Positions 1-46,393 of a DNA stretch of 46,393 nt are shown here, piece by piece (positions within the stretch are counted from its first letter, which is position 1; each line of letters starts with the position of its first letter). The translations under genes and the position numbers were made by a program. The notes under the pieces were generated by a model, which searched no databases, was not told the DNA's origin, and saw only the letters and a list, made by a program, of their open reading frames with translations. Source of the DNA: Deltaproteobacteria bacterium (GTDB lineage Bacteria; Desulfobacterota_D; UBA1144; Nemesobacterales; CSP1-2); NCBI GenBank assembly GCA_016187835.1, contig JACPIY010000026.1, positions 1 through 46,393 of the forward strand, written 5' to 3'.

Positions 1-350
1 TGACAGAATAAATCTTGATTATTACAAGTATTGAGAGTTTTTTGAACTCTTCACTCTTTACTAGGTAATGCTCGCTAAAGGATATCCATTGTTGTCATTA
101 CGGATCCTTCGACATCGCTCAGGATAAACTCAGTGAAGTAATCTGAGATGAGTTGTCATTCCGAACGCAGTGAGGAATCTCAATGGATTGCTTCGTCGCT
201 TTGCTTCTCGCAATGACAACAATGGTTGTCTGTTTATGTTATAATACCCTGCTGCTTGTTGCAGGCTTCTTCATTTGATTTTATCTTGCCTTGTTGGTAA
301 ATTCACCTCACGATGATTCAAAAGCAGTTAACTAGTCAGGAATCAAATTA
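1..350. repeat. Intergenic region with composite inverted repeat
   Basis: No gene is seen before purN. Positions 86-99 (CCATTGTTGTCATT) and 212-225 are perfect 14-bp inverted repeats. They enclose a CCTTCGACATCGCTCAGGA unit and a CATTCCGAACGCAGTGAGGAATCT unit. Both are short dispersed genomic repeat types; related units recur in this window near 2500, 18000, 38030 and 46320. The whole block resembles a compound REP/MITE-like element. Confidence 0.7.
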
Positions 351-956
351 ATGAATAAAAAGACCCGTCTTGCCGTTTTTGTCTCAGGAAGCGGAACCAA
401 CCTTCAGGCGATAATTGATGCTAAAATTGGATCCGTGGAAATTGTTGTAGTAGTTAGTAACAATCCAGATGCCCATGCTATCGAGAGAGCAAAGAAGCAT
501 AATATCCCGGTGGAGGTTATTGACCACAAACAGCATTCTTCAAGAGAAGAGTTTGAGAAGGAAATTATAAGAAGGCTTGAGCCTTATAGAGTTGACCTTG
601 TTGCCCTTGCAGGATTTATGAGGATACTCTCTCCTTTTTTTGTAAGGGCTTACAAAAACAGAATAATGAATCTCCATCCCGCGCTCTTGCCTTTGTTTCC
701 GGGTATCCATGCTGCAAAACAGGCTCTTGATTTTGGTGTAAAATTCACGGGGTGTACGGTGCATTTTGTAGATGAAGGAGTGGATACGGGGCCAATTATA
801 TTGCAAGCGGTAGTTCCGATCCATGATGATGACACCGAAGAGACCCTTCTTGAAAGAATCCATAAGGAAGAACACAGGATTTACCCTGAAGCAATGAGGC
901 TTTTTGCTGAAGGAAAGCTGAGGATTGAGGGGAGGAGGGTATTTGTTAGAGAATAG
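351..956 (+). CDS. purN: Phosphoribosylglycinamide formyltransferase (GART)
   Basis: This cytosolic enzyme transfers a formyl group from 10-formyl-tetrahydrofolate to GAR in step three of de novo purine synthesis. The 201-aa protein has the normal family length. The phosphate-binding GSGTNL motif lies at residues 13-18. The catalytic triad equivalent to E. coli N106/H108/D144 is visible as N107 and H109 (in NLHPALLP) and D145 (in VDEGVDTGPI). The ATG has an AGGA element about 10 nt upstream. The next gene, a zinc-ribbon protein, follows 17 nt later on the same strand, so the two are probably co-transcribed. Confidence 0.96.
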   Translation: MNKKTRLAVFVSGSGTNLQAIIDAKIGSVEIVVVVSNNPDAHAIERAKKHNIPVEVIDHKQHSSREEFEKEIIRRLEPYRVDLVALAGFMRILSPFFVRAYKNRIMNLHPALLPLFPGIHAAKQALDFGVKFTGCTVHFVDEGVDTGPIILQAVVPIHDDDTEETLLERIHKEEHRIYPEAMRLFAEGKLRIEGRRVFVRE

Positions 957-973
957 GAAATGGAGATTGCTTT

Positions 974-1303
974 TTGGGTAACTGTCCGGTCTGCAAGAAA
1001 AAGTACTCTCAAGAAGTAGAATATTGTCCTGATTGCCGCATTGGAATTATCCCGGATTTCAGAGAGACAATTAAAGAGAATGAAAAAACCAAGACTTTTG
1101 TTGAGGTTTATAGGACTCAAGATGTAGCTATTGCCGGTTTGATTAAAGAAGTTTTAGAGGACCATGAAATAATATGCTACTTGGAGAACTACTCTTTCGC
1201 CCGTATCTACCCTTCGCTTGTCTCTCCCATAAAAGTTATGGTCTATAAAGAGCATATTGAAGAAGCTAGAGAGGTTCTTAATCTCTTTTTTGAAGAAAAT
1301 TAG
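974..1303 (+). CDS. Zinc-ribbon protein with DUF2007-like domain
   Basis: This 109-aa protein of unknown function starts at TTG, with GGAAATGGAG upstream as a possible ribosome site. The N-terminus carries a four-cysteine zinc ribbon (CPVC at residues 4-7, CPDC at about 18-21). The remainder ([19 protein letters not shown] and the following beta strands) resembles the DUF2007 putative signal-transducing fold, which looks like a small ferredoxin/ACT-like module. It follows purN by 17 nt. Its 3' end overlaps the convergent aroF stop by 4 nt. The family assignment rests on pattern only; metal binding is inferred from the cysteines. Confidence 0.75.
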
Positions 1304-2319
1304 AACCCCCTTCCTACAGCATTGGCGACGGGTTTTGCCTTCTCCATAAGTGTAGCAAACTTAGAGGGCTTCAAAGATTGGACTCCATCGCTCATTGCAG
1401 TCTCCGGCTTGGGGTGAACCTCAATTATAAGGCCATCCGCTCCTGCTGCGATTGCCGCAAGGGACATAGGTATTACATATTGCCAGTAACCGGTGCCGTG
1501 GCTTGGGTCGGCTACAACGGGAAGATGAGTCTTTTCTTTTAGCACTGGGATCGCATTGAGATCAAATGTGTTCCTTGTCGCTGTTTCAAATGTTCTTATT
1601 CCTCTTTCACAGAGAACGACATTTTGGTTTCCTTCAGAGAGGATATATTCAGCGGCCATAAGGAATTCGTTTATGGTTGTGGACATTCCTCTTTTAAGAA
1701 GAATGGGCTTGTTACTTTTTCCTACGCGTCTTAAGAGAGCATAATTTTGAGAATTGCGAGCCCCAATTTGAAGCATGTCGGAGTATTCTGCTATGATTTC
1801 CAAATCATCACTATCAAGAATCTCTGTTACTACGGGAAGACCCGTAAGTTCCCTGGCTCTGGCAAGAAGCTTTAATCCCTCTTCGCCGAGTCCCTGGAAA
1901 GCATAGGGAGAGGTTCTGGGTTTGTATGCTCCTCCTCTGAGAATGCTTGCTCCTGCATTCTTTACGGCTACAGCGGTTTCAATAATCTGTTCTTCGTTTT
2001 CGACGGCGCAAGGGCCTGCCATTACTACTACTTTATGGTTTCCTATTTCTACCTTTCCAACTTTTACAGCGGTGTTTTGGGGTTTGATCTCGCGGCTTGC
2101 GAGTTTATAGGGTTGGAGTATTGGAACGACGTTTTCAACACCTTCGAGCACCCTAAGTGATTCAAGATGGTGGGGTTTTCCCCTTTCGTCTCCTATAACA
2201 CCAATTACGGTTCTTAGAACACCCTGAATGATGTGAGATTTATAACCGAAGTATTTTATAGTGGATAATACCTTATCAACCTGCTCCCGAGTTGCATCGC
2301 TCTTCATTACAACGATCAT
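1300..2319 (-). CDS. aroF: 3-deoxy-7-phosphoheptulonate synthase (DAHP synthase, type I beta)
   Basis: This enzyme condenses phosphoenolpyruvate and erythrose-4-phosphate, the entry step of the shikimate pathway. The 339-aa protein has an N-terminal ferredoxin-like regulatory domain (residues 1 to about 70) followed by the TIM barrel, the Thermotoga-type layout. Visible barrel motifs are [11 protein letters not shown], the phosphate-binding [29 protein letters not shown] and DPSHGTGY. The N-terminal domain in this subclass usually mediates feedback inhibition by aromatic amino acids. The gene is convergent with the zinc-ribbon gene (4-nt overlap) and is not adjacent to aroB, which lies 2 kb away on the same strand. 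Confidence 0.95.
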
Positions 2320-2715
2320 TACTTTTTCTCCCCTTTTAAACGCTGACTTTTCTTTTTATTTGACAAAATTGGATAATACATAGAAGGGCTTTTATTGTCA
2401 AATTTTAGACAGGTTAGTAATTAGGTAAGATTATAGTCACTTTCTTAACTTTAATTGTCCCTGCTTTAAGACCACAAAATCTTTTCCTTGTAGGAGTGCC
2501 ATCCCTTCGACTTCGCTCAGGACAGGCATGGCGCGACTCAAATCGCGGCCGGAGAAGGTTCCCTAACTTCCACCCTCTGGATCACTACCCCAGACCCGCT
2601 GCCCCTTAGTCGCTAATACATTGGTTATGTGATTAACTCTAATTAGCGGCGGATTTATTGAGTATTCCTATGCAAAGGTGTATATTTAGTACCAAAAGGT
2701 TAAGGAGGAAACGAA
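2320..2715. other. Divergent intergenic region with a dispersed repeat
   Basis: This stretch separates the aroF start from the DUF4124 gene. It holds a CCCTTCGACTTCGCTCAGGACAGG-type repeat unit near 2502-2528. A strong Shine-Dalgarno sequence (AAGGAGG) lies at about 2701-2708 for the downstream gene. ORF 2658..2882 is an out-of-frame shadow. I see no RNA gene or confident promoter. Confidence 0.5.
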
Positions 2716-3291
2716 ATGGGGCGAGTAGATTTAATAATAATTATTGTATTTATAACCTTTATTTCATTTTTGACTCCGGAAATAGTTACTGCACAAACAA
2801 CCGGGGGAGCAGAGGAGGGATCCGAGACAACTTCTCAAGGAACCAATGCCCCTCAAGCTCAACCGAACACTCCTGTTATTGACAACACCGGTATAGTTTA
2901 TCCTCGAGAAAACTTGGATAATTTTGGGATGTCCAGTCTTAATAAAACTACTGGATTGGGAGGAAGAGAAGAGGGAAGCACGCTTGGTAGAGATGCAAAA
3001 CGTAAAAGTAACCTTGAAGTTAATAAGCCCAGAGAGAAAAAGAAGGGTGAAGAAGCCGCTGAAGAAACTGGTCAGGAAACAGACACTGGTTCTTCTGAAA
3101 TTGAGTCCGATTCTGAATCAGCTCCGATAGGATATACTTCGCCAGGGAGAAAAGACGGGCTTTTCACTTGGAAAGATGAAAATGGAGTGGTACATGTAAC
3201 CAACGATCCGGGTTCCGTTCCCGCCAAGTACCGGGACCAGATAATAAAGGAATCCGAAAAGGCAGAGAGTGAAGAGTTATCTGAACCTTAA
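2716..3291 (+). CDS. Secreted or periplasmic DUF4124-domain protein
   Basis: This 191-aa protein begins with a hydrophobic segment ending TVTAQ-like (residues 7-27) that looks like a Sec signal peptide. A long low-complexity stretch rich in Glu, Ser, Gly and Lys follows (about residues 30-145). A short C-terminal module, LFTWKDENGVVHVTNDPGS, matches the DUF4124 signature, a small beta domain common in exported proteobacterial proteins. The start is well supported by TAAGGAGGAAACGAA just upstream. The cellular role is unknown; a periplasmic tether or linker is a guess. The gene stands alone between divergent aroF and a convergent lipoprotein gene. Confidence 0.8.
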   Translation: MGRVDLIIIIVFITFISFLTPEIVTAQTTGGAEEGSETTSQGTNAPQAQPNTPVIDNTGIVYPRENLDNFGMSSLNKTTGLGGREEGSTLGRDAKRKSNLEVNKPREKKKGEEAAEETGQETDTGSSEIESDSESAPIGYTSPGRKDGLFTWKDENGVVHVTNDPGSVPAKYRDQIIKESEKAESEELSEP

Positions 3292-3328
3292 AACGGTATA
3301 AAATTCCAGAACAGCTTTTTTTGAGTGT

Positions 3329-3595
3329 TTATTCTTCCTTTTTATCCTTTTGCTTTGTTATTTTCTCTTCAAGACTATCTACCTTGGCAGAAAGCTTTTT
3401 TAGCTGTCCTTCGATTGTATCAAGAGAGTTACTGATGTTTTCGCCTCTATTAAGAAGAAGATAGCCGATTACTATCAGCGGGATTATTATAAATATAAAG
3501 TGAAACCAGTATCCTGCTCCGTGTTGTCCCCCCGCGCAACCGTTGAGGATTAAAACAAGGGAAATTAATCCAAATCCTTTCATGAAGACCTTCAT
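3329..3595 (-). CDS. Small lipoprotein with transmembrane segment and coiled coil
   Basis: This 88-aa protein has a signal sequence ending in a lipobox (LILNGC, Cys at residue 20). A hydrophobic stretch follows (FIFIIIPLIVIGYLLL) and then a charged heptad-like helix (LDTIEGQLKKLSAKVDSLEEKI). Lipidation would make it membrane anchored; alternatively it has two transmembrane helices with a cytosolic coiled coil. No family is recognised. A GGAGG-type ribosome site (plus-strand CCTCC) sits just upstream of the ATG. It lies 13 nt downstream of trmB and may be read through from it. Confidence 0.6.
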   Translation of the reverse strand: MKVFMKGFGLISLVLILNGCAGGQHGAGYWFHFIFIIIPLIVIGYLLLNRGENISNSLDTIEGQLKKLSAKVDSLEEKITKQKDKKEE

Positions 3596-3608
3596 TTGTA
3601 ATATCCTC

Positions 3609-4232
3609 CTAGAGATTTTGGTTTTTTTGATTTATAAACCTGAGATAATAGATCTCTCTTCCATCTTCTCTAAATTCCATTTCATATTTAGTCATGGGTC
3701 TGTCGGGGAGGCTGTTTACGTATCCGGGTGAATGAAATTCGCTCCTGAAAGTCTCCATATTTTCAAAGACTTTTAAAATATGAGAAATATACTCTTCGTG
3801 GTCGCTTGCAATCTCGAGAGCTGCTAGAGGTTTCATTATACAAGAGAGCCCATATAGAAACTTCGGGTTTATAATCCTGTGCTTTTTATGCCTGTCCTTG
3901 GGCCAGGGGTCGGGGAAATTGATGTAAATCTCGCTGAATGTGTCCTGAGAAAAAACCTCTTCGATGGCAATTCTCGCATCCATGAGCAGGAGTTTGACAT
4001 TGTTGGCTTTTTCCCTCTCTGCCCTCTTCACAGCTTTTTTAAATCTTTTTCCTTTTATTTCGATTCCAACAAAATTCCAGTCTATTTTTCTTTTAGCCAT
4101 CCCTATCAAAAAATCCCCTTCACCAAAGCCAATTTCAAGAGCCGTCCTTTTACCATTACCAAAGACCTTGGATAGGTCATCAAGTGGGAGGTAATATTCC
4201 GTCACGTCTAGAATTGGAAACGAGATATTCAT
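3609..4232 (-). CDS. trmB: tRNA (guanine-N7-)-methyltransferase
   Basis: This enzyme methylates G46 of tRNA using S-adenosylmethionine. The SAM-binding motif EIGFGEGDFL and the diagnostic TrmB block NFPDPWPKDRHKKHR are both present, and the C-terminal TKYEMEF segment fits the family. The ORF track extends to a TTG at 4322, inside the end of aroB. The internal ATG at 4232 gives 207 aa, the usual size, and removes an unlikely N-terminal extension. No clear Shine-Dalgarno sequence precedes either start, so the start is uncertain. The gene probably belongs to the same transcript as aroB. Confidence 0.92.
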   Translation of the reverse strand: MNISFPILDVTEYYLPLDDLSKVFGNGKRTALEIGFGEGDFLIGMAKRKIDWNFVGIEIKGKRFKKAVKRAEREKANNVKLLLMDARIAIEEVFSQDTFSEIYINFPDPWPKDRHKKHRIINPKFLYGLSCIMKPLAALEIASDHEEYISHILKVFENMETFRSEFHSPGYVNSLPDRPMTKYEMEFREDGREIYYLRFINQKNQNL

Positions 4233-4281
4233 CCAAAATAATACATAATATAGGATAGCATAATACTGTAACCTTGATTGT

Positions 4282-5385
4282 TTAGTCAGAGTTAAGAATA
4301 CGCGATAATAACCCTTCTTCAATCTTTATCCCGTAGCTTCCGTCAATTTCTGCCATTGCTCCCAGATTCTTTGGAAGAACCATCTCAATTTTGCCACCCC
4401 TTGTTTTTTTATCAAGCTTCATGGTGTCTATGATGAGGCTTACATCAAAGTAGTCGGGAAACTTGGTATGGAGTCCCGTTTTTTTAAGGAGAGAAACTAA
4501 CCTGTCAAATTCAACCTTTTTCCATAATCCCATCTCTAGAGCTATCTTCCCCTCCGCTACCATGCCCATTGATATTGCCTGACCGTGGAATATCTTGTAA
4601 TCGGATAGATTTTCAATCGCATGGCCGATTGTATGGCCGAAGTTTAGAATCTTTCTAAGATTTGATTCCATTTCATCAAGTTCTACGACTTCTCCCTTTA
4701 TTTGACAACTCCTTTTTATGATGTGGGTAAGGACGTCCGAATCAAATGAGAATACATGAGTGATGTTTTTCTCAAGAAACTCAAAAAACGTTTCGTCCTT
4801 AATAACGCCATATTTTATGACTTCTGCAAGGCCCTCTCTTATTTCTTTTTCAGCCAGCGTTCTTAGGGTTTCAATATCTATGTAAACCCTCCAGGGTTGA
4901 TGAAAAGAGCCAATAAGGTTTTTTCCGTGAGGGGTATCAACGGCGGTTTTACCCCCGATGGAGCTGTCAACGCATGCTACAACGGTAGTCGGAACTTGAA
5001 CGAATGGGATTCCACGGTTGTAAGTTGCAGAGACAAACCCTGCAACATCTCCCACTACGCCCCCTCCCAGTGCAACAACGGCCGAGTCTCTCCCCATTTT
5101 GCGTTTTAACATCTCGTCCTCGAGTCCAGTTTTGGTTTCTCTATTTTTATGTTCTTCTCCTGCGGGAAATGAGATAAGATGGGTTTTTAGGTCGGCTCGT
5201 TTAAACTCTTCGAGTAGTTCTTCGCCATAAAGAGAGGCAACTTTGGAGTCTGTTATTATTGCGTAAGAATGAGCCAGGTTCTCTTTTTTTAAGTCCAGAG
5301 GGATTTGCTTAAGTATTCCTTCTCCTATTATTATCTCGTATGATTTATCTTCTGTTTTCTTTAGATTTACTTTTATCTTTTCCAT
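4282..5385 (-). CDS. aroB: 3-dehydroquinate synthase
   Basis: This NAD- and metal-dependent enzyme is the second step of the shikimate pathway, converting DAHP to 3-dehydroquinate. The 367-aa protein shows the nucleotide-binding GGGVVGDVAGFVSATYNRG segment and PTTVVACVDSSIGGKTAV. The metal-ligand region includes the GHTIGHAIE and HGQAISMGM histidines. It starts 3 nt downstream of the end of the kinase-like gene, so aroB is probably translated from an apt - kinase - aroB - trmB transcript. Confidence 0.96.
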   Translation of the reverse strand: MEKIKVNLKKTEDKSYEIIIGEGILKQIPLDLKKENLAHSYAIITDSKVASLYGEELLEEFKRADLKTHLISFPAGEEHKNRETKTGLEDEMLKRKMGRDSAVVALGGGVVGDVAGFVSATYNRGIPFVQVPTTVVACVDSSIGGKTAVDTPHGKNLIGSFHQPWRVYIDIETLRTLAEKEIREGLAEVIKYGVIKDETFFEFLEKNITHVFSFDSDVLTHIIKRSCQIKGEVVELDEMESNLRKILNFGHTIGHAIENLSDYKIFHGQAISMGMVAEGKIALEMGLWKKVEFDRLVSLLKKTGLHTKFPDYFDVSLIIDTMKLDKKTRGGKIEMVLPKNLGAMAEIDGSYGIKIEEGLLSRILNSD

Positions 5386-5387
5386 TT

Positions 5388-6348
5388 CTATTTCTTGCCC
5401 TTGAATGAGAGCAATTTTACTTTAGGGCCTGTTTCAAGTCTTATGTCAATTGCCTCATCTGAATTATAAACCTCTCCGTCAATGACGTATCCTCTGTTTC
5501 CCTCTATGTTTGCGTTCCTTGTTGACTGATTAAAAAAATTTCCGGAGGCATCGGATTTAACGCCCACATATAAAACCCTTGGAAGCTGCAACACCGCTTT
5601 CCTGAAAAAGGGAAGCCTCATATAAAAAAAAGCTGAATTCCTCTCCCGCTTCCACCTCTTCTGTAAAAATTCTGAACCCGAAAGCGAGCCTCTTAACGCT
5701 CCCTGCGGCTATAAAAAGATGACTATCAAACGGGAGTTTTTTGTCATTTAGATAAACCTTAGACTCAACCTCCTTAAAAAGATCATCTTTCGGGTTTGTT
5801 AAAGACATGATACCCGATTTGAGGATCAGTTTTAATGCAACTCCTACGCTTGCGCCTTCTCTGCGGTACCATTTGATGAATCTATAAAGAAAACCGTCAA
5901 TCCAAGTAAAAGCGTAGTTATCGTGATTGAATCTTTTATCAATAATCCTTATGAGTCCACGTTCGATAGTAGGTAGCTCATTTTCACTTTTTATGCATCC
6001 AATCAGTTCCCGACATGTGGTTATTTGATTGTCCGAAACCCCCGCATCGTCTGCAATCATGTTAATCGTTCCGCCTTTTAGGGGAACAATTATCGGTATA
6101 TTTCTGTCGCCGAAGAGGTTTATATAGGAAGAGAGGACGGAACTTATCGTTCCGTCTCCTCCGCTGATAGCTAGGATCTTTATTTCTTTGTTAAATTCTT
6201 TTAAGGCTATTGGTATTTCGTCTTTACTTTTTGTAGAGAGAACCCATGCTCTTTCGCCAAGGACTTCTTTTAAGGCGTTGATTTGGGATTTTGATTGGTT
6301 CTTGTTTATATGAGCAAGGGGATTAAATATGACACCGATTGGTTTCAT
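5388..6348 (-). pseudogene. Diacylglycerol kinase-family lipid kinase, frameshifted at a T8 run
   Basis: Two ORFs (5557..6348 and 5388..5621) together form one DagK/LCB5-type catalytic protein. The first half has the nucleotide-binding ISGGDGTISSVLSS and KGGTINMIADD motifs. The second holds the C-terminal beta domain with the typical YVIDGEVYNS block. The break is at eight A on the plus strand (5624-5631). Removing one base joins EFSFFYMRLPFFRKAVLQ in frame and gives about 319 aa. Family members phosphorylate diacylglycerol or related lipids. The reading may be a sequencing error, a phase-variable tract, transcriptional slippage or a true pseudogene. The start overlaps apt by 4 nt (ATGA). Confidence 0.75.
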
Positions 6349-6866
6349 ACTGGAAATTCTAACACCGACCAGACCGGGTAGGGCTTTAGCTTCTCTCTTC
6401 CCTTGAGTTCGGTGAGTTCCACAAGAAATGAATAACCGATTATTTCTCCCCCAAGTTTTTTTACAAGGTTACCTACTGCCGCAGCCGTTCCGCCTGTTGC
6501 AAGAAGATCGTCTACAAGGACTACTCTGCTTCCTCCGGAAATTGCGTCTCTGTGTACTTCCAGGATGTCTTTTCCATACTCCAGGTCATAAGAAGCATTT
6601 ATAGTTTCGTAGGGGAGTTTTCCCAGTTTCCTTATAATCACAAGGCCCGTTTCCAGTTTGTATGCGAGAGCTGAAGCAAATATAAATCCTCTTGCTTCCA
6701 CGCCGATCATGTATTCCACTTCCCTCCCTTTCATCATTTGAGCCATTGCGTCTATTGCCTGCCGGAAGGCTTTGGGATTTTGTAGAAGAGGGGTTATATC
6801 GTGAAACATTATTCCTTCCCGCGGGAAATTCGGTATGTCTCTTATGTATTTCTTGAGGTCTTCCAT
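6345..6866 (-). CDS. apt: Adenine phosphoribosyltransferase
   Basis: This is the purine salvage enzyme converting adenine and PRPP to AMP. The 173-aa protein has the normal length. It carries the start signature IRDIPNFPREGIMFHDITPLL, GVEARGFIFASALA, and the PRPP-binding loop VVLVDDLLATGGTAAA. It is first in a minus-strand run (apt, lipid-kinase-like gene, aroB, trmB, lipoprotein). The next ORF start overlaps its stop by 4 nt. Confidence 0.95.
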   Translation of the reverse strand: MEDLKKYIRDIPNFPREGIMFHDITPLLQNPKAFRQAIDAMAQMMKGREVEYMIGVEARGFIFASALAYKLETGLVIIRKLGKLPYETINASYDLEYGKDILEVHRDAISGGSRVVLVDDLLATGGTAAAVGNLVKKLGGEIIGYSFLVELTELKGREKLKPYPVWSVLEFPV

Positions 6867-7199
6867 GATGTTTTCTCCTCAGGGTAGATTCGCCATAAAT
6901 GGAAACAAATTTTCACGGCTAAAATAATTACTTATAAGTCTCTTCTACGCAAGTTCCCTTTTCCTAAAATTTGGAATGATAGCTAAATTGGTCTAACACT
7001 AGCTATTTATTCTTTCTAATTAATGAAATACGAGTAGTTTCCTGGCACGCCGTTCCATCATTTTTCTCCTATATATTGACTTATGGAGACATTTTAAATT
7101 ATAGTCCTAAAGAAAGAAAAAGGTGCTGGGATTTTTTTCCGTATAACACTCCATATTGAGTTGATTATGCGAAGATAATTCCGTACAATCAATAGTTAG
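6867..7199. other. Intergenic region without recognised features
   Basis: This AT-rich stretch lies between the apt start and the AbiTii-like relic. I find no plausible gene, tRNA or strong terminator. TGGCACGCCGTTCC near 7048 resembles a -24 sigma-54 element but has no matching -12 TTGC. It probably contains the apt promoter and the left junction of the accessory island. Confidence 0.4.
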
Positions 7200-8167
7200 A
7201 TTTTTTCTGGAGAAAATCGAGCGAAAGGATTTGTTCCGCCTTCTCAGAAGGCCCTTCGGGAAGCGCTTTCTCTTTCCGAGGAACTACTACGCAACATTGA
7301 GCTAAGTGAACTTCCTCTGGAAACGTAGCCCTTAAGGCTAGTCGTCTTTCTAGGTTATTGAATGAGTTTGATATACAAAAAATAATGGAATATGAGGCAA
7401 GCGGATATCCAACGACCCCCGATGTGGTCCTGCCGGATGTTTATAAACTAGCAACTGTGGCTGGTCGGGAATTTCAATTGAAAGATGGAAAATCAGGAGA
7501 AATAAAAAAAGTATATATTTCTTGAATCAATCGAGGAGTTAGAGCAACAAACTAAAATGGCCGAAATGGCGCTAAATGCTGCTCGAGATCCCCGTGTGTC
7601 TGTATCGTCGGCTAATCCTTATCAAACTGTTTTCTCACCTGCTGGTAATTGGCAGGAACGGAAACAAATTCGAGAAAATGCCACTATCGCATGAATTGCC
7701 GACGCATTTTTTCAAGGATGTGAGAGCGTGTAGACCCAGCGGTAGGCTCGTTGATTCCTGATGCAGCGCAGAAGTTAGTTGCGGTGTACGAAAATCTTCA
7801 ATCAGAAAATCCAGAAAATTGGTCAAATGCGGTTCATAGCTGTCGTCGTATTCTTCAGGATATGGCTGATGTACTATATCCTCCGAGAGACGATAAAGTT
7901 GTTGACGTTAATGGCAAAAAGAAAACCATTCGTCTCGGGAAAGATAATTATGTAAATCGACTAATCGCCTTTCTGGAAGAGAACAGCAAGTCGTCTCGCT
8001 TTCAAGATATTGTAGGAAGTCATCTCGCATTTGTTGGTAATCGCTTAGATAGCATTTTTCAAGCAGCTCAAATGGGATCGCACGATATAATTGTGAGTAG
8101 AGAGGAAGCAGATCGGTATGTGGTTTATACGTATTTGGTAGTCGGTGATATCCTATCGCTAACGTGA
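7200..8167 (+). pseudogene. Decayed AbiTii-like abortive-infection protein gene
   Basis: The ORF track shows only the C-terminus (7751..8167), but reading all three frames recovers a single eroded protein. Fragment one (from about 7233) reads VPPSQKALREALSLSEELL and ends at a TAG near 7326. After a one-base shift it continues ALKASRLSRLLNEFDIQKIM and YEASGYPTTPD, ending at about 7525. Another shift gives LESIEELEQQTKMAEMAL to a TGA at about 7692. A short IADAFF piece then leads to the final frame (ERVDPAVGSLIPDAAQK through SENPENWSNAVHSCRRI to VVYTYLVVGDIL). The first part resembles the AbiTii phage-resistance N-terminal domain; the name is from memory of the family pattern. At least three frameshifts and a probable internal deletion make it non-functional. 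Confidence 0.65.
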
Positions 8168-8170
8168 AAA

Positions 8171-8278
8171 ATCTAACTTTTCTTGCTGCTGACGTTACGC
8201 GCGTGCCGTGATATTGTTTTCGTGGAGAGTCTAACGGGAATTCTACGGCGAGACTGGGCGCAGAAGAATGCGTTAGGC
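8171..8278 (+). other. attC-like integron recombination site
   Basis: Three nucleotides after the relic's stop there is an R''-like core (ATCTAAC, 8171-8177). An L''-like box TTCTTGCTGC (8180-8189) follows. The right side has the complementary GCAGAAGAA (8260-8268) and a canonical core GTTAGGC (8272-8278). The two arms pair as an imperfect palindrome with one extra G in the left box, as expected for the extrahelical base of attC sites. Length is 108 bp. The next gene (cupin) starts 31 nt beyond the core, as in a cassette array. No integrase is present in the window. Confidence 0.5.
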
Positions 8279-8308
8279 AATTAACGTAACGTGAGGAGGA
8301 GATCAATC

Positions 8309-8775
8309 ATGGACAAGTTGCCGATTTTGAACATCAATGACGTCGAATATGTAAGTTGGGGCAACGGTGGGCGCTTTGAGGCGAAGCTGGGGGCGGTAGC
8401 CACCCGGTTGGGAAAGCGGGTTGGCCATACCACTTCCACCACGCGAACGAAGAGATGTTCTTCATTCTGGAGGGGACCGGTACGCTGCGCTATGCCGACA
8501 AGTACTATCCGGTGAAGCCGGGTGATGTTATATGTTGCCCGCCAGGGCCAGAGGCACCGCATCAACTGGTCAATACTTCTGACAAAGAGCTCAAATATTT
8601 GGCTGTAAGCACAATGGAAGAACCAGAGGTGGCAGAATACCCGGATACCGGAAAGGTTGGCGTTATGGCGGGTAGCCCTCCGGGCTCGGGCGGCGATCCA
8701 AGCAAGAGGACTGTCTATCTCTTTAATAAGAAGTCGTCTGGTGGTGTAGATTATTACTGGGAAGGGGAATCTTGA
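8309..8775 (+). pseudogene. Cupin-domain protein, frameshifted with internal deletion
   Basis: The start ATG at 8309 follows GAGGAGGAGATCAATC. Frame one reads MDKLPILNINDVEYVSWGNG through LGAVATRLG. Near 8415-8430 the meaningful frame changes to PYHFHHANEEMFFILEGTGT and continues to the stop at 8775. PYHFHHANEE is the cupin metal-binding motif, and PGDVICCPPGPEAPHQLVN is the second cupin motif. Compared with the family, roughly a dozen residues between RLG and the first motif also seem missing, so this is a deletion plus frameshift and not only a read error. It is more GC-rich than its neighbours, consistent with acquisition, and follows an attC-like site. Confidence 0.7.
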
Positions 8776-8857
8776 CTATGTGGCAACATTTTGCTGCACT
8801 TGAACGGCAGGGCTGGAACGGCAGCGAACCTTAATCCCAATTTGATATGCCGAATGA

Positions 8858-9547
8858 TTACGGCAAGTATTTCAGAGGATCTACGGGCCTCTCATTACTT
8901 CTTATCTCAAAATGGAGATGAGCTCCCGTTGCGTTTCCGGTTGATCCCACCTCTCCGATGATGTCTCCTGTTTTTACACATTCCCCCGGCCTCACACTGT
9001 TTTTGTGGTTGTGTGCGTAGAGGGTTCTCATCCCATCCCCGTGTTGGACAACTACAGTTTTTCCATAGCTCGAGTATCCATCAAGGCTTTTTCCACTTAC
9101 AATAACCAGTCCGTCTGCTGCGGCTCTGATTGGAGTACCTTTACGGGCGAGTATATCTATACCTGAATGGAAACGTCTCCATCCTCTTCTCCCAAATCTG
9201 GAAGAAATTGTGCCCTTAGCGGGCCATATTAATCCTGAGGCGTAACGTCCGGGAATAGTTATCCTTTGACCGACTGAAACCTCCGATGGGTCTTCAATGC
9301 TGTTTATCCTTGCAATCTCTTCGAGACTGACGCCATAGGTTTGTGATATTCGATAAAGCGTCTCTCCTTTTTCCACTATATGAAAGGTTTCCTTTGTTGG
9401 AAATGAATGGTTATTCCCGATGCACTTCTCTAAGCTCTTATAAATAATAGCCGGTGGGAGAGTAGTGGGTTGCTTTGTGCATGCTTCATTAAGTCCGAGA
9501 GCGAGCGAGACTAAAAGCCAAATCCACTGCCTCTTTGGGAGTTGCAA
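8858..9547 (-). CDS. LysM and M23 peptidase (NlpD-like) lipoprotein
   Basis: This 229-aa envelope protein has a signal peptide and probable lipobox (LGLNEAC). One LysM peptidoglycan-binding domain follows (FHIVEKGETLYRISQTYG through GQRITIPG, about residues 55-98), then a C-terminal M23 domain. The M23 metal ligands are apparent in HSGIDI and HLHFEI, so it may be an active endopeptidase and not only an amidase activator. The signal peptide coding region overlaps the 3' end of the upstream SLOG gene by 59 nt. Location near surE matches the common surE-nlpD neighbourhood; pcm and rpoS, frequent partners, are not seen here. Confidence 0.88.
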   Translation of the reverse strand: MQLPKRQWIWLLVSLALGLNEACTKQPTTLPPAIIYKSLEKCIGNNHSFPTKETFHIVEKGETLYRISQTYGVSLEEIARINSIEDPSEVSVGQRITIPGRYASGLIWPAKGTISSRFGRRGWRRFHSGIDILARKGTPIRAAADGLVIVSGKSLDGYSSYGKTVVVQHGDGMRTLYAHNHKNSVRPGECVKTGDIIGEVGSTGNATGAHLHFEIRSNERPVDPLKYLP

Positions 9548-9950
9548 CTTTTTTAATTTCAGGTGACACCTCCCAGGTGTTTATTCCAATAACAGGAATT
9601 TCCAGTATTAATGCAAACGCTATTTCTGAGAGCGTTCCGTATTTTCCCCCTATTGCAATTATAGCATCGCTGGAGCGAACGACTATAATGTTTCTCGCAT
9701 GACTCATCCCGGTAACGATTGGGATGTCGACAAAAGGATTGGCATCGGATTTACTGAAACCAGGGATTATTCCTATTGTGAGACCACCTTCTGATTTTGC
9801 TCCCCGACAGGCAGCTTCCATTACTCCACCAAGACCACCGCAGAGAAGGACGCCATTTCTTCGCGCTATTTCTCTTCCCACCTCTTCTGCTGTTTTGTAC
9901 TCTGTATCAGAGGCCTGATTTGGACCTATAACGCCGATTACAGTTTTCAT
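9489..9950 (-). CDS. SLOG-superfamily nucleotide-binding protein (TIGR00725-like)
   Basis: This 153-aa Rossmann-like protein belongs to the LOG/DprA-related superfamily. The motifs GGLGGVMEAACRGAKSEGG and GGKYGTLSEIAFAL form the nucleotide-phosphate binding site. Lysine-decarboxylase-type annotations of relatives are misnomers; close LOG homologues hydrolyse cytokinin-type nucleotides, but this short subfamily has no established substrate. The PGGxGTxxE of true LOGs appears here as GGKYGTLSE. Its last 59 nt also encode the signal peptide of the LysM/M23 lipoprotein, which suggests coupled expression. Confidence 0.8.
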   Translation of the reverse strand: MKTVIGVIGPNQASDTEYKTAEEVGREIARRNGVLLCGGLGGVMEAACRGAKSEGGLTIGIIPGFSKSDANPFVDIPIVTGMSHARNIIVVRSSDAIIAIGGKYGTLSEIAFALILEIPVIGINTWEVSPEIKKVATPKEAVDLAFSLARSRT

Positions 9951-10132
9951 AATTTGTTTTCTCTAATAGTTTTTTAAAACAGATAGGATTGGGTTCTTCG
10001 ACACTATTGTGAATTTTACTTCATCCAGTAGTTAACCACAACAAACCCGAGAACGAGGAGCACTGAGGAATCCGATCTGATTTCCGCCCAGCGAATGGCC
10101 TACTTGTAAAGTTTTCTAAGCAGCTTTTATAT

Positions 10133-10876
10133 TTAATCCAGCTTTAAATTCTCAAGGAAGTTGTAATCTGTAAGGTCAAGTTTTATGGGTGTTACGGATA
10201 CGTATCCCTGCCTGACGGCAACTATATCCGAATTTTCAATGTCCAGAGATCCGAGTTCGTTTCCGCCTATCCAGTAGTATTTTCTCCCTCTTGGGTCGGT
10301 ATTTTCTACTATGGGCTCTCCATATATACGCTTTCCCTGCCTGGTTACTTTAACCCCCTTAACTTTATCTTTTGGAAGATTCGGGATATTTATGTTAAAT
10401 AGAGTGCCTTCGGGAAGCCCCCTTCTTAGAACGTATTTCACGATCATAAGGGCATAATGGGAAGCCGTTTCAAAGAAAAAGTCGCTTTTAGTCGTCAGTG
10501 AAACCGCAATTGATGGTATTCCAAGGAGCGTTCCTTCCATAGCCGCACTTACTGTTCCCGAATACGTAATATCGTCTCCCAGATTTTCGCCCTTATTTAT
10601 CCCGGATACTATTAGATCGGGCTTTCTGTCTTTTAAAAGTCCATTTATTGCGAGGTTTATACAGTCTGTGGGCGTGCCGTCAACACTGTAAATGTTTTCG
10701 GCTATGTCTTCTATGCGAAGAGGGCGATAAAGACTTAGGGAATGACTTACTGCGCTCTGGTCTCGATCTGGAGCAACTATAATAATCTCGCCCAGCATCC
10801 TTAAAGCTTCGCTGAGTGCGTTAAGTCCTGCTGAGTTTATTCCATCGTCATTTGATATGAGGATTCTTATTGGCAT
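10133..10876 (-). CDS. surE: 5'/3'-nucleotidase SurE (survival protein E)
   Basis: This metal-dependent nucleoside-5'-monophosphatase is linked to stationary-phase survival. The N-terminal ILISNDDGINSAGL contains the metal-binding NDDG, and VSGINKGENLGDDITYSGTVSAAMEG carries the remaining metal-site residues. The ATG at 10876 places the core directly at the N-terminus (247 aa). The track's GTG at 10894 would add six residues; neither has a clear Shine-Dalgarno. It lies downstream of tRNA-Pro and upstream of the SLOG and LysM/M23 genes on the same strand. Confidence 0.94.
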   Translation of the reverse strand: MPIRILISNDDGINSAGLNALSEALRMLGEIIIVAPDRDQSAVSHSLSLYRPLRIEDIAENIYSVDGTPTDCINLAINGLLKDRKPDLIVSGINKGENLGDDITYSGTVSAAMEGTLLGIPSIAVSLTTKSDFFFETASHYALMIVKYVLRRGLPEGTLFNINIPNLPKDKVKGVKVTRQGKRIYGEPIVENTDPRGRKYYWIGGNELGSLDIENSDIVAVRQGYVSVTPIKLDLTDYNFLENLKLD

Positions 10877-10894
10877 ATAATTACTAACAAGCAC

Positions 10895-11010
10895 TAATTA
10901 CCAAATTCCAGATCCCAAACAAATCACAATCACCAAACATTTAGAATTTAGAAATTGAAAATTGTTTGGAATTTGCGACTTAGGATTTGGAATTTCTAGT
11001 TTCATTCCTG
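10895..11010. repeat. AT-rich AAATTCCAAA-type inverted repeat cluster
   Basis: Repeated words such as CAAATTCC, CCCAAAC, CAAATCACAA and their complements GTTTGGAATTTG, GATTTGGAATTT occur on both sides, forming a long imperfect hairpin. The same vocabulary makes up 43591-43780 before nrdR. The function is unknown; it may be a MITE-like or terminator-like element. Confidence 0.6.
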
Positions 11011-11036
11011 GCTGAATTATTACATTAATACTAAAA

Positions 11037-11112
11037 TGGTCGGGGTGACCGGACTTGAACCGGTGACCCCCGGCCCCCCATGCCGGTGCGCTACCAACTG
11101 CGCCACACCCCG
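11037..11112 (-). tRNA. tRNA-Pro (anticodon GGG)
   Basis: The minus strand reads CGGGGTGTGGCGCAGTTGGTAGCGC and folds into a complete cloverleaf. The acceptor stem is CGGGGTG/CACCCCG and the D-arm is GCGC-AGTTGGTA-GCGC. The anticodon stem is CCGGC/GCCGG with loop ATGGGGG (anticodon GGG, G37), and the T-arm is ACCGG-TTCAAGT-CCGGT. Discriminator A is followed by an encoded CCA (11037-11039). The C1 start and G37 are typical for tRNA-Pro. It sits between a MerR regulator and surE. Confidence 0.96.
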
Positions 11113-11153
11113 TTTTGTTTCATAATTTAGGGGGAGGAGATAAATTAAGTCTA

Positions 11154-11501
11154 TTATTCAAGACCCGCTCTGATAGATTTTAACTCATTTAAGATTTCAT
11201 GCAACAGTTCATTTACCTTAGTGCTAACGCGCTTCTTATTCATCTCTTCCCTGAGCTTTTTCTTTGCCCCTGCTATAGTGAAGTTTTGCTCGTAAAGCAT
11301 TTGCTTGATTTTGATAATAGTATGTATGGTTTCCCTGTCATAGAGCCTTTGGGACTTCCTTCTAATTGGCGTGATTTCCTGGAATTCGCTCTCCCAGTAT
11401 CTTAACACGTAAGGTTTTATACCTGTAAACTCGCTTACTTCTCCAATTCTAAAGTATATTTTATCGGGAAGCTTGATCTCTTCTGCTCTTTCGTCGAGCA
11501 T
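11154..11501 (-). CDS. MerR-family transcriptional regulator
   Basis: This protein has an N-terminal winged-helix domain of MerR type: YFRIGEVSEFTGIKPYVLRYWESEF (helix-turn-helix) followed by RRKSQRLYDRETIHTIIKIKQML (wing and third helix). A short C-terminal helix (KKLREEMNKKRVSTKVNELLHEIL) serves for dimerisation. It has no cysteine-rich effector loop, so metal sensing is unlikely. I choose the ATG at 11501 (115 aa); the upstream start at 11561 would add a 20-residue hydrophobic extension unlike the family. In deltaproteobacteria a similar regulator commonly lies between ihfA and tRNA-Pro; ihfA is absent here. Confidence 0.85.
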   Translation of the reverse strand: MLDERAEEIKLPDKIYFRIGEVSEFTGIKPYVLRYWESEFQEITPIRRKSQRLYDRETIHTIIKIKQMLYEQNFTIAGAKKKLREEMNKKRVSTKVNELLHEILNELKSIRAGLE

Positions 11502-11702
11502 AAAATACAAATTAGAATAAATTTGAAAGAAAGTCAAGCAGTAATGACTAAAGAGTTTCAAAGATCGAACTCTCTTGAATCAAATGAAAGATTACCGTTT
11601 TCGGATAAAAAAACTCTGTATAGACCCATGCTTCTGTGGTCCTATCGGATTCGTGTTTGCCCTAGAGCGCTTTTACCCTCGGAAAATGAAAGTCCAAATC
11701 CG

Positions 11703-11798
11703 TCATTTCTCACCGGATTCAGTCTTGGGTGAGGTGCCTTGGTTGTCCAGGAAGTAATCAATTAGCCTGACATCTATGTCGTTTCTTTCTTCACTCAT
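11703..11798 (-). CDS. Short ORF translationally coupled to the PAS gene
   Basis: This 31-codon reading frame (MSEERNDIDVRLIDYFLD...) starts in an ATGA overlap with the stop of the PAS protein, with AGGACAAAGA upstream as a ribosome site. It is too short for the ORF track. No homologue is recognised and it could be chance; the ATGA coupling and acidic, foldable composition are the only support. Confidence 0.35.
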   Translation of the reverse strand: MSEERNDIDVRLIDYFLDNQGTSPKTESGEK

Positions 11799-12520
11799 AT
11801 TCTTTGTCCTGCCTTTATCTCATTTTTTCTAGTTTTCTTAAGGTTGACTCTTGAATCGCCCTCATTTTTGCCCCAATTTTTGATGTTTTCTTCCATTTCC
11901 TTTCGTTCTGTAACGTCCTGAATGGCAAGGATGAGCATATCCGTGCTATCCTCTCTACGATGAAGCGGGCGGACAGCTACTCTCATTACTTTGCGCCCTA
12001 TCGTGGGAAACTGGTGGTCAACCTCGATCTCTTGCGGCTCGCTCTTGTCGAAAAGAACCTTCTCCATAACTTCCCGTAAACTTATTATATTCCACTGATT
12101 GTCGTTTACTTCAAAGAAAACGCGGTTTTCGGTCTCCTCTGAGGATAGGCCAAAGGTCTGATAGAAAGAGCGATTTGCGGTCATGACTTTCATATCCGAG
12201 TTAAGGACGACAAAAGGTTCCCACATAATGTCGGTGACCGTGTTGGCGTAAGCTCTATAATCCTGTATCAACTGTTCATCCCACTTTCGTTCGCTGATCT
12301 CGTGTCTTAAAAACTCCCTGCATTTAGAAAGCTCAAGGGTTAGTTCCTCAACCTGTTTTTGCAGTTCGTAGTGGGCTTTTCGGAGTCTGCTCTCCACCCG
12401 CTCTCGTTCTTCCATTTGCTTTTGGAGTTTGTTCTTGGGTACCTCTAACTCTGGCATATTTGGCATTTTTCTAAAATTGGGCATGTCAGGAGTTAAAAGT
12501 TTTTTCACGAATTCTATCAT
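11795..12520 (-). CDS. Coiled-coil PAS-domain signalling protein
   Basis: This 241-aa cytosolic sensor-like protein has an N-terminal helical region (about residues 25-90, KLQKQMEERERVESRLRKAH...) likely to form a coiled coil. One PAS domain follows (about 100-215; FVVLNSDMKVMTANRSFYQTFG, then AIQDVTERKEMEENIK). The PAS sequence resembles those at the C-termini of CheB/CheR-type fusion proteins. There is no kinase, cyclase or HTH output domain, so it probably works by protein-protein contacts. A perfect sigma-54 promoter with paired upstream palindromes precedes it. A 31-codon ORF overlaps its stop. Confidence 0.85.
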   Translation of the reverse strand: MIEFVKKLLTPDMPNFRKMPNMPELEVPKNKLQKQMEERERVESRLRKAHYELQKQVEELTLELSKCREFLRHEISERKWDEQLIQDYRAYANTVTDIMWEPFVVLNSDMKVMTANRSFYQTFGLSSEETENRVFFEVNDNQWNIISLREVMEKVLFDKSEPQEIEVDHQFPTIGRKVMRVAVRPLHRREDSTDMLILAIQDVTERKEMEENIKNWGKNEGDSRVNLKKTRKNEIKAGQRI

Positions 12521-12571
12521 TGTTGCTCTCCGTAATTTTATTCTTCTTACTTCTTACGATTTTATAAAAAC

Positions 12572-12586
12572 GCAACTTGTGTGCCA
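12572..12586 (-). promoter_or_regulatory. Sigma-54 (-24/-12) promoter of the PAS gene
   Basis: The minus strand reads TGGCACacaagTTGC, matching the sigma-54 consensus TGGCAC-N5-TTGC exactly. Transcription would start near 12560, leaving a leader of about 40 nt to the PAS start at 12520. Such promoters require an AAA+ activator; an NtrC-type activator gene is found at 35070..36632 in this window. Confidence 0.88.
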
Positions 12587-12647
12587 CGATTTTTTGTAAG
12601 TGTTTGCAGGGAGTTGTAAAGTAGATTTATATATAGATGTGCTAAAT

Positions 12648-12683
12648 TTGTCACCGTGTGACAATATTTGTCAGTGCTGACAA
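12648..12683. promoter_or_regulatory. Paired palindromes, candidate activator (UAS) sites
   Basis: Two perfect 7-bp inverted repeats lie in tandem: TTGTCAC-CGT-GTGACAA (12648-12664) and TTGTCAG-TG-CTGACAA (12668-12683). Their centres are about 20 bp apart, two helical turns. They sit roughly 90-120 bp upstream of the predicted sigma-54 transcription start, the usual place for enhancer sites bound by bacterial enhancer-binding proteins. Confidence 0.7.
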
Positions 12684-12896
12684 TTTAGGCCATTGTTGTT
12701 ATTCTCAGTTCAGCCTTTTTTAAAGAAAAGGCAGGATATTTAAAACGAAGATCAAAGATTAACGATTAGTTTTTTAGAGGTAACATTAAATTGTAAAAAT
12801 CTAAATTTGACCAAACAGACAATGTGGAGCTAAGTCTCACCTAGTTTAATAATACAGGCATTAGAACAATTGGGTTAAGAAAACATGATTTTTAGC

Positions 12897-12960
12897 TGTC
12901 ATCCCGAACTTGTTTCGGGATCTCTTTTGTAAAGATGGGATGCTGAACCAAGTTCAGCAT
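12897..12960. repeat. Two-hairpin dispersed repeat
   Basis: ATCCCGAA-cttgt-TTCGGGAT (12901-12921) is followed by ATGCTGAA-ccaag-TTCAGCAT (12940-12960). These are adjacent perfect 8-bp stems with 5-nt loops, of the GTCATCCCGAACTTG repeat type. The element lies downstream of the nitrilase gene and could also act as a transcript end. Confidence 0.7.
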
Positions 12961-12984
12961 TTTTCTTCCAAGTTTTAAATTTAA

Positions 12985-13761
12985 TCAATACACATGGGGC
13001 GTTCTATCTTCGAAGCACTTCATGCTATGTCTAACGATTTTTATCCTTTCCAAATCAATCTCGGCAATTATGAATCCATCATCCTCTCCTCCCTCAGCAA
13101 GCGCCTCTCCCCATGGGTCAATGAGGAGAGAGTGTCCGGGGTATTCTTCTTCCTTATCCCAACCTGTGCGGTTGCATGCTACGACAAAGAATTGGTTTTC
13201 GATAGCTCTTGCCAATGCGAGGGTTCGCCAGTGTTTAACCCTTGCTTTAGGCCATTGGGCGGGAACTGCGAGTATTTCGGCTCCGTCTAAGGCAAGTTCT
13301 CTTGCAAGTTCGGGAAATCTCAAGTCATAGCAGATTATAACTCCGAGTTTTCCCACTTCGGTACCAACTACAACCTTTTCTCTTCCGCTTTTAAAATACG
13401 TGTCCTCACCGGCCATGGAGAAGAGATGGACTTTCCGGTATCGCGCTATCACATTTCCTGAAGCGTCGGTGACATAAGCGGTGTTAAAGTAGTTGTTTCC
13501 TTCTTTTTCAATTAGCGATCCTACAATCACCATTTCATATTTTTTAGAGAGGGGTGCAACTTCATTGAGAGCTGCTTGAGAAAAATCCCAGAGCTTCTCG
13601 GATTTCTCTTTGTCAAATTTAGCCGCCCAGAGTTCGGGTAAGACAACGAGTTTTACTTTTTCCTTGCTAAGTTTTTGTAAAGAAGAGATGACGAAGGCTA
13701 GGTTTTTCTCTAATTCTTCTTTTTTTACATCGAATTGAACGCACGCTGCTTTGAATCTCAT
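12985..13761 (-). CDS. Carbon-nitrogen hydrolase (nitrilase superfamily)
   Basis: This 258-aa cytosolic amidase-like enzyme has the complete Glu-Lys-Cys triad: E43 (LPELW), K110 (YRKVHLF) and C144 (VIICYDLRFPELAREL). The sequence pattern, including QWPKARVKHWRTLALARAIEN, is like the Nit/omega-amidase branch that hydrolyses 2-oxoglutaramate or deaminated glutathione. Exact substrate cannot be read from sequence. The gene appears monocistronic, bounded by repeats on both sides. Confidence 0.88.
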   Translation of the reverse strand: MRFKAACVQFDVKKEELEKNLAFVISSLQKLSKEKVKLVVLPELWAAKFDKEKSEKLWDFSQAALNEVAPLSKKYEMVIVGSLIEKEGNNYFNTAYVTDASGNVIARYRKVHLFSMAGEDTYFKSGREKVVVGTEVGKLGVIICYDLRFPELARELALDGAEILAVPAQWPKARVKHWRTLALARAIENQFFVVACNRTGWDKEEEYPGHSLLIDPWGEALAEGGEDDGFIIAEIDLERIKIVRHSMKCFEDRTPHVY

Positions 13762-14139
13762 GATGATAATTCTATCACAGCTGGAATTTTTTTATCTACC
13801 CTGTGTTGATCACCTCCCTACTACACAAGAGAGAAAGAAGCCATTAAGAAGAAGTGAATCCTTTTAGTTTTATCTTGTGATAGACTCCACGGAGTTGTAG
13901 GGAACGCATGTATGCGATCCCTACATTTATAAGTCAAAATGGTTCCTACAGTAGAGACGCATAGCTATGCGTCTCTACTCCTTCTCTATTCAGTTTAGGT
14001 TATTTATTGCCAATTTACATAGTTTAAATACTATAAGAATTACATTGGGAACAGCGCTGCCGGTACAGGAGGAGGTGATTCAGAGAACCGTTGTGGAGGA
14101 CTGAAGTCCTCCGCTACACGTATCTCTCCATGATTACAT
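13762..14139. repeat. Intergenic region with several GTAG...CTAC palindromes
   Basis: There is no gene. It holds GTAGGGAACGCATG...ATCCCTAC near 13898-13925 and a perfect 30-bp palindrome AGTAGAGACGCATAG plus its complement at 13950-13979. GTGGAGGACTGAAGTCCTCCGCTAC lies at 14093-14117. All share GTAG-like ends with variable palindromic centres and belong with the elements at 17480, 17988 and 45183. Confidence 0.75.
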
Positions 14140-14736
14140 CTAAAGAACTCCTCTGAACGTCTTTCTATGTATAGGGCAAGGACCATATATTCTAATTGCT
14201 TCCAGATGCTCTTTAGTCGGATAACCCTTGTGTCTCCTAAAGTTGTATTGAGGGTAAGTATCGTGATAGTTGTCCATTATAGAATCCCTGGTAACTTTAG
14301 CAATGATTGACGCCGCTGCAATCGAATAGCAAATGAAATCTCCCTTTATAATTGTTTCCTGTGGAATCAAAAGAGAGGTTCGAGTGTTTCCGTCTATAAG
14401 AAGAGAGTTGGGCTGGGGATTTAAATTCTTTACTGCAATCTCCATTGCAAGAAGCGACGCTCTCAGAATGTTTATTCTATCAATCTCTTCCGGCTCTACA
14501 ATGCCCACTCCGATTGACACCGCTACGGTTTTAATCTGCTCGAAAAGAATTTCTCTTTTTTGGTGGGATAATTTTTTTGAATCGTTTACGCCGAGAATCT
14601 CGCATTCTTTGGGCAGTATAACTGCTGCTGCAACAACCGGTCCTGCAAGCGGACCCCTTCCTGCCTCGTCAACACCGGCGGGGAGTTTGCCAATTCCCCA
14701 GATTTTTCTTTCATAAGAATAATTAGGAGGAGTCAT
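14140..14736 (-). CDS. rnhB: Ribonuclease HII
   Basis: This enzyme removes ribonucleotides and RNA from RNA-DNA hybrids. The 198-aa protein carries the hallmark AGVDEAGRGPLAGPVVAAAVILP (D23 and E24 as catalytic residues), VNDSKKLSHQKRE, LLIDGN and AAASIIAKVTRDSIM. It also has the C-terminal YPQYNFRRHKGYPTKEHLEAI block. Length and motif order are normal. It lies downstream of dapA on the same strand, separated by a repeat element. Confidence 0.95.
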   Translation of the reverse strand: MTPPNYSYERKIWGIGKLPAGVDEAGRGPLAGPVVAAAVILPKECEILGVNDSKKLSHQKREILFEQIKTVAVSIGVGIVEPEEIDRINILRASLLAMEIAVKNLNPQPNSLLIDGNTRTSLLIPQETIIKGDFICYSIAAASIIAKVTRDSIMDNYHDTYPQYNFRRHKGYPTKEHLEAIRIYGPCPIHRKTFRGVL

Positions 14737-14753
14737 TTTAAATCAAAAATTTT

Positions 14754-14901
14754 AGCCACTAATGAACACAGATTCACTCGAATAAAATGATACATGATGC
14801 ACGATTCACGATACATGATGGATCTTTTATTCTGTATCATGCTCTTAGTATCTTCCATCCTATTTATTTCCGTTCGTATTCATCTGTGTCAATTCGTGGC
14901 T
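14754..14901. repeat. AGCCAC...GTGGCT long inverted repeat
   Basis: The left end AGCCACTAATGAACACAGATTCACTCG pairs imperfectly with the right end CGTATTCATCTGTGTCAATTCGTGGCT. Internal ATACATGATG copies lie between them. The region separates dapA from rnhB. It looks like a MITE/REP-like element; a related ATGAATGGACACGAAG fragment occurs near 33110-33140. Confidence 0.7.
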
Positions 14902-14902
14902 A

Positions 14903-15778
14903 TTATATAAGTCCATATTCTTTTAAAGCAATTTTAAGTTTCTCAAAATTTCCGGGAGCCATCGGGCAAAGAGGAAGCCTGAATTCATTCCTGACTTTCC
15001 CCATAATGCTCAATGCTACTTTCACCGGTATGGGGTTAGTCTCGATGAACATCGCTTCGTTCAGCGGGTGTAATTTGTAATGTAATTCTCTTGCCTGATT
15101 AAGTTCCCCTCTTGCATAGGAGTTATAAAGTTCGGCAACGTCTCTGGGTGCAACGTTTGCGGTGACTGTTATGAACCCTTTTCCTCCTATCGTAAGAAGC
15201 GGGAAGTTAATAGCATCCTCCCCTGAAAGCACAAGAAAATCCATGCCGCAGAGATATAGTATCTTGCTTGCCAGTTGAACAGAGCCTGTGGCTTCTTTTA
15301 CGCCGATTATATTTTTACAATCCTTTGCGAGTCTAGCTATTGTTTCGGGAGTAATACTGACTCCAGTCCTTCCAGGAACGTTATACAGAATGATCGGAAT
15401 TTTTACCTGAGACGCTATTTGCTTGAAGTGAAGATAAAGCCCTTCCTGAGTGGGTTTATTGTAGTAGGGAACGATCGAAAGCGCTGCGTCGGCACCGACC
15501 TTTCCTGCAAATTTAGTAAGCCTGATGGCTTCCTCAGTGCTGTTTGAGCCAGTTCCCGGTACGACTGGGATTCTCTTTTTCACTGCTTTTACTGTTAACT
15601 CAATTACGTATTCGTGTTCCTCATGGGAAAGGGTAGGGGATTCCCCCGTCGTACCGCAGGGGACTATTCCGTGCGTGCCGTTTTCTATCTGAAACTCAAT
15701 AAGGTCTTTTAGTGCGTTTTCATCTATGCTTCCATTTTTAAAAGGCGTTACAATCGCAACGATTGAACCGTGTATCAT
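14903..15778 (-). CDS. dapA: 4-hydroxy-tetrahydrodipicolinate synthase
   Basis: This is the first committed step of lysine and meso-diaminopimelate synthesis, condensing pyruvate with aspartate semialdehyde. The 291-aa TIM-barrel aldolase has GTTGESPTLSHEEH, the catalytic Tyr in YNVPGRTGV, and the Schiff-base Lys in GVKEATGSVQLA. Aspartate semialdehyde is made by asd just upstream (16437..17459), so the order asd - PH/zinc-ribbon protein - dapA joins two consecutive pathway steps. An AGGAGG-like ribosome site precedes the ATG. Confidence 0.96.
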   Translation of the reverse strand: MIHGSIVAIVTPFKNGSIDENALKDLIEFQIENGTHGIVPCGTTGESPTLSHEEHEYVIELTVKAVKKRIPVVPGTGSNSTEEAIRLTKFAGKVGADAALSIVPYYNKPTQEGLYLHFKQIASQVKIPIILYNVPGRTGVSITPETIARLAKDCKNIIGVKEATGSVQLASKILYLCGMDFLVLSGEDAINFPLLTIGGKGFITVTANVAPRDVAELYNSYARGELNQARELHYKLHPLNEAMFIETNPIPVKVALSIMGKVRNEFRLPLCPMAPGNFEKLKIALKEYGLI

Positions 15779-15883
15779 AAAGCAATCCTCCTTAACCCGC
15801 TCTTGAAATCATTATATTGAAGGTAGGTGGGAAATCAAGAAAGACTGCGACTATTTAGGTGCTGATGAATTTGTGCTTTGCCA

Positions 15884-16435
15884 TTATAGCTTCATGCCAC
15901 ACTCGGGACAGAATTTGCTCTGTATAGCGACTTTGCTTCCGCACTCATTGCAAAGCAACACTTCCTGCGGTTGGGGAAGGTTCTCCCTTCCTCTAACCTT
16001 TTCTAAAGCCTCGTTTACTTTCTCTTCCAGATCTTCACAATACGGTCTTGCCTCTCTTAAAAACTCTATTGTATCTACCCTGCCGGGTGAATGGATTGTT
16101 AGACTGGATTCTAAATTCTCCACCACATAATCTGTCTCACTAATTGTATTGAGTGGAATATCTCTAAACCTTTTAAATGAGGATGAGTTTTTTGCAATGA
16201 TTATTCTCTGGTTGGTGAGTATAAACCAGGAATTAAAGAATGTATTGCTGTCTACCCATCTCGGTGCCTTGTATATTGCTCTGAAATTTCTGACTGTGAA
16301 CAGCACCTCTTCGCCTTGCTTTAAAGATTTTGATAAACCGTTTTTTACTCCTCTAGGTAATTCGGTGAAATTTTGCCCTTTTTGAATATTTATATAGTTT
16401 TTTATGCTATCAAGAATTTGGGTTAGTACTGGCAT
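15884..16435 (-). CDS. PH-like domain protein with C-terminal zinc ribbon
   Basis: This 183-aa protein of unknown role is probably cytosolic. The middle part (GEEVLFTVRNFRAIYKAP... WFILTNQRIIIAKN... FRDIPLNTISETDYV, about residues 40-115) has the strand pattern of bacterial PH-like (bPH) domains. The tail is a zinc ribbon with CNEC and CPEC pairs (about residues 160-180). It begins one base after asd ends and precedes dapA, so it is co-transcribed with lysine-pathway genes, though nothing in it suggests a catalytic role there. Confidence 0.75.
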   Translation of the reverse strand: MPVLTQILDSIKNYINIQKGQNFTELPRGVKNGLSKSLKQGEEVLFTVRNFRAIYKAPRWVDSNTFFNSWFILTNQRIIIAKNSSSFKRFRDIPLNTISETDYVVENLESSLTIHSPGRVDTIEFLREARPYCEDLEEKVNEALEKVRGRENLPQPQEVLLCNECGSKVAIQSKFCPECGMKL

Positions 16436-16436
16436 T

Positions 16437-17459
16437 CTAAATATATTCCTTTATTAAAACCTCAGCGATTTGAATAGCATTTAGTGCTGCACCTTTTCTA
16501 AGCTGGTCTCCCGATACCCAGAAACTAAGCCCTGCAGGGACAGTGTAGTCTTCTCTTATTCTTCCTACAAAACAGTCGTCTTTGCCTGCTGCCTCTATAG
16601 GCATCGGGTATTTTGAGTTTTGCGGCTCATCCACCACTCTAACTCCGGGGAAATTGCTTAAAGCTTTTCGGGCTTCTTGCGGAGTGATTTTTCTCTCTGT
16701 CTCAATGTTTACCGCAACGGAATGCGCACGGAACACGGGAACTCTGACAGTTGTAGCGGTCACTTGAATGGAATCATCTTCGAGGATTTTCCTGGTTTCA
16801 TTGTGCAGCTTCATTTCTTCCTTTGTGTATCCGTTCTCGAGAAAAGTGTCTATGTGCGGAAGAAGGTTAAACGCTATCTGGTGAGGAAAAACACCATTTT
16901 TCATCGGTTCGCCTTTTGCCCAGGCGATGGTCTGAAGACGGAGTTCTTCGATAGCCTGCGCTCCTGCACCTGAGACGGCCTGATAACTTGCGGCAACTAC
17001 CCTTTTTATTCTCCCTATGTCGTGAAGCGGTTTCAGCGCCATTACCGTTACAGCAGTTGTGCAGTTCGGATTTGCGATAATACCACGCTTATTATAATCG
17101 GAGACTCTATGCGCATTTATTTCTGGGACGACAAGCGGAATATCCGGCTCCATACGAAATGCTGAGCTATTGTCAACGACAACCGCTCCTGCATCAACCG
17201 CTATCGGAGCAAACTCCCTGCTTCTTGATGCGCCTGCCGAAAAGAGAGCGATATTAATGCCTTTAAATGAGTTTTCATCAAGTTTTTCAACCTTGAGTTT
17301 TTTCCCTTGAAATTCGAGTTCTCTTCCCTGAGACCTTTTGGATGCTAAGAGTCTAAGTTCTCCAAGGGGGAAATTTCTCTCTTCCAGTATTTGAATCATC
17401 TCCTGTCCAACGGCGCCAGTTGCCCCAACTATAGCCACGTTGTACATTTCCCTATTCAT
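16437..17459 (-). CDS. asd: Aspartate-semialdehyde dehydrogenase
   Basis: This NADPH-dependent enzyme reduces aspartyl phosphate to aspartate semialdehyde for lysine, threonine and methionine synthesis. It has the Rossmann start VAIVGATGAVGQEMIQ, the catalytic Cys in IANPNCTTAV, and SYQAVSGAGAQAIEEL. The C-terminal VRVPVFRAHSVAVNIE contains the active-site His. I prefer the ATG at 17459 (340 aa) because GGAGGTAGAT lies directly upstream; the track start is 12 nt earlier. It follows the RpiB-like gene after a short palindrome-containing gap and precedes the PH/zinc-ribbon gene and dapA. Confidence 0.96.
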   Translation of the reverse strand: MNREMYNVAIVGATGAVGQEMIQILEERNFPLGELRLLASKRSQGRELEFQGKKLKVEKLDENSFKGINIALFSAGASRSREFAPIAVDAGAVVVDNSSAFRMEPDIPLVVPEINAHRVSDYNKRGIIANPNCTTAVTVMALKPLHDIGRIKRVVAASYQAVSGAGAQAIEELRLQTIAWAKGEPMKNGVFPHQIAFNLLPHIDTFLENGYTKEEMKLHNETRKILEDDSIQVTATTVRVPVFRAHSVAVNIETERKITPQEARKALSNFPGVRVVDEPQNSKYPMPIEAAGKDDCFVGRIREDYTVPAGLSFWVSGDQLRKGAALNAIQIAEVLIKEYI

Positions 17460-17479
17460 ATCTACCTCCAAATGTTCTA

Positions 17480-17506
17480 GTAGGTGCGGGGTAACCCCGC
17501 CCCTAC
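17480..17506. repeat. GTAGGxGCGGGGT palindrome
   Basis: GTAGGTGCGGGGTAACCCCGCCCCTAC is an almost perfect palindrome placed between the RpiB-like gene and asd, inside a probable operon. It belongs to the GTAG-ended palindrome family seen at 13950, 17988 and 45183 and might attenuate or stabilise the transcript. Confidence 0.75.
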
Positions 17507-17511
17507 AAACC

Positions 17512-17955
17512 TCAACGGCTGTACTTCCTTTCGATAGACTTTACTCTTTCTATGTTCGGAATTTCTTCTTCCTCTAGGCTAGCACTAAACCAGGCTTCGA
17601 GTATTTCTTTAGCTACTATTGGGGACGTGAGTCTCAAACTCATAGCAAGCACATTTGCGTCGTTCCATTTTCTAGCGCCCCTCGCAGTTTCAGCATCGGC
17701 ACACAATGCCGCCCTGATTCCAGGCACTTTGTTTGCCGCCATGCCAACTCCAGTTCCCGTCCAGCAAAAAAGTATTCCCTGATCGCATTCTCCCCTTGCA
17801 ACCCTTTCTGCTACTTTTTCAGCGACTTCCGCCCACTGAATCGGTTCACCTGCCAGTGGTCCGTGAAGTTCGAGTTCAATTCCTTTTTTCTTTAGTTCTT
17901 CAACGACGAAATCGGTTAAATACGTACGTTCATCACTTCCAACCGCTATCTTCAT
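17512..17955 (-). CDS. RpiB/LacAB-family sugar-phosphate isomerase, variant
   Basis: This 147-aa protein has the RpiB fold signature. It contains GVGMAANKVPGIRAALC, NDANVLAMSLR, and a Cys in ILFCWTGTG corresponding to the region of the catalytic cysteine. True ribose-5-phosphate isomerase B enzymes begin GSDHAG and carry a His in the RxHNDANV motif. Here these read GSDERTYLTD and ARKWNDANV, so two active-site positions differ. The substrate may therefore not be ribose-5-phosphate. It lies directly upstream of asd on the same strand. Confidence 0.8.
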   Translation of the reverse strand: MKIAVGSDERTYLTDFVVEELKKKGIELELHGPLAGEPIQWAEVAEKVAERVARGECDQGILFCWTGTGVGMAANKVPGIRAALCADAETARGARKWNDANVLAMSLRLTSPIVAKEILEAWFSASLEEEEIPNIERVKSIERKYSR

Positions 17956-18272
17956 AACACTTACTCCTTTTTTTAAACCATTCTTTGGTAGGGAACGTGT
18001 ATCCTTCGACTAGGCTCAGGACAGGTATGCGTTCCCTACATGTTGCCTATCCGGTTTGGCTATCTATTACCAGATTAATATTAAGACCATTATGCATTCC
18101 ATACTTATTTGGTTGTGCTTATTAGTTTAAATTAGTTGATACTCAGGTTCAAGATGAGGACAAGAGGGATTTGTTGGAACCTTTATTATGTCATGTTTAT
18201 GAAGACTGAATTAGAATATACCCAAAGAAATTTGATGATAACTGAACCAATAAGATGATGGTTTTTGAACAG
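17956..18272. repeat. Intergenic region with nested repeat
   Basis: Positions 17988-18039 form a GTAGGGAACG...CGTTCCCTAC palindrome whose centre contains a CCTTCGACTAGGCTCAGGACAGG unit. Thus one repeat type is nested within another. The rest, up to the promoter at 18273, shows no gene or RNA I can support. Confidence 0.65.
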
Positions 18273-18300
18273 TTGACACTCTTTCATTTCATCGTATATT
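18273..18300 (+). promoter_or_regulatory. Sigma-70-type promoter of the antiporter operon
   Basis: TTGACA (18273-18278), a 16-bp spacer and TATATT (18295-18300) place the start near 18307, about 15 nt before the fluoride aptamer. The same hexamers and spacing occur at the second fluoride riboswitch (33603..33630, minus). Confidence 0.8.
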
Positions 18301-18319
18301 TATGCTCAATGTTCTCTCA

Positions 18320-18382
18320 GTAAAGGCAATGGAGTTCTGCCTTTAACCGCTGTCCCAGCCGGGGCAGTTGATGACTCCTGGT
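18320..18382 (+). promoter_or_regulatory. Fluoride riboswitch (crcB motif)
   Basis: The stem AAAGGCA/TGCCTTT encloses ATGGAGTTC. AACC and the stem GCTGTCCC-agcc-GGGGCAGT follow, and then TGATGACTCCT. The loop GGAGT can pair with ACTCC, forming the pseudoknot that defines the crcB fluoride aptamer. The conserved GATGACTCCT end is intact. Downstream, AAGGCTttttAGCCTT (about 18405-18420) is a hairpin that may belong to the expression platform; the mechanism is not clear. The antiporter gene begins at 18458 with GGAGG at about 18443. Confidence 0.92.
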
Positions 18383-18457
18383 TAAAAATCAAATCCTAAA
18401 GGAAAGGCTTTTTAGCCTTAAAGGGAATTTTTATATCTACTATGGAGGGAAGAAAGA

Positions 18458-19648
18458 ATGGATAACACTTACGTCGCCTTAATTATGGGACTTCTCATAC
18501 TTGTTGCAAGCTTTATTTCTGTTGAAGCTGCCATATCGGTGGCGATTATTGAAATCGCTATGGGTGTTATAGGAGGAAATTTTCTTGGTCTTCAGTCTAC
18601 GCCCTGGATTGATTTCCTTGCGGGTTTTGGAGGAATTCTTCTTACATTCCTGGCCGGAGCAGAAACAGACCCACAACTCATGAAAGAGAAGTTTAAAGAA
18701 AGCTTTCTTATCGGCGGGATTTCTTTCCTTGCCCCGTTTCTATTAACCTTTGCCTATTGCTACTGGGTAGCGGGATGGAGTTTCAAAGCGGCTGAGATTG
18801 CAGGAACCGCTCTTTCAACTACATCCCTTGCTGTAGTTTATGCGGTTCTAGTTGAAACTGGACTTACCGAAACAAAGATTGGAAAAATAATCATGGCATC
18901 TTGTTTTGTTACGGACTTTGGCACTGCACTGTTGCTTAGTCTGCTCTTTGCTGAAGAAAACTGGCTTACTCTGGTTTTTGTTTTCGGCTCTGTCGTGATA
19001 ATTTTCCTCTCGCCGAAGGTTATGTCTCCGATTCTCAAGAGGTATGGGAACAGAGTGATTGAGCCTGAGATAAAGTTCTTATTCTTTCTACTCTTTTTAT
19101 TTATGTATCTTGGTAAAATCGGGGCAAGTCATGCTGTACTTCCTGTGTTCATCCTTGGACTCGTGCTTTCAAATGCACTTCGCTCGAATAGAGATCTTCA
19201 AAGAAAGCTGAGAGTAATTGCTTTTGCCATGATAACTCCGTTTTTCTTCATAAAAGGGGGTATGAACGTTTCTCTTAAAGAGGTATATGCCAACTTTGGG
19301 ATCCTTCTGGTATTATTCGGAGTGAAAATGGGGGCAAAGGTTATTGGAGTATATCCAATTGCAAAGAAATATATTCCAAAGAGCGCTACTTACGCTACGC
19401 TTCTCATGAGTACCGGACTTACTTTTGGCACTATATCTTCCTTGTACGGACTCTCGGCAGGATTTATTAATGCTAGTCAATTTTCGGTACTAGTCACGGT
19501 AGTAATTCTCACGGCTATAGTGCCCACATTTATTGCTCAACGCTGGTTCCAGCCAAATTTAGTTGAGGAATCTCGAGTAAGTGTCGACCCTGTTAAAGAG
19601 CTTTCGGCGCTAAATGTGATTGAACAAAGGGAGGGAGAAAATGTTTAG
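18458..19648 (+). CDS. Cation:proton antiporter (KefB/CPA2 type)
   Basis: This 396-aa inner-membrane protein has about 12 hydrophobic helices and the Na+/H+ exchanger-like fold. Typical segments are FGGILLTFLAGAETDP (half-broken helix region with acidic residue) and AGTALSTTSLAVVYAVLVE. It ends after the membrane domain and lacks the RCK/TrkA-N nucleotide-binding domain of full Kef proteins. Antiporters of this kind are a known gene class behind fluoride riboswitches, where they are thought to counter fluoride or the accompanying ion imbalance. Its last 8 nt overlap uspA. The aptamer upstream shows likely induction by fluoride. Confidence 0.9.
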   Translation: MDNTYVALIMGLLILVASFISVEAAISVAIIEIAMGVIGGNFLGLQSTPWIDFLAGFGGILLTFLAGAETDPQLMKEKFKESFLIGGISFLAPFLLTFAYCYWVAGWSFKAAEIAGTALSTTSLAVVYAVLVETGLTETKIGKIIMASCFVTDFGTALLLSLLFAEENWLTLVFVFGSVVIIFLSPKVMSPILKRYGNRVIEPEIKFLFFLLFLFMYLGKIGASHAVLPVFILGLVLSNALRSNRDLQRKLRVIAFAMITPFFFIKGGMNVSLKEVYANFGILLVLFGVKMGAKVIGVYPIAKKYIPKSATYATLLMSTGLTFGTISSLYGLSAGFINASQFSVLVTVVILTAIVPTFIAQRWFQPNLVEESRVSVDPVKELSALNVIEQREGENV

Positions 19649-20069
19649 ATTTAATAAAATCCTTGTTGCAATTGATGGCTCAGAAGGAGCTAAAAAAGCA
19701 TTGCGTGTGGCGGTTGAACTTGCAAAACGCTTTGATGCAGAGATTCATTCAATATCTGTGGAGGAAGATTTGCCTCACTATGCAGCCACGGTGGGAGAAG
19801 TCGTAGAGGCTAAACATGAACGGAACGCTTACTTTGACAAAGTGAACCAGGAATCTGTTGAGTTTGCGGCAAAAGAAGGTGTTACTCTACGCACAAAAGT
19901 CGTTGCAGGACATGAGGTAGAAAAAACCGTTAATTACATTAACGAAAGAAAGTTTGATCTTCTGGTGATAGGTTTCATGGGACATTCAAAGGTATTTGGA
20001 AGAATATGGGGAAGCACATCACAAACCCTTACCCGTCTTGCTCCGTGTACTGTTATGGTGGTTAAGTGA
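19641..20069 (+). CDS. Universal stress protein (UspA family)
   Basis: This 142-aa cytosolic protein starts with the standard FNKILVAIDGSEGAKKAL. It ends with the nucleotide-binding loop region FDLLVIGFMGHSKVFGRIWGSTSQTLTRLAPCTVMVVK; G-hx-G-x9-GS-type residues are present, so ATP or AMP binding is plausible. I choose the ATG at 19641, which follows GGGAGGGAGAAA; the track's TTG at 19620 adds seven residues. It overlaps the antiporter stop by 8 nt and shares its fluoride riboswitch. UspA proteins are another class reported with fluoride riboswitches. Confidence 0.92.
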   Translation: MFRFNKILVAIDGSEGAKKALRVAVELAKRFDAEIHSISVEEDLPHYAATVGEVVEAKHERNAYFDKVNQESVEFAAKEGVTLRTKVVAGHEVEKTVNYINERKFDLLVIGFMGHSKVFGRIWGSTSQTLTRLAPCTVMVVK

Positions 20070-20108
20070 GTAAGCTCTAGTTAATACTTATCGCAGGAGT
20101 ATTCGAAA

Positions 20109-20387
20109 ATGAATATTAGAAGACTTGTGCTTGATGTGGACAAGGCCATTGCCCGACCTACGCTCTTAGATTTGGCCAAGGCCATCGAGAGTGTCACTGG
20201 TGTTGAAGGCGTGAACATCACGGTGATTGAAATTGATATTGAAACGATGGGTATGGATGTTACAGTGGAAGGAGAGAACATAGACTATCCGGCACTCGTC
20301 AAAGCCATCGAATCCACCGGCGCAGTGGTGCATAGCGTCGATCAGCTAGCTTTCGGCAGCCGATTGGTGGAGCGTGTGAAGATATAA
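20109..20387 (+). CDS. DUF211 family protein
   Basis: This 92-aa protein matches the DUF211 pattern (MNIRRLVLDVDKAIARPTLLDLAKAIESVTGVEGVNITVIEIDIET..., then VEGENIDYPALVKAIESTGAVVHSVDQL). The family forms a small ferredoxin-like alpha/beta domain and is common in archaea; its function is unknown. GCAGGAG lies upstream of the ATG. It precedes the VIT-like membrane gene by 2 nt and follows uspA by 39 nt, so it is the third gene of the fluoride-riboswitch operon. Base composition is richer in GC than antiporter and uspA, hinting at separate acquisition. Confidence 0.82.
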   Translation: MNIRRLVLDVDKAIARPTLLDLAKAIESVTGVEGVNITVIEIDIETMGMDVTVEGENIDYPALVKAIESTGAVVHSVDQLAFGSRLVERVKI

Positions 20388-20389
20388 CG

Positions 20390-20935
20390 ATGAATATATT
20401 CGGTCTATCGTTTCCACGTGAATACGTATTCGCCCTCGTTATTGGTCTTGTGGATGGAATTCTGACAGCTCTCACACTCGCCGGGGGCAAGGTAATAAAT
20501 TCTCGAGATTCGATTGACATCAAGCTGGTATTACGTATCTCGATGGCTACAGCACTCTCTGGGGCGTTTATTTTCTTTGTGGCAGAGTATGTCCGACTAC
20601 GTGGAGAATTGGTTCACGCGGAACGTCATCTCAATCTCACATCTCCAGGCCATCTCGCGACAACCCAGCTTGGAAGAATGGTCTTTCGCGACGCCCTGAG
20701 GGGAACAGCAATTTCTGGTGCTTTTAGCTTCCTTGGAGCACTGCTACCCCTGATGTCCGGCGCCGTGTTGCCAGGTCCGCACTGGCTGCCAATCGCCGTC
20801 GCCATTTTAGCTCTAGGTCTGCTCGGCGTCGGCCTAGCACGCGCCGTTTACGGGGATACGATTCGGTGGACAATAGCGCTGATAGCCGCTGGCATCTTGC
20901 TCACTATAGTTGGAGTAAAGCTTCACGTAATCTGA
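20390..20935 (+). CDS. VIT1/CCC1-like integral membrane protein
   Basis: This 181-aa protein has about five hydrophobic helices. It resembles the membrane part of VIT/CCC1 iron-manganese transporters (REYVFALVIGLVDGILTALTLAGG; FRDALRGTAISGAFSFLGALLPLM). It lacks the cytosolic metal-binding insertion of plant VIT1. It is tightly coupled to DUF211 (2-nt gap), a pairing I recall mainly from archaeal and thermophile genomes. Transport of a divalent metal is inference. It ends the operon controlled by the fluoride riboswitch at 18320. Confidence 0.7.
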   Translation: MNIFGLSFPREYVFALVIGLVDGILTALTLAGGKVINSRDSIDIKLVLRISMATALSGAFIFFVAEYVRLRGELVHAERHLNLTSPGHLATTQLGRMVFRDALRGTAISGAFSFLGALLPLMSGAVLPGPHWLPIAVAILALGLLGVGLARAVYGDTIRWTIALIAAGILLTIVGVKLHVI

Positions 20936-21201
20936 GAAAGCTTTAATTCTTAATCCTCTCCAACTCAATGAACCAAAATTAGATTTTCTTGCAATCGAGT
21001 TTATGGAGCTTTAAAGCATGTCTTTCCCGAACGTATTAAGCGGGAATCCATTATTTGATATTTTCATGGATGCCCGATAAAAGCATTCGGGTATGACAAA
21101 TCTAGAGTAGCCTTGAACCTGAAAACGGTCAGAACCAGCGCAAGATATAAGTAACGTGACTGACTAAATTAAAAATAGCCGGTATTTATCTGATATATTA
21201 T

Positions 21202-22140
21202 ATGATAGATGCTATGGCATTTTTGGATATTACTCTTCAAATTTTAAAAGAATTCTTTTCTTTGACTCTTGAGGTTATTCCATACTTTTTACTCGGGGCT
21301 GCTTTAGGTGCGGCTCTTCAAACTTACCTGAAGTCCGATTCAACCTTGAAATATCTTAGTCGAGGTAGCTCCTCGGTAATAAATGCGAGTATTCTTGGCG
21401 CTGTTCTTCCGGGTTGTTCCTGTGCAACAATGCCCATGGCGGAGGGACTTAAAAGGCAAGGAGCCGAATTAGGAACTGTAACAGCCTTCATCATGATGTC
21501 GCCCCTCTTAAGTCCCATCACGATAGCGATGACTTATGGAATGTTAGGCTGGAAAATCACAGTGGCAAGATTGGTATTTCCATTTATCGGCAGTATAGCT
21601 CTTGGTGTGATTTTAAACTATCTCGAAAAATCTAGGGTTTCTGGATTCAGTAACTCGGCCTCTAATTCTAAATTTCTGCAAGGCCTTCCTGTTAGAGGAA
21701 ATCTTGCATCATCTAATACCTGCTACACAGAGACAAAACAAAGCTTTTGGAGAAACTTAGTATCAATAATAAGAGGGCTTTTTAAATACTTTCTAGTAGG
21801 AATACTGGTTGCATCAGTTGTAACTACGATCATTCCCGAGGACTCGATTTCTAGGTACATCATCTTCTCAGGATTTGTAGCGTATTTAGTAGCTGCCGTA
21901 GTAGGGATACCGCTCTATGTTTGTGAGGGAGAAGAAGTTCCCTTAACGTTTGCACTTCTAAAAGCTGGATTAGGCGTTGGACCGGCTTTTACATTCCTCA
22001 TGGGTTCAGTAGGTACATGCGTACCGACTATGATTATGGCCCAGAAGATTATTGGTAAAAAGGCAACACTATTTTACATACTGAGCTGGTTTGTGTTTGC
22101 GATAGGTTCCGGATTATTGCTGAGTCTTATTGTCGGATAG
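21202..22140 (+). CDS. Permease of the ArsP/DUF318 (PF03773-type) family
   Basis: This 312-aa inner-membrane protein has two blocks of hydrophobic helices separated by a polar loop (about residues 145-180). The signature LPGCSCATMPMAEGLKRQGAELG is characteristic of this permease family, as is the C-terminal GVPLYVCEGEEVPLTFALLKAGLG repeat-like segment. Members export trivalent organoarsenicals or other metal(loid)s; here no arsenic genes are adjacent, so the substrate is open. No strong Shine-Dalgarno sequence is seen; an alternative ATG lies four codons in. Confidence 0.85.
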   Translation: MIDAMAFLDITLQILKEFFSLTLEVIPYFLLGAALGAALQTYLKSDSTLKYLSRGSSSVINASILGAVLPGCSCATMPMAEGLKRQGAELGTVTAFIMMSPLLSPITIAMTYGMLGWKITVARLVFPFIGSIALGVILNYLEKSRVSGFSNSASNSKFLQGLPVRGNLASSNTCYTETKQSFWRNLVSIIRGLFKYFLVGILVASVVTTIIPEDSISRYIIFSGFVAYLVAAVVGIPLYVCEGEEVPLTFALLKAGLGVGPAFTFLMGSVGTCVPTMIMAQKIIGKKATLFYILSWFVFAIGSGLLLSLIVG

Positions 22141-22512
22141 AAAAGAACTTCACATAAACAAAACGGCCTTTCTTTTTTGCCTCTTTACAAATAGTGGAAA
22201 CCTACTCTTGGCAAAATTTCTATCTATGGCAAAATATCTATCCCTAATATGGCTTTTTATCCATAGGATAAATTAATCTTCACTTGATTCTGACTCTGTT
22301 GACAAGCCTCACTGGGGTTCTTGAAAAATTAAGGAATGAGTCGAAATGGGTTTCTGAGATTGTTGAAGTAGTAATCTTTATTTTTTAATCGCAAGTATTG
22401 ATATTGTCCATTTTGAGAATTAAAAATACAGAATTTAGGAAAACAACTACCGGAATTAGAATCCTATTTTGAACAATTTATTTGTGTTCATAGTTCCTTG
22501 CTTTGCAATATC
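22141..22512. other. Intergenic region, no recognised gene
   Basis: This stretch between the permease stop and the attC-like site contains no ORF with protein-like features, no tRNA and no clear terminator. It may be the junction of the acquired MFS cassette. Confidence 0.4.
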
Positions 22513-22571
22513 GGCTAACGCGTGTTGGCGAAGTGCCAAAGGCATTTGGGTAAGCAAATCCGCCGTTAGGC
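22513..22571 (-). other. attC-like integron recombination site
   Basis: On the minus strand, 9 nt after the MFS stop, lies GCCTAAC (R''-like, 22565-22571) followed by GGCGGATTTGC. GCACTTCGCC and GTTAGCC (R'-like, 22513-22519) follow. GGCGGATTTGC and the complement of GCACTTCGCC pair except for one extra G, the layout of attC L boxes. Length is 59 bp, within the short attC range. The position directly after a gene's stop is what a cassette predicts. Confidence 0.5.
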
Positions 22572-22580
22572 AATAAGATA

Positions 22581-23763
22581 TCATCCGGGCCCTTTTCGGA
22601 CTAACAGGAGCATGGGAATAGAGGCAAGTTGCATCACCACCGAGAATACAATTAGAGAGGTAATAGAGGTATCATAAAGAACACCCATTAATGCACTGCC
22701 TAAAAACCAAAATACCCCATACCCCAGGTTGAAAGTCCCATACGCAGTGCCGCGCTTATCTGCAGGAACCATCTCTGCAACGGCGGCTCTCATAATGGAC
22801 TCCTGCGCCCCCATGCCTATACCAATCAAAGCCGCCTAGGAATACCAGAGGGGCAAAAAGCGATGATAGAAGAGAAACGACAATCAGAATAGAAATACCT
22901 ATTCGGTCGAATAGACGTCCAAAGAAAAGGGCCGCAAGAGCATCAACACCCATAGCAATAGCATAAAAGATTGGAATCCAGTTATCAGATGCAACAGAGA
23001 CCTTTTTGAAATGATAGGCAATCAGTGGAAAATCGGCATACCCTGCCGCAATCAAAGCTACGGCAACCAGATAGAGCCAGAATACTCGTGGAAACACTTT
23101 GCCTTCCAATTTGACCGAGACTGCTTCCAAATCTCGAGGACGGGGATAAAGGAGTCGTGCTGCCAAAAGGACACCTAGTGCTAAGAGTGCCGGCACTAGC
23201 AGGATACCGAAACTTGTCTGATAACCACCCCTGAAATAGAGAACTGAAGAGATTATAAGCGGGCCAAGCACCGCGCCTATTTGATCCATAGCTTCATGCA
23301 ACCCAAATCCCCAGCCTCGTCCAATCTCCTTAGTAGCATGTGAAAGCATTGCGTCACGAGCAGGGGTGCGAATCGCTTTTCCTAGTCGCTCTGTAATCAT
23401 GAGAAAAGCAGCGATTTCCCAGCGTCCCGCCAGCGCCAATAGAGGAACTGCCAGCATATTCACTGCGTATCCTAAAATCGTTATTGTCCAATATTGACCA
23501 GTTCGGTCGCTAATGTATCCAGAAATAAGACGAAGACCATAACCGATCAACTCTCCAAACCCTGCGACGACCCCCACCGTAGTTGCACTTGCCCCAAGGA
23601 CAGCAAGATAGGGACCAGTAATACTGCGAGCCCCTTCGTATGTCATATCTGCAAAGAGACTTACTACACCCAATAAAACAACGAATTTCAGAGCAGATCT
23701 TTTTAAAATACTATTATTCTGTTCTGGAGGCATTGACTGGTGTTCCATAAATGCTCTCTCCAC
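22581..23763 (-). pseudogene. Major facilitator superfamily transporter, frameshifted
   Basis: ORFs 22756..23763 and 22581..22829 are two frames of a single 12-helix MFS transporter of about 390 aa. The first covers helices 1 to about 9 (FADMTYEGARSITGPYLAVLGA; SGYISDRTGQYW, the A-like motif). The second covers the rest (ESIMRAAVAEMVPADKRGTAYG). The shift is near 22838-22846: dropping one base in CTAGGCGGCTTTG joins FLG to AALIGIGMGAQES. Both halves are otherwise well conserved, so a recent mutation or assembly error is likely. Substrate is unknown. An attC-like site follows its stop. Confidence 0.75.
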
Positions 23764-23990
23764 CCCTCAGCTTCGCTGAGTACCACTTAATCAAGGGAGC
23801 TTCACGAAAGGATTAATAAATGCGCCCTTGACAAGCTGGGCGGATGGTATTTGAATCAAACCGTTCGTGGTGAGCTTGTCGAACCATGAACGGTGATTGT
23901 GCGTAAATCCAGTTAACAAAAATTTATTCATATGATGTATTGGCACGACAGCAAGAAAAAAGAGTCTGATCTTATCGAAATCTTTCAGTC
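23764..23990. repeat. Short intergenic region with CGTTCGTGGTGAGC repeat
   Basis: CCGTTCGTGGTGAGCTTGTCGAACCATGAACGG (about 23864-23896) is an inverted-repeat unit of the dispersed repeat class. CTCAGCTTCGCTGAG (about 23766-23780) is a perfect short hairpin. The region follows the last gene of the large minus-strand operon and may contain its transcription end. Confidence 0.6.
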
Positions 23991-25754
23991 CTACTTTGAA
24001 AGCTCTCTCTCTAACTTGCCTAAGCTCCCCCTAATTCGCTTTAACACATCAGTCTGCTCCTTTATGTTTTTCTTAGCATAAGTAACCTTTTCCTCTCCTG
24101 ATCCAATTTCTAAAATAGCCCTTTCAAGGGCGGATTCAATTCCCGTTAAGGTTGCATTAATCTTGGAAAACAGTTCATCACGAAAATTTCCAAGGCTTTT
24201 TTCTATACGCTCTAGAAAATCATATCTAATCCTTCCGGCATTCTTATCTAGCTCTTCCCTACACTGCTCAAGCATCCTCTTAAGTGCCATCCTTCGGAAT
24301 AAAAACCCGGGCAGAGCAAAGGGTAGGATTTCAAGAGCAAGGGTAGTGTCGAAGAGAGACCCTATCCTGTATTGAAAATAAGTCTCTTCTGCGAGAGTCT
24401 CTACGCTGCTTAGGGTTTCTACTTTAATGTCAAAAATATCTGAGGATAGTTTCTTAATGTAGGCTATTATATCATTGGCTTTAGAGGAAAAACGTCTTGA
24501 AACATTTTCAAATCCCTGCCTTAATTTATCTTCTTCGTGTGTACGCCACTCGTTGAAGATACTTTCAACCTCTCGTCTCATTGCTCTGTCTATTGCTTTT
24601 GTCAGTTCAGTTTTGCCTTTGTCTTTGTGATTTTTATAGTGCTCTTCCATCTTTTTTGTAAGCTCTGGAACCTTTGCTTCTACAAAATTTTTTAAATCGG
24701 ATTCCAGGATTGAAATAAGTTTTTCCTTTTCTCCTCTCAACAGATATTCGAAGTCCTGTTTAGCCTGACTGATTTTTTCTTTTTGAATATTAAACTCGTT
24801 TATCTTCTTTTTAAGTTCTTCTAATGGTATAGAGATGGCTTTCATCTCAAGCTCTATGGACATCATTTCATCTGAGAGGATTTTAAGGGTGTTATTTAGC
24901 GCAGAGCTAAGAACGGCTTTGCCTTTTTCCTTCATAAGAAAATCATTTAGAGCTTTTTCAACATCCGAAATTAAACTACCATCCATTTTTTCCTGATTAT
25001 TGTTTAATCTTGCCTCCAAAGCTACCTTTGCGGATATGGGAAAGATTTTTATGTCTTTTAGACTAGCCTTTTCTTCAATCACTCCCTTTGTGAACTCCAG
25101 CGACTCGGCTCTGTCCTTTTCATCCATCTGGTCAATCTTGTTTTGCAGGAAAAAGATTTTATTTACGTGTTTCCTTATGTCATTCAGGAAGTTGTATTCA
25201 ACTTGACTAATTGGCGGGTCTACGCCTACTAAAAACACTGCAGCATCTACTTTAGATAGATAGTTATAGGTAACATCAGTGTTGTGCTCATAGGTGGAGC
25301 CGATTCCGGGAGTATCTATAATCTGAACTCCGTCTCTCAAATAAGGGGAATCATAATGAACCTCTGCATACTGCACCCCTTTTTGGTTTTCCGGATTTCC
25401 CCTCTCTGTCACGTAATCGGGAAGTTGCTCTAGCGTTATCTCTTTTCTAACACCGTTCTTGAATAAGACTTCTATCTTCAGATTATTTCCGTACTTAATC
25501 ATCGTAATAATAGATGTGAGAGGAACAACAGCCGTAGGAAGTAATCGGCTCCCAAGCAGGGCATTAATAAGAGTGGTTTTTCCTCGCTTAAATTGCCCAA
25601 GAACGGCTAGATTAAAATGGCCATCCAACAGTTTCGCTATAAGTTCTTGAGTGGCTTTTGCAGCGCTTTCATCCTTACGATGAGAAATTAGTTGGTGTAA
25701 ATCCTCCAGGCTCTCTAACAGACAATTTCTTGCTTCTACATAGGACTCCAACAT
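23991..25754 (-). CDS. Dynamin-family GTPase
   Basis: This 587-aa bacterial dynamin-like protein has G1 GQFKRGKT (53-60), the switch region with VVPLTSIIT (about 77-85), G3 DTPGIG (147-152) and G4 NKID (205-208). Long helices typical of the stalk follow (about 300-450). A hydrophobic patch near 470-490 (LALEILPFALPGFLF) may be a membrane-insertion paddle. Such proteins bind and remodel membranes, often in pairs; only one is seen here. It is the last gene of the 13-gene operon under a fluoride riboswitch, 12 nt after the phosphoesterase gene. A link between a dynamin and fluoride response would be new to me. Confidence 0.92.
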   Translation of the reverse strand: MLESYVEARNCLLESLEDLHQLISHRKDESAAKATQELIAKLLDGHFNLAVLGQFKRGKTTLINALLGSRLLPTAVVPLTSIITMIKYGNNLKIEVLFKNGVRKEITLEQLPDYVTERGNPENQKGVQYAEVHYDSPYLRDGVQIIDTPGIGSTYEHNTDVTYNYLSKVDAAVFLVGVDPPISQVEYNFLNDIRKHVNKIFFLQNKIDQMDEKDRAESLEFTKGVIEEKASLKDIKIFPISAKVALEARLNNNQEKMDGSLISDVEKALNDFLMKEKGKAVLSSALNNTLKILSDEMMSIELEMKAISIPLEELKKKINEFNIQKEKISQAKQDFEYLLRGEKEKLISILESDLKNFVEAKVPELTKKMEEHYKNHKDKGKTELTKAIDRAMRREVESIFNEWRTHEEDKLRQGFENVSRRFSSKANDIIAYIKKLSSDIFDIKVETLSSVETLAEETYFQYRIGSLFDTTLALEILPFALPGFLFRRMALKRMLEQCREELDKNAGRIRYDFLERIEKSLGNFRDELFSKINATLTGIESALERAILEIGSGEEKVTYAKKNIKEQTDVLKRIRGSLGKLERELSK

Positions 25755-25766
25755 AGAACAAATCTC

Positions 25767-26474
25767 CTATAACGAATCTCTCAAATGCCCGTATTCTAAA
25801 ACAGTTACTAAATTGCTTTTGATATGAGTATCGAGCGGAGTCGAAAGGATTTTCTCTATTGTCTTATTTATATCGTAGGCGACTCTCTTTATTTCCACCT
25901 CGCCATCATTCCATACGGCATAAGACGCCACTGCCGGAACGTCTTTTGACTGCCCAACACTACCGGGATTGATAACTGTTGTTTTCCCTATTTTCTTAAT
26001 CATGGAAATATGGGTATGACCAAGAAGCACAAAATCGGCATCTATTCCTTCTAGCTCTTCCTGCCAAACATAATCAGGTGAATCCGGGGGCAGATATTTA
26101 AAAAGGTTATCAGTTGGTGTTGCATGCACAAGGAGGAAACTAACTCTCCCAAGTTCCAGCACCATATTTGAAGGAAGAGAACCCAGATAAAATGTCTCTT
26201 CATTTCCAAGTATTTCCCACATAAGCTCTCTTGACTTTACGGACATCTGCCTGAAAGCATTACTGCATTTGCAGTCTACCCTGAAGGCCACGGCGTTATC
26301 GTGATTTCCGCGTACAACGGCATGAGCATTCTTTTTTATGAAATCTATGCACTCCATTGGACTCGGACCGTAATCAACCAAATCTCCCAAGCAGAGAAGG
26401 AAATCATACTCCTCCTTTATAGCCTCTAGTGCCTCGATATTCGCGTGTATATCTGAAAGGATTAGAATCCTCAT
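25767..26474 (-). CDS. Calcineurin-like metallophosphoesterase (YfcE/MJ0936 type)
   Basis: This 235-aa protein has the dimetal motifs ILSDIHANIEAL (D8, H10), LGDLVDYGPSP, VRGNHDNAV, LVHATPT and LLGHTHISM, all intact. Such enzymes hydrolyse phosphodiesters or phosphomonoesters; the substrate is unknown. Near the C-terminus, KILSTPLDTHIKSN is encoded by a copy of the dispersed repeat (GATATGAGTATCGAGCGGAGTCGAAAGGA, 25821-25849), inserted in frame. It sits between the second DUF6062-like gene and the dynamin gene in the operon. Confidence 0.9.
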   Translation of the reverse strand: MRILILSDIHANIEALEAIKEEYDFLLCLGDLVDYGPSPMECIDFIKKNAHAVVRGNHDNAVAFRVDCKCSNAFRQMSVKSRELMWEILGNEETFYLGSLPSNMVLELGRVSFLLVHATPTDNLFKYLPPDSPDYVWQEELEGIDADFVLLGHTHISMIKKIGKTTVINPGSVGQSKDVPAVASYAVWNDGEVEIKRVAYDINKTIEKILSTPLDTHIKSNLVTVLEYGHLRDSL

Positions 26475-26512
26475 AGAAATATCCTCCGTTTATTAGTCGC
26501 TAATCCAAATTT

Positions 26513-27205
26513 CTATAACTCCTTGCCTGCAAAGAATCCCATAGCTTTAATCCAAGCTTTCTCCTTCTCCACTTCGTAAGGTTGCTCAGCTAGAGTGCTT
26601 GAACATTTTTCAAGGTCAACGCTTAATCTGTTTAACTCCCTCAACTGTTTTTCAATAAGAGTGAGACCTACGTTAGGAGGTGCGAAGTGCAAAGCCTGGT
26701 CAAAGTGATTCATACATAATCCAGATGAGCCGAAGTAAAGTTCTTTAATCTCTGTATCCTCAAGATATTTGACCAACTGCTGAATCCACAAGGTTGACGT
26801 ACTTGATATTTGGCCGCAAATCGGACAAATGTTGGATGGTTTGATTTCCTCTCTAGTATCTTTGTATCCTTGAGAAGCTATCTTTTCTAACTTCCTAAGT
26901 GTGTCTTTAACTAGATAGCGATACAGAAAGGACATTTGATCTCCCTTTTTCATCTCTGCTATATTCCAAGCGTGTTTACTACAAAAACCGTTAGATTTTA
27001 ATACTCTCTTTATCCAGGGTAGCTCTCCGTAATGGTTATAAAAGAACCACCAGTAAAATTTCTCCAACTCCTCTTCACAAAATGAGCAAACTGGGCAATC
27101 GCCTTGCTTTCGTAGCATATGTGCCAAAGTGCCTTTAAAGTATTTTCCTGAGCTCTGACTTCGATTTTGCCAAAAGAGTTTTCTAAGTAGTGTCCAAACT
27201 TCCAT
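26513..27205 (-). CDS. DUF6062-like Cys-rich protein, copy 2
   Basis: This 230-aa paralogue of the preceding operon gene is of unknown function. Four conserved Cys/His blocks are visible: GDCPVCSFCEEELEKFYWW, NGFCSKHAW, ICPICGQIS and GLCMNHFDQAL. This duplicated CPxC ... C-x2-H arrangement looks like two metal sites. The protein has no signal peptide and is probably cytosolic. It ends KAWIKAMGFFAGKEL, nearly the same tail as its partner (TAWIRAIKFFVGKEL), which shows a tandem duplication. The family name is recalled from pattern and should be checked by profile search. Confidence 0.75.
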   Translation of the reverse strand: MEVWTLLRKLFWQNRSQSSGKYFKGTLAHMLRKQGDCPVCSFCEEELEKFYWWFFYNHYGELPWIKRVLKSNGFCSKHAWNIAEMKKGDQMSFLYRYLVKDTLRKLEKIASQGYKDTREEIKPSNICPICGQISSTSTLWIQQLVKYLEDTEIKELYFGSSGLCMNHFDQALHFAPPNVGLTLIEKQLRELNRLSVDLEKCSSTLAEQPYEVEKEKAWIKAMGFFAGKEL

Positions 27206-27219
27206 TTTGTTGCGATCTA

Positions 27220-27933
27220 CTAAAGTTCTTTACCGACAAAAAATTTAATAGCCCTGATCCAAGCCGTTTGTTCTTCACCCTTTGGTTCGTGTGCGTAGCG
27301 ATAATCCCGCTTGCGCGAGTACTCTTCTAAATCGCTGTTTATTTTTCTAAGCACTTCGGTTTGCTTTTGGATCAATGTTTCTACTGCTTCGGGGGGTGCA
27401 GATTCAAGGGCTAGGTTAAAGTGGTTCATACACAACCCGTAAGAGTCAAGATAAAGCTCCTTGATTTCTTGATCTTTTAAATCCATAAGCAGGTTTTCAA
27501 TCCATGTAGTAGTTCTTTCGGAGATAGACTTGCAAATTGGGCAAACTTCGATTGGCTGAAGCTGTTTCTTAATCTCTTTTAGGTGTTTATTATTTATTAC
27601 TTTCCTAATCCTACTTTTATTAAGCTCAAGTTTCTTAAGCTCTTCAGATACTCTCTCCAATTTCACAATTGTAGATTTGACCAGGTACTCATATACCAGA
27701 GACATTTCATGGTCCTTTCCTTTACGAATTAAATCCCAAGAATGTTTACTGCAAAACCCCATGGAATCTAGGATCTTAGCTATCCAGGTCGTGTCGTTGT
27801 AGTATTCGTTAAAATACCAGCGATAGAAGTATTCTAGGTCTTCCTTGCAGAGCAGGCACACGGGGCAATCCTCAACATTTCTCAGGGCTTCGATTAAGGA
27901 GGGTGATTTGTTGAATAAGGCAAGTGTTACCAT
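27220..27933 (-). CDS. DUF6062-like Cys-rich protein, copy 1
   Basis: This 237-aa protein is a close relative of the next gene downstream. It has EDCPVCLLCKEDLEYFYRW, MGFCSKHSW, VCPICKSIS and GLCMNHFNLAL, giving the same two predicted metal-binding clusters. A lysine-rich stretch (about residues 95-120) between the halves is longer than in copy 2. It follows the ribbon-helix-helix/coiled-coil gene by 6 nt and precedes its twin by 14 nt. Function is unknown; conservation of both copies in one operon suggests a heteromeric or staged role. Confidence 0.75.
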   Translation of the reverse strand: MVTLALFNKSPSLIEALRNVEDCPVCLLCKEDLEYFYRWYFNEYYNDTTWIAKILDSMGFCSKHSWDLIRKGKDHEMSLVYEYLVKSTIVKLERVSEELKKLELNKSRIRKVINNKHLKEIKKQLQPIEVCPICKSISERTTTWIENLLMDLKDQEIKELYLDSYGLCMNHFNLALESAPPEAVETLIQKQTEVLRKINSDLEEYSRKRDYRYAHEPKGEEQTAWIRAIKFFVGKEL

Positions 27934-27939
27934 GGAAAT

Positions 27940-28395
27940 TTAATTCCCGCTCAGTCTTTGTTTAAGAATATATTTCCTCACAATCTTTGTATCCACTATC
28001 TCTTCTTGTTGGTTATAATCAACTAGAATCTTGAGGGCACTTTTAAAGCTTTTATTCAATGCTTTTGCGCCTGTCAATTTTATTGAAATGGTTTTATTGT
28101 CAGAAAAGAGTTCAAAGTACTCATACCTTAGAGCGGCATTCCTGCTGGAGAGCCTTCTGTAGTCAGGGATCATCCTTGCTAGCTCTAAATCCAGGTCTTT
28201 TTTTCTGCTAACGAGTTCAGATAGTTCTTTTTCCATCTCGTCTAGGTTATAAACTCCATCAACTCCAAATGTGATAGCCCAACCCAGTATTTCTTCTTTA
28301 GTCCAATCTATTTTGGGTGCTATTTGCTTTAGGTCAGCATAAAGCTCTAAGGGAAGTGATACTGAAATCTTCTTATTTTTATACCCTATTGCCAT
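27940..28395 (-). CDS. Ribbon-helix-helix-like protein with coiled coil, B
   Basis: This 151-aa protein has an N-terminal strand-helix-helix (KKISVSLPLELYADLKQIAPKI..., residues 8-45) resembling Arc/CopG DNA-binding domains. A heptad-like region (DEMEKELSELVSRKKDLDLELARM) follows, then a globular tail. It begins directly after the stop of the similar gene upstream with no gap. It could be an autoregulator of the operon or a structural coiled-coil partner. No recognition of a named family. Confidence 0.6.
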   Translation of the reverse strand: MAIGYKNKKISVSLPLELYADLKQIAPKIDWTKEEILGWAITFGVDGVYNLDEMEKELSELVSRKKDLDLELARMIPDYRRLSSRNAALRYEYFELFSDNKTISIKLTGAKALNKSFKSALKILVDYNQQEEIVDTKIVRKYILKQRLSGN

Positions 28396-30056
<1,661 letters not shown>

Positions 30057-30093
30057 TTAAGCCTCCTAACTTTCTTCAAAAAGTCATACCAAT

Positions 30094-30546
30094 CTACTCT
30101 CTGGATTCACTTACTTTAGCTTCTATTCTTAAGCTTATTTCAATAAGCTCCTTCACCTTAGGGTCCCATAGGTCAGCAAGCTCTTTTGGTGTTTTACCGT
30201 ATCTATCCAGTTCGCCACTTACCATGTCGCAGAGCGCCTCCCAGATATGTGCAGCTTCTGCCCGCACATTCCTCGCTATTGATTCTTCTCTTGGTTTAAG
30301 ATTAAGCTCATCTTTTAATTCTCTTATGATCTTTCGCATTTTTTCAACATCTTGAAGCACTGAATTTCGAACCTTGTCACCCGGTTGATCATTTACCCTA
30401 TAGGTTATTTTCTCCCTATCCTGAACAATTAATAGCCGCTCAATTAGCTCAATGGACTTTTCTAGCATGTATAAACCCGCTGTTATAACTCTCTGATGGT
30501 ATTGATTAATCTCCATATTATCTACCAGGGGATCAGGCGTTATCAA
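30094..30546 (-). CDS. Helical protein, paralogue A (unknown family)
   Basis: This 150-aa, almost all-helical protein is of unknown function. It shares a pattern with the gene at 32627..33076: MEINQYHQRV/MEISRNHKTR, then IRELKDELNLKPREES/INHIVQELNLERRREE, IWEAL.../VNLEE..., and YGKTPKELADLWDPKVKELIEIS/YGEVPDELREFIDPRVDEIMSLV. The start is a TTG at 30546 preceded by AAGGAATAGTTA; an ATG lies 30 nt downstream. It lies between DUF47 and eno. Confidence 0.7.
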   Translation of the reverse strand: MITPDPLVDNMEINQYHQRVITAGLYMLEKSIELIERLLIVQDREKITYRVNDQPGDKVRNSVLQDVEKMRKIIRELKDELNLKPREESIARNVRAEAAHIWEALCDMVSGELDRYGKTPKELADLWDPKVKELIEISLRIEAKVSESRE

Positions 30547-30558
30547 TAACTATTCCTT

Positions 30559-31158
30559 CTAAGACGTTTTTGCCACATCTTCACAGCGGTCAATCGCCTC
30601 TTCGAGTGTTTCGTAGATGTCCTTCCATTTGATTATCTCAACCGGGTCAGAAGCTGAATTAAATAAATCGGAAAGTGCCTTCCTATAGGTTCTATCTGCT
30701 TCGTTCTCAAGCCGATTGGTTTCGATACAGATGTCGAAGATCAAACTATGCTCCTTCAAATTCCTGAGCCCATTTACACCTTTTGTCACCTGTTCTACAG
30801 CTCTCCCAAGTATATCAGTTAAAGCTATAGCCTCGGGGATCGCTGTCTTTATTTTGTAAAAGAAGACTCTCTCGCAGACAGAGTCAATAAGGTCAAGGAC
30901 ATCATCTATCTTTGTTATAAGAGCATAAATGGATTCACGGTCAATCGGGGTAACAAATGTTTTATGCAGACTGGATACGGTTTCATGTGTTATATGGTCG
31001 GCTTCGTGTTCAACATATTTTATCTGCCTGGCTTTCTCATCAACATTTGATAAATCCTGCATCATCTCCTCAAGGAGCCCTATTCCACGAAGCATCTTCT
31101 CGGATGCCCCATCAAAGTAGTCAAAAAATTTTTCTTCTTTAGGCAAAAATCTAAACAT
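30559..31158 (-). CDS. DUF47 / PhoU-like protein (Pit accessory type)
   Basis: This 199-aa helical-bundle protein matches the DUF47 pattern. It has FRFLPKEEKFFDYFDGASEKM at the N-terminus, YVEHEADHITHETVSSLHKTFVTPIDRESIYALITKIDDVLDLID in the middle, and ETNRLENEADRTYRKALSDLF near the C-terminus. The acidic EHEAD and ENEAD motifs are the predicted metal-cluster ligands of PhoU-like proteins. DUF47 genes usually sit beside a Pit phosphate transporter; none is present here. In this operon it follows the HEAT gene and precedes helical paralogue A. Confidence 0.88.
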   Translation of the reverse strand: MFRFLPKEEKFFDYFDGASEKMLRGIGLLEEMMQDLSNVDEKARQIKYVEHEADHITHETVSSLHKTFVTPIDRESIYALITKIDDVLDLIDSVCERVFFYKIKTAIPEAIALTDILGRAVEQVTKGVNGLRNLKEHSLIFDICIETNRLENEADRTYRKALSDLFNSASDPVEIIKWKDIYETLEEAIDRCEDVAKTS

Positions 31159-31171
31159 AAGGTCTCCTTTT

Positions 31172-32134
31172 TCACTCTTTGTCTTTGGATTTTTGTAATA
31201 TTCCCTCTAAATACTCAATGGCTTTCTCCGAGAGAAGTATTCTCTCTCCTTTACCATTCTCTATTGCCTTCTCACTGAGAGCGTTCTCAATATATGGTAA
31301 AGCTGCCGAATTAAGTTCGAGTAGAGCATCAATACACAAGATAAGGGTATACCAATCACTCTCATTTAATCCGGCTATGAGTTCTGGGATAACTTTTACG
31401 ATTTCATCTTTATTAGCGCCAATTTCTAATAGAGCCAAAGCCGAAGACAACCTAACTTCCCATTCTTCGTCTTCGAGTCTTTTAAGAAGCGGTCGGATAG
31501 CTCTGGGATCACCAATTTCCCCTAATAGTCTAGCGGCCTCAGCCCGTCTTTTTACACTCAGATTTTTTTCATCTTTGAAGGAAGTGCATTTTTTTCTGAC
31601 CAATGTTTCTATAAGTAGTATAACAACATCTTTGTCAAATTGAAGCAATGCTTTACTCGCAGTCTCTCCTGCATAGTCATCTTCGAGCAGTTCGATTATA
31701 TAGGGTATAGCTCTCTTTTCTCTGAAAGTTGCAAGAGCCTCGGCTGCGTCTCTTAAATGATTCTCTTTTAGACACTTAAGTAGCGGTTCTATTGCCCTCT
31801 CATCGCCTAATATTCCAAGCTGCCTGGCGGCTTGATTTCTCACGGTTTCTTCAGCAAAGCGAACCTGAGGGTCGAGTAAGTCGAGGTCGCACAAATCCAG
31901 CACCTCTATAAGTCCCTGAACAGTCTCTTCACCGCCGATCATTCCGAGGGCTTCGGCCGCCAGGCAGCGTGGTTCCGAGAAAAGGGATGGAGGAGAAAGC
32001 AAAAAACTAACAAGCGGCTTTACCGCTATCTTTCCGTATTTAATTAATTCGAGCAACACACTCATATTATTCCCAAGGTTATTAAGACCCTCTACCAGTT
32101 TTTCTATTTCTTTTTCCCGATAGATTTTAGCCAT
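31172..32134 (-). CDS. HEAT-repeat (PBS lyase-type) scaffold protein
   Basis: This 320-aa solenoid protein has repeated units such as EALGMIGGEETVQGLIEVL, RQLGILGDERAIEPLLKCL, EALATFREKRAIPYIIELL and RLLGEIGDPRAIRPLLKRL. These are short HEAT/PBS-lyase repeats running through most of the chain. No catalytic residues are seen; such solenoids act as protein-binding platforms. It overlaps the preceding zinc-ribbon/HEAT gene by 8 nt and is 13 nt from DUF47. In context it may scaffold the operon's other products. Confidence 0.85.
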   Translation of the reverse strand: MAKIYREKEIEKLVEGLNNLGNNMSVLLELIKYGKIAVKPLVSFLLSPPSLFSEPRCLAAEALGMIGGEETVQGLIEVLDLCDLDLLDPQVRFAEETVRNQAARQLGILGDERAIEPLLKCLKENHLRDAAEALATFREKRAIPYIIELLEDDYAGETASKALLQFDKDVVILLIETLVRKKCTSFKDEKNLSVKRRAEAARLLGEIGDPRAIRPLLKRLEDEEWEVRLSSALALLEIGANKDEIVKVIPELIAGLNESDWYTLILCIDALLELNSAALPYIENALSEKAIENGKGERILLSEKAIEYLEGILQKSKDKE

Positions 32135-32630
32135 TACACCGACGCCTCTCTAATACAGCGGTTAGTTTATCCAGGGAAACACTAGCAGATTCTCTGACAT
32201 AATTACTGCAATCCCTAGTTGCTCTTTTTAAAGCCTCTATAACTTCGTCTTGCCCACTAAAATTACTAAGAACGGTTGCGGCTTTACCTCTTACCAGGAA
32301 TGAACGACTGTTTAGCATCTTAATTAAAAACGGCACTGCCCTCTCGCCTCCGATTTTACCAAGGGCTTCAGCAATTTCCTCTATGAGAAAGTAATCATTA
32401 GTTTTGCTGAGCAAATCAATAAGCGGCTTTATAGCTACTCGCTCACGTCTCTCACCCAGGATGTAGCAGGCTCTATATACAGTAGATGGCTCGAAATGAT
32501 TCAAAGAATGTAAGAGTTTCTCGGTGTAGCTTTTCTCATCCCACTCTTTTATGTTTCTGCCGCAGTGTGGACAGTCATTTTCATCCTTTGAAACCTCAGC
32601 CCAGCAAAATGGACAGAAATGGTGAATCAT
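32127..32630 (-). CDS. Zinc-ribbon plus HEAT-repeat protein
   Basis: This 167-aa protein starts with a zinc ribbon (HFCPFCWAEVSKDENDCPHCG, two CPxC pairs). HEAT repeats follow (YILGERRERVAIKPLIDLL; EALGKIGGERAVPFLIKML; TVLSNFSGQDEVIEALKRA). Its start overlaps the upstream helical gene by 4 nt and its end overlaps the longer HEAT gene by 8 nt, showing coupled translation. It probably acts as an adaptor with the 320-aa HEAT protein; binding partners are not known. Confidence 0.8.
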   Translation of the reverse strand: MIHHFCPFCWAEVSKDENDCPHCGRNIKEWDEKSYTEKLLHSLNHFEPSTVYRACYILGERRERVAIKPLIDLLSKTNDYFLIEEIAEALGKIGGERAVPFLIKMLNSRSFLVRGKAATVLSNFSGQDEVIEALKRATRDCSNYVRESASVSLDKLTAVLERRRCNG

Positions 32631-33076
32631 AGCTTTTCTCCTTGTATTTCTCTATTTTTATATTTTGAACTGGCAATCTTACAAATTTCATTAACCAGAC
32701 TCATTATTTCATCTACCCGCGGGTCTATAAATTCCCGGAGTTCATCTGGGACTTCTCCATAACCACGAAGCCTTTTTGATTTTATCTCCTCCAGATTTAC
32801 CCACTGAATAGTCATAGAACCTAGTATTCGGCTTTTCGTCTCTTCTCTTCGTCTCTCCAAGTTCAGTTCTTGAACTATATGGTTTATCAACTCTTTTATA
32901 CTCTCTATGCGTTTTAGAATTAAGACCTTTTCCCAGGAAGAGAGATTATCTACGGTTTCGGTCATGATTTTTCTCCGATTAGTACTCTTTATAATCTTCT
33001 CCACGTCGGAGATCGTATCCTCAAGAACCTGCATAGATACGGCAAGACGTGTCTTATGGTTTCGTGATATTTCCAT
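32627..33076 (-). CDS. Helical protein, paralogue B (unknown family)
   Basis: This 149-aa all-helical protein is a paralogue of 30094..30546 by shared motif order (see that entry). The ATG follows AAAAAGGAACAGAC. It is the second gene of the operon if the 88-codon ORF upstream is real, otherwise the first. No enzymatic signature or membrane segment is seen. Confidence 0.7.
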   Translation of the reverse strand: MEISRNHKTRLAVSMQVLEDTISDVEKIIKSTNRRKIMTETVDNLSSWEKVLILKRIESIKELINHIVQELNLERRREETKSRILGSMTIQWVNLEEIKSKRLRGYGEVPDELREFIDPRVDEIMSLVNEICKIASSKYKNREIQGEKL

Positions 33077-33204
33077 GTCTGTTCCTTTTTATGAATCTAC
33101 GTTTTTTCTTTATTGTGGGCTTCGTGTCCATTCATGATTATCTTCCCTGCCTCTTGTAACCAAAGGTTTTTTCCCAAGGGGTAAATCAATGAGATTTTTT
33201 CTTT

Positions 33205-33471
33205 TCATATTTTAGTAACCTCATTAAATGTAGAATAGGATTTGAGCAGCAAAGAATGGTTTTTCCTTAGCTCAAGGCTGACTAGAGGACTTCTTTGTGC
33301 TAGAGGCACTCTGGGTGTGGGTTTGGAATTAACAGTTAGCCTCTTAGGTTTAGATAAGGGCTTTTTATAAATAAATCCCTCTCCGTAGAAGACATTACGT
33401 AATACGTACCTTATCTTTTTCCACACGAAAAAAGATCTTGCACTATTCAGGGCATTGTTTGGGTGAGTCAT
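33205..33471 (-). CDS. Small basic protein at the head of the operon
   Basis: This 88-aa Lys/Arg-rich ORF (MTHPNNALNSARSFFVWKKIRYVL...) begins after GAGGTAGGAG and lies between the fluoride aptamer and the first clear operon gene. It has no recognised family and its C-terminal half is low-complexity and Pro/Ser-rich. It could be a real small protein, a leader ORF or chance; the ribosome site and location give modest support. The 128-nt gap after it contains a fragment of the GACACGAAG repeat. Confidence 0.4.
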   Translation of the reverse strand: MTHPNNALNSARSFFVWKKIRYVLRNVFYGEGFIYKKPLSKPKRLTVNSKPTPRVPLAQRSPLVSLELRKNHSLLLKSYSTFNEVTKI

Positions 33472-33539
33472 CTCCTACCTCTAAACTCATCTTGAAGGCA
33501 TTTCGATAAGACAAATTAGCCTCCGTCGGAATTTATTCT

Positions 33540-33599
33540 GGTAGGAGTTATTAACTGCCCCGGTCGGGTCAGTAATTAGAGGTGAACTCCATCACCTTA
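33540..33599 (-). promoter_or_regulatory. Fluoride riboswitch (crcB motif), second copy
   Basis: The minus strand reads AAGGTGATGGAGTTCACC, a stem GGTGA/TCACC with loop TGGAGT. The stem ACTGACCC-gacc-GGGGCAGT and then TTAATAACTCCTACC follow. Loop GGAGT pairs with ACTCC as the crcB pseudoknot. ATGGAGTTC, CCGGGGCAGTT and ACTCCT are shared with the aptamer at 18320, while the first stem differs but stays paired (GGCA/TGCC versus GGTGA/TCACC), a covariation that argues for RNA function. TGATGAC is TAATAAC here, a departure from consensus. It directs the enolase/dynamin operon. Confidence 0.82.
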
Positions 33600-33602
33600 A
33601 CT

Positions 33603-33630
33603 AATATATACAACCCGCTCGTATTGTCAA
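33603..33630 (-). promoter_or_regulatory. Sigma-70-type promoter of the enolase/dynamin operon
   Basis: On the minus strand TTGACA (33625-33630), a 16-bp spacer and TATATT (33603-33608) would start transcription at the first bases of the fluoride aptamer. The form is identical to the promoter before the first fluoride riboswitch. Confidence 0.8.
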
Positions 33631-33711
33631 TTTTTGGCGGGTTCTAAATTTTACTTGACCTCATTGACTTTTTTTTATAATATATGATTCCAAGGAGAAT
33701 AGGGGAACAGA

Positions 33712-34170
33712 TTGCTTAAAGTAGATTACGAAGAGCTATATAGACAAATTTCAGAGATATTTAACCTGCAGAAAGGTTGTGTTTTTATGTGTGAAGTTGA
33801 TAAGCATGCCAATCTTTTGGAATTTACCTATCCACCTAAGCTAATAAAAAACAAAGTCCCTATAGATAATAAAACCATCGTGGGGAGAGCGGTTATTGCC
33901 AAGCGTTCTTATATATCAAATAATGTCGAGAAAGAAAGCAACTTTGCTGTGCTTAATTGCCTTATGGCAATGGGGGCTGCCCCTGTTCAGAAGATGATCA
34001 CTTATCCAATCTTATCCGGCGACAAGGTAAGGGCTGTTCTTCAAGTCGCGAGAAGGGGAAAAACTCTTTCCGAGTCCCCGGATTTTCAGAAAGATGACCT
34101 AGGAAAGATAAAATCAATTCTCGATGATTTGCTCTCTCTTCATATTGTCAAATCCGCTTGGGGAGAGTAG
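33712..34170 (+). CDS. GAF-domain protein
   Basis: This 152-aa single-domain cytosolic protein has a GAF-like pattern (LYRQISEIFNLQKGCVFMCEVD; VPIDNKTIVGRAVIAKRSYISNNV; PVQKMITYPILSGDKVRAVLQVARR). There is no output domain; ligand unknown. It begins with TTG at 33712 following GGGGAACAGA. TTGACC and TATAAT-like boxes about 40 nt upstream could form a promoter. It is 2 nt from the start of the inositol-phosphatase gene, so the two are probably an operon. Confidence 0.8.
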   Translation: MLKVDYEELYRQISEIFNLQKGCVFMCEVDKHANLLEFTYPPKLIKNKVPIDNKTIVGRAVIAKRSYISNNVEKESNFAVLNCLMAMGAAPVQKMITYPILSGDKVRAVLQVARRGKTLSESPDFQKDDLGKIKSILDDLLSLHIVKSAWGE

Positions 34171-34172
34171 TT

Positions 34173-34961
34173 TTGAGCTGCCTAGAAGTTGCTGAGGAAG
34201 CGGCGCGGGAAGCAGGAAAAATTCTTAGAGAAAACCTTGGCAAAGTAAAAGAGATCGAGTATAAAGCCAAAAATAGTATTGTAACCGAAGTAGATACCAA
34301 ATCAGAAAACCTCATAATTAAAATCATTAAAACGAATTTTCCTTCGCATGATATTTTTGCTGAAGAATCAGGTAGAGATAAGAAAACTTCAAGTCATGTT
34401 TGGATAATAGATCCTCTGGACGGTACGACCAACTATGCACATACCTATCCGGTTTTTTCTGTATCAATAGCGCTGGAAATTGAGGGATTTATTAAACTTG
34501 GAGTTGTTTACGACCCTATAAGGGATGAATTCTTCAGTGCCGAGTTTGGAAATGGAGCGTACTTGAACCGGGATAAGATAAAGATTTCCGAGACAAGAAT
34601 CGTGGAGGAAAGTTTACTGTGTACAGGTTTTACACATGAAAACGAGTGGATGGTGGATGAGAATTTAAAACACTTCGAGAATTTTATAAGAAGGGCAAGA
34701 GCTGTAAGACGCGACGGCTCTGCAGCACTTGACCTTTGCTACGTTGCATGCGGTAGATATGATGGTTTTTGGGAACTGGGGCTTCACGCATGGGATACTG
34801 CTGCGGGATTGTTGATTCTAAAGGAGTCTGGCGGAAGAATAACTGATTTTTCGAATAGCGAATTTACTATCTATAGTGAAGAGATACTGGCTACTAATGG
34901 AATGATTCATGATGAGATGATTGGTGTACTTTCTTTGGGGAGAGGAAAACGTATCAACTGA
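34173..34961 (+). CDS. suhB: Inositol monophosphatase family protein (SuhB-like)
   Basis: This Mg2+-dependent phosphatase superfamily member is about 262 aa. Metal-binding motifs are complete: EVDTKSE, FAEESG (Glu of the metal site), WIIDPLDGTTNYAHTYP, and WELGLHAWDTAAGLLILKESGG with the third acidic site. Members dephosphorylate inositol-1-phosphate, and SuhB also acts in rRNA transcription. I prefer the TTG at 34173, spaced 7 nt from GGGGAG; the track's TTG at 34158 overlaps the GAF gene stop. Confidence 0.92.
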   Translation: MSCLEVAEEAAREAGKILRENLGKVKEIEYKAKNSIVTEVDTKSENLIIKIIKTNFPSHDIFAEESGRDKKTSSHVWIIDPLDGTTNYAHTYPVFSVSIALEIEGFIKLGVVYDPIRDEFFSAEFGNGAYLNRDKIKISETRIVEESLLCTGFTHENEWMVDENLKHFENFIRRARAVRRDGSAALDLCYVACGRYDGFWELGLHAWDTAAGLLILKESGGRITDFSNSEFTIYSEEILATNGMIHDEMIGVLSLGRGKRIN

Positions 34962-35069
34962 ACCTTAGTTATGCTATAACTGTACTTATTGTTTTATTCT
35001 ATAATCCTTATTTTTCATTACAAATTGCCAGAGGAGTTAAGACTGAACAACTAGATATGTGCTCCACTC

Positions 35070-36632
35070 TTAATTCGAAGGTCTTAACTTAAACTTGATT
35101 TCATATCGCTTCATCTTCTTTATCAATCCCGACCGGCTGAGTCCTAACGCCTTCGCTGCTTGCAGTTGATTCTGTTTGCAGGTTTGTAATGCTTCTTCTA
35201 TCATACGCCTTTCTACTTCCTCTACGGTTTCCTTCAATGAGCGCACTGGCCTTAACTTTGAATCTACCATTTCAGTGCTAATCTTCTTCATAGTTTCCGG
35301 CAAGTCCTCTTCCGTTATCGCTTCTCGAGGGGTCAAAACCACAATACGCTTAAGCTCGTTTTCCAACTGTCTCACATTTCCCGGCCAAGGATAATTCATA
35401 AGACACCTAACCGCGCCTGCCGATAGCTTTTTCGGGTCCTTCTTCATTTCCCGACAGTACTTGTCCAGGAGATGGTTTGCCAGTATCGGAATATCCTCTG
35501 GTATTTCCCGCAGTGGCGGCATCTCGATATGGATCACTTTCAAGCGGTAGTAAAGGTCCTCACGGAGGTTTCCTTTTTTGATCTCCTCTTCCAAATCCTT
35601 ATTTGTTGCTGCGATGATTCGGACATCTACAGGAACGGCTTTCCTACCCCCAACTCGCTCTATTAATCTCTCCTGCAGCACACGAAGAATCTTGGCTTGG
35701 GCTAGGAGGCTTAGGTCTCCAATCTCGTCCAGAAAAAGAGTGCCGCCGTTTGCCGCCTCAAATTTCCCAATCCGCCCCTCCACTCCTGTTGCCACACCCT
35801 TTTCAATTCCAAATAGCTCACTCTCCACGAGGTTTTCCGGCAGGGCTGCGGAGTTCAGTGCGACAAACGGACTGTGCGAGCGGGAGCTATTATAGTGAAT
35901 CGCTTTGGCTGCCAGTTCTTTGCCGGTTCCGCTTTCGCCTGTAATCAAAACATCTACGGAACTGTCGCTGATCTGCTCGATCAACCTGACGACATTTTGA
36001 ATAAGGGTACTTGTTCCAATGATGTTTTGTGCAGAAAATTTCCCCTTGACCTCTTTCCATAGCTGTGAGTTCTCTTCCAGTAGCTGGCCACGATGGCGCT
36101 TTAGCTCCTCAACCACATGCGCTGTTTCAATAGCAATTGCCACCTGTTCGGCTAAGACTTCCAGAATCTCTTCATCATCCTTATTGAATGCTCCGCTCTT
36201 TTTATTCAATATTTGAAAGGTTCCGATGATCTCTCCTTCATTCTTGCGGAGTGGTACTGCTAGCAAACTCCGTGTGCAATACCCCGTACATTCATCAATT
36301 TCTTTATAAAAACGCGAATCCTGATAAGCTTCTTCCACATTGATTGTTTGACCGGTGAGCGCTGCCGCTCCGGCAAGCCCTAGACGGGCATCAAATCGAA
36401 TCGGCTCGCTGTCGAGAGTCACTATTGACCATAGCTCAAATTTCTCACGGTCTAGAAGAAAAATACTCGCTCTATCGGCTTCCATGAGCTTCGTAGCTTC
36501 CTCAGCTATCAGGTTTAAGAGTGAAGTAAGATCCCTCTCAGCATTTATCTTCTGGGAGATTTTGAGAATCGCCAGGAGTTTGTCACCGAGTTGTTTTCGT
36601 TTATAAATATCTCTTCTATCGATAGAACTCAT
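35070..36632 (-). CDS. GAF - AAA+ - Fis sigma-54-dependent activator (NtrC family)
   Basis: This 520-aa enhancer-binding protein has an N-terminal GAF sensor (about 25-175; SLLAVPLRKNEGEIIGTFQILNKK) and an AAA+ domain (about 200-430). Walker A is GESGTGKE (232-239) and Walker B is GGTLFLDEIGD (297-306). The C-terminal Fis-type HTH is NQLQAAKALGLSRSGLIKKM. The sigma-54-contact loop, normally GAFTGA, reads GVATGV (279-284), losing the Phe. Related Fis-family regulators with this variant exist, so it may still work with sigma-54. A perfect sigma-54 promoter exists in this window before the PAS gene. It is divergent from the LuxR-type gene. Confidence 0.93.
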   Translation of the reverse strand: MSSIDRRDIYKRKQLGDKLLAILKISQKINAERDLTSLLNLIAEEATKLMEADRASIFLLDREKFELWSIVTLDSEPIRFDARLGLAGAAALTGQTINVEEAYQDSRFYKEIDECTGYCTRSLLAVPLRKNEGEIIGTFQILNKKSGAFNKDDEEILEVLAEQVAIAIETAHVVEELKRHRGQLLEENSQLWKEVKGKFSAQNIIGTSTLIQNVVRLIEQISDSSVDVLITGESGTGKELAAKAIHYNSSRSHSPFVALNSAALPENLVESELFGIEKGVATGVEGRIGKFEAANGGTLFLDEIGDLSLLAQAKILRVLQERLIERVGGRKAVPVDVRIIAATNKDLEEEIKKGNLREDLYYRLKVIHIEMPPLREIPEDIPILANHLLDKYCREMKKDPKKLSAGAVRCLMNYPWPGNVRQLENELKRIVVLTPREAITEEDLPETMKKISTEMVDSKLRPVRSLKETVEEVERRMIEEALQTCKQNQLQAAKALGLSRSGLIKKMKRYEIKFKLRPSN

Positions 36633-36907
36633 GCCATTTTCCTGAAAGCTCTTGCTATTTTAACACAATACCGATTTTATTGTAGACGAAGTTTACATGG
36701 TGCCAACGGCGTGAACAATTTCCGGGAAGATCAGCCATTTTTTCCTATGCAGAAATCTATATAGGTAAACGACTTAACTAGCCGATTTCTCTATAGTTTA
36801 TTGTGCTGAGACTGCAGCTTTTCAATTTTCTACCAGGCTTGGCACATCACTTGCAGTTGTATTTTACCATGCGAAGAATTAAAACGTTAAAAAGGGGTAA
36901 TGTACTT

Positions 36908-37660
36908 ATGATCTTATCGAGGATGGTTCAAGAAACTAAAAGTCAACCCAATCCAGAACATAAAGAACGAAGTATTCATAGTCCGGAATGGGATCAGTTA
37001 ATCGAACATCACGGTCATTGTGTAGATTTTGATAAGGGTTTTAACAATGAGCCAAAGCTCATTAGTCTAAATAGACCCATTCAAATCGTATTGGCTTCTG
37101 GCTCAAAGCTCTTTTTGGAAGGAATCCAAAGGGTTCTGGAAAATACTGGTGACATAAAGATAGCAGCTCAAGCTTCAAGCCCCGAAGAGGTTGAAAGGTG
37201 CCTCACAAATATGAGGCCTAAGGTCTTATTGCTTGATAACAGAGCACTACAGTTGAATATTAAAAAGTTATCAAATTTGATAGCAAAAGATAGTCCTAAC
37301 ACCAAATTTATTCTGTTCGGTGATCACATTGAGGATGAATCTGCTATTCCCAATGCCGTATATGTGAACAAGGATACCGATTCTTCGGAACTAATCCACA
37401 TTATTAAAAGAGTAAGTGGGTGTACGCTGGCCAAAGAGGCAAAAAGAGCAGATGGCATAAAAAATAAATTTACAAAAACTGAGATGAAAATAATAGATTC
37501 AATTGCAGAGTGTCTCAGCAACAAAGATATAGCAAAGAAGCTTTCAATAAGTGACAAAACAGTCAAAGCACACTTGTCTAATATATTTATTAAACTCGGT
37601 ATTCAAAGTAGGTACCAGCTTATTGTTTATGCAAGGAGACTTAAAGGTAGGGTGGTGTAA
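36908..37660 (+). CDS. LuxR/NarL-type regulator with degenerate receiver domain
   Basis: A receiver-like domain (PIQIVLASGSKLFLEGIQRVL to VYVNKDTDSSELIHIIKRVSG) and a C-terminal LuxR HTH (FTKTEMKIIDSIAECLSNKDIAKKLSISDKTVKAHLSNIFIKLGIQ) are clear. The receiver keeps the phospho-acceptor Asp (VLLLDNRAL) and Lys but lacks the usual acidic pair near the N-terminus (VLASGSK in place of VADDHP), so phosphorylation is doubtful. The track start at 36803 is likely too early; I use the ATG at 36908 (250 aa) with AAGGGG upstream. It is divergent to the NtrC-type activator. Confidence 0.85.
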   Translation: MILSRMVQETKSQPNPEHKERSIHSPEWDQLIEHHGHCVDFDKGFNNEPKLISLNRPIQIVLASGSKLFLEGIQRVLENTGDIKIAAQASSPEEVERCLTNMRPKVLLLDNRALQLNIKKLSNLIAKDSPNTKFILFGDHIEDESAIPNAVYVNKDTDSSELIHIIKRVSGCTLAKEAKRADGIKNKFTKTEMKIIDSIAECLSNKDIAKKLSISDKTVKAHLSNIFIKLGIQSRYQLIVYARRLKGRVV

Positions 37661-37738
37661 GAACTTCTTAGCTATCTGCTTTCTCTTGCTTATATAAAAG
37701 CCTCGGGTTTTTCTCTGTCTCATTCGCAAATCGGGTTG

Positions 37739-40606
37739 TTATAATAAAACCTTCCTCAAATAAATCCCCGTGTATGATTCTTCGACTTTAGCGATCTCTT
37801 CGGGCGTACCCTGGGCAACGATGTATCCGCCTTCGTCGCCTCCTTCCGGTCCCAAGTCTATTACATAATCGGCGGATTTTATAACGTCGAGGTTGTGTTC
37901 AACTATGATTACAGTATTTCCCGCGTAGACCAATTTGTTTAAGACTAACAGAAGTTTCTTTATATCTTCCGTGTGAAGTCCCACAGTGGGTTCATCGAGA
38001 ATATAAAGAATATCTCTTCCGTTCCTTCGACCTGGCTCAGGACGGGCTTTTCTTCCGAGTTCTCTGGCGATTTTTATTCTCTGTGCTTCTCCGCCTGAGA
38101 GGGAAGGGGCGGGTTGGCCGAGCTTCAGATAGCCGAGTCCTACATCTTGAACTATTTTTAATTTTCTAAGAAGCGGTGGAACTCCGGTGAAAAAGATAAG
38201 CGCCTCATTAATTGTGAGGTCAAGAATCTCATCTATATTTTTTTCCTTGTATCTAACCTCAAGCACTTCTTTTTTAAATCTTTTACCTTTGCACACCTCG
38301 CAGGTTACATATACATCTGCAAGAAAGTGCATTTCGATCTTTTGTCTTCCCTCGCCCTCACAGATTTCGCATCTTCCCCCAGGGACATTGAAAGAAAAAT
38401 GTGAAGGCGAAAGCCGCCTTGACCTGGCTTCCCATGTATCAGACATGACCTTTCTAATGTCATCATAGGCCTTGATATATGTTACGGGATTTGACCTGGA
38501 GCTTCTTCCAATCGGCGTCTGGTCGAGCATCACGACATCTGAGAGATAGGATATGCCCTGAATTTCTTTGAACTTGCCAACCCTTTCTATCTCGGTATGG
38601 AATCTTCGAGCCAGGGCGGAGTAGATGACATCTTGAATAAGTGAACTTTTCCCGGAACCTGAAACTCCGGTCACGCAAATAAAGGTTCCTAGAGGAAGTG
38701 AGACTGTGATGTTTTTTAGGTTGTTCTCCGATGCCCCGACGATGGCTAGTTTTTTCCCGTTCCCTTTTCTCCTTTTTGCCGGGATTCGAATACCTTGTCT
38801 CTGTGTCATATAGAGTTTTGTGAGGGACTCTTTATATAGGTTCGGCCTTGTGTCAAGCTTGTCCTGAGTGCTTCCGCTGCGATCGTTGTTAACTCCGTTG
38901 AAGAGCCTGTCCTGAGCGATGTCGAAGGGCTCGGTAGTCACGACGGGTTGGTTGATAAACTTCTCTAAGGAGCCTTGATATACAACCTCTCCTCCCTTTT
39001 CTCCAGCCAGAGGACCTAGTTCAATTATATAGTCCGAAGAACGTATCATCTCGGAATCGTGTTCAACGACTACAACTGTATTGTTTCTATCTCTCAGCTC
39101 TTTGATAATTGAAACCAGGCGGCTTATATCCCGTGGATGCAGTCCGATTGAAGGCTCATCCATTATATAAAGTGTTTCGGTCAGGCTTGAGCCGAGCTGA
39201 CATGCAAGATTTACCCTTTGGGATTCACCGCCTGAGAGGGTTTTTGTGAGTCGAGAAAGGCTGACGTAGTCCAAGCCCACCTTTATTAGAAAATCAATTC
39301 TCGACCTGATTTGCTTAATAATCTCTTTTGAGATTTCCTTTTCGTAATCGCTGAGAGTTAAATTCTCAAAAAATTTCCTTAGCTCCTTAATGGCAACCTC
39401 TGTAAGTTCTGAAATTTTCTTTGATCCTACTTTTATCAAGAGAGCTTCTGGTCTTAGCCTGCTTCCATTACAGCTCGTGCAGGTAAAGGCCGACCTGTAT
39501 TTACTCAAAAATACCCGCACGTGCATTTTGTAGCTTTTCTCTTCCATGTACCTAAAATATCCCTTTACGCCTGGAAATCTGCCGTCGCCTTCAAATATCA
39601 GTTTTTTTGCTTCCTCCCCAAGGTTTTTATATGGAGTGTTTATATCAATTCCTTTTGTACGCGCAAATTGGAGGAGTTGTTTCATTTCGTGTTTGAGCGA
39701 GGGTTTTGTAAGCGGCTCAATTGCCCCTTGAATCAGGCTTTTTTCAGGATTCGGGACTACCAGGTCCGGGTCTACCTGGAGTATGTTTCCAAAACCTCGA
39801 CATGTGGGACAAGCTCCTTGCGGGCTGTTGAAGGAAAAAAGAAGGGGAGTAGGTTCGCTAAATTTCGTCTGGCAGTATGGGCATTCAAGCTCTTTTGAAA
39901 ATTTGTGAATATCGCCCTCTAGGATATGTATATAGACGTATTTGTTTTGAGAAAAAGCTACTTCAAGTGAATCTATAATTCTGGAAATCGAGTCGTTGGT
40001 TATAACTACTCTATCTACGACTATTTTTGAGTCTTCCGGCAACGTTGAAACTTCTTCGAGGTCTAATATTTCATCTTTGATTATGACTCTTGTAAATCCC
40101 TTGGAAAGAAACTCTGCAGGAGAAATTTCACCCATTCCTTCCAGGGGGAAAGTTATTATGGCCCTTTGACCTTTGTTATTTTTTAGCAGTTCTTCCGCCA
40201 TATTCTGAGGAGAGCTATGCTTTACCTCTCGTTCACAATTTGGGCAGAAAGTATTTCCTATTTTTGCGAAGAGAAGCCTGAGGTAATCGTAAATTTCCGT
40301 AGTGGTTCCTACTGTGGAACGTGAATTTTTAACCTGGTTTCTGCTTTCAATCGCAACCGCTGGGGGGAGGCCCGTAATGTCATTCATTTGAGGTCGGTCA
40401 ACACGCTCAAGGAATTGTCTTGCATAGGTTGAAAGACACTCAACGTATCTTCTAAGCCCCTCGGCATAGATCGTATCTAGGGCAAGTGAGGATTTCCCGG
40501 AACCGCTTAAGCCGGTAATAACAGTGTACTTATGCCAGGGGATAGAAACGTTAATGTTTTTTAGATTATTTTCCCTTGCACCCAGTACGGTTATTTCATC
40601 ATGCAT
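37739..40606 (-). CDS. uvrA: Excinuclease ABC subunit A
   Basis: This is the DNA damage recognition ATPase of nucleotide excision repair. Two ABC modules are present (GLSGSGKSSLALDTIYAEG; GVSGSGKSSLIQDV), with signatures TLSGGESQR and SLSGGEAQR and zinc-finger cysteines CPYCQTKF...CPTCRGFG and CEICEGEG...CEVCKGKR. Start at the ATG 40606 (955 aa) matches the family MHDEITVLGARENNLKNI and follows GGAGAAGGCGGG. Two in-frame inserts come from the dispersed repeat: EPFDIAQDRLFNGVNN... (about residues 558-585) and ARPEPGRRNG (about 853-861, just before ILYILDEPT). Core motifs remain intact, so it is probably functional. Confidence 0.95.
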   Translation of the reverse strand: MHDEITVLGARENNLKNINVSIPWHKYTVITGLSGSGKSSLALDTIYAEGLRRYVECLSTYARQFLERVDRPQMNDITGLPPAVAIESRNQVKNSRSTVGTTTEIYDYLRLLFAKIGNTFCPNCEREVKHSSPQNMAEELLKNNKGQRAIITFPLEGMGEISPAEFLSKGFTRVIIKDEILDLEEVSTLPEDSKIVVDRVVITNDSISRIIDSLEVAFSQNKYVYIHILEGDIHKFSKELECPYCQTKFSEPTPLLFSFNSPQGACPTCRGFGNILQVDPDLVVPNPEKSLIQGAIEPLTKPSLKHEMKQLLQFARTKGIDINTPYKNLGEEAKKLIFEGDGRFPGVKGYFRYMEEKSYKMHVRVFLSKYRSAFTCTSCNGSRLRPEALLIKVGSKKISELTEVAIKELRKFFENLTLSDYEKEISKEIIKQIRSRIDFLIKVGLDYVSLSRLTKTLSGGESQRVNLACQLGSSLTETLYIMDEPSIGLHPRDISRLVSIIKELRDRNNTVVVVEHDSEMIRSSDYIIELGPLAGEKGGEVVYQGSLEKFINQPVVTTEPFDIAQDRLFNGVNNDRSGSTQDKLDTRPNLYKESLTKLYMTQRQGIRIPAKRRKGNGKKLAIVGASENNLKNITVSLPLGTFICVTGVSGSGKSSLIQDVIYSALARRFHTEIERVGKFKEIQGISYLSDVVMLDQTPIGRSSRSNPVTYIKAYDDIRKVMSDTWEARSRRLSPSHFSFNVPGGRCEICEGEGRQKIEMHFLADVYVTCEVCKGKRFKKEVLEVRYKEKNIDEILDLTINEALIFFTGVPPLLRKLKIVQDVGLGYLKLGQPAPSLSGGEAQRIKIARELGRKARPEPGRRNGRDILYILDEPTVGLHTEDIKKLLLVLNKLVYAGNTVIIVEHNLDVIKSADYVIDLGPEGGDEGGYIVAQGTPEEIAKVEESYTGIYLRKVLL

Positions 40607-41327
40607 GCTCAGAACCCGCCTTCTCCGTATCGAGTATTGTTTGTATCTCGGATAGATTCTTGACGCTAGTGACCTGAGTTTCGTCGGGTCCGTCAATCTC
40701 ACTTTTATTCAACCATAGAACATCCAGGCCTGCATTTAGTCCCCCCATCACGTCAGAACCGTACAGGTCGCCGACGTGTATTGCCTCGGAGGGAGATAAG
40801 TTGAGCTTGGCAAGCACAAAGTGGAACATACGTGAATCAGGTTTTATAAAACCTAGATTTGTCGAATCGGCAATTATATCAAAGTATTTTCTGATCCCAA
40901 CTTCCTCGCACTTTTCTTGTGTTTTTCCATCATTATTTGAAATGATTCCCAGGATAAACCCTTTTTCTTTTAATACTTCGAGAAGATTAATTGCTCCAGG
41001 AAGAGCGGTTCTACTGAATTTAATTTCTTTTAATTCCATTCTCATTTTTGCGCGAATGGCATAAGGGTCTCCGTCTAGGGAAAGGTATCTACATAAGATC
41101 GGGAAAAACCATTCGCCGTATTCCTGGGGGGTCATTTCTCCCTTTGTTTTATACTTCTTATAGATTTTATAGTCGGTCTTTACGTAGGCTAACTCAAAAT
41201 CACCGTCTGAGATTGGGTATCCAGCGGCTCTCATTGCTATGGCGACTCTAATCAAATATGAAGGCTTAGTAGACGCCATAGTATCGCCAAAATCGAAAAA
41301 TATCGCTCTCTTAGAGCTTCTCACCAT
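40599..41327 (-). CDS. HAD-superfamily hydrolase
   Basis: This 242-aa phosphatase-like protein has the nucleophile motif IFFDFGDTMAS, motif II IISNNDG, and Lys/Asp motifs in GFIKPDSRMFHFVLAKLN and IHVGDLYGSDVMGGLNAG. A helical cap domain (residues about 20-90) suggests subclass I. Small-molecule phosphate esters are the usual substrates; the specific one is unknown. The ATG at 41327 has AGGAG seven nt upstream; the track start at 41369 is less likely. Its stop overlaps the uvrA start by 8 nt, so the two are coupled. Confidence 0.88.
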   Translation of the reverse strand: MVRSSKRAIFFDFGDTMASTKPSYLIRVAIAMRAAGYPISDGDFELAYVKTDYKIYKKYKTKGEMTPQEYGEWFFPILCRYLSLDGDPYAIRAKMRMELKEIKFSRTALPGAINLLEVLKEKGFILGIISNNDGKTQEKCEEVGIRKYFDIIADSTNLGFIKPDSRMFHFVLAKLNLSPSEAIHVGDLYGSDVMGGLNAGLDVLWLNKSEIDGPDETQVTSVKNLSEIQTILDTEKAGSEHA

Positions 41328-41509
41328 TCCCATTCTCCTATCAGTCGTACAACTTATTATAAAACCCAAAAATCAATGGACTTTCAAGTTGAGAATGCAG
41401 TGCTGTCGTCGGATATTTCTTAACTTATTATGATGATTTTTGATGAAATCTTAGCTCATCCATTGCAGGTTTGGTTTAATCTCATTTTAAAGGAGGAACA
41501 ATAACGGCT

Positions 41510-41935
41510 TTAATCCTCTCCCAGTAATTCAAGGAACTCCGATGGGGAGACTATTTTTATTCCTTTGTAGCTTTTTAGTTCTAGTAGGTCGGTGTCTCCA
41601 CTGACAATATAATCTGCTTCACCTTCTAAGGCTGCTATGAGGACTTCGTTGTCTTGAGGGTCTCTTGTAATTACACTTAGTTTAATCTTCCCAGGAGTTG
41701 TTATACTGTAGTTTATTAGGTTTTTTATGACATTTGTCACTTGTTTGTCTGTGATATGATACTTCTTTTGAATTCTCGGATAACGAAACACACGCTCGAC
41801 TTCGTCAATCAGGATTGGAGAGGTAATTAAAATAAAACGGCCTTTTCTCCACGCTTCCAGAATCATAAAAGGACTGCCAGTATTCCCTATAGCGCCGCTG
41901 ACAATGACGTTTGTATCAAGCACCGTCCTTAGCAC
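41510..41935 (-). CDS. PIN-domain toxin (putative ribonuclease)
   Basis: This 141-aa PIN protein shows the acidic active-site residues: D8 in TVLDTNVIVSG, E in DEVERVF, D in DPQDNEVLIAA and D in YIVSGDTDLLEL. The GDTDLL motif is typical for the family. PIN toxins cleave RNA and are neutralised by a cognate antitoxin encoded just upstream (41945..42214; 9-nt gap). Probably a type II toxin-antitoxin module. Confidence 0.88.
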   Translation of the reverse strand: MLRTVLDTNVIVSGAIGNTGSPFMILEAWRKGRFILITSPILIDEVERVFRYPRIQKKYHITDKQVTNVIKNLINYSITTPGKIKLSVITRDPQDNEVLIAALEGEADYIVSGDTDLLELKSYKGIKIVSPSEFLELLGED

Positions 41936-41944
41936 TCTTTTTCC

Positions 41945-42214
41945 TTATCCTTTTCTTAACTCCCGGATGGTTTCTTCTATATCCTTTTCGATTTCTTCTG
42001 CTCTTTTATCCTTATTCCGTTTTCTTATTTCATTGAATACGCCAAAATCCACTTCGCGCTGCTTTAGATACGCTTCGTACTCAGACATAGATATAAGGAC
42101 TGCCATAGGTTTTTCACCTCTTTTAATCACAAAGTGGTTACCCTTATAGTAGACCTCCTCTAGAATCTCGCCTAGATTTTTCCTGACCTTGAGAGCGTTA
42201 ATAGCCTTTTGCAT
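41945..42214 (-). CDS. Phd/YefM-type antitoxin
   Basis: This 89-aa protein has the N-terminal Phd/YefM fold (ALKVRKNLGEILEEVYYKGNHFVIKRGEKPMAVLISMSEYEAYLK) and a charged C-terminal helix that would bind the PIN toxin. I choose the ATG at 42214, with TAGGAG eight nt upstream; the GTG three codons earlier is the track start. Phd-like antitoxins usually repress their own operon. Confidence 0.85.
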   Translation of the reverse strand: MQKAINALKVRKNLGEILEEVYYKGNHFVIKRGEKPMAVLISMSEYEAYLKQREVDFGVFNEIRKRNKDKRAEEIEKDIEETIRELRKG

Positions 42215-42343
42215 ATTTATCACTCCTAGCAGAACTTGCTATAATTACATCAACTATGATAACTATAATACTTGATTTTAGCTTCCTTGCCAATCCGATT
42301 AATTTTAGATACCCTTTTCGTGAACTTACGGGGGTTGTAATTT

Positions 42344-43588
42344 ATGTCGAACCTTGAAAGAGTTGACCCGGAAATAGCAAAAGCAATAAGGTTTGAGACA
42401 GAAAGGCAGGAATGGAAGCTTGAGCTTATTGCTTCTGAGAACTATGTGAGTGATGCTGTGTTGGAAGCATTGGGTTCAGTGCTCACAAATAAATATGCTG
42501 AAGGGCTTCCCGGAAAAAGATATTATGGTGGATGCGAGTTTGTAGACATTGCAGAATCTCTTGCGATCAAGCGAGCAAAGAAGCTTTTTGGTGCAGATGC
42601 GGTGAATGTCCAGCCCCATTCTGGCGCCCAGGCAAACATGGCAGTTTATTTTTCAGCTCTAAACCCCGGAGATACGATTCTCGGAATGAACCTTGCCCAC
42701 GGCGGTCATCTTACGCACGGAAGTCCTGTAAATTTCTCTGGAAGGCTTTATAACGTAGTTCCCTATGGTGTGAGGGAGGATGACAACCTAATAGATTATG
42801 ATGAAGTAAGAGAGCTGGCTCTAAAACATCATCCCAAATTAATAGTGATTGGATGGAGTGCATATCCAAGGAAGATTGACTTTAAAAGATTCCGCGAGAT
42901 AGCAGACGAGTGTGGAGCTCTACTCATGGCGGACATTGCTCACCCCGCGGGTTTGGTAGTTGCAGAGCTTTATCCAAGCCCAATTCCATACTGCGAGTTT
43001 ATAACCACTACAACTCATAAAACGCTTCGAGGTCCGAGGGGCGGTATGGTTATGATGAAAGCGGATTATGAGAAGACGGTAAACAGCAGGGTTTTCCCAG
43101 GCACACAGGGCGGCCCTCTTATGCACGTAATCGCTGCGAAGGCCGTCGCATTCCATGAAGCGCTCCAGCCGAGTTTTATCGAGTATCAAAATCAGATTGT
43201 GAAGAATGCAAAGACACTTGGTGAGTGCCTGAAGGAAAGGGGATTTAGGCTCGTCTCAGGTGGAACGGATACGCATCTAGTTCTTGTAGACCTAAGAGAT
43301 ACGGAAATTACAGGCAAAATTGCTGAGGAAACCCTTGAGAAGGCAGGTATTACAGTAAACAAAAATGCTATTCCATTTGATCCGAGGCCCCCTGCAGTGG
43401 CGAGTGGAGTGAGAATAGGAACCCCCGCGGTTACTACCCGGGGAATGAAAGAGGGAGAAATTGAAACCATTGCGGGCTTCATCTACGAAGCTTTAAACAA
43501 TGTTAATAATGAGAAAGTACTTTCAAGAATACAAGAGGATGTCAGAGAGCTTTGCAACAAATTTCCTATTTATCGGCATAGATTATGA
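42344..43588 (+). CDS. glyA: Serine hydroxymethyltransferase
   Basis: This PLP enzyme interconverts serine and glycine and supplies 5,10-methylene-tetrahydrofolate. The 414-aa protein has [58 protein letters not shown], the PLP-lysine motif [14 protein letters not shown] and the C-terminal [14 protein letters not shown], all intact. It stands before nrdR, separated by an AT-rich inverted-repeat element. No glycine riboswitch or other leader structure is seen upstream. Confidence 0.97.
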
Positions 43589-43590
43589 GA

Positions 43591-43780
43591 TTACAAATTA
43601 CAAATCTTAAATCACAAATAATGAAAAACAAACACCAAATCACAAATCCCAAATTTCAAATGAAAGGAATTTACCTTATTATTTGTTATTTGGAATTTGC
43701 TTATTGAGATTTGCCTTTATTGTTTGGTGTTTGGAAATTGGAATCTGTTTGTGATTTGGAATTTGATTATTGGTGCTTGT
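43591..43780. repeat. AT-rich CAAATTCCAAAT inverted repeat cluster
   Basis: CAAATTACAAATC, ATCACAAATCCCAAATTTC and complements such as GATTTGGAATTTGATTATTGG and GTTTGGTGTTTGGAAATTGG alternate over 190 nt, making a long imperfect stem-loop between glyA and nrdR. It is the same family as 10895-11010. Confidence 0.65.
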
Positions 43781-43787
43781 TCATAAG

Positions 43788-44330
43788 ATGAAATGTCCTT
43801 TTTGCTCAGATCAGAGAAATAGAGTAATTGATTCGCGTCTCGGAAAAGACGGCGTAGCCATAAGAAGACGGAGGGAGTGCCTTGAGTGCAAAAGGCGTTT
43901 TACTACATATGAGCGCGTAGAGGAAGTAGATTTATTGGTAGTAAAGAAGGACGGGAGAAGAGAGCCTTTTGACAGGCATAAGATAAGTGACGGCATGCTC
44001 AAAGCCTGTGAGAAGAGGCCAATAAGCGTAAATATTATTCAGGATTTTGTCTCTGAGCTTGAAAGGGAGCTTCAGGAAAGAGGTGAAAGGGAGGTAGAAA
44101 GCCGGGAGATTGGAGAAAGGGTGGTCAAGAAACTCTATGAGCTTGATGAGGTTGCTTATGTGAGATTTGCTTCGGTTTACAGGTCATTTAAAGACATAAA
44201 TCAATTCATGGAAGAATTGAAAGACTTGCTTAAGGACAAGGAAAAGGAGTCTCCCAAATTAACTGAAAAGGTTGATGGATACGGCTCCAAGCCCGCTTTA
44301 GAGCTTATCAAGGGTAAAAGTGAAGAATAG
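43788..44330 (+). CDS. nrdR: Transcriptional repressor NrdR
   Basis: This zinc-ribbon and ATP-cone regulator represses ribonucleotide reductase genes in response to (d)[25 protein letters not shown] and [21 protein letters not shown] form the zinc ribbon. The ATP-cone follows ([30 protein letters not shown] to [21 protein letters not shown]). I use the ATG at 43788 (180 aa), which puts MKCPFC first. The C-terminus carries about 30 extra charged residues beyond the usual 150-aa protein. tatD starts 3 nt after it. No nrd genes are in the window. Confidence 0.94.
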
Positions 44331-44333
44331 GGA

Positions 44334-45098
44334 ATGCTTATTGATACCCATGCACATCTGGAAATGCTCGAGGGGGTTCTCGATGTTATCCAAAGAGCAA
44401 GAGACTCCGGTGTAGAGAGAATCCTTGCTGTCTCATCCGATTTGCCATCTTCAAAAAGATCGGTTGAAATTTCCAAAAATTTTCCTGACGTTTTCGCTGC
44501 GGTTGGCATACATCCACATGAAGCATCGAGTCTCAACGATGAACTTTTTTCAGAAATTGAGAGCCTCGCCGGAGAACAAAAGGTTTTAGCAATTGGTGAG
44601 ACCGGTCTTGATTATCACTATATGCATTCACCGCGTGAGGTTCAGATATATTCTTTTAGAAGGCATATTGAGCTTGCAAAAAGAGTTCGTCTTCCTTTAG
44701 TGATTCATGTGCGCGATGCCCACGAAGACGTCCTTGAGGTTCTAAGGGAGGAAAATACACGGGATATGGGTGCGGTTATTCATTGCTTCACGGGTGATTA
44801 TCCAACTGCAAAACAATATATAGATGAGGGATTTTATATTTCATTCTCCGGTGTTCTCACCTTTAAAAATGCAGAAGATATAAGAGAAGCAGCGAGAAAG
44901 ATTCCATTTAAAAGGATCTTGGTTGAAACCGATTCGCCTTATCTTGCTCCAATCCCATTTAGGGGAAAGAGAAACGAGCCTGCTTATGTAAAATACGTAG
45001 CGCAGAAGATAGCAGAGTTGAGAGGGGTTTCACTCGAGGAAATAGAGGAACAAACCACAACTAATGCAAAGAATCTTTTTTCGTTTGATGTGCAGTAG
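44334..45098 (+). CDS. TatD-family metal-dependent DNase
   Basis: This 254-aa TIM-barrel hydrolase has the metal ligands in LIDTHAHLEML, the Glu in AIGETGLDYHY, and HVRDAHEDVL, VIHCFTGD and VETDSPYLAP. TatD proteins degrade DNA 3' to 5' and take part in repair or DNA fragmentation; YcfH-type members are the closest common form. It starts 3 nt after nrdR, implying co-transcription. Confidence 0.93.
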   Translation: MLIDTHAHLEMLEGVLDVIQRARDSGVERILAVSSDLPSSKRSVEISKNFPDVFAAVGIHPHEASSLNDELFSEIESLAGEQKVLAIGETGLDYHYMHSPREVQIYSFRRHIELAKRVRLPLVIHVRDAHEDVLEVLREENTRDMGAVIHCFTGDYPTAKQYIDEGFYISFSGVLTFKNAEDIREAARKIPFKRILVETDSPYLAPIPFRGKRNEPAYVKYVAQKIAELRGVSLEEIEEQTTTNAKNLFSFDVQ

Positions 45099-45182
45099 TG
45101 ATCGACCAAAGTGAAGACCATTATCTGTCATAGTAAATTTGGATGGCGGCTAGTTACCACAGTCCTACATAAGTATATTAGT

Positions 45183-45211
45183 GTAGAGACGACCCGCCGG
45201 GTCGTCTCTAC
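45183..45211. repeat. GTAGAGACGACCCG palindrome
   Basis: GTAGAGACGACCCG, a central C and the exact complement CGGGTCGTCTCTAC make a perfect 29-bp palindrome between tatD and pdxA. It shares its GTAGAGACG ends with the 30-bp palindrome at 13950-13979. Confidence 0.8.
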
Positions 45212-45237
45212 GAATAAAATCTACATAAAGAAAAGAT

Positions 45238-46209
45238 ATGGCAAGCAAACCAAAAATCGGAATCACAATGGGTGATCCAAATGGAATTGGGCCGGAGGTG
45301 ATCGTTAAGGCCCTGACCTGCAGCGAGCTTCAAGGCTTATGCCAGCCTGTTGTTTTTGGCAGCGAGGAGGTCCTGGAGGAAGCTAAAAAAATTGTTGGCA
45401 TGTCAAGTGTGTTTGATTTTGTCAAAGTTGGCGATTTTGACAGAGCGAGACTAAGACCGGGCAAACCTGACAAAAAGGCGGGAGAAGCCAGTCTTTCTTG
45501 CATAAGAGAGGCAGTTCGGTTTGCTTTAGAAAAGAAGATAGACGCCGTTGTTACAGCTCCGATAACTAAAGAATCAATCCACCTTGCAGGAGCAAAGTAC
45601 CCCGGGCATACTGAGATGCTTCAAGAGCTAACAGGTGCAAAGCGGGTCGCAATGATGTTTGAGGGAGGGAGATTTCGGGTTGTGCTTGTGACGATTCACT
45701 GTGCCCTATCCGAGGTTCCTCGGTTGATCAATCAAGAGAAAATCCTTGCTACCATTGAGCTTACTCACGAATCTTTAATCAATCTCTTCGGCGAGCGAGA
45801 ACCAAAAATAGTTGTTTGCGGCTTGAATCCCCATGCCGGAGAGGCAGGAGCGTTTGGGAACGAGGAAATTTTACATATAGCCCCTGCAATTATGAAAGCT
45901 AGAGAGAAGGGAATAGATGTTTCAGGACCGATGCCGGCAGATACTTTATTTTATTATGCCGCTCAAGGCAGATGGGATGCGGTTATTGCAATGTATCACG
46001 ACCAGGGGTTAATTCCTTTTAAAATGCTCTCATTTGATGAGGGTGTTAATGTAACACTGGGTCTTCCGATTATTAGGACCTCTCCCGACCACGGCACAGC
46101 TTATGATATTGCGTGGAAGGGAAAGGCCAACCCATCTAGCATGATTGCTGCAATAAAGGTGGCGGTTAGTTTAGTCAAGAATAAAAAAGCGGGTCAGAGT
46201 ACAAACTGA
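45238..46209 (+). CDS. pdxA: 4-hydroxythreonine-4-phosphate dehydrogenase
   Basis: This NAD-dependent enzyme of the DXP-dependent pyridoxal phosphate pathway oxidises 4-phosphohydroxy-threonine. The 323-aa protein begins KIGITMGDPNGIGPEVI and has VTAPITKESIHLAGAKYPGHTEML (His metal ligand), CGLNPHAGEAGAFGNEE and AMYHDQGLIPFKMLSFDEGVN, with DHGTAYDIAWKGKA at the C-terminus. All metal-binding histidines are present. The start ATG follows AAAGAAAAGATATG with no strong Shine-Dalgarno. Confidence 0.95.
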   Translation: MASKPKIGITMGDPNGIGPEVIVKALTCSELQGLCQPVVFGSEEVLEEAKKIVGMSSVFDFVKVGDFDRARLRPGKPDKKAGEASLSCIREAVRFALEKKIDAVVTAPITKESIHLAGAKYPGHTEMLQELTGAKRVAMMFEGGRFRVVLVTIHCALSEVPRLINQEKILATIELTHESLINLFGEREPKIVVCGLNPHAGEAGAFGNEEILHIAPAIMKAREKGIDVSGPMPADTLFYYAAQGRWDAVIAMYHDQGLIPFKMLSFDEGVNVTLGLPIIRTSPDHGTAYDIAWKGKANPSSMIAAIKVAVSLVKNKKAGQSTN

Positions 46210-46224
46210 ATTTATAGTGCCTTT

Positions 46225-46385
46225 ATTTATTGTCACTTGCGAACACATTCGCGGAGCCTGCACTGAGAGAATCGAAGTGCTCAGTGTAAGCTCCGTGAAG
46301 CAATCACTTTTTTCGTTCATTTGTTATGTCGAACGCACGTGAGACATCTAGATTTCTCGTTTCACTCGAAATGACAGACTCAGCA
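46225..46385. repeat. Dispersed repeat block at the window end
   Basis: This block contains an inverted pair GCGGAGCCTGCACTGAG/CTCAGTGTAAGCTCCGTG (about 46252-46295) and a GTTATGTCGAACGCACGTGAGACATCTAGATTTCTCGTTTCACTCGAAATGACA unit (about 46323-46375). This is a version of the TCATTTCGAGTGAAACGAG-type repeat. No coding sequence is evident. Confidence 0.6.
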
Positions 46386-46393
46386 TCGGATTT

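Follow-up and report, generated by a model that had tools for sequence, protein, structure and literature searches.

Fluoride riboswitches of the crcB class (Rfam family RF01734) have a core that reads U38 G39 A40 U41 G42 A43 C44 in the numbering of the Thermotoga petrophila structure, which is adopted here. Two long-range pairs, A6-U38 and A40-U48, are taken from the literature, where A40-U48 is the linchpin; the archetypal Bacillus cereus switch carries A39 (PMC8752731). At pseudoknot position 1, base 42 has as its partner the U that ends the P1 loop, a U17-G42 wobble in B. cereus (PMC11077080); the same pair is U12-G39 in the numbering of PMC8004769. In PMC11077080, this pair (13/42) is the main tuning position, with the strongest influence on switching among the published mutants; its C-G form in B. 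cereus is leaky, with 75% antitermination in the absence of fluoride, and a U-A form is not among the pair variants described in the section considered. Standard fluoride-response genes are crcB, CLC and antiporter genes, and enolase and pyrophosphatase are known as fluoride-inhibited enzymes (PMC11139923). In the FRM operon of Enterobacter cloacae (ppaC-uspA-eno-gpmA-crcB), a fluoride riboswitch precedes the genes for both of these enzymes (PMC5533749).

The window (the whole stretch of DNA analysed, 46,393 nucleotides) was searched with cmscan and contains two RF01734 aptamers. Both exceed 34 bits, the gathering score of the family, from which we count membership. The aptamer treated here lies on the minus strand at 33605..33535 and matches model positions 1–64, the full length, with 46.1 bits (E 9.6e-10). 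The original prediction of a second fluoride aptamer at 33540–33599 is thus borne out, and by the covariance-model check that it had proposed. The partner (18316..18387, plus strand, 45.5 bits) has a TGATGAC core and heads a convergent Na+/H+ exchanger–Usp operon. A search of the genome to which the window belongs found no RF01734 aptamers beyond these two.

Stem P1 is AGGUG/CACCU (33597–33593/33584–33580) and closes an eight-nucleotide loop, AUGGAGUU, as read from the sequence and the Rfam alignment. The 5′ arm of the pseudoknot is GGAGUU (G8–U13, 33585..33590) and its 3′ arm AACUCC (A42–C47, 33544..33549), with the pairing assigned according to PMC11077080 and PMC8004769 and, for the 3′ arm, from the 13/42 pairing across the family. 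Both P1 and the pseudoknot are fully complementary, as is P3 (ACUG/CAGU), and the bases of the long-range pairs are all kept (A6 at 33592, U38 at 33553, A40 at 33551, U48 at 33543). A first stem that retains its pairing had been proposed, which holds for P1, in the register GGTGA/TCACC, which is one pair off: its extra A-U pair would use A6 and U13, the partners of U38 and base 42. Likewise, the loop and pseudoknot letters GGAGUU and ACUCC are common to both aptamers of the window as had been stated, but the pairing is not, U13-G42 at 18316 being U13-A42 here (U13 at 33585, A42 at 33549).

The core does read TAATAAC in place of TGATGAC (U38 A39 A40 U41 A42 A43 C44; 33553..33547), as originally noted, but it is not unusual. 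In a sample of 59 independently sampled RF01734 matches above the cut-off, from genomes of several groups, 13 have A39, 12 have A42 and five have both; genomes at the centre of the search were left out of this sample because they had been found through an A42 pattern. Given U13 as its partner, the change G42→A turns a U-G wobble into a Watson–Crick U-A pair, and the 59 sequences follow this rule: A42 stands opposite U13 in all 12 cases and opposite C13 in none of 14 (Fisher p 0.023). A pattern scan of the genome collection gave at least 118 stretches that match an A42-aptamer pattern, and the exact TAATAAC occurs in a 58.6-bit match of the Bacteroidota group ahead of crcB. The orthologous loci in two genomes of the window's phylum, G003 and G005, already have TGATAAC, which indicates that A42 is inherited and A39 a local addition. 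The change G39→A is tolerated variation. We considered a compensatory exchange of C22-G39 for U22-A39, which fits this locus, but only 30 of 56 sequences have a standard pair at these positions, so that it is not a required one. Judged by the sequence comparison, the core changes are natural variation common in the class, one of them making a proper base pair, and the element is a genuine fluoride riboswitch, presumably binding fluoride and ordinary as a sensor.

A sigma-70-type promoter, TTGACA (33630–33625) and TATATT (33608–33603) with a 16-nucleotide spacer and 11 of 12 consensus matches, occupies 33603..33630 on the minus strand. It ends at about the 5′ end of the aptamer, so that the transcript probably starts there. 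An intrinsic terminator was rejected as the expression platform; the sole terminator-like site in 33000–33800 lies on the plus strand (33035–33054). Sixty-one bases beyond the core, the sequence GGUAGGAG (33479–33472, minus strand) is the exact complement of CUCCUACC (33540..33547, minus strand), and the two form an 8-bp helix in the minimum-energy fold. GGUAGGAG lies immediately 5′ of an AUG (33471–33469) and overlaps a Shine–Dalgarno-like GAGGU (33481–33477) followed by the five-base spacer AGGAG (33469..33481 in all), an element present also in the G003 and G005 orthologues. In G005 the helix is one pair longer (9 bp), while in G003 it again has 8 bp, one of them a G-U; its outer pair varies between C-G (G005) and U-A (G003). 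Minimum-energy folds of all three loci include it, with z-scores of −3.2, −4.1 and −4.3, values obtained with programs without a pseudoknot model on orthologous loci that are related to each other. After mononucleotide shuffling, GGUAGGAG was present in 24 of 20,000 stretches of 100 bases. A different platform is predicted for the 18316 switch, where CUCC pairs with GGAG upstream of the antiporter AUG with a weak z-score of −1.1.

CUCCUACC overlaps four pseudoknot bases (C44–C47) and the linchpin base U48, leaving A42 and A43 free; this could be the reason that variation is tolerated at position 42. Without fluoride, CUCCUACC would pair with GGUAGGAG and mask part of the Shine–Dalgarno site and the spacer, leaving the first open reading frame untranslated. 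With Mg2+ and fluoride, CUCC would be held in the pseudoknot and U48 would pair with A40; the start site would be freed and the operon expressed through translational coupling. As the OFF helix does not include the U13-A42 pair, this pair would be expected to stabilize the ON state slightly without blocking the switch. Translational control is the likely mechanism as far as the predicted folds indicate, and to the complete reading, a crcB-class fluoride riboswitch that combines a naturally occurring variant of one pseudoknot pair with a translational OFF-helix platform, we assign a probability of roughly 0.85.

The covered AUG opens a possible 88-residue leader reading frame from the list of open reading frames (33205..33471, minus strand, as are all genes of this operon). 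It is weakly similar to a 77-residue frame in G003 (global score 4 against 0 for the best shuffled sequence), and with conservation this weak the first translated product is uncertain. Its stop overlaps the start of a pyrophosphatase remnant as ATGA, and the overlap is identical in G003. The remnant (33097..33208) consists of the N-terminal MKRKNLIDLPLGKKP and, in another frame, the C-terminal IIMNGHEAHNKEKT, with the middle missing. At its place the orthologous operon of G003 has an intact gene for a pyrophosphatase of 180 residues; blastn of the window against G003 gave no match for the remnant, the resemblance being at the protein level only. An intact pyrophosphatase gene is present elsewhere in the window's genome.

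A 128-base gap follows, and from there to the dynamin-like GTPase gene the gaps are at most 40 bases. The genes encode a 149-residue protein without Pfam family (32627..33076), a zinc-ribbon and HEAT-repeat protein (32127..32630, PF13646), a HEAT-repeat protein (31172..32134, PF13646 and PF03130), a PhoU_div (DUF47) protein (30559..31158, PF01865, 104.7 bits), a 150-residue protein that resembles the 149-residue one and also has no Pfam family (30094..30546), enolase (28770..30053, TIGR01060 with 693.7 bits, PF00113), two small proteins of 125 and 151 residues without any family above cut-off (27940..28773), two DUF6062 proteins (26513..27933, PF19538), a calcineurin-like phosphoesterase (25767..26474, PF12850) and the dynamin-like GTPase (23991..25754, PF00350 with 96.5 bits), for which the nearest solved structure is the bacterial dynamin-like protein 2j68.

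The two riboswitch operons are convergent, and some 15 kb of fluoride-response region (18316–33605) is enclosed by their switches; contig C134 of G003 has the same layout of two facing operons. Within this region of the window, an MFS transporter gene (22581–23763, minus strand) is read in two overlapping frames where G003 has a single frame of 409 residues, the result of either a frameshift or an assembly error. No crcB gene was found in the window's genome, which is 94% complete; a CLC gene on another contig is read in two frames.

The altered specificity that had been suggested for this core would find some support in the fact that two positions differ which the Rfam consensus gives as strongly conserved. 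We would expect a changed ligand to come with changed pocket bases and a distinct gene association. The bases A6, U38, A40 and U48 are unchanged, A39 and A42 are each frequent in the family, and the gene contexts point to fluoride. Among the loci fetched, at least 24 distinct aptamers from many phyla have the exact TAATAAC. Those whose following genes were scanned precede, among others, genes for crcB (L099, L227), CLC (L029), Na+/H+ exchangers (L068, L079, L106), DUF190, dynamin-like GTPases (L024, L036, L058), DUF6062, an MFS protein, a metallophosphoesterase and a HEAT protein; for a few of the 24, the next gene is uninformative or seemingly unrelated. The operon of the window itself has fluoride-response genes, enolase and the remnant of a pyrophosphatase that is intact in the G003 orthologue. 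Recognition of a ligand other than fluoride is thus very unlikely, and the RNA itself is a new case of a known riboswitch class. Decay of the aptamer into a non-functional element, like that of the pyrophosphatase gene downstream, is somewhat less improbable: of the gene that once opened the operon only a remnant is left, and the MFS gene next to the operon is in two frames. Still, we consider it improbable, as the aptamer scores above the 18316 copy, has a strong promoter, keeps P1, P3 and the pseudoknot paired and the OFF helix conserved, shares A42 with its orthologues and is followed by intact enolase and dynamin genes.

A small tuning of affinity or set-point by G42→A, a change at the main tuning pair of the published work, is possible. 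As the C-G form is leaky in B. cereus, the U-A pair may narrow the dynamic range of the 33605..33535 switch. A rival reading would have the double change shift the threshold, U13-A42 stabilizing the docked state so that less fluoride suffices for induction, or basal expression is higher, than in the operon at 18316. The sensitivity of pair 13/42 and the 75% antitermination of the C-G form (PMC11077080) speak in its favour, as does the fact that it is precisely this pair that distinguishes the two switches of the genome. The published effect, however, concerns C-G, and in terminators that compete for all six pseudoknot pairs, whereas the OFF helix here begins at C44 and spares positions 42 and 43; we therefore regard a shifted threshold as rather unlikely. 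With two natural switches, U-G and U-A at pseudoknot position 1, this one genome offers a ready test of the pair as a setter of the fluoride threshold. What seems to be a mutated core is a base-pair substitution found across the class, and recognizing it as such guards against naming a new ligand class.

The operon context is more interesting than the sensor RNA, since in several bacterial groups that are unrelated to each other a dynamin-like gene adjoins fluoride switches. For a count of Dynamin_N loci we took 47 genomes that have fluoride riboswitches (43 of the sampled ones and four of the window's own family) and merged split matches by hand. Of the resulting 28 loci, one of which is that of the window, 22 have a fluoride aptamer within 10 kb (about 0.34 expected from genome size), and 20 have one at most 10 kb upstream of them on the same strand (about 0.09 expected). 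Several of the 47 genomes are close relatives, so that the calculated probabilities (4e-38 and 3e-45) make the association look stronger than it is. The pattern is seen in relatives of Moorella, in Nitrospirota, in Acidobacteriota, in the Bacteroidota sample and in the window's phylum. In the Moorella group (L030, L141, L160 and neighbours), some genomes have three to six fluoride aptamers (G070, G086, G090, G093); several of these are clustered in about 10 kb, and some have the cores TAATAGC or TGATAGC.

At three loci (L031:1709-3877, L042:1268-3334, L013:1810-4068), dynamin-like GTPases carry the 149/150-residue domain at their N-terminus, and this gene fusion suggests that the two act together. 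Similarly, a DUF6062 protein (L033:4737-5798) has a C-terminal part that resembles the 151-residue protein of the window, which suggests that DUF6062 and proteins of this type cooperate. A reading as anti-phage defence was rejected: apart from LeoA/LeoBC (dynamin-like), PADLOC has nothing but weak matches, and the genes in question are found behind fluoride switches. Tentatively, and at slightly less than even odds, we propose that the switch commands a little-described fluoride-response module of a dynamin-like GTPase and its partners (the 149/150-residue domain, DUF6062), which might protect the membrane or GTP metabolism in a genome in which crcB was not found. In the literature searched, no paper joins 'fluoride riboswitch' with 'dynamin' and none mentions DUF6062; the search did not cover the original gene lists of the class, and priority is not established. 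If confirmed, the recurrent downstream dynamin-like GTPase would be a part of fluoride resistance absent from that literature.

The aptamer thus shares with RF01734 and the B. cereus crcB riboswitch P1, P3, the six-pair pseudoknot and the A40-U48 linchpin bases, and with B. cereus also A39. It differs from the latter in the first pseudoknot pair, U-A instead of U-G, and in its platform, predicted to be translational here and a terminator there. The T. petrophila aptamer (4ENC) has the same fold positions and likewise a Watson–Crick pair at pseudoknot position 1; this pair is C-G there and U-A here, G39 is replaced by A39, and the pseudoknot of the window is richer in AU. Like the FRM operon of E. 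cloacae, the operon of the window places pyrophosphatase and enolase behind a fluoride riboswitch. In contrast to that operon, it has no crcB and only a remnant of the pyrophosphatase gene, and it carries additional genes for HEAT-repeat, PhoU_div and DUF6062 proteins, a phosphoesterase and the dynamin-like GTPase.
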